From: Nitrospirota bacterium
GTDB lineage: Bacteria > Nitrospirota > Leptospirillia > Leptospirillales > Leptospirillaceae
Reading direction: 5' to 3'
DNA length: 49,883 nt
NCBI GenBank assembly: GCA_021810805.1
Contig: JAJZHW010000011.1
Coordinates: 1 to 49,883 of the forward strand
Shown here piece by piece: positions 1-49,883 of this stretch (position 1 is the first letter of the stretch; each line of letters begins with the position of its first letter). Both the position numbers and the translations under genes were made by a program. The notes under the pieces are model-generated. The model searched no databases. It was given only the letters and a program-made list of their open reading frames with translations, and had not been told where the DNA came from.

Positions 1-81
1 TCCCGAACACGGCCGTTAAGACCTCCAGGGCCCATGATACTGCACCCGCGAGGGTGTGGGAAAGTCGGTCGCTGCCGGACT
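1..81 (+). rRNA. rrf: 5S ribosomal RNA, 3' part
   Basis: The first ~80 bases match the 3' two-thirds of a bacterial 5S rRNA: the CCCGAACACGG segment, then the ATGATACTGC loop-E/helix region, the CACCC/GGGTG hairpin, and the closing GTCGGTCGCTGCCGG. The 5' part lies outside the window, so the exact 3' end (about 79-82) is uncertain because the pairing partner cannot be seen. It implies that an rRNA operon ends here. Identification is from memory of 5S structure. Confidence 0.85.
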
Positions 82-136
82 CTTTATTTTTTCCCTTCTC
101 CTCTCTTCCTCTCTTTTTCTCCCCTCGCCTCCCGTT

Positions 137-159
137 CCTTGGCCCGAGGGGTTTTTTTT
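137..159 (+). terminator. Rho-independent terminator after 5S rRNA
   Basis: A short stem (CCTTG / CGAGG, loop GCC, one G-T pair) is followed by eight T residues. It lies between the 5S rRNA and the next gene, so it probably ends the rRNA operon. The pyrimidine-rich stretch before it (about 81-136) holds nothing else I can recognise. Confidence 0.5.
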
Positions 160-190
160 AATCTCAGGACCGAGCGGAAGGACGACCGTC

Positions 191-1765
191 GTGCCTTATC
201 TGCGAATCATCAGCGTAGTTCTCCTTCTCAGCACGATCCTCTCCTGCTCTCCCCACTTCCATCCCGTGACCCGTGGGAACCTCCACGATCTTGTCCTGGC
301 TCTTCCCGACGATCCCGCCACCCTCGACTGGAACAAGGCGACCGACGGCAACTCCTTCGAAGTCATTACAAACCTGATGCAGGGGTTGGCCCGATTCGAC
401 AGGAATCAGCAGGTCATTCCTGCCGATGCCGATCACTGGAGTTCAGACGCGACCGGGACCGTCTTTGTCTTTCATCTTCGGCCAACGGCAAAGTGGAGCG
501 ACGGAACCCCCGTTCTCGCCTCCCAGTATCGGGACTCCTTTCTGAGACTTCTGGCTCCTTCCACGGCCTCTCCTTATGCCTATTATCTTTTCGACATCAA
601 AAATGCCCAGTGCTATTCCTCCGGACACTGCCCGGATTCCGCGGTGGGGGTGCGGGTCCTCGCTCCTCGCTCGCTGGAGGTGACACTTTCCCATCCGATG
701 AAGACCTTTCCCTCCCTCCTCACCAACGCCATCACCGATCCCATCAGGCTTGATCTGATCCGGGCCGATCCCGACCACTGGAGTGATCCCGGACACCTTG
801 TGGGAAACGGTCCCTTTTCTCTCGTCTCCTGGCATCATGATGCCTATCTTGAACTGGTGCGGCGACATTTCGACCCCCTTCATTCCACGAGGATCTCTCG
901 CATCATCTTTCTCGTCATTCCGGAGCCGGTGACCCAGCTGACCCTTTTCGAGCAGCATCGTCTCGATATTGAGGGCATCCCCTCCTTCTACATTGAGAAG
1001 TATAAAAACAGCTCCCTTCTCAAGAGAATTCCTCAACTCTCCACGATCTACTACAGCATGAACATCAATCGGACCCCCTTCGACAACATACATGTTCGTC
1101 GGGCCTTTGCCATGGCGGTTGATCGTTCCCGACTGGAAAGGATCTTCCTCTCGGCCCTTCCCTCCCTCTCCTCCTTCATCCCCCGGGGACTTCCCGGCTA
1201 CGATCCCCAGGCGGCCTACTCTTATGATCCCCAGGGTGCCCGACAGGAGCTGGCGTCGGCAGGCTATCCCCAAGGCCGGGGATTTCCTCCTGTGACGCTC
1301 GTCTTCCCCGAGGGAACCCAGAGCCGCATTCTGGCCTCGTATATGCAGCAGAACTTCAAGGATGTCCTCGGTGTGACGGTCGCGCTTCGCTCCCTGGAGT
1401 GGAAGGCCTTTCTCGCGGGGCTTGATTCCCATACCCCCGCCCTCTATCAGTCGGGATGGATTGCGGACTATCCCGATGGCATGACCTTTCTCTCCCTCAT
1501 GAAAAGCGGATCCGGAAACAACCGCACCGGCTGGTCCGATCCTGCCTTTGACCGTCTGCTTGACCGTGCGATGCAGGCCGACGATGCCGAAAAGGCCTCC
1601 CTCTATGATGAAGCCCAGAGGATCCTCCTGCGTCAGGGGGTGGTCGCGATCCCGCTGGCCCAGGGGGTGACCAACCTCCTTGTGCCTCCCTATATCCACG
1701 GATATTGGCACAATGCGATGGGCATGGATAATCTCTCGGATGTCCGGAAGATCCCAAGAAATTAA
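191..1765 (+). CDS. Peptide/nickel-type ABC transporter substrate-binding lipoprotein (SBP family 5)
   Basis: This is a 524-aa extracytoplasmic solute-binding protein of the OppA/DppA family, expected to capture oligopeptides (or another SBP-5 ligand) for an ABC importer. I place the start at GTG 191, which follows GGAAGG with a 9-nt gap. The open frame extends upstream to an ATG at 56, but only this start gives a clean lipoprotein signal: a hydrophobic stretch ending at Cys19 in the context ILSC. Family features are the KWSDGTPV segment near residue 100, the MNINRTPFDNIHVRRAFAMA block in the middle, and the late WIADYPD motif. No permease or ATPase genes follow, so it is an orphan binding protein in this window. 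It sits just downstream of an rRNA operon. Confidence 0.85.
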   Translation: MPYLRIISVVLLLSTILSCSPHFHPVTRGNLHDLVLALPDDPATLDWNKATDGNSFEVITNLMQGLARFDRNQQVIPADADHWSSDATGTVFVFHLRPTAKWSDGTPVLASQYRDSFLRLLAPSTASPYAYYLFDIKNAQCYSSGHCPDSAVGVRVLAPRSLEVTLSHPMKTFPSLLTNAITDPIRLDLIRADPDHWSDPGHLVGNGPFSLVSWHHDAYLELVRRHFDPLHSTRISRIIFLVIPEPVTQLTLFEQHRLDIEGIPSFYIEKYKNSSLLKRIPQLSTIYYSMNINRTPFDNIHVRRAFAMAVDRSRLERIFLSALPSLSSFIPRGLPGYDPQAAYSYDPQGARQELASAGYPQGRGFPPVTLVFPEGTQSRILASYMQQNFKDVLGVTVALRSLEWKAFLAGLDSHTPALYQSGWIADYPDGMTFLSLMKSGSGNNRTGWSDPAFDRLLDRAMQADDAEKASLYDEAQRILLRQGVVAIPLAQGVTNLLVPPYIHGYWHNAMGMDNLSDVRKIPRN

Positions 1766-1900
1766 AAAATATGATATTCTTTTCTCCTTGAGCCTCAGAT
1801 CGTTTCACCCGTTTTTGATTTGTGGGTCTCCGGATTGCCGGAGATTAATGGTATCGTTGACCTCCCCTTACGGAGGCATTGTTTTTTCAGGAGTTCTCTT

Positions 1901-3544
1901 TTGGCCTCTCTTAAATCCCTTCCCGCTTCCGAGCGCTTCGAAGAGGATGTCCGGCAGTTTTGCCTCACCGGACTCCAGACGGTGGCTCTGGGCCATGACA
2001 GCTCCGACTTCCGGGACCCCTTCGTCGATGCCGGTGTCTCCGTCTATTTCTACGAGAGGAATATCTACACCCCGGTCGGACAGAAGGAGATTGACGGATT
2101 TCTGGCAACGGATCGGGGATTTTTTGTCGTCGAATGCAAGAATATTTCGGGACAGGTGACCGGCACGCTCAACGCGGCATGGCATGCCGGCCGCGAGACG
2201 ATCCAAGTGCCCGGATCGGGCCATGCCAACCCTCTGACCCAGATAAAAAACCGCATCGGCCCTCTGGCCTCCTTCCTGAGGGATCGCAAGGTTCCCTTCT
2301 ATCTCACCGGGATCATCCTCTTCCCTGACGATGCCAACCTCGATGGGCTCGCCGAAAGCGGCACGCTCTTTATCCATGAGCCGGCCACTCGCGATCACAG
2401 CTATGTGGTGACGTGCGTCTCCCGGATCCCCGAGATTCTGGCGAAGATGCCCCCGGGCGTCGTCTCCCCGGAGGATGCGTCGCGAGTCGCCCGGCTTCTG
2501 GGGCTCGTGGTTTCGGATGCGGGAAGCCCCGAGCGGGTGCTGAGATTTCCGGTGGGGGGATTTGAGGATCTCTCCTCGCACCAGAATGAGCGTCTTCTGG
2601 AGCGGAAGATGGAACAGATGAAGGAGAAGCTTGCGGGGCTGCCGCAAGAGATCGTGTCGGGGCAGGAGGAAAGGCTTGAGTCGGCCCGGACGGCCCTTCT
2701 GGCGTCTCTGCCTGCGACCCGGTCGACCCCCTCCCGTTCCCAGAGAAGTCTCTGGCTCCCTGCGGTGGCGAGCCTTCTGCTGATGATCTTGATGTTCGGG
2801 ACGATTACCTGGTACTTCCAGAACCGCAAGGAGGTCCAGCTCATCCGGAAGCAGAACGAGGCGGAGCTTCTGCCGGAGCTCATCGGGAAGGATCCCCAGG
2901 CTTCGGCCTATGCCCTCTACCTTCTCTTCTACAGCCGCCACCCGGGCTTTCCCATGGACAAGGATCTTCTCTCCCTGGCCTACCCCTTGCGGACCCGGGA
3001 AAAGGCCAACTCCGATCCCGAATTTCGGAAAAAGTTCCGGAAGCGCATCGACAACGACCTGAAGGTGGTCGGCACGTTGAGTCGGTTCAAGATCTCAATT
3101 TCGGCCACCCTCGTTCGCTACGATGCCCACAAGGATCGTTTCTATCTGACGGGGATTTTGCCGGTGCGGCTTCCCGGCGCCCCCGGTCCGGGGCTCTTTC
3201 CCTCCCGACAGATCGGCGTGGCCGCCCGCATCGAATGCCCCTTCTGCGATGCCCAGGTGCTCCTTCGGGATTGGCCGCTCAAGCCCGCCTTCTCTCCTCA
3301 GGGGATCTTCTTTTCCTTCCCCTATCCTCAGACCGGTGTCTCGGAGATCATTGGCCAGGCCCCCTGTTCCGGATGCGGCCTTCCCGTCCATGTGAACCTG
3401 TGGATCTCCCCCAAGGATGTGGATGCCGGACGGACATCGGCCGGAAAGCCCTATATCTCGCTTCTGGGATCGGTCAAGGTCCTCTCGATCATTCTTGATA
3501 CCGATGGTCGGGAGCTTTTCCGGAAGAACCCTCCCTCCATCTGA
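1901..3544 (+). CDS. NERD-domain membrane protein with C-terminal zinc-ribbon-like cysteines
   Basis: This is about 547 aa. Residues ~5-165 resemble the NERD (nuclease-related) domain: an Asp in QKEIDGFLA, then FFVVECKN, the acidic-Glu-x-Lys core of PD-(D/E)XK-like nucleases. A coiled-coil/basic linker follows, then one membrane helix at ~284-306 (LWLPAVASLLLMILMFGTI). The C-terminal domain has two Cys pairs (CPFC near 445 and CSGC near 488) that may bind zinc. TTG 1901 is chosen because CAGGAG lies 7 nt upstream; the frame is open to a TTG at 1820 without a ribosome site. A 7-bp hairpin (1827-1844) sits in the leader. The cellular role of NERD proteins is poorly known; DNA processing is inferred from the fold only. 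It is convergent with an NYN-domain gene. Confidence 0.75.
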   Translation: MASLKSLPASERFEEDVRQFCLTGLQTVALGHDSSDFRDPFVDAGVSVYFYERNIYTPVGQKEIDGFLATDRGFFVVECKNISGQVTGTLNAAWHAGRETIQVPGSGHANPLTQIKNRIGPLASFLRDRKVPFYLTGIILFPDDANLDGLAESGTLFIHEPATRDHSYVVTCVSRIPEILAKMPPGVVSPEDASRVARLLGLVVSDAGSPERVLRFPVGGFEDLSSHQNERLLERKMEQMKEKLAGLPQEIVSGQEERLESARTALLASLPATRSTPSRSQRSLWLPAVASLLLMILMFGTITWYFQNRKEVQLIRKQNEAELLPELIGKDPQASAYALYLLFYSRHPGFPMDKDLLSLAYPLRTREKANSDPEFRKKFRKRIDNDLKVVGTLSRFKISISATLVRYDAHKDRFYLTGILPVRLPGAPGPGLFPSRQIGVAARIECPFCDAQVLLRDWPLKPAFSPQGIFFSFPYPQTGVSEIIGQAPCSGCGLPVHVNLWISPKDVDAGRTSAGKPYISLLGSVKVLSIILDTDGRELFRKNPPSI

Positions 3545-3570
3545 GGGCTCGTTCATTCGATCGAACCCTC

Positions 3571-4482
3571 TCAGGGGGTCTTTGCTCCTTCTCCCTGAGC
3601 TCTTTCCCCGTTTTCCCGTCCCCGCGAGCCCGCCTGACCCTCGTCCTTTGACAGATCCTCGAGTCTTCGGTCAATTTCCTGAAGGATAATTGGCGGTATT
3701 CCCGACTTTCGGTCGAGGAAGGTCCCCAGGAGCTCTTTCTCCGGGACAGAGTGGAAAAAGTCCACCGCACTTTTGATCTGGGGGGAGAAGATCTGGATCT
3801 GCCCATTTTCGCTGCGGGAGAGGGAGAGGGAGTAGACCAGCTTGAGCTGGTCCTTCAGATACTGGATGAGGGGGATGAAATCGGTGTCCCCCGAAACGAT
3901 GATGGCGGCATCGTAGTGGGGCATCTTGGCAATCATGTCGATGGTGATGCCGATGTCGACCCCCTTCTCTCCCTCCACGGTTCCCTGGTAAAGAAGTCCC
4001 CCCTCCTTGTCTCGCACGAGCTCCCTCACTTTGTAGGGCCTCAGAACCAGCTGCCCCACATACTTGAACTCGAGGAAGGAGCTTCGTTTTTGGATCTCGT
4101 CGAAGACTTCCTCCTTGGCCCGGGCCACAAGTTCGCGCTGGTGCCGATGCCATCGTTGGGCCAGCGTGTCGATAAGGGGGGCCGTCAGTTCGGGAAATCG
4201 CTCCTGGTAGCTCTCGAGGATCTCCCGGATGGCCCGATCATGCCGATGGTAGGGGGTGGTGGCCTGAGTGTTGTACCAGTAAACCCTCACCAGCCGATGG
4301 GAGGTCCGGGTTCGAAGGGACAGCGCCTCAATGGCATTTTGGAAGAAGTTCTCCCAGTGGAAGTGCTTCTCGTCGAGGCGATACTCGGGAAGGTTGTGCC
4401 CCTGGGCTTTGAATCGGAATTTCTGGAGGTCATTCTTAAAGTTCTGGCCGTCGATGAAGACAACTGTTTTCAGGGTATCCAT
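3571..4482 (-). CDS. NYN-domain (LabA/DUF88-like) putative ribonuclease
   Basis: This 303-aa protein has a PIN-like NYN fold. The N-terminus carries VVFIDGQN (first catalytic Asp), the middle has EKGVDIGITIDM (acidic residues), and VSGDTDFIPLI holds the third acidic site. These are the hallmarks of the LabA/DUF88 group, metal-dependent RNases by family inference. Relative to typical ~180-aa members it has a longer helical insert between the first and second motifs and a charged, Gly/Arg-rich tail. ATG 4482 follows AAAGGA at 4-5 nt. An in-frame ATG at 4524 lacks a ribosome site. It converges on the NERD gene with 26 nt between the stops. Confidence 0.8.
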   Translation of the reverse strand: MDTLKTVVFIDGQNFKNDLQKFRFKAQGHNLPEYRLDEKHFHWENFFQNAIEALSLRTRTSHRLVRVYWYNTQATTPYHRHDRAIREILESYQERFPELTAPLIDTLAQRWHRHQRELVARAKEEVFDEIQKRSSFLEFKYVGQLVLRPYKVRELVRDKEGGLLYQGTVEGEKGVDIGITIDMIAKMPHYDAAIIVSGDTDFIPLIQYLKDQLKLVYSLSLSRSENGQIQIFSPQIKSAVDFFHSVPEKELLGTFLDRKSGIPPIILQEIDRRLEDLSKDEGQAGSRGRENGERAQGEGAKTP

Positions 4483-4689
4483 AGGGTCCTTTCCCGGAAG
4501 ACCATCGGTCTTGAGAGAGCTCATTGGTGAGGGGACGCTGTCTGTGAGTCCTTTCTACGCGAACCGGGACGGGTTGGCAAGCCTTGGGGGGGGAGTCTCC
4601 GGACCGGAACTACGGGGGCTCGATTGAACTCACGACGCATTATCGGGGGGGCTGGGGGGAGCCCAGGATGGGCGGTCTTGGAAAATCCG

Positions 4690-4750
4690 GAAATAGAAAG
4701 AGCCCCTAATCGGGGCTCCAACTAAACTGGGTAAGTGGACTCTTGGTCCG
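4690..4750 (-). ncRNA. Candidate small RNA (promoter to terminator, no ORF)
   Basis: Between a sigma70-like promoter (4757-4787) and a strong intrinsic terminator (4691-4718) on the minus strand there is room for a transcript of only about 60 nt with no credible reading frame. The 5' half has a small GGAC...GTCC stem. I recognise no known RNA family. It could equally be a leader for a lost gene. Confidence 0.4.
4691..4718 (-). terminator. Intrinsic terminator, minus strand
   Basis: A perfect 7-bp stem GAGCCCC / GGGGCTC with a 5-nt loop is followed on the minus strand by TTTCTATTT. The plus-strand downstream flank has no T-run, so it is directional. Confidence 0.65.
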
Positions 4751-4756
4751 AAAAAG

Positions 4757-4787
4757 ATTGTACCAGAAGTGACCGGGAGGCTGTCAA
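4757..4787 (-). promoter_or_regulatory. Sigma70-like promoter for the candidate small RNA
   Basis: On the minus strand there is a consensus TTGACA and a TACAAT separated by 19 nt, with TG just before the -10. The spacing is two longer than ideal, but both hexamers are near-perfect. The predicted start is near 4750. Confidence 0.55.
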
Positions 4788-4877
4788 GGGACGATTTTTC
4801 CTGTGTCGAAGAGAACTTCTCTCGCGAGCCGTCAAATGAGAGCTGGAGAGAGAACCGGGGAAGACTCTTCTCTGTTC

Positions 4878-5054
4878 TTACTGTTCCGCAGATGTTCCCT
4901 TAGGAGGGAGATATTCCTGGATATTGTTCGGACTGATCACCTTGGGCCAGGTGAAGCGGAATCGGGTCCCGCGTTGGGGGGGCGTGCTTTCGATCGAGAT
5001 GGTTCCCCCCACCGTGCTGACTGTTTTTCGGACAATCGCAAGCCCCATCCCGCT
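4878..5054 (-). pseudogene. Remnant of a sensor histidine kinase (end of the HATPase domain)
   Basis: Read on the minus strand, 58 codons give SGMGLAIVRKTVSTVGGTI, then an ESTPPQRGTRFRFTWP segment and a short tail before TAA at 4878. This is the G2 box and last strands of a histidine-kinase ATP-binding domain. An in-frame TGA at 5055-5057 comes directly before it. No start codon, H-box or N-box remains. The break coincides with the edge of a 26-bp palindrome. It is therefore a decayed or truncated gene end, not a functional kinase. Found by translating the minus strand by eye. Confidence 0.75.
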
Positions 5055-5055
5055 T

Positions 5056-5081
5056 CAGCAATTTTAAATTTAAAATTGCTG
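5056..5081. repeat. 26-bp perfect palindrome, AT-rich core
   Basis: The 26 bases read the same on both strands: CAGCAATTTTAAA in one arm and its complement in the other. The core is far more AT-rich than the flanks. It abuts the broken end of the histidine-kinase remnant, which suggests a deletion or insertion scar, or an operator. Confidence 0.8.
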
Positions 5082-5113
5082 CGACCAGCCCGCAGCGTCC
5101 CCAAGCGAAGATC

Positions 5114-5141
5114 TTGACGATGTGGATTCCGGGTGTACAAT
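5114..5141 (+). promoter_or_regulatory. Sigma70-like promoter
   Basis: TTGACG (5114-5119) and TACAAT (5136-5141) are separated by 16 nt. The promoter lies about 90 nt upstream of the small gene at 5233, and its -10 overlaps a Fur-like box. Confidence 0.65.
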
Positions 5142-5157
5142 AATGATTATCATCCTC
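5139..5157. promoter_or_regulatory. Fur-like iron box overlapping the -10
   Basis: AATAATGATTATCATCCTC agrees with the classical 19-bp Fur consensus GATAATGATAATCATTATC at 15 of 19 positions and contains the palindrome ATGATTATCAT. Its position over the -10 and start region is the usual arrangement for iron-dependent repression. Confidence 0.6.
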
Positions 5158-5232
5158 AATTCTTCCTCCGGCCCCAAAGCCGGAGGAGGCGAAGATGTTG
5201 TTTGTATCGTCTCAAAAATAAAGGAGAATGCC

Positions 5233-5568
5233 ATGAAAGCCCAGGATGTTCTTGCTCGGGCGCGTCTGATCGGGAGGGGGGCGACGGTCGATGCCGTTCC
5301 CGATCCCACGGCGGAGGGATTCGATCAATGGAGGGAGGATATTCTCCGGTACTTCATTCCGACCCTTGAGAGATTTCTCTCGGCACATCAAGCCGAGGCG
5401 CTTAGGGACCAGGTTGTGACGGCGATGAGAGAGGGGTTTGTGGAATTGGTCATCTCACAGCCTTATGTCGACGTTCCCCTTCAACCAATGGAGCCCCTTC
5501 CCCGGAACGGCGAACTCCATCTGATCGAGGAGGTCTTTGACGGACTCCGGCTGGCATCGGTCCACTGA
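5233..5568 (+). CDS. Small protein of unknown function, probably iron-regulated
   Basis: This is 111 aa, start ATG 5233 with AAGGAG 6 nt upstream. The frame stays open upstream to 5122, but that part lies over the promoter. There is no signal peptide or membrane segment. The protein is mixed alpha/beta-looking, with an acidic helical centre (REDILRYFIPTLERFLSAHQ) and a proline-rich PQPMEPLPRNGE-like turn near the end. I do not recognise a family. The only functional clue is regulatory: a promoter overlapped by a Fur-like box lies directly upstream. It is monocistronic, with a hairpin after it. Confidence 0.6.
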   Translation: MKAQDVLARARLIGRGATVDAVPDPTAEGFDQWREDILRYFIPTLERFLSAHQAEALRDQVVTAMREGFVELVISQPYVDVPLQPMEPLPRNGELHLIEEVFDGLRLASVH

Positions 5569-5591
5569 CCTCCCCTCTTCGAGAAGGAATG

Positions 5592-5632
5592 TCCCCGGAG
5601 CTTGGATTTTCTTTCGGAGCTCCGGGGATTTC
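5592..5632 (+). terminator. Hairpin after the small iron-box gene
   Basis: A perfect 11-bp stem TCCCCGGAGCT / AGCTCCGGGGA with a 15-nt loop is followed by TTTCC. The T-tract is weak, so termination efficiency is uncertain. Nothing else is evident in 5633-5788. Confidence 0.45.
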
Positions 5633-5788
5633 CGCTCCTCCTTTTCTCTTGCTTCCGGCCCTTCTGAAATCCCTTCCCCGATGTTCTTGGAAAATGGCGC
5701 CGAGTTTCTGTCCGGGTATCCGGAGAGGGGGTGACGGTCTGTTTTTCCTGCCATCAAATCGGTGCGAATGCCCCGGTGAGAGGGGAGG

Positions 5789-6406
5789 TTATGGCTTCAG
5801 AGAGGGGATGTTCCTGAAAAGGAGGGCCGACCAGGAGATCCCGGAGCGGCCCAAAAGATCTTCCGAGGTATTGGAGACAAGGAGGGAGAGCCCACACTGC
5901 CGGGCACATCGAATCGTCTCGGGGAGGCTCACCGGGGCCATGCCCCGATCGGGGTCATCGGAGACGCTTCGGAAGGTCAGATAGAGATGCCCCTCGGGCA
6001 GAAGCAGTCGGGCGAGGCGTTTAAGTGCCTCATCGCGGGTGAGGGGAGGAAGATGCATCCACACCGCCGATACAAGAATCAGCGAAAAGGAGGGGTCCTC
6101 CGGGATCGTCGCAAGCTCCGGAAGCCGGTCATCCTTCCACTGGATCTTCGGCGAGGGAGGATGTCGGGCGGCCTCCCGGCGCATGGCCCTGGAGGGCTCG
6201 ACCGCGACCACCTCAAGGCCCCGATCGGCGAGAGCTCGGGCATCCCGGCCCGACCCGGCCCCCACGTCGAGGACCCGACCCTCTTTGGGAAGAAAAGGGA
6301 GAAGAAGACCATGGAGCTTATCGAAGTCGATGGCATCGTAGGCCTTGGCCAAGGCTTCGGCCTCCCGGTCATAGAAGGCGATGGCCGGAGGAGGGGGCTG
6401 AGTCAC
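5789..6406 (-). CDS. SAM-dependent class I methyltransferase
   Basis: This is a 205-aa class I methyltransferase; the substrate is unknown. Motif I is clear: VLDVGAGSGRDARALADRG (glycine-rich SAM loop), followed by VVAVEPS (acidic residue at the end of strand 2). Motif post-I/II is seen in LILVSAVWMHL, and the loop PEGHLYLTFRS follows. The start is GTG 6406, which overlaps the stop codon of the upstream c-di-GMP gene (GTGA). Translational coupling is likely because the ribosome site is poor. The frame is open 21 codons further upstream, inside the neighbouring gene, which is unlikely to be used. Confidence 0.8.
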   Translation of the reverse strand: MTQPPPPAIAFYDREAEALAKAYDAIDFDKLHGLLLPFLPKEGRVLDVGAGSGRDARALADRGLEVVAVEPSRAMRREAARHPPSPKIQWKDDRLPELATIPEDPSFSLILVSAVWMHLPPLTRDEALKRLARLLLPEGHLYLTFRSVSDDPDRGMAPVSLPETIRCARQCGLSLLVSNTSEDLLGRSGISWSALLFRNIPSLKP

Positions 6407-9400
6407 TTGCCGGCGTCCCGTCTCTTCTGGATTTCTTCCTGTTCCTGCCGGATCATCTCCACCAGCCACAATGTCAGATCCTTGAAGGAGATGTCGCCCG
6501 GTCCATTCTCGTGAACCCGGGCGTGGATCCGGGCGCCCTCTGCGGCCGAGTCTCCCATGCGGGAAAAGAATCGGGACAGGGGACAGCTTTCAAGCTCGGG
6601 GAGACGGGTCTCACTCCCGGAGGCATGGATCCATCGATGGAAGGAGAGCCCTCCTAAGGCGGTGGTGATTTCCCCGGGCGTGATGGGGAGTCGGAAGCTT
6701 TCCAGCCATGAGGCCATCTGAGTTGCCGGCATGGGTCGGGCCAGCGCGTATCCCTGACCATAGGGCGCCCCGAGGATGGCTGCCGCCTCGACCATCGCCA
6801 GATCTTCGAGCCCCTCCACGACCACGTCGCGTTCGAAGTCCTGTCCCATGCGCACAATGGTGCCGATCATGCTGATGGTATGGAGGGGGGCGGTGCGAAT
6901 GCGCTTGAGAAGACCCTGGTCGACCTTGATGCTGTCAAAGGGAAGGGTGACCAGTCTCTGGAGAGAGCTGAATCCCGACCCCAGATCATCCATGGAGAGC
7001 TTGATCCCAATGGCAGTCAGGCGGTCAATGGCCTGATCCATCGCCTTGCCGTCAATTTCGCTGTTTTCCAGAAGTTCGAGGGTCAGCCGATCGGGTTTGA
7101 CCCCGTGGCGGCGAAGGGCCTCTTCCACCCAGAGAGGACAGTCGGCATCCCGAAGCGTCCCCGGGGGAAGGTTCAGTGAGATGTCCAGACGGAGTCCCTG
7201 GGCATCCCATTGGGCGACCCAGCCCAGAGCCTGATCGAGCCCCTCCCGGAAGAGCCGGTCAAGCTCGGCATCTCCCAGCGAGGGAAGAAAAAGACCCGGA
7301 GAAACGATCTCTCCCTCGGGGCGGAGGAGCCGGGCCAGAGCCTCAACCTTGACGACCTTCCCGGTGATCAGGTTGACCACCGGCTGCATGAACATCGAAA
7401 GCCCCCCGGAAAAAATCTCCTGGCGGTACTCGATCGCGCGTGTTTCCGGGATGGCCGAGACCGGGGCCCGGGAGAGGGCCCAGAGCCGTTCCCAGCGTTG
7501 GGCCAGTCCGCGGGAGAACTGAAGCATCCAGTGGGAGTCGAACTGGTTGGGGTAGGCCCCGTAAAGGGAGAGCACCGCCTGAGGGCTTCCGTCAGCCCCC
7601 CTGATGGGGATCGAGATCCCGGAGCGGACTCCGAGAGGGTGAACGACCTCCTGCCAGTAGTGAAGTCGGGAGTCACTGGGGTAGTTCGAGGTGCGCTGGA
7701 TTTCCCGGCTTCTCCAGGCATGGCCGATGAGCCCCTGTCCGCGGGGATCGTTGGGGTCGGCAGTGGCGGCAAATTTCTTGTCCTGCATGATGGCCGCCCC
7801 TTCCCGCCCCCGCACGCCGGCGCTGCTTTCCACAATAAAGATCCCCTGACTGTCGAGACGCATGAGGAAGGCGCATTGGATTCCCGGCAGGCTTCCGATG
7901 AGGGATATTTCTCTCTCCCGAACGTCGGTCCAGAGGGCTCCGGGCTCCGGCATGGGGGAGGAGAGGGAGGAGAAGAAAAGGCTCATGGTGTCGGTGGAGG
8001 CCCGGAGCTCCTCCTGGAGATCGTCCTGGAGACGGATCTCGTTGGCGAGGAGGAGACGGTAGCGGTCGCGAGCCGTCAGGACCGTCTGGCTCAGTCGCTC
8101 GGAGAGAAGGCGTCGGTAGAGGGCCATGCTCTGGGCCAGCATTGCGCCGTCCACGCCATTCAAGGCATGAATCTGTCCAATCACTTTGGCCCGAACCGAG
8201 ACCTCCTCCGGGGTCCGTTCGGGGGCCATCAGGAAGGACATGTGGGAGGATTGGGCCTGGGCGATTCGCTGGCGCCCCTCTTCATCCTGGCTGGCAAGGA
8301 TCCTCTGTGTCTCCGGGTCCGAGTCCCCCTGGGCCATGAAGGCTTCGACAAAGTCCAAGATGGCGGCCCGGACATGGTCCTGATGGCGGGAGAGAATGTC
8401 CTGGCTCTCGGGCCCATAGGCATCGAAGGAGGCCTCGAGCACGGCGGTGGAGGAGAGGATGGAGCTCATGGACCACCAATGGGTTCGGGAGGCCTTGCTG
8501 GACTTGGACTGGTAGAGTGCCGCCTCGGCCTCCCGGAAGAGGCTCTCTCCGTCTTCGCCGCTGGTGGGGTAGAGGGCCATGCCCAGGCTGACTCCCAGGG
8601 AAAGGGTCTTACCAGAGGGGAGGACAAAGGGGGCCTCGACCGCCTTGTGGAGACGGTCGAGAATTGTCGCGACCTGGGAGGTGGGTTTGTCGATGGCAAG
8701 CTCTTCGACAATGATCCCGAACTCATCTCCCGAGAGGCGCGCCAGAAAGTCACTTTGCCGAAGCTCCAGCCGGAGGCGGGCGGCCAGCTCTTCGAGAAGC
8801 CTGTCCCCGGCTGCCTGTCCCAATGTTTCGTTGAGAGGGCGGAAGTCGTCGACATCAAGCGTTCCCACTCCGAAGACCATGCCTTTTCTTCGGGCCCGAG
8901 AGATGGCTCCGGAGATGGCATGGTCGAAGGCGGCCCGATTGGGGAGGCGTGTCAGGGGGTCGTGAGAGAGCTGTTGTTCGATTTTCTTATGGGAATGGTA
9001 GAGGGGAGAGATGTCCAGAATGATGAGATCGATAGGAGGATGGGCCTCCCCCGCCGGGGAGCGGATAGATCCGGTGGCGGCGATGAAGAGGCTTTCTCGG
9101 TGTTTTTTTCTTAGGAGAAAGGTTTCTGAGCCTTGCCGGTCCCGCTCAATCCGGTGAATGAACCGATTAAACTTCTGGGGCGCCTCGCCCGTATCGAGAA
9201 GGATGTCCATCGAAAGCCCGGCAAATTCGTCGGCCGCGTAGCCCAGCATGCGGCAGAAGGCAGGGTTGGCCCTTCGAATGGTTCGGTCAGGGGCCAACGA
9301 GACGAATCCGGCGGAGGAGGTCTGAAGATAGGCGTCGTCGGTACGGGTGGAGTCGGTCGCCGGGAGAAGCGCGAGAAGTCGAAGGGGTTCCCCGGAGAGG

Positions 9401-9711
9401 GTCAGAGGAGAGGATCGCACCTCCTGCATGACAAGCTCTCCGTCATAGCGGCGAAAGAGGGATTCTCCGGTCTCGCCTGACCCTTCGGTTCGGGTATCGA
9501 ACGCAGAGATCGATGCCCCCTGGGGGCTCTGCCCCGGAGCGAGGAGGAGCGTCCGGAAGGCGGCATTGGCCGAAAGGAGATTTCCCTGGGCATTGAGGAG
9601 GGCAAGGGGAAGGGGACACCCCTCGAAAATGGGTCCACCTGAGAAGGCGATAGGGTCCTGTCCCGCACCCTCAGGCTGGTTCGAAGGCGGGGTCGGGGGG
9701 GACGTGCTCAT
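6403..9711 (-). CDS. Multidomain c-di-GMP enzyme: PAS-PAS-GGDEF-globin-GAF-EAL
   Basis: This 1102-aa cytoplasmic sensor may both make and degrade c-di-GMP. Domains in order: a PAS-like segment (~27-118), a second PAS (~128-238), GGDEF (~245-405) with LDVDDF at 285-290 and the active site as SGDEF (327-331), and an inhibitory-site RxxD (318-321) five residues before it. Next is a helical globin-coupled-sensor-like region (~430-560) with IGQIH at 511-515, His515 being the probable proximal heme ligand. A GAF domain (~590-740) and EAL (~765-1000) follow. The EAL domain keeps EAL (790-792), DDLGSG (908-913), KVD (929-931), VEGLED and GQGYALARP, so it should be catalytic. There is no membrane segment. 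ATG 9711 has AAGGAG about 11 nt upstream. The stop overlaps the methyltransferase start. Confidence 0.9.
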   Translation of the reverse strand: MSTSPPTPPSNQPEGAGQDPIAFSGGPIFEGCPLPLALLNAQGNLLSANAAFRTLLLAPGQSPQGASISAFDTRTEGSGETGESLFRRYDGELVMQEVRSSPLTLSGEPLRLLALLPATDSTRTDDAYLQTSSAGFVSLAPDRTIRRANPAFCRMLGYAADEFAGLSMDILLDTGEAPQKFNRFIHRIERDRQGSETFLLRKKHRESLFIAATGSIRSPAGEAHPPIDLIILDISPLYHSHKKIEQQLSHDPLTRLPNRAAFDHAISGAISRARRKGMVFGVGTLDVDDFRPLNETLGQAAGDRLLEELAARLRLELRQSDFLARLSGDEFGIIVEELAIDKPTSQVATILDRLHKAVEAPFVLPSGKTLSLGVSLGMALYPTSGEDGESLFREAEAALYQSKSSKASRTHWWSMSSILSSTAVLEASFDAYGPESQDILSRHQDHVRAAILDFVEAFMAQGDSDPETQRILASQDEEGRQRIAQAQSSHMSFLMAPERTPEEVSVRAKVIGQIHALNGVDGAMLAQSMALYRRLLSERLSQTVLTARDRYRLLLANEIRLQDDLQEELRASTDTMSLFFSSLSSPMPEPGALWTDVREREISLIGSLPGIQCAFLMRLDSQGIFIVESSAGVRGREGAAIMQDKKFAATADPNDPRGQGLIGHAWRSREIQRTSNYPSDSRLHYWQEVVHPLGVRSGISIPIRGADGSPQAVLSLYGAYPNQFDSHWMLQFSRGLAQRWERLWALSRAPVSAIPETRAIEYRQEIFSGGLSMFMQPVVNLITGKVVKVEALARLLRPEGEIVSPGLFLPSLGDAELDRLFREGLDQALGWVAQWDAQGLRLDISLNLPPGTLRDADCPLWVEEALRRHGVKPDRLTLELLENSEIDGKAMDQAIDRLTAIGIKLSMDDLGSGFSSLQRLVTLPFDSIKVDQGLLKRIRTAPLHTISMIGTIVRMGQDFERDVVVEGLEDLAMVEAAAILGAPYGQGYALARPMPATQMASWLESFRLPITPGEITTALGGLSFHRWIHASGSETRLPELESCPLSRFFSRMGDSAAEGARIHARVHENGPGDISFKDLTLWLVEMIRQEQEEIQKRRDAGK

Positions 9712-9783
9712 TGAGCTGACGGCTCCTTAGACTTGATGGATGCATGAGGACACCGGTGGCACCTGCAATGATTCCGTGAATAG

Positions 9784-9811
9784 AGTCTACACGAATTGGC
9801 GCCGCTTTCAA
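9784..9811 (-). promoter_or_regulatory. Possible promoter of the GGDEF-EAL gene
   Basis: On the minus strand, TTGAAA and TAGACT are separated by 16 nt, about 70 nt upstream of the ATG. It is a moderate match. The rest of 9812-9980 shows only increasing AT content. Confidence 0.4.
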
Positions 9812-9987
9812 AGAAGAAGGCGGTCATGTGGCGCACTTTTTGGGAAACGGTGGGGGGGAAGATCCAAAAGATTCGTCGCTCTCTTCCTCTTTCAAGTGAT
9901 TAACTTTTAAGGATTTGCCAATGTCTGTGCGGCTGAGTGAAGGAATGAAATGATTAAAATTAATAAAAATATAATAATAAAATATGA

Positions 9988-10015
9988 TTGACAAACGATG
10001 AAAATCGTATATGCT
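9988..10015 (+). promoter_or_regulatory. Sigma70-like promoter in an AT-rich spacer
   Basis: TTGACA (9988-9993), 16 nt, then TATGCT (10010-10015), inside a strongly AT-rich island (9945-10020). It points to the small gene at 10112 and the lipoprotein cluster behind it. Confidence 0.55.
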
Positions 10016-10111
10016 TGAAAAAGAATCTCTTGGCCGATTTTGCCACCATGAAAGAGAATCGCTCCGGAGAGCCAAGCCCTGCGGCGCTGGCTTTCGGGAG
10101 GGGGAGGATGC

Positions 10112-10369
10112 ATGGCAAACCCAACTCCATCGAGGCTCTCCGAAGTGAATCGCCTGCTGGGGGAGCTGCACGAGCTTCTTCCGGAAGCCCGATTTGACTA
10201 CGACGAGAAGACGGGAGTCCTTGTGCGGGTCGTCCTGAACCTCAAGGAGAACCCCCTTCGGGAGATCAACTTCTTTGACTCCCGACCCCGCTCCTTTCCG
10301 ACCCCCAACCTCCTCTGTCGCCCTCACCTTGGCCCGTCCCGCCTCTCCCCCTCCGATTTCGAGAGCTGA
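10112..10369 (+). CDS. Small hypothetical protein
   Basis: An 85-aa frame with ATG 10112 and a strong GGGAGGGGGAGG upstream. The first 55 residues look protein-like (LLGELHELLPEARFDYDEKTGVLVRVV style amphipathic and beta segments with a DEKTG turn). The Pro/Ser-rich tail is less convincing. I recognise no family. A promoter lies 97 nt upstream. It may be a real small regulator or accessory protein; an antisense frame (9824-10327) overlaps but looks worse. Confidence 0.45.
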   Translation: MANPTPSRLSEVNRLLGELHELLPEARFDYDEKTGVLVRVVLNLKENPLREINFFDSRPRSFPTPNLLCRPHLGPSRLSPSDFES

Positions 10370-10546
10370 TTCGCATCAAGTCTCAATCGCTTCCGTTTGA
10401 AAACTCTGACCCCATGGGTTAGGATGAAGCCAAATTCAACGAGGATGTTTCCGGTGGGATTGGCAGGATTTTTCCAATATCTTTCAGGTCCCACCAGAGC
10501 ACCCCAATCCATTCCCTGTCGTGCTTTTTCGAGAGAGGTGGTCCGC

Positions 10547-11227
10547 ATGAGACATCCCCGCATTCCCCATGTTTTTTCGGCCAAACTTGGTCCGGGATTC
10601 CTTCGTCAGGCCTCTTTTCTGGGATGCCTTTTGGGGGGGCTGGGCCTCCTTTCGGCCTGTTCGAGCCTGTCGACCCCCCCGGGAGGTCTGGGCGTGCCCC
10701 ATCTCGAAGCCCGCTCCTCGAAGACCCGTCCGATTTGGATCGACAGTCTGGGCAAGTGGCAGCGGGATCACTCGGGACGCCAGTATTTTGTGGGGACGAC
10801 CTCCAAGGAGCCGGATCAGGAGTCCGGCCGGACCGATGCCTATCAGAACGCCGTCCGCTCCATCGCCGAGCGGATCGGCGAACAGGCCCGCTCCCTCTAT
10901 CAGGAGACGAGCTCCCGGCACATGGATGCCAATGGCTCCGGGATGGACATGAGCGTTCGCAGACATGTGACCTCCATGGTGAGGAATGAAGCGAGCGCCC
11001 GCATCTCCGGCGCTCGGGTGGAAGACTACTTCTGGCAGAAGTTCTGGGAGAAGGATCAGGAAGAGCAGCCTCCTTATTCTTTTTACAAATACTACGTTCT
11101 TGTCTCGATACGGCAGGATCTCTATGATGCGCTCCTTCGCAAGTCCCTGGAGGGAGCCCGTCGAAACGCCTCGGATCCGCAGGTCCGCTCTCTTCTCGAG
11201 CAAATGATTCACCAGTCATCTCACTAA
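10547..11227 (+). CDS. LPP20-like outer-membrane lipoprotein (first of three)
   Basis: This 226-aa predicted lipoprotein has a signal peptide ending LLSAC with Cys38 as the lipidated residue. The mature part begins near RPIWIDSLGKW, then YFVGTTS, and an amphipathic helix DAYQNAVRSIAERIG. That is the LPP20/DUF-type pattern of small lipoproteins containing W-x-x repeats and an A-x-x-x-I-A-x-x-I helix. ATG 10547 is chosen because GAGAGGTGG precedes it; the frame is open 50 codons upstream without a signal peptide. The next gene begins 27 nt after its stop. The likely role, by family, is in envelope structure or an unknown secretion process; there is no enzymatic motif. Confidence 0.65.
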   Translation: MRHPRIPHVFSAKLGPGFLRQASFLGCLLGGLGLLSACSSLSTPPGGLGVPHLEARSSKTRPIWIDSLGKWQRDHSGRQYFVGTTSKEPDQESGRTDAYQNAVRSIAERIGEQARSLYQETSSRHMDANGSGMDMSVRRHVTSMVRNEASARISGARVEDYFWQKFWEKDQEEQPPYSFYKYYVLVSIRQDLYDALLRKSLEGARRNASDPQVRSLLEQMIHQSSH

Positions 11228-11254
11228 GGGCATCCACTTCGGAGGGGCGTTTGC

Positions 11255-12799
11255 ATGGGTGAAACAAAAAGTGCGGCGAAGCGGTCGGTTCGTCTTTCCT
11301 TGGGATCTCTCCTCATTTTGGGAACTGTGATGGCCTGCAGCTCTACTGGTGGGTCTCCCGCTTGGGCTGGCGGAAAATGGTGGAAAGATGGCCATGTCGA
11401 CGGGTACTCCTCGAAGGACTACCTCACCGCCATCGGGTACGGGTCGACCCTCTCCCGGGCCCAGAAGGATGCCTCCCGGAACATTGCCACCCAACTCGAC
11501 TCGAACATCCGCTCCCAGTACCAGCAAAGCTCCAACCGGAACGGAATGTCCGTCTCCCGGAGCGTCAAGGATGCGCTCTCGGTGACGACCCACGCCAAGA
11601 TCTACGGGCTCAGGAACATACGGGGTCGCTTCGTCTCAAACCAGGGCTCCTATGTGGCGGTGGTCGGCGTCAAGCGCGACGATCTGGCCCGCTACCTGAA
11701 GGGTCGCATCAACAATCTTCGGACGACGATCGATGGCCTCAACTCCGACCTGTCGGCCACCTCCGATCGGATGCGGCAGATCCACGATCTGGCCGGACTG
11801 ATCCGGGCCAAGGAACAGGCCGCCTTCTTCGATCGGGAACGGGCCGTGGTCGTGGGAGGGACCCCTTCGGACGCCTTCAACGTGGAGAATGACCTCTCCC
11901 GCCTGGAGGACCTCCTCTCCAAACACATGACCGTCTCCATCGACCTGAAAAACGGATGCGGGGGAACCGACCGCTTTGTCCGGCATGTGGGCGGGGCCAT
12001 CACCGATGCCGTTACGCACATGGGGCTTCTGGTGGTTCCCTCCGGAGGGCAGATCCTCATTGGGGGGACGGTCAGCGCCCGTCCCATGGAGTCGGGTTTT
12101 TCGAGGCGCTACAAATACTACATTCTCCACTATGACCTGACGATGGCGGCCCCCGACGGAACCGTCTGGGGATCCCGAGTGGCCGAACACAAGGTGGCGG
12201 CGCTCACCCCGAGTCAGGGGGAACTTCTGGCGGTTCGCCAGGTCGCCGGCCGGGGCGTGGGGCCCCTGCTTGAGGCACTGAAGAGCCGGCTCTTCCTCAA
12301 TCCCGGAGATCCCCAGTTTGTGGCCTTCCCCTCCGACAACGGGACCGGGGCTTCAGCCGCCGCGGCGGGAGCTTCCTCTCCCGGCCATCAGTGCGACGAT
12401 TTCCGCTCTTCGGCCGAACTTTCCACATCTCCGGCCCCTGCGATGTCGGCCCCGGCGGCAATGACGTCCCCTCAGTCCGGAGATTCCCTCCGCCAGGGGC
12501 ATGTTCGCGTCCTCTTCCGGTCGGTTCCCCGGGGAGCTTCGGTTACGATCGGTGGATCGTACCCCTACCTCTTTCCTCATTCCTCACTGTACGGCTCCAT
12601 CATTGGTCAGACTCCCCTCCTCTATGATCTGCCGCTCCCCCGGGTCGAGCATGTGGGGGTGGATGCCAACGGCAATCCGATCCGCCAATACCGATGGGAT
12701 CCCATTACCTATACGATTTGCTACACTTCCAAGGATTTTATGAAAGATGTCAACAGTTCCGGTTGCTTCCCGGGAAGGTCAACAGACTTCCCCTCGTGA
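11255..12799 (+). CDS. Large LPP20-like lipoprotein (second of three)
   Basis: This is 514 aa, ATG 11255 with GGAGGG 9 nt upstream. A lipoprotein signal ends VMAC (Cys28). The first mature domain (residues ~45-165) repeats the pattern of the flanking genes: DYLTAIGYGSTLSRAQKDASRNIA, then a polar region and VAVVGVKRDDL. A coiled-coil-like helix (~150-200) follows, then a domain with GTVSARPMESGFSRRYKYYILHYDL. There is an Ala/Ser/Pro-rich linker near 370-410. The C-terminal ~90 residues (HVRVLFRSVPRGASVTIGGS) resemble a PEGA-type carbohydrate- or surface-binding beta domain. It is probably anchored to the outer membrane. Function unknown. Confidence 0.65.
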   Translation: MGETKSAAKRSVRLSLGSLLILGTVMACSSTGGSPAWAGGKWWKDGHVDGYSSKDYLTAIGYGSTLSRAQKDASRNIATQLDSNIRSQYQQSSNRNGMSVSRSVKDALSVTTHAKIYGLRNIRGRFVSNQGSYVAVVGVKRDDLARYLKGRINNLRTTIDGLNSDLSATSDRMRQIHDLAGLIRAKEQAAFFDRERAVVVGGTPSDAFNVENDLSRLEDLLSKHMTVSIDLKNGCGGTDRFVRHVGGAITDAVTHMGLLVVPSGGQILIGGTVSARPMESGFSRRYKYYILHYDLTMAAPDGTVWGSRVAEHKVAALTPSQGELLAVRQVAGRGVGPLLEALKSRLFLNPGDPQFVAFPSDNGTGASAAAAGASSPGHQCDDFRSSAELSTSPAPAMSAPAAMTSPQSGDSLRQGHVRVLFRSVPRGASVTIGGSYPYLFPHSSLYGSIIGQTPLLYDLPLPRVEHVGVDANGNPIRQYRWDPITYTICYTSKDFMKDVNSSGCFPGRSTDFPS

Positions 12800-12859
12800 C
12801 CCTGCGCCCCCAGTAAGAATCGCTGATCTCTTCCATAACGATGGTCGCTCCGGAATGAA

Positions 12860-12890
12860 CCCCGTTCCGGGGCCATGGCCCCCGCGGGGG
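12860..12890 (+). other. Overlapping GC hairpins in the intercistronic gap
   Basis: Three mutually exclusive foldbacks overlap here: CCCCG/CGGGG (12860-12872), the 14-bp palindrome GGGGCCATGGCCCC (12869-12882), and the 12-bp palindrome CCCCCGCGGGGG (12879-12890). They end 10 nt before the AAGGAG of the third lipoprotein gene. They could act in mRNA processing or attenuation and allow unequal expression of the genes. Confidence 0.6.
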
Positions 12891-12911
12891 CATAACACGA
12901 AAGGAGCTTCG

Positions 12912-13619
12912 ATGAAAAAGGTTGCATTGACGCTTGCGGGTGCCCTGGCCGGTTCGGCCTTGGCTCTGGCGGGCTGTTCCTCTCTTCCGAGCCTTCCCAA
13001 AGGCCCTGAAGGCTACAAGATCGTGGCCGAGTCCAGCTCGAATCTCCCTGACTGGATCAACGGCATTGGCATGTGGAGCGACAAGAAGGGCAACAAGAGC
13101 TCTGTGTGGTTTGATGCGAGCTCGCCCCAGGAGAACTCCCTTCAGGGGGCCAAGCACGATGCCTTCATCCGCGCCCAGAGGAAGGCCTCCGACCGGATCG
13201 GCGACCAGAACTGGAATCTGGTGGGCAATACCGTCAAGCGAAAGCTGAACCTTGACACCCAAACCATGATGCGGATCAAGGACAACACCAAGACCCAGGT
13301 TCGCCAGACCTCCCAGGGATGGCTGGTGGGGGGCGAGGAGTATCAGTACTACTGGATCGAGTACCAGGCCAAGCATCCCAACCGCGTTTCCGCCGACCAG
13401 CGGACGCTCTATCGCGCGTGGGCCCTTGTTCGCTATTCTCGGCCGAACTGGGAATGCTCCCGCCGGAACTCTCTCAAGATGCTTCCGATGATCGCCTCCA
13501 ACCTCGGAGGGGAGCTCAAGTTCAAGCACTTCGATCAGTCCCGATTCTCCCAGGTGCTCAAGGACATCACCGACAAGAATCTCTCCCTGATTCCGGAGAG
13601 TGTCTGCATCGGAGGATAG
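12912..13619 (+). CDS. LPP20-like lipoprotein (third of three)
   Basis: A 235-aa lipoprotein, ATG 12912 with AAGGAG 5 nt upstream. Its textbook signal peptide MKKVALTLAGALAGSALALAG is followed by Cys22. The mature protein has LPDWINGIGMW (the W-I pattern seen in its neighbours) and an amphipathic helix with AQRKASDRIG, matching the A-x-x-x-I-A-x-x-I-G helix of the first gene. Two further Cys (near 180 and 231) could form a periplasmic disulfide. It is separated from the previous gene by 112 nt of structured RNA and ends at a strong terminator, so the three genes form one cluster with possible internal regulation. Confidence 0.7.
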   Translation: MKKVALTLAGALAGSALALAGCSSLPSLPKGPEGYKIVAESSSNLPDWINGIGMWSDKKGNKSSVWFDASSPQENSLQGAKHDAFIRAQRKASDRIGDQNWNLVGNTVKRKLNLDTQTMMRIKDNTKTQVRQTSQGWLVGGEEYQYYWIEYQAKHPNRVSADQRTLYRAWALVRYSRPNWECSRRNSLKMLPMIASNLGGELKFKHFDQSRFSQVLKDITDKNLSLIPESVCIGG

Positions 13620-13648
13620 ACCGCCGTTTCAGCGGCAAGACTTAAAGG

Positions 13649-13679
13649 AGAGGGGCCTTGGGCCCCTCTTTTTTTTTGC
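13649..13679 (+). terminator. Strong Rho-independent terminator
   Basis: A perfect 9-bp stem AGAGGGGCC / GGCCCCTCT with a 3-nt loop is followed by nine T residues. It ends the lipoprotein cluster. Confidence 0.9.
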
Positions 13680-13712
13680 CTTTTTTCTGGCCTCGGAAAC
13701 GGCGGGGCCGGC

Positions 13713-15245
13713 TTACCCCCGATTCCAGGCGTCGTGGGTCTCATTGAGGATCGACTCCATCCATTCATAGATGTTGTGGCGGGAGATCTCCTCCCGCAGG
13801 ATCCGGTTGCGCCCCGAGCGGATGGCCAGCGGCTCTTCCAGGGCCCGGTGAATGATCTCTGCCGTCCCCTCGGGATCATACGGGTCGATGAGGACCGCCT
13901 CCCGCAAGCCATGGGCTGCCCCGGCATACCGGCTCAAGAAGAGCGTTCCCCCGGCCTCCTTCTGGGTGGAGAGGTATTCTTTGGCAACGAGGTTCATCCC
14001 GTCATTGGTCGAGGTGACCAGAGCCCCGGTGGCCAGCCGATAGAGCGGGGCCAGGGTGCGATGGTCGACCGTCTCCTCGAGGGTAACAATGGGCTCCCAT
14101 CCATCTCGTGCCCATTTGGCATTGCTCTCTCTCACCGCCTGTCGGACCCGCTCCTGATAGCTTCTGTAGGGAGGGTGGGTGGTGCGGGTGGGCGGGGCAA
14201 TCTGAAGGAGCCTGAGGGAGCCAAGATAGTCTGGGTAGCGACGGAAGAGGGCGCCGAGGATGTCGAGGCGCTTGAGAAATCCCTTGGTATAGTCCATGCG
14301 GTCGACAGAAATCAGAAAGGGAAGCTCCGGATCCATCCCGGCCTGTCGAAGAAACTTTCTTGCCAGAGTCGGGCCTTCGGGGCTCTGGGCGAGGGATTCG
14401 AAGCGGCCGGGGTCGACACCGATGGGGTAGTCCCCCACATGGATTCTTCTTCCCCGCCAGTGGACCGTCTGTCTCCGGATCCGAACTTCCTCTCCTAAAA
14501 GCTCCGCGGCCGACTCCAAAAAACGATCACGGTAGACAGGTGTCTGGAAGCCCAGGAGGTCGTGTTCGAGGAGTCCCCGAACAATTTCTGCCCGCTCCGG
14601 AACCTCCTGCAGGAAGGAGCGCCGGGGCCAGGGAATGTGCCAGAAGAAGGCAAGAGGGGGGGCGCCTTGAGAAAGCCGGGGACGAAGGCTTTGTGCCACC
14701 AGCGCCAGCTGGTAGTCGTGGATGAAGACAAAGCCGTTCTGGTGTGTCTCGAGAAGCGAGGCCATCCGGTCGGCAAAAAGAGCGTTTGCCCGGCGGTAGT
14801 CCTCGAAGTCTCCGGACTGGGTCAGGACGCGGCCGGGCTCCTCGTGAAAGAGTGGCCAGAGAAGATCGTTGGCAAAGCGCTGATACCCCGTTGAGGTCTG
14901 GGGGTCGGAGAGGGAAAGTCGATGGAGTTCGTAGGAGGCTGGCTGGTCGGGTAGGGAGACGTCGAGCGGATCGGGACCGGAGGAGGAGCGAAGGGCAACC
15001 CAGTCGCCTCCGGTCTGAAGCAGGAGTCTGTGAAGGGACTGACTGACTCCCCCCGCCGGATAGCGCAGCCGGGGTGTGTCACGGTTTCGGCCTTCTTCGC
15101 GGGATCGATTCATCCAGACCACAGGCTCGCGATGGGTGGCGACCAGAATCCGTCTCTCGCCGAAGAGTCGGCGATAGAGGGTGGAAACCCCCAAGGGAGT
15201 GGAGAGGCGAGAGCGGGGAGGGGGGGATGGGGAGTGGGAGGGCAT
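13713..15245 (-). CDS. otsA: Trehalose-6-phosphate synthase (GT20 family)
   Basis: This 510-aa glycosyltransferase of family GT20 joins glucose from a nucleotide sugar to glucose-6-phosphate, giving trehalose-6-phosphate in the cytoplasm. Family signatures: GGVSQSLH near the N-terminus (in place of the usual GGL), VFIHDYQLALVA, FFWHIPWP, GVDPGRF, VDRMDYTKG (sugar-phosphate and nucleotide contacts) and DGMNLVAKEY near the end. ATG 15245 follows AAGGAGAT at 5 nt; the frame is open to 15320. No otsB phosphatase is adjacent. An MFS gene lies 37 nt upstream on the same strand, probably co-transcribed. A glucosylglycerol-phosphate-synthase activity of the same family cannot be excluded. It fits osmotic or acid-stress protection. 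Confidence 0.85.
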   Translation of the reverse strand: MPSHSPSPPPRSRLSTPLGVSTLYRRLFGERRILVATHREPVVWMNRSREEGRNRDTPRLRYPAGGVSQSLHRLLLQTGGDWVALRSSSGPDPLDVSLPDQPASYELHRLSLSDPQTSTGYQRFANDLLWPLFHEEPGRVLTQSGDFEDYRRANALFADRMASLLETHQNGFVFIHDYQLALVAQSLRPRLSQGAPPLAFFWHIPWPRRSFLQEVPERAEIVRGLLEHDLLGFQTPVYRDRFLESAAELLGEEVRIRRQTVHWRGRRIHVGDYPIGVDPGRFESLAQSPEGPTLARKFLRQAGMDPELPFLISVDRMDYTKGFLKRLDILGALFRRYPDYLGSLRLLQIAPPTRTTHPPYRSYQERVRQAVRESNAKWARDGWEPIVTLEETVDHRTLAPLYRLATGALVTSTNDGMNLVAKEYLSTQKEAGGTLFLSRYAGAAHGLREAVLIDPYDPEGTAEIIHRALEEPLAIRSGRNRILREEISRHNIYEWMESILNETHDAWNRG

Positions 15246-15282
15246 CAGAGATCTCCTTGGGTTAAGGGGGAGGGGGGACGCG

Positions 15283-16584
15283 TCATGAGGAGGCCCGACC
15301 GTTTTCGGGGGGTGCGTCAAAGGATGGGAGTGTTTTCCGGAGCGCCTTGAGAAGGCGGACCGTGCCGATGGCCAGAAGGGGAGTCAGGAGGAGGAGTCCC
15401 ATGAATCCAAAGACCGAACGCGTTCCGAGAGTCGAGGAGATCGGAGGGAAGAGGAGGATCCCCGCAAGGATGCCCAGGAGGAATCCCACCCCCATGACAG
15501 TGAGAACCCGGGCGAGAAGCCGTCGGGGAGTCAGATGCTGGATAAGCGTTTGGGAGAGCGGGCTGACAACATTGACGGCGGCGCCCCAGAAGAAGAAAAG
15601 GACGAGGTCGAGGCGGTAGGATCGGGTCTCCACAACCCCAAAGGAGAGGACGCCTGCCAGAGCCAATCCTCCCACCATAAACCGCATGACGTTCTTGGGG
15701 GTATAGACGGTGACGATCAAGGTCGATAGGAGCATTCCGGCCCCAAAGGCCCCGGTGAGGTCCCCAAACCCTTCGGCTCCCCGGGAGAGATCATGACGGG
15801 AGAGAAGGAGAAGCATGATATTGAGGGGGCCGGTGACAATGCCAAAGAGCGCCATGAAGAGAAAGGCCGGAAGAAGGGGGCGCGGGGGAGCCAGGACAAA
15901 CCGGATCCCTTCGGCAATCTCGGCCACCATCCCGGGGCGAGACTGGGAGTCTTTGGAGGGTTGGGGGGCGGAGTGTGGCGAGGAAATGCGGATGAAGGCC
16001 AGAAAAAGGGCGGAAAGAAAGAAGGTTCCTCCTGTCAGGAGCATCTCTCCGGAGGCGCTCCAGACGACTGCCAGAAGTCCGGCGATCACGGGTCCAGCCA
16101 AGAGTCCGACCTGCCCCGTGGTCTGCAGGAGGGCATTGCCGCGAAGAAGGTGCTCCCGGGGGACGATCAGGGGAAGGATTGAGGAGAGTGCCGGGCCGAA
16201 GAGTCCGCTCAGGGCCGAGATGAGAAAGACCAGAAGGAAAAGCCGTGCATGGGTCAGAAGATGGAGCCCGGCCAGGAGGGGAATGAGGAGAACACAAAAG
16301 GCTCGGAGAAGGTCGACCCCGATCATGAGACTCTTTTTGTCGTGGCGATCGAGCCAGACCCCTCCGGGGCCTCCGAAGAGAAGGGGCGGAAGGGTCTGAA
16401 GGATGCCCACCAGCACCATGTCGGTCACGTGATGGGAGGAGAGGGAGACAAACCACAGGAGTGCCACCCGGTAAAGGTTTTCCCCGGTCTGGGAGATGAG
16501 CTGCCCGGTGAGAAGCAGGAAAAGGGGCCGCTCCATCGAGAAGCGGGAGAGGGCAAGTTCTCTGGATCCTGTCGCAGTGGCCAT
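15283..16584 (-). CDS. MFS transporter (EntS-like / MFS_3)
   Basis: This is a 433-aa inner-membrane protein with 11-12 hydrophobic helices. The loop between helices 2 and 3 carries GGVWLDRHDKKSLMI, the MFS motif A (G-x-x-x-D-R-x-x-x-x). The sequence style matches the MFS_3/EntS group of exporters (siderophores or drugs), but the substrate cannot be told. ATG 16584 has GAGGAGGC just upstream; the 84 residues the frame could add are Pro/Ser-rich and unlikely. It probably shares a transcript with the trehalose-phosphate synthase that follows, so export of a compatible solute or protection is conceivable, though that is inference. Confidence 0.8.
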   Translation of the reverse strand: MATATGSRELALSRFSMERPLFLLLTGQLISQTGENLYRVALLWFVSLSSHHVTDMVLVGILQTLPPLLFGGPGGVWLDRHDKKSLMIGVDLLRAFCVLLIPLLAGLHLLTHARLFLLVFLISALSGLFGPALSSILPLIVPREHLLRGNALLQTTGQVGLLAGPVIAGLLAVVWSASGEMLLTGGTFFLSALFLAFIRISSPHSAPQPSKDSQSRPGMVAEIAEGIRFVLAPPRPLLPAFLFMALFGIVTGPLNIMLLLLSRHDLSRGAEGFGDLTGAFGAGMLLSTLIVTVYTPKNVMRFMVGGLALAGVLSFGVVETRSYRLDLVLFFFWGAAVNVVSPLSQTLIQHLTPRRLLARVLTVMGVGFLLGILAGILLFPPISSTLGTRSVFGFMGLLLLTPLLAIGTVRLLKALRKTLPSFDAPPENGRASS

Positions 16585-16903
16585 GGCGCCTCCTCTAAAA
16601 GTGGGAATGCTTTTGGGGAGGAGAGTTGCAATTGAGGTGCCAGGAAAGCTTTCTGTGAAAAGGTAGAAAAAAACAAAAGATTCTGTGTTTCCATCGGTAA
16701 CAGGGGTGGGGCAGGATGGCTCTTCGGGACACAGGGGGGAGGGGATTTTGGCTTTGGTCGAAGCCCGCACCCAAGGGGAGGGGGCGTGGGAGGCAGAGAT
16801 GGGATTTCCGTCGGGGTTTGCCGTTTCATTCGGCATTTGTTAGGGTAGAGACGGGCAGCAAAAAACGATGCAGGATGAAAAACGACGAAAAAAGGAGCGG
16901 ACA
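16585..16903. other. Divergent intergenic region
   Basis: This 319-bp spacer lies between the MFS gene (minus) and 6-phosphogluconate dehydrogenase (plus). A weak promoter candidate for the plus gene is TTGCCG, 17 nt, TAGGGT, followed by a short leader with AAAGGAG before ATG 16904. I see no RNA gene or repeat. ORFs through the region are poor. Confidence 0.4.
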
Positions 16904-17926
16904 ATGCGCATGGGAATGATCGGACTCGGACGCATGGGCGCCAACATGGTACGGCGGTTGGCAAAAGGGGGGCACGAAATCGTCCTCTTCAACCGGACGG
17001 CCGCCACAAGCGAAGCGTTGGCCAAGGAGACGGGCGCCATCGCCACGACGACCCTTCCCGACTTTATCGCGCGCCTTTCTGCTCCCCGAATCGTCTGGCT
17101 CATGATCCCCGCGGCGGCCACCGACGAAACGATCGACCGCATCGTTCCCCTCCTCTCTCCGGGCGACATCCTTGTGGACGGAGGGAACTCCTTCTACCAT
17201 GACGACATTCGCCGGGCCAAGGCGCTGGCTCCGAAGAAAATCCATTACGTCGACGTGGGGACGAGCGGGGGAATCTGGGGTCTCGAGAGAGGCTACTGCC
17301 AGATGATCGGGGGAGAGAACGAGATCGTGCAGCACATGGATCCCATCTTCCGTACCCTGGCTCCGGGACGCTCTGCCGCCCCTCCCACTCCGGAGCGGGC
17401 CGGGCGTACGAAAAAGAGCACGGCCGAGGATGGCTATCTCCACTGTGGGCCGGCCGGCGCCGGGCACTTCGTCAAGATGGTCCACAACGGGATCGAGTAC
17501 GGACTGATGGCCGCCTACGCCGAAGGCTTCAACATCCTGAAGAACGCCGGGATCGGGAAGGCCTCCCATACGGTGGACGCCGAGACGGCGCCCCTTCGCC
17601 ATCCCGAGCATTTCGGGTACGACATGCCCCTCGACGACATCGCCGAGCTCTGGCGCCGCGGCTCGGTCGTCGCCTCCTGGCTTCTCGACCTTTCGGCCTC
17701 CGAGCTGGCGCGCGACCCCTCCCTGGCGGCCTTCAAGGGCCGGGTCTCCGACTCCGGAGAGGGACGTTGGACCGTGTCGGCCGCCATCGAGGAGGGGGTT
17801 CCCGCCCCGGTGCTCGCCACGGCGCTCTTTGCCCGCTTTACCTCCCAGGGCCATGCCGACTTTGGCGACAAGATCCTCTCGGCCATGCGCCATGCCTTTG
17901 GGGGCCATCTGGAAAAGACTCCCTGA
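16904..17926 (+). CDS. gnd: 6-phosphogluconate dehydrogenase, decarboxylating, short type
   Basis: This 340-aa member of the short 6PGDH group oxidises and decarboxylates 6-phosphogluconate to ribulose-5-phosphate. It begins with the Rossmann motif [16 protein letters not shown], followed by FNRT. Substrate motifs are [33 protein letters not shown] and [19 protein letters not shown] (catalytic Lys and the Asn of H-N-G). The C-terminal helical domain is compact compared with the ~470-aa enteric enzyme. ATG 16904 has AAAGGAG 6 nt upstream. Monocistronic, ending at a strong terminator. Confidence 0.9.
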
Positions 17927-17949
17927 CAGGTTGACGCGGCAGTCCTCCC

Positions 17950-17985
17950 GGCGGGAGGGGCTTCGGCCCTTCCCGCCTTTTTTTT
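17950..17985 (+). terminator. Rho-independent terminator after gnd
   Basis: A 12-bp stem GGCGGGAGGGGC / GCCCTTCCCGCC (one G-T pair) with a TTCG tetraloop is followed by eight T residues. Confidence 0.9.
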
Positions 17986-18016
17986 GCCCTTCCCCTCTTT
18001 CTCCCGCCCCTCCTGT

Positions 18017-18073
18017 TTGACATATTGATGGTTTGTCAATTATTATGAACAATGTCGATTGTAAATATTGACA
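18017..18073 (+). promoter_or_regulatory. Promoter with repeated TTGACA/TGTCAA half-sites
   Basis: TTGACA (18017-18022), 18 nt, TATTAT (18041-18046) form a promoter for the gene at 18104. TGTCAA recurs in inverted orientation at 18034-18039, TGTCGA at 18053-18058, and TTGACA again at 18068-18073. Four half-sites in 57 bp, arranged as two inverted pairs, suggest a repressor or activator operator. The region is notably AT-rich. Confidence 0.6.
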
Positions 18074-18103
18074 AAACTTTTTTTGATGTTCACAGGAGAT
18101 CTC

Positions 18104-18667
18104 ATGGCCCAGGCCCTTCTTTCCCCCGACGACCGATCCTTTCTGACCCCCTCCGTCACCAGCCGCGGCGTGGTGATCCCTGACCCGGGGAACGCTCTCC
18201 TTCTGGGCGGATCCATCCCCGAAGAAAAGGCCTTGGCCGACCTTTACGACCGGATCCGCCATGCCAAAAATCCCGTTCTCTTTCCCGGGCCCCTGGTCCT
18301 TTGGCGCAAGACCCCCGACTCCCCCGCGATGGCCGCTGCCGTGAAGCGGCTATCACTGCTCTCCGGAATGAAGATCATTCCCATGGCGGACTATCGGCCA
18401 AAGTACCCCAAGATCAACCCCGAGACGGAGATCAACCCCAGCCACCCCAACCTCACCATCTGGCACAACAAGATCGACCTGTGCATTTTTGTGGGCGTTC
18501 ACTGCCACTATGCCAATATTGCCCTCAAGATCATCCGGGGAGGAACCTCCTGCTTTACTGTGGCTCTCTGCTCCTACGCCGGTGACGACGAGGCCCATAT
18601 GACCATTCGCGATCTCACCCCCGAGAAGGTCCAGTCGCTGGCGGAGCTCTTCGCCAAAAAAGGGTAA
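18104..18667 (+). CDS. 2-oxoacid:ferredoxin oxidoreductase epsilon-like / CODH-beta-family protein, copy 1
   Basis: This is 187 aa, ATG 18104 with AGGAGAT 4 nt upstream. The core YRPKYPKINPETEINPSHPN, LTIWHNKID and FVGVHCHYANIALKIIRGG is shared almost residue for residue with the protein at 19090. I associate this signature with the small fifth (epsilon, PorE/ForE-like) subunits of 2-oxoacid:ferredoxin oxidoreductases in reductive-TCA bacteria, often annotated as CO-dehydrogenase beta-family; this is from memory. Conserved His and Cys (HCHY, LCSYAGDDEA) might bind metal or cofactor. No alpha/beta/gamma/delta oxidoreductase genes are in the window, so it is an orphan here. Confidence 0.55.
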   Translation: MAQALLSPDDRSFLTPSVTSRGVVIPDPGNALLLGGSIPEEKALADLYDRIRHAKNPVLFPGPLVLWRKTPDSPAMAAAVKRLSLLSGMKIIPMADYRPKYPKINPETEINPSHPNLTIWHNKIDLCIFVGVHCHYANIALKIIRGGTSCFTVALCSYAGDDEAHMTIRDLTPEKVQSLAELFAKKG

Positions 18668-18711
18668 GGAAGAGTGTTCGATATTCTTTTTTTAGCCGCG
18701 GGAGGGAACGG

Positions 18712-19050
18712 GTGAAGGGACGGGAGCAGGAGCTGGGAGCCAAGGCTCCATCGATCGCCCCCCAGATCTTTCGGGTCTGGGTGGATGAAGGCGGGCAGGT
18801 CCATCTTCCTGAAGAGTACCATGGGGTGATCCCCGAGGAGTTCTTTGTGGAGATCGACACCCGGGAATGTGCCCGCCAGCGGCCCTTTATTCTCCTTTCC
18901 GCTCCCGAGGGCTCCTTTTTTGCCCGTTCGACCACCCGTCCGGACCGATATCTCTCCCTTTCCGGGACCGAGGAGTACCCCCTGGAGCTCCCCGTCGTTT
19001 TTCTGGGAGGTGTCGTCCGGGGATCCGAATGGTTCACCCTCGACTCTTGA
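18712..19050 (+). CDS. Small protein of unknown function between the two epsilon-like genes
   Basis: This is 112 aa, GTG 18712 with GGGAGGG upstream. The pattern is beta-rich: IFRVWVDEGGQVHLPEEYHG, then EFFVEIDTRECARQRPFILLSAPEGSFFARS. That could be a small SH3-like or barrel domain, with a single Cys. No family is recognised. Gaps of 44 and 39 nt and same-strand ribosome sites place it in one operon with its neighbours. The sandwich between two paralogues suggests a shared complex or a chaperone-like role, which is inference only. Confidence 0.65.
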   Translation: MKGREQELGAKAPSIAPQIFRVWVDEGGQVHLPEEYHGVIPEEFFVEIDTRECARQRPFILLSAPEGSFFARSTTRPDRYLSLSGTEEYPLELPVVFLGGVVRGSEWFTLDS

Positions 19051-19089
19051 CTCCGCCTCTTTAACCCCATAGCAAAGGAGCTTGTATCC

Positions 19090-19680
19090 ATGTCTTCCCC
19101 TGTCTCCCCCCGTCTCTCTTCCGGCCCGGCCGGCCTTCTTCCCCTGGCGGCCACCGCCCTGGGTCTCTCCCCTCCCGAGCCCGGCTACGGGAATGTCGAG
19201 GGGCGGCCGCTTCCCGAAGACGAGGTGCTGGAGACCTCGGCCCGGGCCCTGGCCCATGCCAAGGTTCCCACCTTTTTTCCGGGGCCCATGGTCCTGTGGC
19301 AGTTCTCCGAGGAATCCCGCAAGGTGGCGGATGCCGTTCTTTCGGTGGCCGAATCCAACGGGATCCGGATCATCCCGATGCCCGACTACCGCCCCAAGTA
19401 TCCCAAGATCGACCCCGAGACGGAGATCAACCCCAACCACCCCAACCTGACCATCTGGCACAACAAGATCGATGTCTGTCTCTTCGTCGGGGTCCACTGC
19501 CACTATTCCAATATCGCCCTCAAGATCATCCGGGGCGGGACGGCCTGCCGGACCATCGCCCTGTGCTCCTTCGCCGGCGACGAGGAGGCGGACATCACCG
19601 TGCGGGATCTCTCGGCGGAAAAGATCCTGGAGCTCGGCCGTCTCATCCGCAAGATGAAGACCGACTCCCGGGGGCGGTAG
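19090..19680 (+). CDS. 2-oxoacid:ferredoxin oxidoreductase epsilon-like / CODH-beta-family protein, copy 2
   Basis: A 196-aa paralogue of the protein at 18104: the block PMPDYRPKYPKIDPETEINP through HCHYSNIALKIIRGG is nearly identical, while the N-terminal 60 and C-terminal 20 residues diverge. ATG 19090 follows AAAGGAG at 9 nt. Gene duplication is clear. Two copies may serve two different oxidoreductases (pyruvate and 2-oxoglutarate), as the five-subunit enzymes of Hydrogenobacter do; this is an inference from memory. The C-terminus ends in a basic tail. It is followed by the RecC gene after 115 nt with no clear terminator. Confidence 0.55.
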   Translation: MSSPVSPRLSSGPAGLLPLAATALGLSPPEPGYGNVEGRPLPEDEVLETSARALAHAKVPTFFPGPMVLWQFSEESRKVADAVLSVAESNGIRIIPMPDYRPKYPKIDPETEINPNHPNLTIWHNKIDVCLFVGVHCHYSNIALKIIRGGTACRTIALCSFAGDEEADITVRDLSAEKILELGRLIRKMKTDSRGR

Positions 19681-19795
19681 CCCTCCCTCCCGGCCTTGCC
19701 CGACAAGGGATTGAGATGGAGCGGTTCCTCCTCCTTCCCGTTTCGGATATGATGGACCCCATCGACAGCGAGCAGGCCTGAAAAAGGGGAGGAAT

Positions 19796-22700
19796 GTGGG
19801 GGTCCGTCTTTTTGAAAGCCACAGGGTGGAGATTCTGGCGGAAGCCTTTGTGGCGACCCTGAACTCTGCCGCCGCTGCCGGGGAGCTCGACCCCCTGGCC
19901 CCCCTTTTGGTCATCCCCCAGAACCCCGTCACCGGTCGCTGGCTCTCCTTTTTCCTTGCTCGCCGCACCGGGATATCGGCCTCCCTAGAGTTCCCCCTGG
20001 GCGGCCGATATATCCGGGACTTCTTCGATCGCCTTCATGGCCCCCTCTCCGGCAGCCTCCACTTCGACCGGGAGACCCTCCTTCTCCGCATTCATGCCCT
20101 CCTCCCCGATCTCCTCTCCCACCCGGCCTTTGAATCGGTCGCCCATTTTGCGGGAGAGGGCCGGGAGAGGCTCCGCCTCTATGATCTGGCCGCCCTGCTC
20201 TCCGACCTCTATGACCGCTCCATGATCTATCGGCCCGAACTTCTTCTGGCCTGGGAGGAGGGGAAGGGGGGGCGCGAGGACGATCCATTGGGGCCTGAGG
20301 GGTGGCCGGCGATCCTCTGGCGCGCCCTGGCCGGTCCCGATCGCCCCCTTCACCGCGCACGCATGATGGTCCGCTTTCTGGCGGGAGAGGATCCCGTTCC
20401 TCCGGAGATCCTCCCCCGAAGTCTCACCCTTTTTGGCCTCACGGGAATGGCCCCCCTCGACCTTCGCTTCTTCCGGACCCTGGGCGAGCGCCATGGGTGT
20501 GGTGTGGATCTCTTTTTCCTCAACCCCTCCCGGGAGTACTGGGGGGATGTGGTCCGCCCCCGAACCTTGGAGGAGGCCCCTCCCGAGGAGCAGCCGTATC
20601 TCTTTCGGGGGGCCCCTCTTCTCTCCTCCTGGGGAGGGGAGTTCCGAACGGTCCACGACTCCCTCTCTGACATCCCCGAGTCCCGGCGACTCTTTTTCGG
20701 GAGGCCCCCTGACACTCTTTTGGAGCACCTGCAGGAGGACATTCTGACCCTCTTCGACCGGGGGGCGGAGGTGCGCTCCGGCCGTCTTGCGAGACGGCGG
20801 ATCCCCTCCGGCGACCGGTCGGTGGAGATCGTAGCCGCCACCGGTCGGGTCCGGGAGGTGGAGATGCTTCGGGACCGTCTGCTCGACCTCTTTGCCTCCG
20901 ACCCCTCCCTCACCCCCGAGGACATCGTCGTTCTGGCTCCCGACATCCAGCCCTATGCCGGGATCGTCCGCTCAGTCTTTTCCCCGGGGACACTTCCCCT
21001 GGCCTCCTCCCCGGAACCAGAGAGACGGGAGAGCTCTCCCGAAGGGGATCCCCGGATCCCCTTCGTCATCTCGGACCGTCGGGAGACCGACGCCTCCCCG
21101 GCCTTTCAGGGGCTTCTTCTCCTGCTCCATCTTCCGGGGGAGAGGATCACGGTGGCCCATGTGGAGACCCTCCTCTCCGTTCCTTCCATCGCGCGGCGCT
21201 TCGACCTGGGGGGGGTGAAGGTCGATCGCCTCCGGGAGATCCTCTCCGAGGGGGGGCTCCGGTGGGGGCGCGACTCTGAAGACCGGCGGGAGGTGGCCCC
21301 CTCGGTTCATGCCCACAGCTTTTTCTGGGGGCTCGACCGATTGCTCCTGGGGTATGCCTGTGGACCGGAGGAGAGCCCCGAGGGGTTGCCGGTCTCACCG
21401 GTGGCGGTGGCTGAGGACATCGGGGGCGAGGTGGCCGGAGCCCTTTCCCGGTTCCTCTGGGCCCTGGACCGCCACCTGGAGCGTTTCAGGGACCCCCATC
21501 CGGCCGAACGATGGCCGGATCTTCTGACCATGATCCTGGAGATTTTTTTCGATCCCGAAGAGGGGGATCCGGTCCTCGAGACCCTCTTGGCCCTCCCCGA
21601 GGAGATTCGGGAGGGCTTTTTGCGGGCGGGATTTTCCGGAGAGATCTCGTCGATCTGGATGGGGCGCCACATTGCCCGATCGGCCCAGGACCGGGAGGGG
21701 CGCGACCGCTTCCTCACCGGGGGGGTCACCTTCGGCCGCATGGTCCCCCTTCGCTCTCTGCCCTTTCGGGTGGTCTGCCTTTTGGGGATGAACGACGGCG
21801 AGTTCCCCCGGATCCACCATCCTCCCTCCTTCGACTGGCTTGCCGCCCGACCCCGCTCCGGCGACCGCTCCCGGCGGGAGGACGACCGGACACTCTTTCT
21901 CGAGGCCCTTCTCTCAGCCCGCGAGGCGCTGTGGCTCAGCTATCTTGGCCGGGAGAGCCGGGATGGGGCACCCAAGGAGCCCTCTGTGCTTCTGCGGGAG
22001 TTCGAGGAGGTGGTGGCCGAAGGGTTCGCGGGGGAGGAGGGGGAGGGGATCCTTGCGCAGATCCTCCTTGCGGCCCCCGTCGATCCCCTCTCCCCCGAGC
22101 ACTTTGGGTGTTCCCCGGACCCCCGCCTTCACAGCTTTTCCCGAAGCTGGCGGGGGGTGCTCGATGGCTCTCGGAGTGACGGCACCCCCTCCCCTGTCTT
22201 CTGGGAGAGAGGGCTTCGTCTCCCCGAGAGACCGGAGGCCCTGGAGGCGCTTCTTCTGGCGGACCTTCGCTCCTTTTTCTCCAATCCGGCCCGCTTTTTT
22301 CTCCAGCGGCGCCTGGGGTTCTCCTCGCAGACCCGGGAGATCGATCTTCCCGAGGACGAACCCTTCTCTTTGGGGCTCAAGGAGCTCGTCAAGGGACTTG
22401 AGGAGAAGGGCTTTGCCGACGACGCTCTCCCCTGGCCCCCCCTGGGCCCGCTTCAGTGGCAGATGGGCCAGCGGAAATGGCGCGAGCATTGCGACCGCCT
22501 CGAGGCCTTCATGGAGATAGTGCCGGGAGGGGAGGAGGCGGCGGAGATCTCTCTGCCGGTGGAGGGGCGCAGGCTTATGGGACGGCTCACGGGACTCCGC
22601 TCCCGCTCCGACGGGGCAGTGGTCCGGATCGTCGACCTCTGGCCGGGGACGATCTACCCCTCCCACATTGTCACCGCCTATCTTGATCATCTTGTGGCCT

Positions 22701-23164
22701 GCCGGGCCCTTCCCGAATTTGCCGGGACCCTCCTCTGCGGCAAGATGACAAAATATCCCGAGGAGGCCCTCCTCTGGAACGCCCCCGCCTCCGGGGAGGG
22801 GCTCGAGGAGTTTGTCCGGGGCTTCCTGGCCGGGGGGGAGAGCCCTCTGCCCTTCGATCCCGCCATCTCCCTGAAGCACGCGAAAAAAATGGATCCCTCC
22901 AAGAAACCGAGGGGGGGCGCGTCCAACAGGGATGAGGGGGCTCGCTCGGCGGCGATGAAGGCGTGGGAGGAGGCGCTCCGGCCCCCTCGCGACCGGGGCG
23001 ATACCCTTCGGGACCCTCGCATCTATCCAGGTTTTTGGACCCGCCGTCTCTTTGCCGGCCGCCCCTTGCCGCTGGAGGAAGACTTTGGAGTGTGGGCATT
23101 GAGGCTCCTGGCCCCCCTCGTTCGGGAGATGGAATTCCGCAAAAATCTGCGGGAGGGACGATGA
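19796..23164 (+). CDS. recC: Exodeoxyribonuclease V, RecC subunit
   Basis: This 1122-aa protein has the typical RecC length, the inactivated helicase-nuclease-like subunit that splits DNA strands and reads Chi in RecBCD. Recognisable blocks are an N-terminal LLVIPQNPVTGRWLSFFLA (RecC QN-x-x-x-x-WL region), FGLTGMAPLDLRFF, the central VTFGRMVPLRSLPFRVVCLLGMNDGEFPR, and IVTAYLDHLVACRALP near the end. The start is GTG 19796 after GGGGAGGA (tight spacing, so uncertain by a few codons). The stop overlaps the recB start by ATGA. No Walker motifs, as expected. Confidence 0.9.
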   Translation: MGVRLFESHRVEILAEAFVATLNSAAAAGELDPLAPLLVIPQNPVTGRWLSFFLARRTGISASLEFPLGGRYIRDFFDRLHGPLSGSLHFDRETLLLRIHALLPDLLSHPAFESVAHFAGEGRERLRLYDLAALLSDLYDRSMIYRPELLLAWEEGKGGREDDPLGPEGWPAILWRALAGPDRPLHRARMMVRFLAGEDPVPPEILPRSLTLFGLTGMAPLDLRFFRTLGERHGCGVDLFFLNPSREYWGDVVRPRTLEEAPPEEQPYLFRGAPLLSSWGGEFRTVHDSLSDIPESRRLFFGRPPDTLLEHLQEDILTLFDRGAEVRSGRLARRRIPSGDRSVEIVAATGRVREVEMLRDRLLDLFASDPSLTPEDIVVLAPDIQPYAGIVRSVFSPGTLPLASSPEPERRESSPEGDPRIPFVISDRRETDASPAFQGLLLLLHLPGERITVAHVETLLSVPSIARRFDLGGVKVDRLREILSEGGLRWGRDSEDRREVAPSVHAHSFFWGLDRLLLGYACGPEESPEGLPVSPVAVAEDIGGEVAGALSRFLWALDRHLERFRDPHPAERWPDLLTMILEIFFDPEEGDPVLETLLALPEEIREGFLRAGFSGEISSIWMGRHIARSAQDREGRDRFLTGGVTFGRMVPLRSLPFRVVCLLGMNDGEFPRIHHPPSFDWLAARPRSGDRSRREDDRTLFLEALLSAREALWLSYLGRESRDGAPKEPSVLLREFEEVVAEGFAGEEGEGILAQILLAAPVDPLSPEHFGCSPDPRLHSFSRSWRGVLDGSRSDGTPSPVFWERGLRLPERPEALEALLLADLRSFFSNPARFFLQRRLGFSSQTREIDLPEDEPFSLGLKELVKGLEEKGFADDALPWPPLGPLQWQMGQRKWREHCDRLEAFMEIVPGGEEAAEISLPVEGRRLMGRLTGLRSRSDGAVVRIVDLWPGTIYPSHIVTAYLDHLVACRALPEFAGTLLCGKMTKYPEEALLWNAPASGEGLEEFVRGFLAGGESPLPFDPAISLKHAKKMDPSKKPRGGASNRDEGARSAAMKAWEEALRPPRDRGDTLRDPRIYPGFWTRRLFAGRPLPLEEDFGVWALRLLAPLVREMEFRKNLREGR

Positions 23165-26100
23165 CCTCTCCCCCGCCCTTTGCTCCGGTCCTGCGCCGGG
23201 GGGTGACCCTCATCGAGGCCTCGGCCGGGACGGGCAAGACCTTTGCTTTAACCCGCCTCTATCTTGCCGCCGTCCTCTCCGGGGTTCCCGTGGAGAAGAT
23301 CCTTGTGGTGACCTTTACCGAGGCGGCCACGGCCGAGCTCCGAGGACGCCTTCGCACCCTCCTCTCCCTCGCCCGGGAGACGGCCCTGGGCGGACTCCCC
23401 GCTCCGGCGATCCTTCCCCTGGTGGCCGATGTCAAAGGCGAGCACCTCCCCCTTCTCTCCCGAGCCCTCTTCGACTTCGACCGGGCGCCGGTGGCCACCA
23501 TTCATTCCTTTTGTCGTCGGATCCTTCGGGAATATGCCTTTGAGTTCGACGCCCCCTTTAGCCTCGACCTTGAAAGCTCCGACCGCGCCTACAAAAAAGC
23601 CTCGGTGCGCGATGTCTGGCGCCGCCGCCTCTACCCGGAGGACCCTCGGGTCGTCTGGCAGATTGCGGGGATGTGCCCCGGGGGGCCGGAGGATCTTTTA
23701 AGGTTTCTCTCCCCGGGAGAGATCCCCCGTCCCTTTTCCCGGGACCCCCAAGTCCCGGGTCTCGCCGAGAGCCGCGAAAAATTCTTCGAGGCCCGGAGCC
23801 GCTGGCTCACCTCGGCCGCTGAGATGGCTCCCGAGGCGGTCGATCGCTGGCTTGCCGGATTTCCCGGGACGGGCAAGAACGGACGGGTGGTGAAGGATGA
23901 CATCGAGCTCCGGGAGGAGCTTGAGGAGAGGATCCGGGAGCTGGCCTCGCCCTTTCCCTCGCCTCCGGCCCACTTTGGACGCTGCGAGGGAGAGCTTCTC
24001 TCCCGACTCAGGAGGCAAGGGGAGGGGGCTCCCCCCCCTCCCGAGCTCCTTTCCCTCGGGGAGCTTCTGGTGGCGGCCTTCCACCTTGAAATCTCCCTGC
24101 GCGAGGCCTTCCGCGAGGAGCTCCACCGGGAGTTTTCCACCGTGGCCCTCAAAAAGAGGGAGCGTCAGGGGGTGGAGACCTTCGATGATATGATCGGCCG
24201 GGTGGTGGCCGGGGTTCTGGGGCCGGGGAGTCCCGCCCTGTGCGCCCTCCTCCGGGAGAGGTTTCCCGTGGCCTTTGTGGATGAGTTTCAGGATACCGAC
24301 TATGCCCAGTTCGAGATCTTCGGCCGGATCTACGACCTCTTTTCCCGGAACTCCCAAACGGAGACAAGCCTTGTTCTCGTGGGCGACCCCAAGCAGTCGA
24401 TCTACCATTTTCGGGGCGCCGACCTGAACGCCTATGTGGAGGCGAAGGAGGCGATCCTCAAAAAGGATGCCGGAGGGATCTCCTCTCTGGACGTGAACTA
24501 CCGCTCCGAGGCCCTCCATGTGCAGGCCGTCAACACTCTCTTCTCGCGCCATCCCGACCCCTTTCTCTCCCAGGGGCGGATCGGCTACACCCAGGTGGAG
24601 TCCCAGAAAAAAGGGCCCTCCGACCTTGTGGACCTCTCCCCTTCGGGGAAGGTTCTGCCCCCGATCCTCTTTGCCCTCGAACCGGAGATTGTCTCCTTCA
24701 ACTCCCAGGATTTCTTCAACTGGTCGGCCCGGGAGGTGCTGCGACTTCTGGGGGGGGGCGTCTTGAGAAAGGGGGAGCCCCTTCGCCCCGACGACATTTG
24801 TTGCCTTGTCCGGACCAACGACCATGCCAACCTGATGCTGGCGGCCCTGGAGTCCCTGGGGATCCCGGCCGTCTCCTATGCCGGCGGGAGCATCCTCCGA
24901 GGCGAGATGGCCTTTGAGCTCGAGATGCTTCTCCTGGCACTGAAAGACCCGGGGGACCGGCGGCAGATGCGGCTGGTCCTGAGTTCGCCCCTGTTTGGCG
25001 TTTCGGCTCAGGAGCTTCTCGATCTGGGGGCCGCGAGCGAGCGGTGGAACCAGCGGATCGACCCCTTCTTCCGGACCGCCGCGGACTGGGGTCGCCTGGG
25101 GGCCATGGGGGCCCTGCGGCGCCTGTGCCTCGAGACCGGCGTCTTTGCCCGGATCCTGGGGTCGGGGCCGGGCCGGTCGGGGCGCCGCCGCCTCACCGAC
25201 CTTCTCCACCTTCTCGAGATTGTGGAGAGCCTCGACCGCGATCGCCCCTCCCTCTCCCTGCTGGTTGACCGGTACGTCGATGCGCGCCGGGAGAGCGAGA
25301 AAAAAGGGGATGAGACCACCGCGCCGCGACTGGACACCCTCGATGGCCGGGTGCGCATCCTCACCATCCACCGGGCCAAGGGGCTGGAGTTTCCGGTGGT
25401 CATCCTTCCCCTGGGGCTCACCGGGTGGGATCGCCCGACCGAGGAGGAGGATGAGGACGAAGAAAAAGAGGAGGCGCCCGATGGCAATCCCCAGGAGATG
25501 ATGCGGCTGCTTTACGTGGCCCTGACCCGGGCGGTTCACCGGACCGTGGTGATGATTCCCTGCCGCTATATTTACCAGACCGCCCTGGCCCGCCTTCTCT
25601 CCGGGGACGACTCTGGCGTGATAAAGGGTCGGGGCGCCGTCGCCTTCTTTCAGGGCCAGGTGGCCCGGTTGGTGGCCGAACATCCCGCCCTCTTTGGCCT
25701 TCTCCCCCCGCCCGACATGAATCGGGAGGGGCTTCCGCCTCCCCCCCTCCCGCCTCTTCTTCCGGCGAGAGCCCTTCCCCGGCCCCTTCCCGCGCCCCTT
25801 CGCCTGGAGAGCTTCTCCTCCCTCTCTGGGCAGTCTGGCCCGGCCGGCCAATTCGGAGGCGTCCGGGGGGAGTCGTTGCTGCCTTCGGGACTCCGAAAGG
25901 ACGACGACCTTTCCTGGGATCGCCCCGTGGGAGCCAGCCAGCCGGCGGGTCCCCTCTTTGGGACGGTCTTTCACCGGACCTTCGAAATTCTTCTGGCACC
26001 TCGGCCCACCGGGCCAAACGCCCCGGCGGCCCGGGATCTTGTCCGGGAGCTCCCCGAAGCTCTGGACCGGGCCCTCGGGGAGAATGCCACTGGACTGGGC

Positions 26101-26691
26101 GAACAGGCGGAGAGCTTTCGGGAGGTGCTCTTTCCCCTGTGCGGCCGCACCCTTCGAGCGGGGCTCTTTCCCGACCCGGCCGCTCCGGTAGGGTGGTTTG
26201 CCTTCGAGGGGATCGCCTCCCTTTCGCGCTCGGTGGAGCGGGAGTTCCTGCTTCCGGTGGAGGGGCTGGGGAGCGGGGAGCTCCTTCCCCACCTTCTCCC
26301 GGAGGGGGGAGCCCTGCGCTTCGACCCCCTTCGCGGGATGATCCGGGGCTTCGTGGACCTCATTTTTCGCCATGGAGAGCGAACCTATCTGTTGGACTAC
26401 AAGACAAACCGCCTTCCGGGGGAGCGGGAGGAGGAGGCCTATGGCCCGGAGTCCCTCTCCCGGGCCATGGCCCAGCACCGATACGACTTCCAGGGGCTTC
26501 TCTACGCCCTGGCCCTCCACCGCCTTCTGGCCTTCTCCCGGCCCGACTACGACTATGAGCGCCATTTCGGGGGGGCGCTCTTTGTCTTTGTGCGGGGGGC
26601 CGGGGAGAGGGGGGAGGGGGTCGTTCACCTGCGGCCCGCGCATGAGGAGATCAAGGCGCTCTCGCGGCTCTTTTCCGGGGAGGGGCGATGA
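23161..26691 (+). CDS. recB: Exodeoxyribonuclease V, RecB helicase-nuclease subunit
   Basis: This 1176-aa protein carries a UvrD-like helicase and a C-terminal nuclease. The Walker A is ASAGTGKT with Lys26. Motif II is FVDEFQDTDYAQF, motif III GDPKQSIYHFRGAD, and motif VI region LLYVALTRAVHRTV. The nuclease core is GFVDLIF (Asp1066) and LLDYKTN (Asp1079, Lys1081), spaced as in the enteric enzyme. The protein is the 3'-5' motor and cuts DNA at Chi. ATG 23161 overlaps the recC stop; upstream frame (to 22963) is inside recC. It ends overlapping recD by ATGA. Confidence 0.95.
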   Translation: MTSPPPFAPVLRRGVTLIEASAGTGKTFALTRLYLAAVLSGVPVEKILVVTFTEAATAELRGRLRTLLSLARETALGGLPAPAILPLVADVKGEHLPLLSRALFDFDRAPVATIHSFCRRILREYAFEFDAPFSLDLESSDRAYKKASVRDVWRRRLYPEDPRVVWQIAGMCPGGPEDLLRFLSPGEIPRPFSRDPQVPGLAESREKFFEARSRWLTSAAEMAPEAVDRWLAGFPGTGKNGRVVKDDIELREELEERIRELASPFPSPPAHFGRCEGELLSRLRRQGEGAPPPPELLSLGELLVAAFHLEISLREAFREELHREFSTVALKKRERQGVETFDDMIGRVVAGVLGPGSPALCALLRERFPVAFVDEFQDTDYAQFEIFGRIYDLFSRNSQTETSLVLVGDPKQSIYHFRGADLNAYVEAKEAILKKDAGGISSLDVNYRSEALHVQAVNTLFSRHPDPFLSQGRIGYTQVESQKKGPSDLVDLSPSGKVLPPILFALEPEIVSFNSQDFFNWSAREVLRLLGGGVLRKGEPLRPDDICCLVRTNDHANLMLAALESLGIPAVSYAGGSILRGEMAFELEMLLLALKDPGDRRQMRLVLSSPLFGVSAQELLDLGAASERWNQRIDPFFRTAADWGRLGAMGALRRLCLETGVFARILGSGPGRSGRRRLTDLLHLLEIVESLDRDRPSLSLLVDRYVDARRESEKKGDETTAPRLDTLDGRVRILTIHRAKGLEFPVVILPLGLTGWDRPTEEEDEDEEKEEAPDGNPQEMMRLLYVALTRAVHRTVVMIPCRYIYQTALARLLSGDDSGVIKGRGAVAFFQGQVARLVAEHPALFGLLPPPDMNREGLPPPPLPPLLPARALPRPLPAPLRLESFSSLSGQSGPAGQFGGVRGESLLPSGLRKDDDLSWDRPVGASQPAGPLFGTVFHRTFEILLAPRPTGPNAPAARDLVRELPEALDRALGENATGLGEQAESFREVLFPLCGRTLRAGLFPDPAAPVGWFAFEGIASLSRSVEREFLLPVEGLGSGELLPHLLPEGGALRFDPLRGMIRGFVDLIFRHGERTYLLDYKTNRLPGEREEEAYGPESLSRAMAQHRYDFQGLLYALALHRLLAFSRPDYDYERHFGGALFVFVRGAGERGEGVVHLRPAHEEIKALSRLFSGEGR

Positions 26692-28415
26692 GCGCCTTCG
26701 ACCGACGGCTTCCGGGGGTGAGCGAGGAGACTGCCCGCTGGATCCACGAAGCTCTCGCCCTCGAACGCCTCACCTTCGTGGACCGGGCCCTGGCCGGCAC
26801 CCTCCTGCGCCTTCGCCCCCAGCGGGACCCGGTGGCCGCCGACATTCTGGCGCTGGGGGCCGTCCTGGCCTCCTCGGCGACGCGAGAGGGCCATACCCTC
26901 TTCGACCTCTCCTCGGAGCAGGAGCCCTTCCCCCTCCTCCCCCTTCCCCTCTCCCTGCCTCCCCGCCGGGAGTGGGAAAGGCTCCTGGGCTCCCATCCTT
27001 TGGCCGTGGGGAGCCCGGATCATCCCGCTCCTCTCGTGGCAGAGGACGGCGGCCTCTATCTCTACCGCTACTGGCGGGCCGAGGAGCGGGTCGCCCGACT
27101 CCTGGCCGAACGGCTGAGCGGGGAAGGGGAGGCGGCTCTCCCGGAGAGTCCCCGGCGGGAGAACCTTTTGGCCGAGATCTTCCCGGAGGCGGAGGGGCCG
27201 TCTCGGGCCGCTGCCACGACGGCCCTTGGCTCCCGGCTCCTGGTCCTCACGGGAGGGCCGGGGACGGGGAAGACCTGGACTGCGGCCCGGCTCCTCCTCC
27301 TCTTCCGGCGGCTCATGCCCGGGATGAGGGTGGTGAGCGCGGCCCCCACCGGCAAGGCCGCCGCCCGGATGGGAGAGGCCCTTGCCGAGGTGTTGCCCTC
27401 CGATCTGGCGGTGCCCTCCATGACCCTCCATCGCCTGCTGGGGGCCTCTCTTCGCGGGATCGCTCCCCGACAGGGGGAGTTTTTGCCGTGGGACCTGGTC
27501 CTCCTCGACGAGCTGTCGATGGTGGACCTGCTCCTCATGGAGAACCTCCTCTCGGCGCTCTCTCCGAAATCCCGCCTGGTCCTGGTGGGGGATCAGGATC
27601 AGCTCTCCCCGGTGGGAGCCGGGGCAGTGATGGGAGATCTGTGCCGGGCTCTCTCCGGGGGGAAGGAGCCCTCCCCGGGAGGGCTGGTGGTGCTGTCTCG
27701 CAACTATCGGCAACGGGAGAGCACCCTTCTTCAGGAGTTTTCCCGGAAGGTCGCCGGGGGGGACGGAGAGGGAGCCCTCCGGCTTTTCGAGCGGGGCGAT
27801 CCCGATCTGGTCTTTGCTCCCGTTTCGGAGGGGTGGCCGGAGAGGCTTCTGGTCGAGGGCTTCACTCCCCTGGCCTCGGCCCCCTCCGACCGCGCGGCCC
27901 TGGCCCGTCTGGGAGAGTTCATGGCCCTCTCTCCCTTCCGGGATGGAGCCATGGGGGCGAAAAGGGGAAGTCGCCATCTGGAGAGGGTCTTTGCCCGTCA
28001 GCACGCTCCCGGGGCCTTCCGGGCCCCGGCGATGATCCTGCAAAACAGCTACGACACCGGGCTGATGAACGGGGATCTGGGGCTTCTCTCGGGCGGCCGT
28101 CTGGTCTTCTCCGGCGGAGAATCCGGCGAACCATCGGTCTTTCCGCTCCGGATGGCCCCTCCCTGGGAGACAACCTTCGTCATGACGGTGCACAAGAGCC
28201 AGGGGTCGGAGTTCGACCGGGTCTGCCTGCTCCTGGGGGGGGAGCCCCACCCGCTTCTCACCCGCCGCCTCCTCTACACCGCCGCCACCCGGGCGAAAAA
28301 ATCCCTCGTCGTCTGGGCCTCTCCCGAGAGCTTCCTGTCGATGGTCCACCGCTCGCCTGCCCGCTCCTCGGGGCTCGAGAGCCGCCTTTTCCGTCATTTC
28401 TCCTCTCTTCGATAG
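26688..28415 (+). CDS. recD: Exodeoxyribonuclease V, RecD helicase subunit
   Basis: This 575-aa 5'-3' helicase of superfamily 1B completes RecBCD. Walker A is GGPGTGKTW with Lys195, followed by AAPTGKAAARM. Motif II is LLDELSMVDLLLM, motif III LVGDQDQLSPVGAG, and the C-terminal motif is TVHKSQGSEFDRV, then LLYTAATRAKKSLV. The N-terminal ~110 residues (PVAADILALGAVLASSATREGHT) form the RecB-contacting domain. ATG 26688 overlaps the recB stop. No terminator follows; the downstream 247 bp become strongly AT-rich. Confidence 0.95.
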   Translation: MSAFDRRLPGVSEETARWIHEALALERLTFVDRALAGTLLRLRPQRDPVAADILALGAVLASSATREGHTLFDLSSEQEPFPLLPLPLSLPPRREWERLLGSHPLAVGSPDHPAPLVAEDGGLYLYRYWRAEERVARLLAERLSGEGEAALPESPRRENLLAEIFPEAEGPSRAAATTALGSRLLVLTGGPGTGKTWTAARLLLLFRRLMPGMRVVSAAPTGKAAARMGEALAEVLPSDLAVPSMTLHRLLGASLRGIAPRQGEFLPWDLVLLDELSMVDLLLMENLLSALSPKSRLVLVGDQDQLSPVGAGAVMGDLCRALSGGKEPSPGGLVVLSRNYRQRESTLLQEFSRKVAGGDGEGALRLFERGDPDLVFAPVSEGWPERLLVEGFTPLASAPSDRAALARLGEFMALSPFRDGAMGAKRGSRHLERVFARQHAPGAFRAPAMILQNSYDTGLMNGDLGLLSGGRLVFSGGESGEPSVFPLRMAPPWETTFVMTVHKSQGSEFDRVCLLLGGEPHPLLTRRLLYTAATRAKKSLVVWASPESFLSMVHRSPARSSGLESRLFRHFSSLR

Positions 28416-28628
28416 ATCTCCATCGCCTCCCTGTCAGGTCGAAAAACGCTCTGCGGTGACACAGATCACTGAAATCAAGACCCACTCTGTGTCCATAATG
28501 ATAAAAAAAATATTCTCCTGTTCTGGAGAGTGGAATTTGATTTTTCTCGTTTTTTTTATTAATATTTTAATAAATAAAATATATTAAATATATGATTGTT
28601 TTTATTTTAAAATTACTTATATATATGT

Positions 28629-28656
28629 TTGACATGCACCAAAATAGTGTTAAAAT
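28629..28656 (+). promoter_or_regulatory. Strong promoter for a probably leaderless transcript
   Basis: TTGACA (28629-28634), 16 nt, TAAAAT (28651-28656). The expected start, 7 nt after the -10, is the ATG at 28663 itself. TGACAT occurs twice, at 28630 (within the -35) and at 28656 (after the -10), a possible operator for the Arc-like protein encoded next. The whole spacer 28480-28660 is very AT-rich. Confidence 0.7.
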
Positions 28657-28662
28657 GACATC

Positions 28663-28848
28663 ATGAAACGGATGACGCTGCGCATGAATGAAGCGCTATA
28701 CCAGATCATCAAGGAACGGGCGACCCGGGAGCACCGTTCGATTCACTCGGAGATCCTCGTCGTTCTCGAAGCCTTCTTCGGGAAGGAGGCTCCCCGGAGT
28801 TCCCGGACACCCAGCGGGGAGAAGGATCTCCCCACCCGGAACCACTAG
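28663..28848 (+). CDS. Arc-like ribbon-helix-helix DNA-binding protein
   Basis: This 61-aa protein has the MTLRMNEALYQIIKERA strand-helix followed by HRSIHSEILVVLEAFF, the Arc/MetJ ribbon-helix-helix fold with the residues used for DNA contact in the first strand (T, R). A short polar tail follows. There is no Shine-Dalgarno, and the promoter places the transcript start at the ATG, so it is likely translated leaderless. It is probably an autorepressor of the unit it heads. The next gene is not toxin-like, so a classical toxin-antitoxin pair is unlikely. Confidence is high in the fold, low in the targets. Confidence 0.85.
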   Translation: MKRMTLRMNEALYQIIKERATREHRSIHSEILVVLEAFFGKEAPRSSRTPSGEKDLPTRNH

Positions 28849-28914
28849 GGGTCGTCCCGGCCGGGGGCCGGGGCGGAAGCCATCAACGCCATTCATCAGG
28901 GAAAGGAATCGACC

Positions 28915-29256
28915 ATGTTAGGTGACAAGGACATCAACAAGATCATCAATGCCGTCAAGGAATACAACGACCTGTTGGAAAAATCCTCCGTCGTCATGGA
29001 CCGGCTGTCGGAGACCAAGAAGCAGTGGGACATTCTTCTGACCGACCGGGACGCCTTGCGGGCGGAGTCGGAGCGGATGAACCGCTTCATCGCCCAGTTC
29101 AAGGAGGACTACCAGAACTTCCATGCCCGGGAATCGCAGTGGGTGAACTCGGTGGCCGACCTCCACACCAAGCTCCAGTTCATGGTCGACGAACTCAATA
29201 CCATCGTGAGCCACCACCGCCGGAATTCCGTGGAAGGAAGCGGTGTCATCAACTAG
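28915..29256 (+). CDS. Predicted coiled-coil protein of unknown function
   Basis: A 113-aa, ATG 28915 with AAAGGA upstream. Almost wholly helical: NKIINAVKEYNDLLEKSSVV and DRDALRAESERMNRFIAQFK with heptad hydrophobics, then TKLQFMVDELNTIVSHHRR. There is no signal or membrane segment and no family I recognise. It lies 66 nt after the ribbon-helix-helix gene and 48 nt before a membrane protein on the same strand, so it probably forms part of a membrane-associated complex with them. Confidence 0.7.
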   Translation: MLGDKDINKIINAVKEYNDLLEKSSVVMDRLSETKKQWDILLTDRDALRAESERMNRFIAQFKEDYQNFHARESQWVNSVADLHTKLQFMVDELNTIVSHHRRNSVEGSGVIN

Positions 29257-29304
29257 TCGCCACACAGCCGGGAAGATCTTTTTCCGCTATCGAGGAGAGA
29301 AAAA

Positions 29305-30396
29305 ATGAAGCACAAAATTCAGTCTCGGACAGAATTTCCCGATGACGATACAATCCGGAAGGCGGGGCATGAGGACGGGCTGGCGGGCCTGCCGGCCGGA
29401 AGCAGCTACGATGCCGGCCCCTTCGAGCGCTCGATCATTGCGGCGGGGGAGTCCAAGATCAGCGAGATCTACGCCCAGACCGCCTCGGAGCTTTCGACGC
29501 TGGAAGGCAAGACCAGCAATCTGGCCAACGCCTACGAATCCAACCAGTATCGGCTCAAGGACGTCCTGATCCGCTACCGGAACCGGAAGGAGGCGGTGGG
29601 CCGCGACGTGGTGATCCCGGTTCCCTACACGGTTCACTGGATCGTCGTCCTGCTCCTGGCCATCGGGGAGTTCCCCTTAAACGTGGTGGTCTTTCGCATG
29701 TTCGGCGAGCCCGAGCTCATGACCTACGTGATGAGCATGACGCTCTCGCTGACCTTGCCGATCATCGGCGTCTTCCTGGGTCTCCAGATCCGGACCCTCG
29801 TCCCCCCCAAGATCGCCACCGGGATCATGATCGCCCTGGCTCCGACCACCGTTCTGGGGGCCCTGACGGCCCTGTCCTTCATCCGCAACATGTATGTGAC
29901 CCTCCATGCCGAACACAAGCTGGGGGCCGGCTCGGGGAATATGGTCTACGCCATGTTTGCCATCAACCTCCTGATCTTCATGGGGGCCTACATGGTCTCC
30001 TTCTTCGCCCATGACCAGGACGCCGAGCTCGATGCCCTCCATGTGGCGACGGTTCGCCTCGACAAGAAGCGGGGCAAGCTTCGGGAGCGTCTCTCGGTGG
30101 CCATTTCCCGGACCAATGCCGTGATCCGTGCCGGTCGCGGAGAGGCGGAGCGTGTCCTCTCCGAGGTCACCTCGAAGATCTCCCTCTATCGCCAGGCCAA
30201 CATGGCCTCCCGCGGCGGAACCGTCGCTCCCGCCTCCTTCTCCAGAAATCCCGAGTCCCCCACGCTCAAGCGCTGGTGGCCGGACTTCAGGCTTCCCGAT
30301 GCGGCGGAGTCTGTCACCGACCAAAAGAATGGGGAAGGGTCGGACAGGGTTGAGTCTCGCGGCCGGATCACCTATTCTTCTACGGGAAGGGTTTAG
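29305..30396 (+). CDS. Four-helix integral membrane protein of unknown function
   Basis: This is 363 aa. Residues 1-100 are polar and helical with a coiled-coil stretch (SKISEIYAQTASELSTLEGK). Four hydrophobic helices follow at about 103-129, 136-161, 169-193 and 214-236. A further cytoplasmic helix pair (LDKKRGKLRERL and GRGEAERVLSEVTSKI) and a disordered Ser/Pro/Arg tail finish it. No catalytic motif or transporter signature is visible, and the family is unknown to me. ATG 29305 has GAGGAGAGAAAAA upstream. It sits centrally in the ribbon-helix-helix / coiled-coil / vWA unit and is probably its membrane anchor. Confidence 0.7.
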   Translation: MKHKIQSRTEFPDDDTIRKAGHEDGLAGLPAGSSYDAGPFERSIIAAGESKISEIYAQTASELSTLEGKTSNLANAYESNQYRLKDVLIRYRNRKEAVGRDVVIPVPYTVHWIVVLLLAIGEFPLNVVVFRMFGEPELMTYVMSMTLSLTLPIIGVFLGLQIRTLVPPKIATGIMIALAPTTVLGALTALSFIRNMYVTLHAEHKLGAGSGNMVYAMFAINLLIFMGAYMVSFFAHDQDAELDALHVATVRLDKKRGKLRERLSVAISRTNAVIRAGRGEAERVLSEVTSKISLYRQANMASRGGTVAPASFSRNPESPTLKRWWPDFRLPDAAESVTDQKNGEGSDRVESRGRITYSSTGRV

Positions 30397-30405
30397 AGCC
30401 TCTTC

Positions 30406-30440
30406 CCCGGAGGTGTGGGCCTGATGGGCCGGCCTCCGGG
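30406..30440 (+). other. Intercistronic hairpin
   Basis: An 8-bp stem CCCGGAGG / CCTCCGGG encloses a smaller GGCC stem, between the membrane-protein and vWA genes. No T-run follows, so it is more likely a processing or stability element than a terminator. Confidence 0.5.
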
Positions 30441-30551
30441 AGCTGGGGCGTCGTCAGCAGTGTCAGGGGCAATCACCGATAGCAGAGAAAGGAGAGGCGG
30501 GAGAGGGCGCTATCCGCCCCGGAGATCTTTCGGGGAATCCCGCACAGACAG

Positions 30552-31427
30552 ATGAGCTCGATGAAATGGGGAGGGAAGGTGTTGCTGGGTCTGGGCCTGG
30601 GGGTGTTCGTGGGCCTGGGGTCCCCGGTTCTTCCGGCCCTTTCGGGGGCAGGACAGGGGGTGGCCTGGGGAGAGGAACCCGCCCCCCCGGGATTCGATAT
30701 CCTGGTCTTTGTCGACGAGACCGGGAGCACCGACCGGCAGTTTGATGTCTACCGCCGGGCCCTGCTCGACCGGATCGTCCCGAGTCTCCGGGAGGGAGAC
30801 CGGCTTCGGGTCCTTCCCGTCACCGACGACAACTCCCTCATCTCCGACTTCATGGCGGAGGGGACCCTGGCTCCGCGCCCGCCGTTCGACAGCCTCTCGG
30901 ACAACGAGCTCGACTACAAGGCCAAGGTGAAGGATCTTAAGGCCAAGAACGAGGAGGTGCGCCAGCAGCTTCTCGCCACCCTGAAAAAGAAGCTGGCCAA
31001 GCCCGGGAAGTCAAAATATACCGATCTCTTCGGCGCCGCCCGGATGACCTCCCAGCTCTTTTCGGCCGACCACCGCCGTCCGGTGGCGGTCTTCCTCTCC
31101 GACATGGAAGAGGACCGCGGGCGGTTTCGCTACAAGACCATGACCTTCGGCTCCAAAGATCTCGAGCGGGTGGGCAAGGCCTACGGCTTTCCCGATCTCA
31201 AGCACGTCTGCGTCTATGTGGTGGGGACCCGGTCGCCCTCCATCGAGCGAACCCGGAAGATGGTCTCGTTCTGGGAGAAGTACTTCGAAAAATCCGGCGC
31301 GGACATCTCTCCGGACCACATGGTGTCGATGCTGGTGAACTGGCCCCCCCCGGACGGATGCGGCGCCCCTCGCGCCAAGGCCAAGAAGAGCGCGAGCTGG
31401 TACGACCGGATCAAAAAGCAGCTCTGA
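30552..31427 (+). CDS. Secreted vWA-like protein
   Basis: This is 291 aa. An N-terminal signal-like segment (KVLLGLGLGVFVGLGSPVLPAL, likely cleaved after AWG) leads to FDILVFVDETGSTDRQF, a von Willebrand A fold start with a MIDAS-like D-x-T-G-S (residues 55-59). VAVFLSDMEEDRGRF would hold the later MIDAS Asp. A charged helical insert (YKAKVKDLKAKNEEVRQQLL) sits between them. Metal-dependent protein binding in the periplasm is the family inference. ATG 30552 or the nearby ATG 30561 could start it; neither has a strong ribosome site. Last gene of the unit, directly before a terminator. Confidence 0.7.
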   Translation: MSSMKWGGKVLLGLGLGVFVGLGSPVLPALSGAGQGVAWGEEPAPPGFDILVFVDETGSTDRQFDVYRRALLDRIVPSLREGDRLRVLPVTDDNSLISDFMAEGTLAPRPPFDSLSDNELDYKAKVKDLKAKNEEVRQQLLATLKKKLAKPGKSKYTDLFGAARMTSQLFSADHRRPVAVFLSDMEEDRGRFRYKTMTFGSKDLERVGKAYGFPDLKHVCVYVVGTRSPSIERTRKMVSFWEKYFEKSGADISPDHMVSMLVNWPPPDGCGAPRAKAKKSASWYDRIKKQL

Positions 31428-31450
31428 GTGCCGCAAGGCAGGAAGGGCCA

Positions 31451-31489
31451 AAGGCCCGTCGGCCCCCTCAGGGCTGGCGGGCCTTTTTT
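31451..31489 (+). terminator. Terminator overlapping the 3' end of the opposing gene
   Basis: A stem AAGGCCCG / CGGGCCTT with an inner GGCC-rich fold is followed by T residues. The last codons and stop of the convergent phosphoglucomutase gene (31468) lie inside it. Confidence 0.75.
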
Positions 31490-33135
31490 GCGATCTCCTC
31501 CATGAATCGGGAGGCCGAGTCGATAAGGTGTTCGAGGTGTTCGGGGCTCTTCTGGCTTTCGGCATAGATCTTGACGATCTCCTCGGTTCCCGAGGGGCGA
31601 ACGGCAAACCATCCGGCGGATGTCTCGACCTTGAGGCCGCCGATGGGGGCCCCGTTTCCCGGGGCGGCGGAGAGGATCCGCTCTACCTTGTCTCCCCCCA
31701 CCTCCCGGACCGAGAGGGCTCCGGGGTCGACGGCTCCCACGGCCGCCTTTTTGGCGCGGTCGGCCGGGGCATCGACCCTTTTGTAATAGAACGAGCCGTA
31801 GCGCCCCTCGAGCTCCCGGTAGGCGGCGCCGGGCTCCACCCCCGTCACTGCGGTCATCTCGGCGGCGCAGAGGGCGGGAACGATCCCGTCCTTGTCGGTG
31901 GTCCAGACGGTGCCGTCGTGTCTCAGGAAGGAGGCCCCGGCGCTCTCCTCCCCTCCGAATCCCAACGATCCCTCCAGCAGCCCCTCCACAAACCACTTGA
32001 AGCCCACCGGGACCTCCACCAGCCCCCGCCCGAGCCCTTCGGCCACGCGATCGATCATCCGGCTCGAGACGAGGGTCTTGCCCACCCGGGCGGAGGCGGG
32101 CCATCCCGGCCGGTGGGAAAAGAGGTAGGAGATCAGGACCGCCAGGTAGTGGTTGGGATTCATGAGCCCCGCCGAGGGCGAGACGATCCCGTGGCGGTCG
32201 CTGTCGGTATCGCAGGCCGCGGCGATGTCGAAGCGGGAGGCCATGCCCAGAAGCCCCGCCATGGCATAGGGGGAGGAGGGGTCCATCCGCACCTTGCCGT
32301 CATGGTCCACCGGCATGAAGGCGAAGGTGGGGTCGACGGTCTCCCGGACGACGGTGAGGTTCAGCCCGTACCTCTCGGCGATGCGTCCCCAGTAGTGGAC
32401 CGAGGCCCCGCCCAGGGGGTCGATGCCGATCCGGATCCCCGAGGCAGCCATTTTGTCGAAGTCGATGATGTGGCGAAGGTCATTCACGTAGGCCGAGAGA
32501 AAGTCCCGGCGAGAGACCGAGGGGGAGGCGAGGGCCTTGTCGAAGGGGATCCGGAGCACCCCGGAGAGCTTCTCGGCAATCAGGCGGTTGGCCAGGGTCT
32601 CGATGGCCCGGGTGAGGGCCGGGTCGGCGGGGCCGCCGGTGGGGGGGTTGTATTTGAAGCCGCCGTCCTCGGGAGGGTTGTGGGAGGGGGTGATGACGAT
32701 CCCGTCGGCCAGGCGGGCGGGGGGAGCTCCTCCCGGAGGCCGGTTGTGGGTGAGGATGGCATGGCTGATCACCGGGGTGGGCACCGGCTCGTCGTTTTGG
32801 GAGATCACCACCGTGACATTGTGGGCGGCCAGGACGGAGAGGGCCGAGACGAAGGCCGGACGGGAGAGGGCGTGGGTGTCGCACCCCACGAAGAGGGGGC
32901 CGTCGATGCCCTGCTCCTTGCGGAGTCGGCAGATGGCCTCGGTGATGGCCAGGATGTGGTCTTCGTTGAAGGAGGCGGTAAAGGAGGATCCCCGGTGGCC
33001 GGAGGTCCCGAAGGAGACGCGCTGGGCGGGGTCGGCCAGGTCGGGATGCCGCGCCGTATAGTCCTCGAGGAGACGAGAGATGTTCACCGTCTGTTCGGGG
33101 GGAAGGGGACGGCCTGCAAGGGGGCTAACCGGCAT
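31468..33135 (-). CDS. pgm: Phosphoglucomutase, alpha-D-glucose-1-phosphate specific
   Basis: This 555-aa enzyme interconverts glucose-1-phosphate and glucose-6-phosphate, linking glycogen or nucleotide-sugar metabolism to glycolysis. Motifs in order: RVSFGTSGHRGSS (substrate phosphate), IVITPSHNPPEDGG with the phospho-Ser near residue 148, DTDSDRHG (metal-binding aspartates), GFGGEESAGASFL, and AVRPSGTEEIVKIY at the end. ATG 33135 follows CAGGAGAG at 6 nt; the frame runs further upstream but into low-complexity proline residues. Its start overlaps the 3' end of the HAD hydrolase gene by 11 nt, so the two are co-transcribed. Confidence 0.9.
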   Translation of the reverse strand: MPVSPLAGRPLPPEQTVNISRLLEDYTARHPDLADPAQRVSFGTSGHRGSSFTASFNEDHILAITEAICRLRKEQGIDGPLFVGCDTHALSRPAFVSALSVLAAHNVTVVISQNDEPVPTPVISHAILTHNRPPGGAPPARLADGIVITPSHNPPEDGGFKYNPPTGGPADPALTRAIETLANRLIAEKLSGVLRIPFDKALASPSVSRRDFLSAYVNDLRHIIDFDKMAASGIRIGIDPLGGASVHYWGRIAERYGLNLTVVRETVDPTFAFMPVDHDGKVRMDPSSPYAMAGLLGMASRFDIAAACDTDSDRHGIVSPSAGLMNPNHYLAVLISYLFSHRPGWPASARVGKTLVSSRMIDRVAEGLGRGLVEVPVGFKWFVEGLLEGSLGFGGEESAGASFLRHDGTVWTTDKDGIVPALCAAEMTAVTGVEPGAAYRELEGRYGSFYYKRVDAPADRAKKAAVGAVDPGALSVREVGGDKVERILSAAPGNGAPIGGLKVETSAGWFAVRPSGTEEIVKIYAESQKSPEHLEHLIDSASRFMEEIAKKARQP

Positions 33136-33868
33136 GGGACTCTCCTGTTCGTTGGGGATGGGTGGGGGCTCCCCCGGGGGGGAGGGAGGAGCCGGCGCGG
33201 GGGGAATGAAGCACCTGTTCGAGGTCCATCTCGAGAAGATCGGCAATGTGGGCCATCGAGAGGTCGGCGGGAGGGTAGGCGGAGAGGATGGCCGGGTCGG
33301 AGGCATAGTGTCCCTGCCGGGGAAAGACGGTGGTCACCCGGTCCTTCCAGGCGGCCTTCATGGCGGAGAGGATCTTGAGCTTGTCGTCGATGACGATGTA
33401 GTGGCTCGCCGGATAGTGGGCCTCGATGTCCGCGGTCATCTCCTCCTTGTGGATATAGATGAGAACATGGCCTTCGGCGGCCTCCCAAAGCCCGGAGCGG
33501 GTGATCTTCCGGGGCTGGAAGACGGCGTCGCCGTCGGAGAGGATGACGACCTGACCGAAGCGCTTCAGGTGAGACACCACCTCCAGGGCCTTGGGGTGAA
33601 GCAGGTCGGCGAAGGGGTAGTCCACCATCCAGGAGCTCATGCGCAGGATGCGGGGATCGTGGAGGTCCTCCTCACGGTAGAGCTGGAGGGCGCCCAGGTA
33701 GTCGGCGTATCCGATCTTCGCCCAGCGTTCGGTGAAGATCTCCCAGTAGCGGGTCCGGGCCGCCTCTCCGTGCTCCTCCTCGAGGTGGGCGATCAGGGCC
33801 TGCTGAAGGGTATCGTTATCGAAGAGGGTATTGTCGACGTCGAGCAGAAAAACCCGTTCCTCGTCCAA
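33125..33868 (-). CDS. HAD-family hydrolase
   Basis: This is 247 aa. HAD motif I is FLLDVDNTLFDND (nucleophile Asp and +2 Asp). Motif II is VILSDGDAVF, motif III the following Lys, and motif IV HYIVIDDKLKIL. The cap is a small four-helix type. The likely reaction is phosphate-ester hydrolysis; the substrate is unknown. The start is TTG 33868 with AAAGGAG 7 nt upstream, and no better ATG exists. The Pro/Gly-rich tail overlaps the pgm start. Position next to pgm suggests a sugar phosphate, which is inference. Confidence 0.8.
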   Translation of the reverse strand: MDEERVFLLDVDNTLFDNDTLQQALIAHLEEEHGEAARTRYWEIFTERWAKIGYADYLGALQLYREEDLHDPRILRMSSWMVDYPFADLLHPKALEVVSHLKRFGQVVILSDGDAVFQPRKITRSGLWEAAEGHVLIYIHKEEMTADIEAHYPASHYIVIDDKLKILSAMKAAWKDRVTTVFPRQGHYASDPAILSAYPPADLSMAHIADLLEMDLEQVLHSPRAGSSLPPGGAPTHPQRTGESHAG

Positions 33869-33889
33869 GGCAGACTCCTTTTGAAGATG

Positions 33890-34405
33890 TCAGGCCGGTC
33901 TCAGGTGAAAGTCGGCAAACTCGAATCCCGGCGCCACGGTGCAGGTGGCCAGGCTATACTCCCCGGTCGACCGGGCCCGTTGCCAGGCTCCGGCCGGAAC
34001 GATCCCCACCGCGGGGTGGGGGAGATTGCGCGGATCGCCGAGAAGCAGGGAGCGATCCGGGGGCTGAAGTGGCGGAGCCTCTAAAGTGGCAGAGCCTCCC
34101 GCTCCCGGATCTCCCGCCGGCTCAATGTCGAGCCACAGGGGGGCTCCCCCGGCATGGTGCCAGATTTCGGTGGAGGCCACCCGGTGCCAGGAGGTGGGGC
34201 GCGCCCCCGCCACGAGAAAATAGATCAGGGTGACTGCCGCTCGCCTCTCCCCATCCGGAGGGGGGGTGCGAAGGACGGTGGCCGTGTCCCGAAAGACCTC
34301 CCGATAAAATCCTCCCTCCGGGTGGGGCCGGAGAGTGAGCTTGGCCACAACCTCCCGGGCGGCCGCGGGAAGGTCCGCTCCGAGAGGGTCCCCCTCAGCG
34401 GTCAA
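33890..34405 (-). CDS. DUF985 cupin-like protein
   Basis: This is about 171 aa of the cupin_5/DUF985 group. Diagnostic elements are LRPHPEGGFYREVF, VTLIYFLVAGARPTSWHRVASTEIWHHAGG (cupin His ligands), VPAGAWQRAR and VAPGFEFADFHL. No activity is established for most members. The start is uncertain: TTG 34405 overlaps the end of the upstream oxidoreductase gene and keeps the N-terminal helix typical of the family, while GTG 34348 would remove it. The gene lies between a quinone oxidoreductase and a HAD hydrolase, all on the minus strand. Confidence 0.75.
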   Translation of the reverse strand: MTAEGDPLGADLPAAAREVVAKLTLRPHPEGGFYREVFRDTATVLRTPPPDGERRAAVTLIYFLVAGARPTSWHRVASTEIWHHAGGAPLWLDIEPAGDPGAGGSATLEAPPLQPPDRSLLLGDPRNLPHPAVGIVPAGAWQRARSTGEYSLATCTVAPGFEFADFHLRPA

Positions 34406-35393
34406 AGGAGAGGACGATCTTGCCAATGAAGTCTCCTGATTCCATTGTGCGGAAGGCCAGCGGGGCCTCGGCGAAGGGAAAGACCCGGCTGATGTGGGGA
34501 TGGAGGGCGTTTTCCGAGATGGCGGCATTCATCGCCTCGAAGTGTTCGCGGCTCCCCACATAGATCCCGGAGAGGCGGATCTGGCGGGCCAGAAGAGAGA
34601 AGACCGGGAATCGGACCTCCCCTCCGGAGAGGACCCCGATCACCGCCACATGGCCCTGATGGCGGGTGGCGGCCAGGGAGCGGGGAAGGGTGTCGGCCCC
34701 TCCCACCTCCACCACATGGTCCACCCCGCGGCCCCCTGTCAGCTCGAGAACCTCCCCTTCCCACTGGGGGTTTTGTGTGGTGTCGATGGCATGGTCGACT
34801 CCCAGGGAGCGGATTATGTCGATCTTTTCCCGGGAGCGGGAGAGGAGGATGACCCGGGCTCCGGCCATCTTGGCAAACTGCAGGGCAAAGAGGCTCACGC
34901 CTCCCGTGCCGATGAGGAGGACCGTCTCCCCCGGCTTCAGGCAAGCACTCACGAAGAGGGCGTTCCAGGCCGTCACGGCGGCGCAGGGGAGGGTGGCCCC
35001 CTCCTCGAAGCTCAGCGAGTCGGGGAGGCGAACGACCCCCGTCTCGGGAAGGACCACCATGTGAGCCAGCATGCCGTCCATGTCTCCCCCCAGGGCCCGG
35101 GCGTGAACCGGCGGCGCTCCTTGCGTCCAGGCCTGGTTGAAGATGCCGGCCACCCGGTCCCCCACCAGAACCCGGGAGACCCCCTCCCCGGTGGCCACCA
35201 CCTGACCGGCCCCGTCGGAGAGTGGGATCACCGGGAGGCGCATGTTGCCGTATTTTCCGTTCTTGATCATGAGGTCACGGTAGTTGAGCGAAGCGGCGGC
35301 GAGGCGGATTGCCACCTCGCCGGGGCCGGGCTTTGGATCCGGGCGGGATGTGCGGACCAGAGAGCCCGGTGCAGTAATCTCAAAGCACTCCAT
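34395..35393 (-). CDS. Zinc-independent medium-chain dehydrogenase / NADPH:quinone oxidoreductase-like
   Basis: This is a 332-aa MDR-superfamily protein. The N-terminal GroES-like domain has the NYRDLMIKNGKYG segment typical of the quinone-reductase branch, and the cysteine ligands of zinc alcohol dehydrogenases are missing. The nucleotide domain has VLLIGTGGVSLFALQFAKMAGARVILLSRS (Rossmann G-x-G-x-x-S). NADPH is likely because of the S-R-S after strand 2. ATG 35393 has GAAGGAGA 8 nt upstream. The physiological substrate is unknown. It overlaps the cupin gene start and heads the four-gene minus-strand block. Confidence 0.85.
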   Translation of the reverse strand: MECFEITAPGSLVRTSRPDPKPGPGEVAIRLAAASLNYRDLMIKNGKYGNMRLPVIPLSDGAGQVVATGEGVSRVLVGDRVAGIFNQAWTQGAPPVHARALGGDMDGMLAHMVVLPETGVVRLPDSLSFEEGATLPCAAVTAWNALFVSACLKPGETVLLIGTGGVSLFALQFAKMAGARVILLSRSREKIDIIRSLGVDHAIDTTQNPQWEGEVLELTGGRGVDHVVEVGGADTLPRSLAATRHQGHVAVIGVLSGGEVRFPVFSLLARQIRLSGIYVGSREHFEAMNAAISENALHPHISRVFPFAEAPLAFRTMESGDFIGKIVLSFDR

Positions 35394-35677
35394 GGGGTCG
35401 TCTCCTTCACGGCAGAGGAAAGAAAGAGTCTTCTGGCGGGTGATGATCTCCCCTGAAGCCTATCGAAAGGCGCGAGGGGATGCAACCTCCTTTCATGCCC
35501 CTCTTTTGGGGGCGCATACCTTCCGGCACTTGTGCTAGAATGGGAGAAAAACCACCGGTCCCGGGGGAGGGAAAGCCTGCTCTTGCGGGATCTTCCGGGA
35601 AGGAATCGAGGATCGTGTCCCTGGGGTGTTTCGAGTCGGGGACGTTGGGGTACAGGGACGGTCGGATCGGGGAGATC

Positions 35678-36313
35678 TTGCAAAAGACGTCAGCCGAGAG
35701 TGTCGGGAAGCGCCGGGGACCGGCGCCAGAAGAATCAACTGTTCTTGCGGGAGCCCTCAGCCTTCTTTTGGGGCTGGCCCTTTTGCTGGCTTCCCCCCCT
35801 GCGGCCCAGGCCTTTCATCAGGAGGACCGTCTCGGGATCTCCCTCTTCGACAGCCGGGAAAATGCCCCCGAGATCCAAGCTCCGGACCTGTCCGGGCAGA
35901 CGCTGAGACTGTCCTCCTTTCGGGGCAAGGTGGTCCTGCTGAACTTCTGGGCCACCTGGTGCGACGCCTGCCGCGACGAGATCCCGGCATTGGTCTCCCT
36001 GTCGAAGAGCCTGAAGGGCGAGCCCTTTGCCGTGGTGAGCGTGGCCATGGACCACCGCACCGCCCGCATCCTCCCCTTTGCCAAGAAGTTCGGCATCGTC
36101 TACCCGGTTCTCGAGGGTCGAAAAGGATCGGTGGATTCGCGGTATTTCGGGATGGGGCTTCCCCAGAGCTATGTCATTCGGGCCGACGGAACCCTGGTGG
36201 GCCGGGTCATGGGTCCCCGGCCCTGGAGCAGTCCTGAGTTCGTGCGCTACTTCCGGGCGATGGCCGAAGAGGGGAGAAAAACAGCCGCAACGGGCGGGAG
36301 GAGGAATCCGTGA
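35678..36313 (+). CDS. TlpA/ResA-like periplasmic thioredoxin-fold protein
   Basis: This is about 211 aa. A signal peptide (TVLAGALSLLLGLALLLASPPAAQA) is followed by a thioredoxin fold with FWATWCDACRDE, so the CxxC is CDAC. PQSYVIRADGTLVGRVMG is the typical cis-Pro and following strand. A periplasmic disulfide reductase role, for example in cytochrome c maturation, is the usual family role. Start is uncertain: TTG 35678 gives a sensible signal peptide but its ribosome site (GGGGAG) is very close; the frame is open to 35480 with alternative starts at 35540 and 35615. The stop overlaps the nadE start (GTGA). Confidence 0.75.
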   Translation: MQKTSAESVGKRRGPAPEESTVLAGALSLLLGLALLLASPPAAQAFHQEDRLGISLFDSRENAPEIQAPDLSGQTLRLSSFRGKVVLLNFWATWCDACRDEIPALVSLSKSLKGEPFAVVSVAMDHRTARILPFAKKFGIVYPVLEGRKGSVDSRYFGMGLPQSYVIRADGTLVGRVMGPRPWSSPEFVRYFRAMAEEGRKTAATGGRRNP

Positions 36314-38088
36314 GAAGTCTCAGGGTCGGGCTTTTCCAGATGAATTCGGTGGTGGGGGATCTCGAGGGCAATGCCGAGCGCATCCGCCGCCACCTCGACA
36401 GCCCCCTGGCAAGGTCTCTGGACATCGCCGCCTTTCCCGAGCTGGCCATTACCGGCTACCCTCCCGAGGATCTTCTTCTCAAGCCCACCTTCCTTGAAAA
36501 AAACCGCCAGCTCCTCTCGACCCTTCTCGATGTGGCGCCGGAGGTTCTGGTCATCGTGGGATTCGTGGAGCGGGCCGACGACATCTACAACGCGGCGGCC
36601 CTCCTCTATCGGGGGCGGGTCGTCGGGGTCCAGCGCAAGCAGTACCTTCCCAACTACGGCGTCTTCGACGAGAACCGCTACTTCCAGTCGGGGAGCTCCA
36701 ACACCCTGGTGCGCTACAGGAACACCACCATCGGGGTGAACATCTGCGAGGACATCTGGTATCCCAAGGGCCCCCTCTACCACCAGGCCCTCGACGGCGA
36801 TGCCGAGGTGATCGTGAACCTCTCGGCCTCCCCCTTCCATGCCGGCAAGCGGGAGGTCCGGGAGTCCATGCTCAAGACCCGGGCCGCCGACAACGGGACC
36901 TACATCGTCTACACCAATCTGGTCGGCGGACAGGACGAACTGGTCTTCGACGGCCAGAGCCTGGTGATCAGCCCCGAGGGAGAGATCGAGTGCCGGGGGA
37001 AGGCCTTCGCCGAGGACGTCGTGGTGACCGAGATCGATGTGGACCGGGTCTTCGGGGTCCGTCTCCACGACCCCCGCCGCCGCAAGGAGAAGCTCTCCCG
37101 GGTCTACGGGGCCGACTGGGGGTCCTTTCCCATGGAGAGGATCGATCTCGACGCCCTCGACGGGACCTCTCCCTCGAATCAGATGCCCCGCCGCCTTGAG
37201 CGGGGCCCCCTCAACACCCCCCTCTCCGAGGTGGAGGAGGTCTACGAGGCTCTGGTGATGGGGGTGAGGGACTATGTGGGCAAGAACCGACTGAGCGATG
37301 TTCTGGTGGGAATCTCCGGGGGGGTGGACTCGGCGCTGGTGGCGGCCCTGGCCTGCGATGCCCTGGGCCCCTCCCGGGTTCATGGGGTCTTCATGCCCTC
37401 GGTCTATACCAGCGTGGAGAGCCGGGAGGATGCCGCCGCCCTCTCCCGGGCCCTGGGATTTCCCCTGGAGACGATCCCCATCAAGGAGCTTTGCGACAGC
37501 TTCGCCTCCGCCCTGGCCCCCTCCTTCGGTGCGGCTCCCCCGGTGCACCCGGAGGATGACACCACCGACGAGAACCTCCAGCCCCGGATCCGGGGGATGC
37601 TCCTGATGGCCCTCTCCAACAAGTTTGGCCACCTGGTCCTCACCACCGGGAACAAGTCGGAGATGGGGGTGGGGTACATGACCCTCTATGGAGACATGGC
37701 CGGAGGGTTCGCCGTCTTAAAGGATGTTCCCAAAACCTTGGTCTATGCGCTCTGTCGACTGAGGAATTCCCGGGGGCCGGGGGCCATTCCCTCCCGGATC
37801 CTGGAAAAGGCCCCGACGGCCGAGCTTCGGCCCGACCAGCGCGATACCGACAGCCTTCCCCCCTACGAGATCCTCGACCCGATCATGGCCGCCTACGTGG
37901 AGGAGGATCTGGGCTATGAGGAGATTGTGGGCCGGGGCTTCTCGCCGGCCGATGTGGCCCGGGTGATCCGGCTCGTCGACCGGAGCGAGTACAAACGTCG
38001 CCAGTCCCCCCCGGGGGTGAAGATCTCCCTCCGGGCGTTCGGCAAGGACTGGCGGCTTCCCATGACAAACCGGTTCAAGGGCGTCTAG
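36310..38088 (+). CDS. nadE: Glutamine-dependent NAD+ synthetase
   Basis: This 592-aa two-domain enzyme converts deamido-NAD to NAD using glutamine. The N-terminal nitrilase domain shows the catalytic Glu (FPELAITGYPPED, Glu44), Lys110 (RKQYLPNY) and Cys146 (NICEDIW). The C-terminal synthetase has the P-loop VGISGGVDSALVAAL near residue 336, then TTGNKSEMGVGYMTLYGDMAGGFA and KAPTAELRPDQRDTDSLPPY. All catalytic residues are present. GTG 36310 overlaps the stop of the thioredoxin-like gene. It starts the long biosynthetic operon running to purS. Confidence 0.95.
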   Translation: MRSLRVGLFQMNSVVGDLEGNAERIRRHLDSPLARSLDIAAFPELAITGYPPEDLLLKPTFLEKNRQLLSTLLDVAPEVLVIVGFVERADDIYNAAALLYRGRVVGVQRKQYLPNYGVFDENRYFQSGSSNTLVRYRNTTIGVNICEDIWYPKGPLYHQALDGDAEVIVNLSASPFHAGKREVRESMLKTRAADNGTYIVYTNLVGGQDELVFDGQSLVISPEGEIECRGKAFAEDVVVTEIDVDRVFGVRLHDPRRRKEKLSRVYGADWGSFPMERIDLDALDGTSPSNQMPRRLERGPLNTPLSEVEEVYEALVMGVRDYVGKNRLSDVLVGISGGVDSALVAALACDALGPSRVHGVFMPSVYTSVESREDAAALSRALGFPLETIPIKELCDSFASALAPSFGAAPPVHPEDDTTDENLQPRIRGMLLMALSNKFGHLVLTTGNKSEMGVGYMTLYGDMAGGFAVLKDVPKTLVYALCRLRNSRGPGAIPSRILEKAPTAELRPDQRDTDSLPPYEILDPIMAAYVEEDLGYEEIVGRGFSPADVARVIRLVDRSEYKRRQSPPGVKISLRAFGKDWRLPMTNRFKGV

Positions 38089-38122
38089 ACCCTCCCCCGG
38101 ACAACACAGGAGTTCCAAAAGC

Positions 38123-39325
38123 GTGTCGACCATATCGATCGAAGAGGCAATCGAGCGGATAAGAAACGGCAAGATGATCATCCTGTCCGATGACGAGGAT
38201 CGCGAAAACGAGGGGGACTTTGTCATCGCCGCCCAGTTCGCCACCCCCGAGGCGATCAACTTCATGGCCAAGTATGGCCGGGGGCTGATCTGCATCACCC
38301 TGACCCAGGAGAAGGCGGAGTCGCTTCATCTTGACCCCATGACCTCGGTGAACGAAGCCTCCTTCGGCACGGACTTCACCATCTCCGTCGATGCCCGGGA
38401 GGGGATCTCCACCGGGATTTCCGCCTTCGACCGGGCCCATACCATCCAGCTCATGGTTCGCCCGGAGGCCTCACCCACCGACCTGGTCCGCCCCGGCCAC
38501 ATCTTTCCGATCCGGGCCAAGCCCGGGGGCGTGCTCAAGCGGGCGGGGCAGACGGAGGGGTCCGTCGACCTGGCGCGTCTGGCCGGCCTGATCCCCATGG
38601 GCGTCATCTGTGAAATTCTGAACGAAGATGGTACAATGGCGCGATTTCCCGATCTTCTGGAGGTCTCCCGCGAACACGACATCCCCATTGCCACGGTCCG
38701 GGACCTGATCGCCTACCGCAAGCGGGAAGAGAAGCTCGTCACCGAGGTGGCCTCCGCGGATCTGCCGACGGAGTATGGCCATTTCCGGGCCGTCGTCTTC
38801 GAGGATGTGGTGGGCTCGGGGCCGCACATCGCCCTGGTCAAGGGGGAGATCGATCCCTCCACCCCGACCTTGGTGCGGGTCCATTCAAGCTGCGTCACCG
38901 GAGACATCTTCCACTCCCTGCGCTGCGACTGCGGGACCCAGCTCTCCGAATCCCTGCGCATGATCGAACGCGAGGGCCGGGGCGTGCTCCTCTACATGAA
39001 CCAGGAGGGCCGAGGAATCGGGTTGGCCAACAAGATCAAGGCCTATCGCCTCCAGGAGGAGGGCTACGACACCGTGGAGGCCAATCTGAAGCTTGGGTTC
39101 AAGGAGGACCTCCGGGACTATGGTCTGGGAGCGCAGATCCTCTGCCAGCTTGGCGCGGCCAAGCTCATGCTCATGACCAACAACCCCCGCAAGATCGTGG
39201 GTCTCGAAGGTTATGGCCTCGAGATCGTCTCCCGGGTGCCCATCGAGATCCCGGCCCGGGAGAGCAACAAACGCTACCTCCGGACAAAGCGGGACAAGCT
39301 TGGCCACATCCTCAACCATCTTTAA
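38123..39325 (+). CDS. ribBA: Bifunctional RibBA: DHBP synthase / GTP cyclohydrolase II
   Basis: This 400-aa protein makes the two precursors of riboflavin. Residues ~1-205 are the DHBP synthase domain: DDEDRENEGDFV (metal Glu), TGISAFDRAHTI and RPGHIFPIRAKPGGVL. However, the normally invariant G-H-T-E-A is AGQTEG here, so the second metal ligand His is Gln. The GTP cyclohydrolase II domain (~206-400) looks complete: zinc site HSSCVTGDIFHSLRCDCG and MNQEGRGIGL. GTG 38123 has AGGAG about 10 nt upstream. RibH follows after 15 nt. No FMN riboswitch precedes it (34-nt gap). Confidence 0.92.
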   Translation: MSTISIEEAIERIRNGKMIILSDDEDRENEGDFVIAAQFATPEAINFMAKYGRGLICITLTQEKAESLHLDPMTSVNEASFGTDFTISVDAREGISTGISAFDRAHTIQLMVRPEASPTDLVRPGHIFPIRAKPGGVLKRAGQTEGSVDLARLAGLIPMGVICEILNEDGTMARFPDLLEVSREHDIPIATVRDLIAYRKREEKLVTEVASADLPTEYGHFRAVVFEDVVGSGPHIALVKGEIDPSTPTLVRVHSSCVTGDIFHSLRCDCGTQLSESLRMIEREGRGVLLYMNQEGRGIGLANKIKAYRLQEEGYDTVEANLKLGFKEDLRDYGLGAQILCQLGAAKLMLMTNNPRKIVGLEGYGLEIVSRVPIEIPARESNKRYLRTKRDKLGHILNHL

Positions 39326-39340
39326 AGAACGGAATCAGCC

Positions 39341-39838
39341 TTGACCACCCAAGAGATCTCCGGGGCCGCTCCCCGGGCGGGAGGCTTTCGCTTCCTGGTT
39401 GTCGTGAGCCAGTACAACAGTGTGGTGACCGATCGGCTTCTCTCCGGGGCACTGGACACCTTCCGCTCCTTCGGGGCCGATGTCGCCGGCGTCTCGGTGG
39501 TCAGGGTCCCGGGAGCCCTGGAGCTGCCCTTTGTGGCCTCCCGGGCGGTCCAGTCGGGGGGATACGACGGGATCCTGGCCCTGGGGTGCGTGATCCGGGG
39601 GGAGACGGGCCACTATGAGGCCGTGGTGGACGGAGTGACCCAGGGGCTCACCGAAGTCAACAGCCGGGGCCGGGTTCCCGTGATCTTTGGCGTCCTGACC
39701 ACCGACACCCTCCTACAGGCGTTAGACAGGGTGGGGGGCAAGGCCGGCCACAAGGGCGTCGAAGGGGCCGCCACCCTCTACCAGATGGCGAGGCTTGCCG
39801 GGGCCCTTCCCCTCACCGCAGGAGGAGCGCCTTCGTGA
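39341..39838 (+). CDS. ribH: 6,7-dimethyl-8-ribityllumazine synthase
   Basis: This 165-aa enzyme condenses the pyrimidine from GTP with dihydroxybutanone phosphate, the penultimate step to riboflavin. Signatures: VVVSQYNSVVTDRLL (N-terminal strand), VPGALELPF, GCVIRGETGHYEAV (catalytic His), and FGVLTTDTLLQALDR. The usual GNKG turn reads GHKG. Start TTG 39341 has only a weak AAGAACGGAA upstream; coupling with ribBA is likely. Its stop overlaps the nusB start (GTGA). Confidence 0.9.
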   Translation: MTTQEISGAAPRAGGFRFLVVVSQYNSVVTDRLLSGALDTFRSFGADVAGVSVVRVPGALELPFVASRAVQSGGYDGILALGCVIRGETGHYEAVVDGVTQGLTEVNSRGRVPVIFGVLTTDTLLQALDRVGGKAGHKGVEGAATLYQMARLAGALPLTAGGAPS

Positions 39839-40410
39839 CCTCCGGCCGGGAGACACTTTCCTCCTCCCCTCGGGCCTCCTCCCCTCGGCCCTCCTCCCGA
39901 CGGCGGGCCCTTTCAGCCGCCCGGGGAAAGGTTCTCCAGCGGCTCTTTGCCGAGGAGTACGAATCCCGGAGCTCCGCCGATCCCCTGGTCAAGGAGCTCA
40001 TCGGCTGGGAGGGCGAGGACCCCCTGGCCAATGCCTATGCCGACCGCCTCTATGCCGAGATCCTCTTTCGAAAGCCCGAGATCGATGCCGTCATCGAGGA
40101 GCTGGCCCGGGGCTGGAGCCTCACCCGCATGACCCGCGTCGACCGCAACATTCTGCGCATTGGCCTTTGCGAGATCCTCTTCGATCCCGAGATGCCCTTC
40201 CGGGTTTCTGTCCATGAGGCGCTGGATATGGCCCACCGCTTCTCCGATCCCGAGGCGGTCTCCTTCCTCAACGGGATCCTCCACGAGGCGGGGGTGCGCC
40301 ACGCTCCGGAGAAGGGGCCCTACGATCCTGCCCCCTCCCGCAAGAGATCGACCTCTCCCTCCCCCCGGTCCTCCGGCCGGGCGGCCTCCAAAAAGAAGGC
40401 GGCCCCGTGA
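39835..40410 (+). CDS. nusB: Transcription antitermination protein NusB
   Basis: This 191-aa protein is longer than the usual ~140 aa because of low-complexity Ser/Arg ends. The core shows RRRALSAARGKVLQRLFAEE, LTRMTRVDRNILRIGLCEIL and VSVHEALDMAHRFSDPEAVSFLNGIL, the NusB helical fold that binds NusE and boxA RNA in rRNA antitermination. The basic tail (SRKRSTSPSPRSSGRAASKKK) may add RNA binding. GTG 39835 overlaps the ribH stop. ribH-nusB adjacency is common in bacteria. Confidence 0.9.
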   Translation: MTSGRETLSSSPRASSPRPSSRRRALSAARGKVLQRLFAEEYESRSSADPLVKELIGWEGEDPLANAYADRLYAEILFRKPEIDAVIEELARGWSLTRMTRVDRNILRIGLCEILFDPEMPFRVSVHEALDMAHRFSDPEAVSFLNGILHEAGVRHAPEKGPYDPAPSRKRSTSPSPRSSGRAASKKKAAP

Positions 40411-40937
40411 GTTCGGCTCCCCGCTCTCCTGCGTCCACCCATGGCAGCGGCTCCGGGATCTCCGGGCTGGTCCTTCTCTGGGATGAGCCGGTCTTTGCGG
40501 AGGTCCGTCCGCTCAGGATCTTTTCCCAGCAGGAGGGGGCCCCCCTCTCTCCGGTGCTTTTGTGGACGGATTTTTGGTATTCCAATCTGGTGACCCGGAC
40601 CCTGGCGCCCTTCTGGCGGAAGGAGAAAAGGCTCATGCCCCCCTCCTTTCTCTTTGTTCCCGCCGACGGTCCGTTCCCGTCGGGCTTTGTGATCTTGCCC
40701 TTTCAGCCGGGAAAGCCCCTGGAGTGGGCCTCACGCCTCTTTGATACCGTGGCGGGGCTTGGGATGACCCCGGTGGTCCTCGACAGCCAGTCCCTCACGG
40801 AGGAGCTGAAGATCCCGGTGCCCGAGGTCTCGCGAAACCTCCTCGACCGCCGCGGCATCCGGCTCTATGTCTCCGATCCCGCCCGGAACCCGGCCTCGAT
40901 GGAGTCCCTGTCCTCTCTCATGGAGTTTGCCTCGTGA
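40407..40937 (+). CDS. Hypothetical protein between nusB and purB
   Basis: This is 176 aa. GTG 40407 overlaps the nusB stop and its own stop overlaps the purB start, so it is firmly inside the operon. A Ser/Gly-rich lead precedes VLLWDEPVFAEVRPLRIFSQ, then LLWTDFWYSNLVTR and FVILPFQPGKPLEWASRLFDTVAGLG. No motif or family is recognised. It could be a small regulator or a scaffold protein tied to the pathway; conservation of position is the only clue. Confidence 0.7.
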   Translation: MSSAPRSPASTHGSGSGISGLVLLWDEPVFAEVRPLRIFSQQEGAPLSPVLLWTDFWYSNLVTRTLAPFWRKEKRLMPPSFLFVPADGPFPSGFVILPFQPGKPLEWASRLFDTVAGLGMTPVVLDSQSLTEELKIPVPEVSRNLLDRRGIRLYVSDPARNPASMESLSSLMEFAS

Positions 40938-42289
40938 TCGACCGATACTGCCGTGCCCCCATGAAGGGGCTCTTCGAGACGGAGCATCGTCTCAAAACCT
41001 GGTTGGCGGTGGAAAGGGCCGTGGTGATGACCCTGGCCCGCCACGGAAAGGTCGACCCCGAGGGCGCCCGGGCCGTGGCCGAGACACCTGTCACGATCGA
41101 CATTCCCCGGATGGAGGCGATCGAGGCCGAGACCCGCCACGATGTGATCGCCTTTTTGACCATGGTTTCGGAGCAGCTTCCGGAAAAGGGCCGGGCGGTC
41201 CTCCACTTCGGCATGACCTCCACCGACTTGGTGGACACCGCCCAGAACCTGCTGGTCCGGGATGCCCTCCACATTGTCGCCGACGAGCTCAAGCGCTTTG
41301 TGGGGATCCTCCGGGAGAAGGCCCTGCTCTACCGGTCGACCCTCATGGTGGGGCGCTCCCATGGCATCCATGGCGAACCGATCGTCTTTGGCCTCAAGTT
41401 CCTCTCCTGGTACGCGGAGTTCTCCCGCCATGTGGAGCGGCTGGCCCGGGTTCGGGAGGTCATGGCGGTGGGCAAGCTGTCGGGGGCCATGGGGACGGCG
41501 GTAAACATCGATCCGGCCCTCGAGGAGGAGATCCTGGCCAGCCTGGGTCTTGCGGTGGAGCCGGTGGCCACCCAGGTTGTCAGTCGGGACCGCCACGCCG
41601 AGCTCTTCTCCGTGCTGGCCGGAATCGGCTCCTCCCTCGAGCGGGTGGCGGTGGAGATCCGCCACCTGCAGCGCACCGAGGTGGGGGAGGCGGAAGAGCC
41701 CTTCCGGGCGGGGCAGAAGGGCTCGTCGGCCATGCCCCACAAGAGAAATCCCGTGGGCTCGGAAAACATCACCGGGCTGGCGAGGCTTTTGCGCTCCCAT
41801 GCCGGGGCGGCCCTGGAAAACGTGGCCCTTTGGCACGAGAGGGACATCAGCCATTCCTCGGTGGAGCGGGTGATCATCCCCGACGCCTTCTGCCTGGCGG
41901 ACTACATGCTCGACCGGATGGGGACCATCCTTCGGGACCTGGTGGTCTACCCCGAGAAGATGAAACGCAACCTCGAGGCCTCCGGGGGGCTGGTCTTTTC
42001 CCAGAGCGTCCTTCTCGAGCTCGTCGATTCCGGCCTTCCCCGGGAAGAGGCCTACCGGATCGTCCAGGATGCCGCCATGAAGACCTTTCGAGAGGGGGGG
42101 CTCTTCCGGGATCGCCTGTTGGCCCATCCGGACTTTCCCAAGGGGGAGATCTGGTCGACGCGTCTCGGCCGGGCCTTTGATCCCCTTCGATTTACCCACA
42201 ATGTGTCAGGGATCTACCGGCGGGTTCTGGGGGAGGATGCTGTTCCCCCCCAAGAGACCTCTGCCGGGGCTCCCCGAGGAGAGCGATAG
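40934..42289 (+). CDS. purB: Adenylosuccinate lyase
   Basis: This 451-aa fumarase-superfamily homotetramer cleaves SAICAR and adenylosuccinate in purine synthesis. Signatures: HFGMTSTDLVDTA, VGRSHGIHGEP (general acid His), the flexible-loop catalytic Ser in GSSAMPHKRNPVGSENI, and HERDISHSSVER. GTG 40934 overlaps the upstream stop. purC starts 3 nt after its stop. The catalytic set is complete. Confidence 0.95.
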   Translation: MIDRYCRAPMKGLFETEHRLKTWLAVERAVVMTLARHGKVDPEGARAVAETPVTIDIPRMEAIEAETRHDVIAFLTMVSEQLPEKGRAVLHFGMTSTDLVDTAQNLLVRDALHIVADELKRFVGILREKALLYRSTLMVGRSHGIHGEPIVFGLKFLSWYAEFSRHVERLARVREVMAVGKLSGAMGTAVNIDPALEEEILASLGLAVEPVATQVVSRDRHAELFSVLAGIGSSLERVAVEIRHLQRTEVGEAEEPFRAGQKGSSAMPHKRNPVGSENITGLARLLRSHAGAALENVALWHERDISHSSVERVIIPDAFCLADYMLDRMGTILRDLVVYPEKMKRNLEASGGLVFSQSVLLELVDSGLPREEAYRIVQDAAMKTFREGGLFRDRLLAHPDFPKGEIWSTRLGRAFDPLRFTHNVSGIYRRVLGEDAVPPQETSAGAPRGER

Positions 42290-42292
42290 ACC

Positions 42293-43021
42293 GTGGTCCA
42301 GCCACCCGATGCCAAACTTTACGAAGGCAAGGCCAAGATCCTTTATGCCACCAACGACCCCCGCATTCTCGTCCAGGAGTTCAAGGACGACCTCACCGCC
42401 TTCAACGCCCAGAAGAAGGGCACATTCTTCGGCAAGGGGGCCCTCAACTGCCAGATCTCGGCGGTTCTCTTCGAGCTCCTGGCCGGCCGGGGGGTTCCCG
42501 TGCACTTTCGCTCCCTGGAAACTCCCCGGCGGATGGTGATCGACCGCCTCGAGATGGTTCCCCTCGAGGTCGTCGTGAGAAATCGCGTGGCCGGCTCCCT
42601 GGCCAAGAGGCTGGGGATCCCGGAGGGGGAGGAGCTGGCCTTCCCGGTGTTGGAGTGGTACTACAAGCGCGACGACCTGGGCGACCCCATGGTCAACCGG
42701 GACCACATCCGGGTTCTGAAGCTCGCCTCCGACGCCGTTCTCGACAAGATCCGGGAGATCGCCCTGAAGACCAACGAGATTCTCCTGCCCTTCTACCGGG
42801 AGCGGGGGATCCTTCTGGTGGACATGAAGCTCGAGTTCGGCTGGAATCCGTCGGGAGAGCTTGTCTTGGGGGACGAGATCGACGGCGATACGAGCCGTCT
42901 GTGGGATGCCGACTCGGGGGAGAAGCTCGACAAGGACCTCTTCAGGATGGACCTGGGATCGGTCAAGGATGGATACGAAAAGATCTATGAAAGGGTGGTC
43001 GGCCATGCCAAAGAATCGTGA
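42293..43021 (+). CDS. purC: Phosphoribosylaminoimidazole-succinocarboxamide synthase
   Basis: This 242-aa enzyme joins CAIR with aspartate using ATP. Motifs: KLYEGKAKILYATND (ATP-binding), FNAQKKGTFFGKGALNCQIS, EVVVRNRVAGSL and LVDMKLEFGWNPSGELVLGDEI. GTG 42293 lies 3 nt after the purB stop, with GAGGAGAG about 10 nt upstream inside purB. The purS start overlaps its 3' end by 17 nt. Confidence 0.95.
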   Translation: MVQPPDAKLYEGKAKILYATNDPRILVQEFKDDLTAFNAQKKGTFFGKGALNCQISAVLFELLAGRGVPVHFRSLETPRRMVIDRLEMVPLEVVVRNRVAGSLAKRLGIPEGEELAFPVLEWYYKRDDLGDPMVNRDHIRVLKLASDAVLDKIREIALKTNEILLPFYRERGILLVDMKLEFGWNPSGELVLGDEIDGDTSRLWDADSGEKLDKDLFRMDLGSVKDGYEKIYERVVGHAKES

Positions 43022-43274
43022 GGGCTCCCGGGTCCGGGTGACGGTCCTCATCCGGATCCGCGACGGGGTCCTCGACCCCCAGGGGGAGGCCGTCAAGCAG
43101 GCTCTTGCCGACATGGGACACTCGTCGGTCGAGGATGTCCGGATCGGCAAAATTGTGGAGCTGGTCCTTCCTTCGGGTCCGGGTCTTCCCGAGCTCGCCA
43201 AGGAATGGTGCGAGCGACTTCTGGCCAATCCGGTTGTCGAACGCTATGAAATTGCCTCCATCGACCCTCTCTGA
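43005..43274 (+). CDS. purS: FGAM synthase subunit PurS
   Basis: This 89-aa protein is the small subunit that assembles PurL and PurQ into the FGAM synthetase complex. The pattern RVTVLIRIRDGVLDPQGEAVKQAL, then VEDVRIGKIVELVL is diagnostic for PurS. ATG 43005 overlaps the end of purC, with AAGGGTGG upstream. purQ and purL are not in the window. A GC-rich inverted repeat lies in the gap to the next gene, without a T-run. Confidence 0.85.
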   Translation: MPKNREGSRVRVTVLIRIRDGVLDPQGEAVKQALADMGHSSVEDVRIGKIVELVLPSGPGLPELAKEWCERLLANPVVERYEIASIDPL

Positions 43275-43344
43275 TCGGGTCTGATCGGGAGACAGTCCAC
43301 CGGGAGAATCGGAGTCTCGGTTCTCCGGCACAAAAGGGGAAAAT

Positions 43345-44757
43345 GTGAACTCACCTCCAGGATTTTTCCGGCTCTGGATCGGGCGCCTCTTCTGGGGCGC
43401 GATCGTCACGGTTCCCCTTGTGGCTCTGGTCTTTGTTCTTTTGATGATCGAGGCGGAGCGCCAGGGGCTCGACCATTCCCGTACCGTCCTTGCCGCTGCC
43501 CAAAGCCTGCTCTCCTCTGCCATGATCTCCGCCCACCCCGAGACCGTTCCGCAGGCCATCAGCCGCCTGGCCACCGCCACCGGCACCACCATCGTTCTCC
43601 TCAGAAACGACGGCTCCTCGGCCTATTCCGATCAAAAGGCCCTGGACCACATCAAGGCCTACAGCGCCGTCCCCGACTCCTGGCGGAACACCCTGCACTC
43701 CCCCGACGTTTTTCCCTGGCCGTCGACCTCCGTTCCCGAGCGTCTGGCCCATGAGGTCGACCGGATCTTTGCCGAAAAGAACGGCCGCCTGGTGGCGGAC
43801 CGCCATGGCATGTCCAACCCCATCGACCTCCATGGAGGCTATGCCGTCTGGACCCAGTCGATCCACAACCATACGGCCTGTGCCCGGTGCCATGGCTTCG
43901 ACAGCGAGGTTCTGGGCCACTGGGTCGTCATTTCCAAGGTCGTTCCCGCCACCCCCCATGCCGGCCGCATCCTGTGGGGCTTCTGGCCCCTTCCTCTGGT
44001 GAACCAGACGATCATTTTCGGCGGAACGGCGGGTCTCGTTCTCTTTTCCCTGGTGCTCGTCTCGGCGCTGGAGAGTGCTTTCCTCAAGCGGGGGCTTCGT
44101 CCCAAGGTTCCCAAGAAGAAGGCGGCCTCCGGAAAGGCTTCCGCCAAGGGAGAAAGCGGGGGAGAAGAAGCAAAGGCGGAGACGTCTGGAGAAGAACCCT
44201 CCCACGCGACTTCCGAGATCACCGTGAGCTACGAGGGCTGGCAGGAGCTTCACACCCGCCTTGAGACCCTGGACCATTCGATCATGGCCTTGGCGGAGGA
44301 GATCCCTCGGCCCGGGGTGATCCCTGCGATGCAGACGGAGGGGATCGATGTGGTGGAGGTTCATGCCACCCTGTCGGAGATGCTCTCGGACTGGAGTGAC
44401 CGCTTCGAAATGAGCCTGCAGGAGATCGAAGCCCATCCCCTGGCCAAGACGGACCCGGTCCTTGCCCGCTTCGTCGAAAGGGCCCAGGCGTTCAGATCCC
44501 AGGCCGTCTCCTTTGTGGATATGGCCGAGGAGAAGAAGGAGCCCGAAAGCTTCGGAGTCCTCAAGGCTCCCTTCTTCGAGGTCTTGACCGATGAGCAGAA
44601 GGACTGGACCGACCGCCTCCGGGCGGTTCTGGGCCACCTGCACGCCGAAGTCCGGGCGATGGAGGGGGTGACCAAGACGGGGATGAACCGCACCGAGCCC
44701 CCCAAGGAAGAGACGGAGAAGGAAAAGGCCAAGGCCGAGGGAAAGCCAACAGCCTAA
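43345..44757 (+). CDS. Membrane protein with periplasmic c-type heme motif
   Basis: This is 470 aa. TM1 spans ~13-35, followed by a periplasmic domain (~36-215) with one CxxCH motif, C-A-R-C-H at residues 179-183, just after HNHTA. TM2 (~220-245) leads to a basic linker rich in Lys/Ala/Glu and a cytoplasmic helical region (DWSDRFEMSLQEIEAHPLAK and neighbours) without kinase or GGDEF motifs. The layout resembles heme-sensing membrane receptors (Tll0287-type periplasmic domain), but the output domain is unknown. GTG 43345 follows AAAGGGGAAAAT. It ends at a strong terminator. Confidence 0.65.
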   Translation: MNSPPGFFRLWIGRLFWGAIVTVPLVALVFVLLMIEAERQGLDHSRTVLAAAQSLLSSAMISAHPETVPQAISRLATATGTTIVLLRNDGSSAYSDQKALDHIKAYSAVPDSWRNTLHSPDVFPWPSTSVPERLAHEVDRIFAEKNGRLVADRHGMSNPIDLHGGYAVWTQSIHNHTACARCHGFDSEVLGHWVVISKVVPATPHAGRILWGFWPLPLVNQTIIFGGTAGLVLFSLVLVSALESAFLKRGLRPKVPKKKAASGKASAKGESGGEEAKAETSGEEPSHATSEITVSYEGWQELHTRLETLDHSIMALAEEIPRPGVIPAMQTEGIDVVEVHATLSEMLSDWSDRFEMSLQEIEAHPLAKTDPVLARFVERAQAFRSQAVSFVDMAEEKKEPESFGVLKAPFFEVLTDEQKDWTDRLRAVLGHLHAEVRAMEGVTKTGMNRTEPPKEETEKEKAKAEGKPTA

Positions 44758-44813
44758 GCTGAGGATGAAGATGGGAAGCCCGGGGGAGAGTCCGCACCCC
44801 CGGAGAAGGCGAG

Positions 44814-44841
44814 GGGAACCGGGAGACCGGTTCCCTTTTTT
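44814..44841 (+). terminator. Rho-independent terminator
   Basis: A perfect 9-bp stem GGGAACCGG / CCGGTTCCC with a GAGA tetraloop is followed by six T residues. Confidence 0.9.
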
Positions 44842-44858
44842 CTGTCAATGGAGGATGT

Positions 44859-45746
44859 GTGGATCGAGCAAGGGGACCTCTCATGCTTTTTCACTGCGGC
44901 ACGGACTCGGAGCTGACCCCTGAGGTTCGGCCGTTTTTTGACGGCCTTCTTCCGGAGCTTGCCCTCCGGCTCAGGGGAGGGGGGAAGGCCTTGGACATGG
45001 CGATCCTCTGCGTCAACCGCCTCGAGGAGTCGGGGCTCTTCAATGCGGGAAGGGGGGCCATCCCCCAATCGGACGGAGTCGTTCGCCGTGATGCCGGCGC
45101 CATGGACGGGGCTTCGATGAAGGCTCTGGGGATCAGCCAGGTGAGGGGAGTTCCCGCCATGTCCCGTCTGGTGGCCGCCTTGCACGGGATGAGCCCCCAT
45201 GTCCACCTGGCCGGGGTTCTGGCCGAGGAGTGGGCCCGCCGGAACGGCTGGCCGGAGGCGGGTTCCCAGAAGGCCGGATATCCCGATCCGCTCACCTTCT
45301 GGAACGAGTCGGGTCAGAGCGGGTCGGGAACGGTGGGATGTGTGGTCCGGGACAGCGAGGGCCATCTGGCGGCGGTGACATCCACCGGGGGGATCGGACG
45401 GATGTGGCCGGGACGGATCGGGGACAGCCCCATTGTGGGCGGGGGGTTCTATGCCGACGACACCCTCGGGGCCATCTCCATGACGGGGGTGGGGGAGGCG
45501 ATCCTGACCTCAGGCGGTGGGGTCGCCCTTCTGGTGGCGATGGCCTCGTCTGGGGGCGGACCCGCCCCCCAATCGGCCCGGGAGTGGCTCGAGCGGGTGG
45601 AGAGACGCTTCGGCGCCACTGCCGGATGCGTGGGGATCTCTCTGGGGCGGCCGTTCTTTGCCCACACCTCCGCCGCGATGGTCCGGGGGTATGTGGGGAC
45701 GGACCGGGCCTTTGTGGGAGACCGGGCCGATCAGGATCCTTTTTGA
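44859..45746 (+). CDS. Isoaspartyl peptidase / plant-type asparaginase (Ntn hydrolase)
   Basis: This 295-aa precursor matches the threonine-type Ntn-hydrolase family. The catalytic Thr158 is in SGSGTVGCVVRD, where self-cleavage would make alpha and beta chains. NAGRGAIPQSDGVV and TSTGGIGRMWPGRIGDSPIVGGG are the family substrate loops. The N-terminal HGGAG usual in the group is replaced by FHCGTDSE. It probably hydrolyses isoaspartyl peptides or asparagine. GTG 44859 has GGAGGA close upstream. It follows a terminator and is followed by the promoter of a small gene. Confidence 0.85.
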   Translation: MDRARGPLMLFHCGTDSELTPEVRPFFDGLLPELALRLRGGGKALDMAILCVNRLEESGLFNAGRGAIPQSDGVVRRDAGAMDGASMKALGISQVRGVPAMSRLVAALHGMSPHVHLAGVLAEEWARRNGWPEAGSQKAGYPDPLTFWNESGQSGSGTVGCVVRDSEGHLAAVTSTGGIGRMWPGRIGDSPIVGGGFYADDTLGAISMTGVGEAILTSGGGVALLVAMASSGGGPAPQSAREWLERVERRFGATAGCVGISLGRPFFAHTSAAMVRGYVGTDRAFVGDRADQDPF

Positions 45747-45775
45747 GGGGGGTGGCAGGGAGAGGCGATTTTTCA

Positions 45776-45805
45776 TTGAGTTGGGGAAAAGTCCGGCCGT
45801 ATAAT
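45776..45805 (+). promoter_or_regulatory. Sigma70-like promoter with perfect -10
   Basis: TTGAGT (45776-45781), 18 nt, TATAAT (45800-45805). It drives the small gene at 45875. Confidence 0.7.
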
Positions 45806-45874
45806 GAAAGGGAACTGGCCAGTCTGCGGTCCCACTGCGACCGGACCGGCCCTGAAATATGAGGAGACCCTCCC

Positions 45875-46048
45875 GTGCCCCATCCCTTCTTTGACTACGA
45901 TCCTTCCGAGGATATCGAAATCCCCTATGCCGAACTCAAGACCGATGGACCGGAGTGCCCCTTTTGCGGGGAGCCGACGATGCTGGTGGATGGAGACTTT
46001 GTCTGCATCGACTGCAATGGCGGATGGTATGGTCCGGAGATCGGCTGA
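45875..46048 (+). CDS. 57-aa zinc-ribbon protein
   Basis: This small gene starts at GTG 45875 with GAGGAG 8 nt upstream and a good promoter 70 nt further up. The product has an acidic first half (DPSEDIEIPYAELK) and a clear zinc ribbon: CPFC, 14 residues (GEPTMLVDGDFVCI region), then CIDC, ending in NGGWYGPEIG. Small zinc-ribbon proteins of this kind are often transcription- or ribosome-linked. No named family recognised. Nothing else lies between it and the tRNA promoter. Confidence 0.75.
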   Translation: MPHPFFDYDPSEDIEIPYAELKTDGPECPFCGEPTMLVDGDFVCIDCNGGWYGPEIG

Positions 46049-46073
46049 GCCGCTTGCACAATCCCGTTCGATC

Positions 46074-46102
46074 TTGACTTAACCCGCCGCCAAACGTAAC
46101 AT
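46074..46102 (+). promoter_or_regulatory. Promoter of the tRNA-Arg gene
   Basis: TTGACT (46074-46079), 17 nt, TAACAT (46097-46102), about 70 nt before the tRNA. Confidence 0.55.
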
Positions 46103-46176
46103 TCAGGAGCGTAAGTCTCAGAAGCCTTCCCGGGACTTCCTTCCCGTTCCCTCCGAACGAGTTCTTCCCATTCCTT

Positions 46177-46253
46177 GCCCCCGTAGCTCAGGTGGACAGA
46201 GCAGAGGTTTCCTAAACCTTTGGCCGGGTGTTCAAATCACCCCGGGGGCACCA
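46177..46253 (+). tRNA. tRNA-Arg, anticodon CCT
   Basis: A 77-nt cloverleaf folds completely: acceptor GCCCCCG/CGGGGGC, D-stem GCTC/GAGC, anticodon stem GAGGT/ACCTT with loop TTCCTAA (anticodon CCT, codon AGG), T-stem GGGTG/CACCC with loop TTCAAAT, and an encoded CCA end. Its 3' end is a typical integration site, and an integrase gene starts 114 bp downstream. No second copy of the tRNA 3' end is seen in the window, so the far border of any island would be outside it. Confidence 0.95.
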
Positions 46254-46367
46254 TATTTCACAAGCACTTACGAAAATCGTCCCAAGAAATAAAATCCATT
46301 TTGCCAACGCAGTGCCAATTTGTGATAGGATTTTCTCCGGAGGAAACCTTTATCCGGGAGAAGGTCG

Positions 46368-47405
46368 ATGGCACATTTCAGAAAACGCTCTGGAGCTTGG
46401 GAAGTCACGGTCCAGAAAAAGGGGATCGGAAGAATCTCGAGGACGTTCGACACGAAGGCCCAGGGGGAAGAATGGGCGAAAGCGACGGAATTCGAGATAG
46501 CTAGAGGCGTTTATGTCTCCAGAAAGGAAGCGGAGAATACGACGCTCGATGAAGCCTTGGATCGCTATGAACGGGAAGTGATTCCTGCAAAGAAAGGAGC
46601 CAAGCAGGAATCCATGCGGATACGGATCTGGAAACGGTCCACCTTGGCAAAACGCTCCCTCGCTTCTATCCAGGGAAAAGACATTGCTGCCTATCGGGAT
46701 TCACGGCTCAAGGAAATGTCCCCCAATTCCGTTCGGCATGAGTTGGCCGTCCTTTCCCACGTCTTCACGATTGCGGTCAAGGAATGGGGCATGACGGAAC
46801 TCGTCAATCCCGTTCGGCAAATACGGATGCCCAAAATGCCGGCGGGAAGGGACCGCCGCCTTATGCCTGGAGAATTCGACCGGATCCTTTCCGTGACTGA
46901 ATCTCCTGTTCTGGCCGATTTCGCCCGGTTTGCCATCGAAACGGCCATGAGACAAGAGGAGATAGCCAAGATGAGATGGGAGCATGTCGACCTCAAGAAA
47001 AGGGTCCTCATGATTCCCGAGGCGAAGGTTGAACCAAGAAAGGTTCCCCTCTCTCCGGAGGCAGTCCGGATCCTCTCCGACCTCCCCAGGAGGCTCGACG
47101 GGAAGGTTTGGGGGGGCACCCCTCACGCCATTTCCGTCGCCTGGCGGCGGGCTGTTGCCCGGGCCCGGGCGGCCTACGAGAAAGAGTTCGAAGAAATGGA
47201 TCAAGAAAAAAAGAATGCGAAGCCGGATCCGGGCTTTCTGGTGGATCTTACCTTCCACGACCTCCGGCATGAGGCGACCAGCCGGTTCTTCGAGAAGGGG
47301 TTGAACCCCATGCAAGTGGCGGCGATCACCGGGCATAAAACTCTACAAATGCTCAAGCGCTATACTCACCTCAAAGCGGAGGATCTTGCGGAGTTGTTGA
47401 GGTGA
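46368..47405 (+). CDS. Rci-like tyrosine recombinase (shufflon-type / integrase)
   Basis: This 345-aa tyrosine recombinase has an N-terminal arm-binding-like domain (~1-55), a core-binding SAM-like domain (~57-160, with AAYRDSRLKEMSPNSVRHE) and a catalytic domain. Catalytic residues: Arg195 (ETAMRQEE), Lys220, His297 and Arg300 (FHDLRHEA), His323 (ITGHK) and the nucleophile Tyr332 (LKRYTHL). From memory, the central and C-terminal blocks closely resemble R64 Rci, the shufflon recombinase. ATG 46368 is preceded by GGAGAAGG. It lies 114 bp after tRNA-Arg, so it may also be the integrase of an island inserted there. Confidence 0.85.
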   Translation: MAHFRKRSGAWEVTVQKKGIGRISRTFDTKAQGEEWAKATEFEIARGVYVSRKEAENTTLDEALDRYEREVIPAKKGAKQESMRIRIWKRSTLAKRSLASIQGKDIAAYRDSRLKEMSPNSVRHELAVLSHVFTIAVKEWGMTELVNPVRQIRMPKMPAGRDRRLMPGEFDRILSVTESPVLADFARFAIETAMRQEEIAKMRWEHVDLKKRVLMIPEAKVEPRKVPLSPEAVRILSDLPRRLDGKVWGGTPHAISVAWRRAVARARAAYEKEFEEMDQEKKNAKPDPGFLVDLTFHDLRHEATSRFFEKGLNPMQVAAITGHKTLQMLKRYTHLKAEDLAELLR

Positions 47406-47520
47406 GAAAATCAGATCCGATGTGAGCAATGAGACATTCACAGCGGATTTATTTTTGTTGGGCGGTCTTGATTCCATGTTCAGATCAATGACCTACGGAA
47501 TGAGAATCGGACCACCTCCA

Positions 47521-47549
47521 TTGACAGTCCTTGTTTTCCGGTGTAGTTT
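47521..47549 (+). promoter_or_regulatory. Promoter of the HU-like gene
   Basis: TTGACA (47521-47526), 17 nt, TAGTTT (47544-47549). About 48 nt separate it from the ATG. The stretch 47406-47520 shows nothing else. Confidence 0.6.
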
Positions 47550-47597
47550 CGCTCTTGTCCACATTAACTCACCCGAAATACAAAGCGAGGAGGGTCT

Positions 47598-47873
47598 ATG
47601 ACCAAGGCGGAATTGATCGAAAAGGTGGCGAAGTCGGCAAAGATCACGAAAGCGCAAGCGAATGAGGCCATTAACGGATTCGTCGAATCCATCAAGGGCG
47701 GGCTGAAGAAAGAGGGAACCCGGATCACGATGACGGGGTTCGGGACATTCTCGACAATCAAGCGTGCAGCCCGTACCGGCCGGAATCCCCGAACAGGCCA
47801 GACGATCAAAATATCAGCCAAAAGAACCCCGAAATTCACCCCCGGAAAAGCCTTCAAGGAAGCCATCAAGTAG
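47598..47873 (+). CDS. HU-family histone-like DNA-bending protein
   Basis: This 91-aa protein matches HU across its length: MTKAELIEKVAKSAKITKAQ, TMTGFGTFSTIKRAARTGRNP and KRTPKFTPGKAFKEAIK. The DNA-binding arm is GRNPRTGQ with the intercalating Pro. It bends DNA as a dimer. ATG 47598 has GAGGAGGG. Between two recombinase genes, it could be the accessory bender for site-specific recombination; a weak inverted repeat follows its stop. Confidence 0.9.
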   Translation: MTKAELIEKVAKSAKITKAQANEAINGFVESIKGGLKKEGTRITMTGFGTFSTIKRAARTGRNPRTGQTIKISAKRTPKFTPGKAFKEAIK

Positions 47874-47957
47874 CCCACCGATCGGCGGGATCCGGTCGGG
47901 TTCCGCCATCTTCTTTCCATCTCGATAATTCGATCGATCCCCGGGTTAAAACCTTTT

Positions 47958-49016
47958 TTAACCGCTTGAGGAGAGGGCTTCCTCCGAAAAATGGATCGTA
48001 AGATCCGTTTTTATCCGGCAAAGATCTTCGATCCTTTTTGAAATTTTCAGGATGGCTCCCCGGAGGATCTCGGGGGTCGAGATCACGTACCCCTCGGTCA
48101 CGTCCCCGCTTTTATGGTTCAGAATCTTCTTCAGAAGGTAAGGGGGAATTCCGATTTCCGCAGAGATGGTCGCGAACGTTCTCCGGAGGTCGTGAAGGGT
48201 GAAATCCACCTTCGACGCGGCGATCACCTTCAGCCTCGAGTCGTCGATGTCCCGGATCGGCGAGAGTCCGTTTTTTCCCGCGAAGACGCAGTTCTCCTTC
48301 TCCGCATCCTTTCGTCTTTCGTTCATGATCCCGAGGACGAAGGGGGGGAGCGGCAGGGTATGATCCCGGTGGTTTTTCGTCGCCCGGGCCGTCAGGGTGC
48401 GGGCGCGGAAGTCGATATCGGACCACTTGAGCGACATGATCTCCGTCTTTCTGAGCCCCAGGAAGAGCCCCGTCAGGAAGATGTCCCGGGCCGTACACTC
48501 CTGACGATTGTTCGAAAGGGACGCCACCGAGCGATACCAGATCGGGAGATCGTGCTTCTGGATGAACCGCGTCTTTCTGACGGGAGCGAGGGACAGTCCG
48601 GCCAGACGGACGATCTTCCCGGGGTTTCTCTCGGGAATTCCGAAGCGCCCTCCGGCATAGGCGTAAAGAGCCTTGAACACCCGGATGCAGAGGGCCGCCT
48701 GCGCCTCCCCCGACTTTGTCCGGATCTCCACGAATTTCTTGAGAATTTCCTCGTCCGGGAGACCCCCGAGATCCCTGTCGAGAAAGTCGGCGAGGTAGAC
48801 CTTCACGACCCGGTCGTATCCCTTAACCGTCGACGGGCGGAGCACCCGGAATGCCAGATAGTCCTCGTAGACCTTTTGGAGAGAGACCTTGGGGATCGCC
48901 TTCTCCCGAAATCGGCAAAAGTCCTGACACTCGATCCGGAGGGTGAGATCGTGTTCCCGTGGCGGAATGACGATCACCGCGGAGGCGGCCCGACAGATAA
49001 TTTCAGATTTTTCCAT
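47958..49016 (-). CDS. Second tyrosine recombinase, divergent family
   Basis: This 352-aa phage-integrase-type protein shares little with the Rci-like enzyme. Catalytic residues: Arg189 (GLRKTEI), Lys214 (TKNHRDH), His275 and Arg278 (HDLRRTF), His301 (LNHKSGD) and Tyr310 (EGYVIS). The first ~45 residues look helical and unusual. ATG 49016 follows AAGGAGGGGG at 5 nt, and a plausible promoter lies at 49068-49096. It is transcribed away from the cassette array that begins 150 bp upstream of its start. Confidence 0.85.
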   Translation of the reverse strand: MEKSEIICRAASAVIVIPPREHDLTLRIECQDFCRFREKAIPKVSLQKVYEDYLAFRVLRPSTVKGYDRVVKVYLADFLDRDLGGLPDEEILKKFVEIRTKSGEAQAALCIRVFKALYAYAGGRFGIPERNPGKIVRLAGLSLAPVRKTRFIQKHDLPIWYRSVASLSNNRQECTARDIFLTGLFLGLRKTEIMSLKWSDIDFRARTLTARATKNHRDHTLPLPPFVLGIMNERRKDAEKENCVFAGKNGLSPIRDIDDSRLKVIAASKVDFTLHDLRRTFATISAEIGIPPYLLKKILNHKSGDVTEGYVISTPEILRGAILKISKRIEDLCRIKTDLTIHFSEEALSSSG

Positions 49017-49067
49017 CCGCCCCCTCCTTTTTTTTCCCCGACCGGACCTCCCTTCTTTTTGACGTTA

Positions 49068-49096
49068 AAAATACCCGACAGGGCGGCGAATATCAA
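49068..49096 (-). promoter_or_regulatory. Promoter of the second recombinase gene
   Basis: On the minus strand, TTGATA (49091-49096), 17 nt, TATTTT (49068-49073), about 50 nt before the ATG. Confidence 0.5.
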
Positions 49097-49165
49097 GAAC
49101 CGATGATTTAAAAAAATCGCCAACGACGGTCAACATCTCTCGTCACCGGGAGAGGACCCGATTGC

Positions 49166-49177
49166 TGACAACCAATT
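49166..49177 (+). repeat. Direct repeat copy 1 of the cassette array
   Basis: TGACAACCAATT. It shares 11 of 12 bases with the other copies. Its TGA closes a short in-frame stretch (17 codons back to a TAA) ending in Cys, and its CAACCAATT opens cassette 1. Confidence 0.8.
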
Positions 49178-49426
49178 CTTAACGAAGGATATACCGGTCT
49201 GACATCCTACTCGTACCCAGGATGCTCCTCTTGCGGATCACAGCCTTACGCAGATTACGGGTGGCACAGGCTCTGCTTCATTTCGTATTTGTATGGAGAC
49301 GGTGGACTTGCAGACCTTGAATATTCCGGACCGGAAAACACCTATGGACAATATGATTGGCAATTTAAAAATCAGGAACAGTGGGGAGACTACTATGCGA
49401 CCGCCATGGTGACTTGTCTAGGGTGA
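49169..49426 (+). other. Start-less coding cassette 1 (85 codons)
   Basis: The frame is open from the repeat to a TGA at 49424-49426 and encodes 85 residues beginning Gln-Pro-Ile. The peptide is rich in Tyr, Gly, Trp and Cys (five Cys), like a secreted or surface domain, with SYSYPGCSSCGSQPYADYGW early and ATAMVTCLG at the end. There is no start codon at the left end and no ribosome site, so it is not a free gene. I interpret it as a promoter-less C-terminal module to be joined to an expressed gene by recombination at the repeat. Base composition is lower in GC than the neighbours. Confidence 0.6.
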
Positions 49427-49435
49427 CAACCAATC
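49424..49435 (+). repeat. Direct repeat copy 2 of the cassette array
   Basis: TGACAACCAATC. It supplies the stop of cassette 1 and the Gln-Pro-Ile start of cassette 2. It lies 258 bp after copy 1, a multiple of three. Confidence 0.85.
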
Positions 49436-49624
49436 ACTTTTGAAAATGGCTATTTGGCCTCCGGACCTCCGGCCGGAACGCTTTTAGCCTCGGCCGGAGG
49501 CACCGTATTTTATTATTCATTAGGTGTAAGTCTACCTTGGGCGACGTGGTCCGGCATGGGCGGTTATCGTACTTTATGCCTTGAATATGACTTTGGGTGG
49601 TACTCTTATATCTCATTGTGCTGA
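49427..49624 (+). other. Start-less coding cassette 2 (65 codons)
   Basis: An open frame of 65 codons in the same phase as cassette 1, again beginning Gln-Pro-Ile and ending in Cys before TGA (49622-49624). It is Gly/Ser/aromatic-rich, with GYLASGPPAGTLLASAGG then SLPWATWSGMGGYRTLCLEY. The left part contains an 8-bp inverted repeat (GCCTCCGG at 49457 / CCGGAGGC at 49494). No internal start with a ribosome site is visible. The sequence differs from cassettes 1 and 3 except at the boundary. Confidence 0.6.
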
Positions 49625-49633
49625 CAACCAATC
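49622..49633 (+). repeat. Direct repeat copy 3 of the cassette array
   Basis: TGACAACCAATC. It gives the stop of cassette 2 and the start of cassette 3. It lies 198 bp after copy 2, again a multiple of three, so the phase is kept. Confidence 0.85.
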
Positions 49634-49840
49634 AATCTCGGCGGAGGTGTCATTCAGTCGGCGAGTCAACCATGGGGAACGGTGGTAGGCACCTTGTGCA
49701 ACGGATGGCAAACGGTTGGAGCACAGGTGGGGAATGTTTATAAATTTGGGAGCTGTCAAAGCCCAGGTACTGTAACTGTAACAGGGATCAACTCATGTTC
49801 GGATAATGGTGGCAGCTATGGATTCGGCTACCCTTGCTGA
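49625..49840 (+). other. Start-less coding cassette 3 (71 codons)
   Basis: An open frame of 71 codons starting Gln-Pro-Ile-Asn and ending FGYPC before TGA at 49838-49840. It has four Cys and a GTLCNGWQTVG segment; C-x-G-x-W is reminiscent of PilV-type variable tails, from memory. The stop here is not inside the next repeat: 31 nt of apparently non-coding DNA follow before copy 4, so this may be the end of one array block. Confidence 0.6.
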
Positions 49841-49871
49841 CGCCCTCTTGAAACGCCTCGTCTTTTTACCA

Positions 49872-49883
49872 TGACAACCAATC
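49872..49883 (+). repeat. Direct repeat copy 4 at the window edge
   Basis: TGACAACCAATC at the last bases of the window, 250 bp after copy 3, in a different phase and preceded by A so that ATG ACA ACC could also be read. The array evidently continues beyond the window. Confidence 0.8.

Follow-up and report, generated by a model that had tools for sequence, protein, structure and literature searches.

A candidate shufflon for the PilV tip of an IncI-type conjugative pilus in Leptospirillaceae

A 49,883-bp contig from a Nitrospirota bacterium of the family Leptospirillaceae ends in an array of start-less coding cassettes bounded by a short direct repeat, beside a tyrosine recombinase gene. We consider this array most probably the reserve half of a shufflon by which the C-terminal tip of PilV is exchanged in an IncI-type (type IVB) conjugative pilus. 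An earlier note, made from the sequence alone, had proposed a shufflon-like system; for the array's own locus that reading is supported by homology to a complete locus in a second genus, where pilV, a cassette array and an orthologous recombinase stand together. On the strength of that second locus we class the system as a PilV shufflon in the broad sense, outside the Rci/sfx family. The window analysed here is the whole contig (C27 of assembly G000, which comprises 1.87 Mb in 32 contigs and is 88.67% complete), with the following features:

46177..46253, + strand: tRNA-Arg (CCT) found by ARAGORN, probable integration site; the integrase gene starts 115 nt further
46368..47405, + strand: tyrosine recombinase (PF00589), probable tRNA integrase
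47598..47873, + strand: HU-type DNA-binding protein gene (PF00216, 6.4e-32)
47958..49016, - strand: candidate shufflon tyrosine recombinase, 352 aa (PF00589), transcribed away from the array
49166..49177, + strand: putative recombination site 1, T variant at its last base
49169..49423, + strand: putative reserve cassette 1, 85-aa tail without a start codon, stopping at 49424-49426 in site 2
49424..49435, + strand: putative recombination site 2, from the repeat scan
49427..49621, + strand: putative reserve cassette 2, 65-aa tail without a start codon, stopping at 49622-49624 in site 3
49622..49633, + strand: putative recombination site 3, from the repeat scan
49625..49837, + strand: putative reserve cassette 3, 71-aa tail without a start codon, stopping at 49838-49840
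49872..49883, + strand: putative recombination site 4, ending with the contig's last base

The cassette array at the contig end

In the last 718 bases of the contig, three open frames without start codons are bounded by TGACAACCAAT(C/T), which occurs there four times, each time in + orientation. A window scan for TGACAACCAATY placed exact + strand copies at 49166, 49424, 49622 and 49872 (spacings of 258, 198 and 250), and allowing one mismatch added no further window match, against a mean of 0.22 and a largest count of 2 in 100 dinucleotide shuffles. The 1.87-Mb assembly as a whole contains no further exact copy, and a reversed control pattern gave none there. At least one exact copy was found in 17 of 61 genomes (the window's own, included in the 17, and 60 relatives); no other genome held more than three, and the three of genome G059 lie far apart. 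Frames entered as CAA-CCA-AT(C/T) from the first three repeats begin Gln-Pro-Ile and stay open for 85, 65 and 71 codons, with chances under dinucleotide shuffling of 0.016, 0.098 and 0.070 (product about 1.1e-4). Each ends in TGA, lying inside the next repeat for cassettes 1 and 2 and 31 nt before the fourth repeat for cassette 3. The encoded tails carry 4, 2 and 4 cysteines and have no mutual similarity by BLASTP at E<=1; cassettes 1 and 3, searched in the 61 genomes and in plasmids, found no match beyond themselves. The earlier note had described the array in these terms, with four same-strand copies, frames of these lengths and endings, tails sharing only their boundary and two tyrosine recombinase genes alongside, and its description held throughout, both genes matching PF00589.

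The contig and its fourth repeat end on the same base. Mixed arrangements are reported to make shufflons hard to assemble (PMC5430464), and a contig that stops at site 4 fits mixed arrangements beyond it, a suggestive but single coincidence and no proof of activity. The contig's last 21 bases matched none of the viral contigs searched. By eye, window positions 49869-49883 allow an alternative reading of the fourth repeat: because CC precedes it, the bases can be read ATG-ACA-ACC-AAT, with a possible start codon in another frame.

A complete homologous locus in a second genus

G015, a single-contig genome from the same family as the window, encodes a recombinase that likewise matches PF00589 and is 65% identical to the product of 47958-49016. 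Although 45 of the 61 genomes gave some tyrosine recombinase match at E<=0.001, the next best after G015 was 33% identical and of partial length. Across 395 genomes of the phylum, two gave a match at E<=1e-40, both beside arrays, and a Shufflon_N domain was likewise found in two, G008 and G015. Before the G015 recombinase lies pilV, encoding a 340-aa protein with a Pfam Shufflon_N match (1e-20; NCBIfam gave no match), and pilV is preceded by genes with PilM, PilS, T2SSF, T2SSE, PilO and secretin domains, the secretin gene having a PilN-type match below cut-off. Codons 275-278 of pilV read GGA-CAA-CCA-ATC and continue into a 65-aa tail. The interval from pilV to the orthologous recombinase contains CAACCAATC twice more, inverted, and from these copies start-less frames of 90 and 97 aa run in the same phase; one site is forward and two are inverted. 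Several start-less C-terminal frames, each entered from a repeated site in one codon phase, are thus found in both loci (3/3 in the window and 3/3 in G015). Two of the three G015 tails (L025 9316-9380 and 9796) are alike at their start, with 45% identity over 42 aa at E 0.05, perhaps reflecting a duplicated cassette.

The G015 locus bears on what the earlier note had foreseen outside the window. Its predicted expressed gene reading nGA-CAA-CCA-ATC has a counterpart in G015 pilV, and the inverted repeat copies that it proposed to look for are present in this homologous locus. It had also taken the direct orientation of all four window sites (no inverted site occurs in the window) as a hint of some other mechanism. 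No such mechanism is needed: the G015 reserve cassettes likewise share one orientation and, like those of the window, run away from the recombinase gene, while pilV and the recombinase gene run in the same direction and flank the array, as in R64. The window is therefore what the reserve half of such a locus is expected to look like, its sites being direct because only that side lies within it, with pilV expected rightward and in the opposite direction.

We weighed two other readings of the array. In the first, the array would acquire and shed tails through excision and integration at its direct sites, in the manner of an integron or by deletion and insertion. The four direct sites, with a divergent tyrosine recombinase beside the first of them, would suit this, but G015 has opposite sites and a pilV fused to one tail, integron-integrase models scored far below their cut-offs (TIGR02249, 16 bits vs 265), and of four inverted repeats listed in 48900-49883 none frames a cassette, all of which makes it very improbable. 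In the second, the repeats would be chance matches within one decayed gene, and the earlier note had named a continuous decayed gene in relatives among the findings that would speak against its own proposal. We found no support for it; the repeat and frame statistics speak against it, and it is contradicted by the G015 locus, an independent array in another genus with the same core and codon phase, so that we give it almost no credence.

Under the shufflon reading, a pilV gene with a constant 5' part would lie to the right of 49883, read leftwards and end in the same site (CAA-CCA-ATC, Gln-Pro-Ile). The recombinase of 47958-49016 would pair the pilV site with the opposite site before a reserve cassette and invert the intervening DNA, presumably acting on inverted sites alone. 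Because the site phase is identical in all cassettes, pilV would acquire a new tail in frame while its previous tail moved into the reserve. By enumeration for 2 to 6 cassettes, inversions between opposite sites suffice to bring every cassette to pilV. The tip would then determine which cells the pilus adheres to, an adhesive role that we assign by analogy with R64, TP114 and PAPI-1; for R64 and TP114 it is described in PMC9045228, which gives TP114 tails of 69-113 aa, and the tails here measure 65-97 aa.

A third genome shows the same pilus without the array. G008 (contig JAMCWM010000003.1, 'Nitrospirae bacterium isolate FK_Sedi_B_Bin.57'), a member of the window's own genus, shares the pil operon of G015 and was the one relative recovered when genome contigs were searched with PilV, a search that found nothing in viral contigs. 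Its pilV (L038 9262-10458) has a 275-residue constant part and a different tail, and lacks sites and recombinase: G008 and G015 PilV are 84% identical up to about residue 275, just before the site, and then differ, so that identity between the genera stops where the site starts. No copy of CAACCAATC was found in two stretches (28 kb) around G008 pilV, nor a close recombinase match in the G008 genome. G008 may descend from a shufflon that became locked, or may never have had one. An operon with pilV but neither site nor recombinase indicates that such a pilus can do without the switch. Cytosine methylase and EcoRII-type restriction genes (L086 5515-8717) lie about 10 kb ahead of the G008 pil operon, with a ParM-like gene nearer to it, suggesting a mobile element; in the 19 kb ahead of that operon, the eight ORFs scanned, of 15 listed with at least 120 aa, held no transfer domains.

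G008 also bears on whether the array might be a relic, that is, a former shufflon which kept its reserve cassettes but lost pilV and the transfer genes, and in which nothing is switched. Partial loss would be unsurprising in view of G008, and the window's own assembly gave no match to pilV, PilN or Shufflon_N. Against this, neither the recombinase nor any of the three frames is broken, and all four site copies are conserved; moreover, with an incomplete assembly and a contig ending inside the array, the absence of pilV is not established. We regard a relic as unlikely.

Two recombinases and a probable integrated element

The earlier note had listed two tyrosine recombinase genes beside the array. 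Of these, the adjacent one (47958-49016) probably encodes the shuffler, rather than the second, at 46368, whose product is the more Rci-like. The adjacent enzyme shares its catalytic residues, R189, K214, H275, R278, H301 and Y310, with R64 Rci, as invariant alignment columns, at an overall identity of 21%. Past the catalytic tyrosine it has 42 residues and its G015 orthologue 37, versus 113 in R64 and 114 in the KF707 enzyme, so the Rci-type C-terminal domain is absent from both as judged by length and alignment, not structure (AlphaFold2 on the single sequence of the adjacent recombinase gave a mean pLDDT of 35). A single clade of the window and G015 recombinases with R64 and KF707 Rci was rejected (AU p 1.7e-74, with a log-likelihood lower by 59) in a 21-row tree, a small set drawn from search hits with two long branches elsewhere. 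On these comparisons we take the adjacent recombinase to be no Rci orthologue and to fall outside the Rci/sfx family. Rci itself has been assigned to the IntP2 subgroup (PMC8138268), and its C-terminal part (residues 300-365 in R64; L063 6003-7157) matches the HicB-like family phrog_497 at 3.5e-5, a possible origin of the domain that the adjacent recombinase lacks. Beyond the two genera, matches to the recombinase were distant: 106 plasmid records, all below 60% identity and the best-ranked at 33%, and four viral contigs in a search with the recombinase pair. A pattern scan for the pair in 243 genome-contig stretches returned no relatives, a weak negative in that it also missed G015.

The recombination site sets the system apart from Rci/sfx as well. 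Seven sites from two genera have CAACCAAT and the codon phase in common. What is conserved across all seven is about GACAACCAATC, joined in the six sites uncut by the contig end by one G seven bases further, so the site arms are hardly conserved; a lone copy of CAACCAATC also occurs at L041 5029, away from the array. The sfx-type sequence GTGCCAATCCGGT has seven exact copies in the R64 stretch and none in the window at fewer than two mismatches; at up to three mismatches the window has 19 against 17.3 expected, none of them in the array. Nor does the window carry the site that marks the Rci/sfx family, GTGCCAATCCGGTNNNTGG. A shared origin with R64 sfx through the common CCAATC was considered and rejected on the codon phase, as these bases are read TGC-CAA-TCC in R64 but CAA-CCA-ATC in the window and G015. 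A screen of 19 recombinase loci for 13-mers occurring at least three times gave none, being too strict for even the 9-11-bp core of G015.

Could the array instead be a shufflon worked by the integrase of 46368-47405? By BLASTP that enzyme matches R64 Rci over 298 aa at 44% identity; it groups with the R64 and KF707 enzymes at 100/100 in the tree and lies 1.8 kb from the array. On the other side, tRNA genes occur in 9 of 11 scanned loci homologous to it, none of the 11 holds more than one copy of CAACCAATC, and its G015 homologues lie hundreds of kb from the G015 shufflon, where the array is accompanied by the orthologue of the adjacent recombinase. This assignment is hence decidedly unlikely, and 46368-47405 is probably the enzyme of integration at tRNA-Arg. 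In acidophile papers, including those on Leptospirillum, a 'shufflon-specific DNA recombinase' is named, and in PMC9053815 it is reported as induced along with an HU protein and a phage-related integrase; these names may refer to tRNA integrases like that of 46368-47405.

In the window, tRNA-Arg, the integrase and the HU gene together have the look of an integrated element's left end. Within the assembly (88.67% complete) the tRNA-Arg end was not found a second time, and neither the element's right end nor its pil genes were found. A 15-bp match to the tRNA end in contig C28 of the same assembly was rejected as the other end, as it sits amid coding-like sequence and the only tRNA in the 3-kb stretch is tRNA-His. 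Upstream of the G015 pil operon are a T4SS_TraI domain (5.9e-83), a DotH domain (3.3e-91) and a TrwB/TraD-type coupling protein, together with an ATPase and a TrbI-type protein. For these two, NCBIfam ranks DotB and DotG highest, followed among conjugation models by TraJ and TraO of IncI plasmids; all these NCBIfam matches to transfer genes fall below cut-offs. We read these genes as a chromosomal transfer module of IncI/Dot type. Among the G015 transfer genes (L040 and L026) are also a Rha-type regulator and a PLD-domain gene.

Relation to known shufflons and significance

The closest parallel in organization is R64 (IncI1), with a constant 5' part of pilV, interchangeable start-less tails, a pil operon of the same kind and, closing the array on the side away from pilV, a tyrosine recombinase gene oriented like pilV. 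The differences lie in the enzyme, here 21% identical and without the long C-terminal domain, in the site, which is not sfx, and in the distribution of sites over the strands (four on one and three on the other in R64, four direct in the window, one and two in G015). The shufflon of pKF707 from Pseudomonas furukawaii likewise places an inverted site pair and a tyrosine recombinase after pilV, but that enzyme resembles Rci (over 298 columns, 53% to R64 Rci), with the same long tail and R64-like sites, and its recombinase gene points towards pilV. pKF707 was the one plasmid, of seven non-enterobacterial plasmids with a PilV match examined, in which an integrase is annotated between pilV and the genes after it; no recombinase gene stood beside pilV in the annotated stretches of pRK1 and NZ_CP024481. 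PilV2 of PAPI-1 in Pseudomonas aeruginosa resembles the present case in belonging to a type IVb pilus of a chromosomally integrated element, and its C-terminus is reported to bind recipient LPS, although the accessible part of that source describes no switching array in PAPI-1 itself (PMC5297154). Among openly accessible papers, judged by title and start of abstract, we found no description of a system like the present one, and 'shufflon' occurs with Leptospirillum only as a gene name.

We lean slightly towards the view that PilV shufflons arose at least twice, here with an enzyme lineage unrelated to Rci and lacking its C-terminal domain, a different and very short site, and tandem reserve cassettes. 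All 14 Rci homologues in a published survey carry the C-terminal domain, which is cited there as helping to restrict Rci to inversions, and by a published idea the inversion-only behaviour of Rci depends on this domain and on the asymmetric site (PMC11852207). Since recombination between direct sites would lose cassettes, a second origin would mean that inversion-only behaviour must be enforced here in another way. A candidate system without that domain and with its reserve cassettes as direct repeats thus offers a natural test of this idea and, if active, an orthogonal shuffling enzyme. The locus also calls for caution in annotation: closer resemblance to Rci does not by itself make a protein near an array the shuffler, and the more Rci-like one here is probably a tRNA integrase. 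More broadly, these findings would carry the switching of PilV tips beyond the Pseudomonadota plasmids examined into another lineage and, if the system is active, integrated conjugative elements of this Leptospirillaceae lineage would vary their choice of partner.
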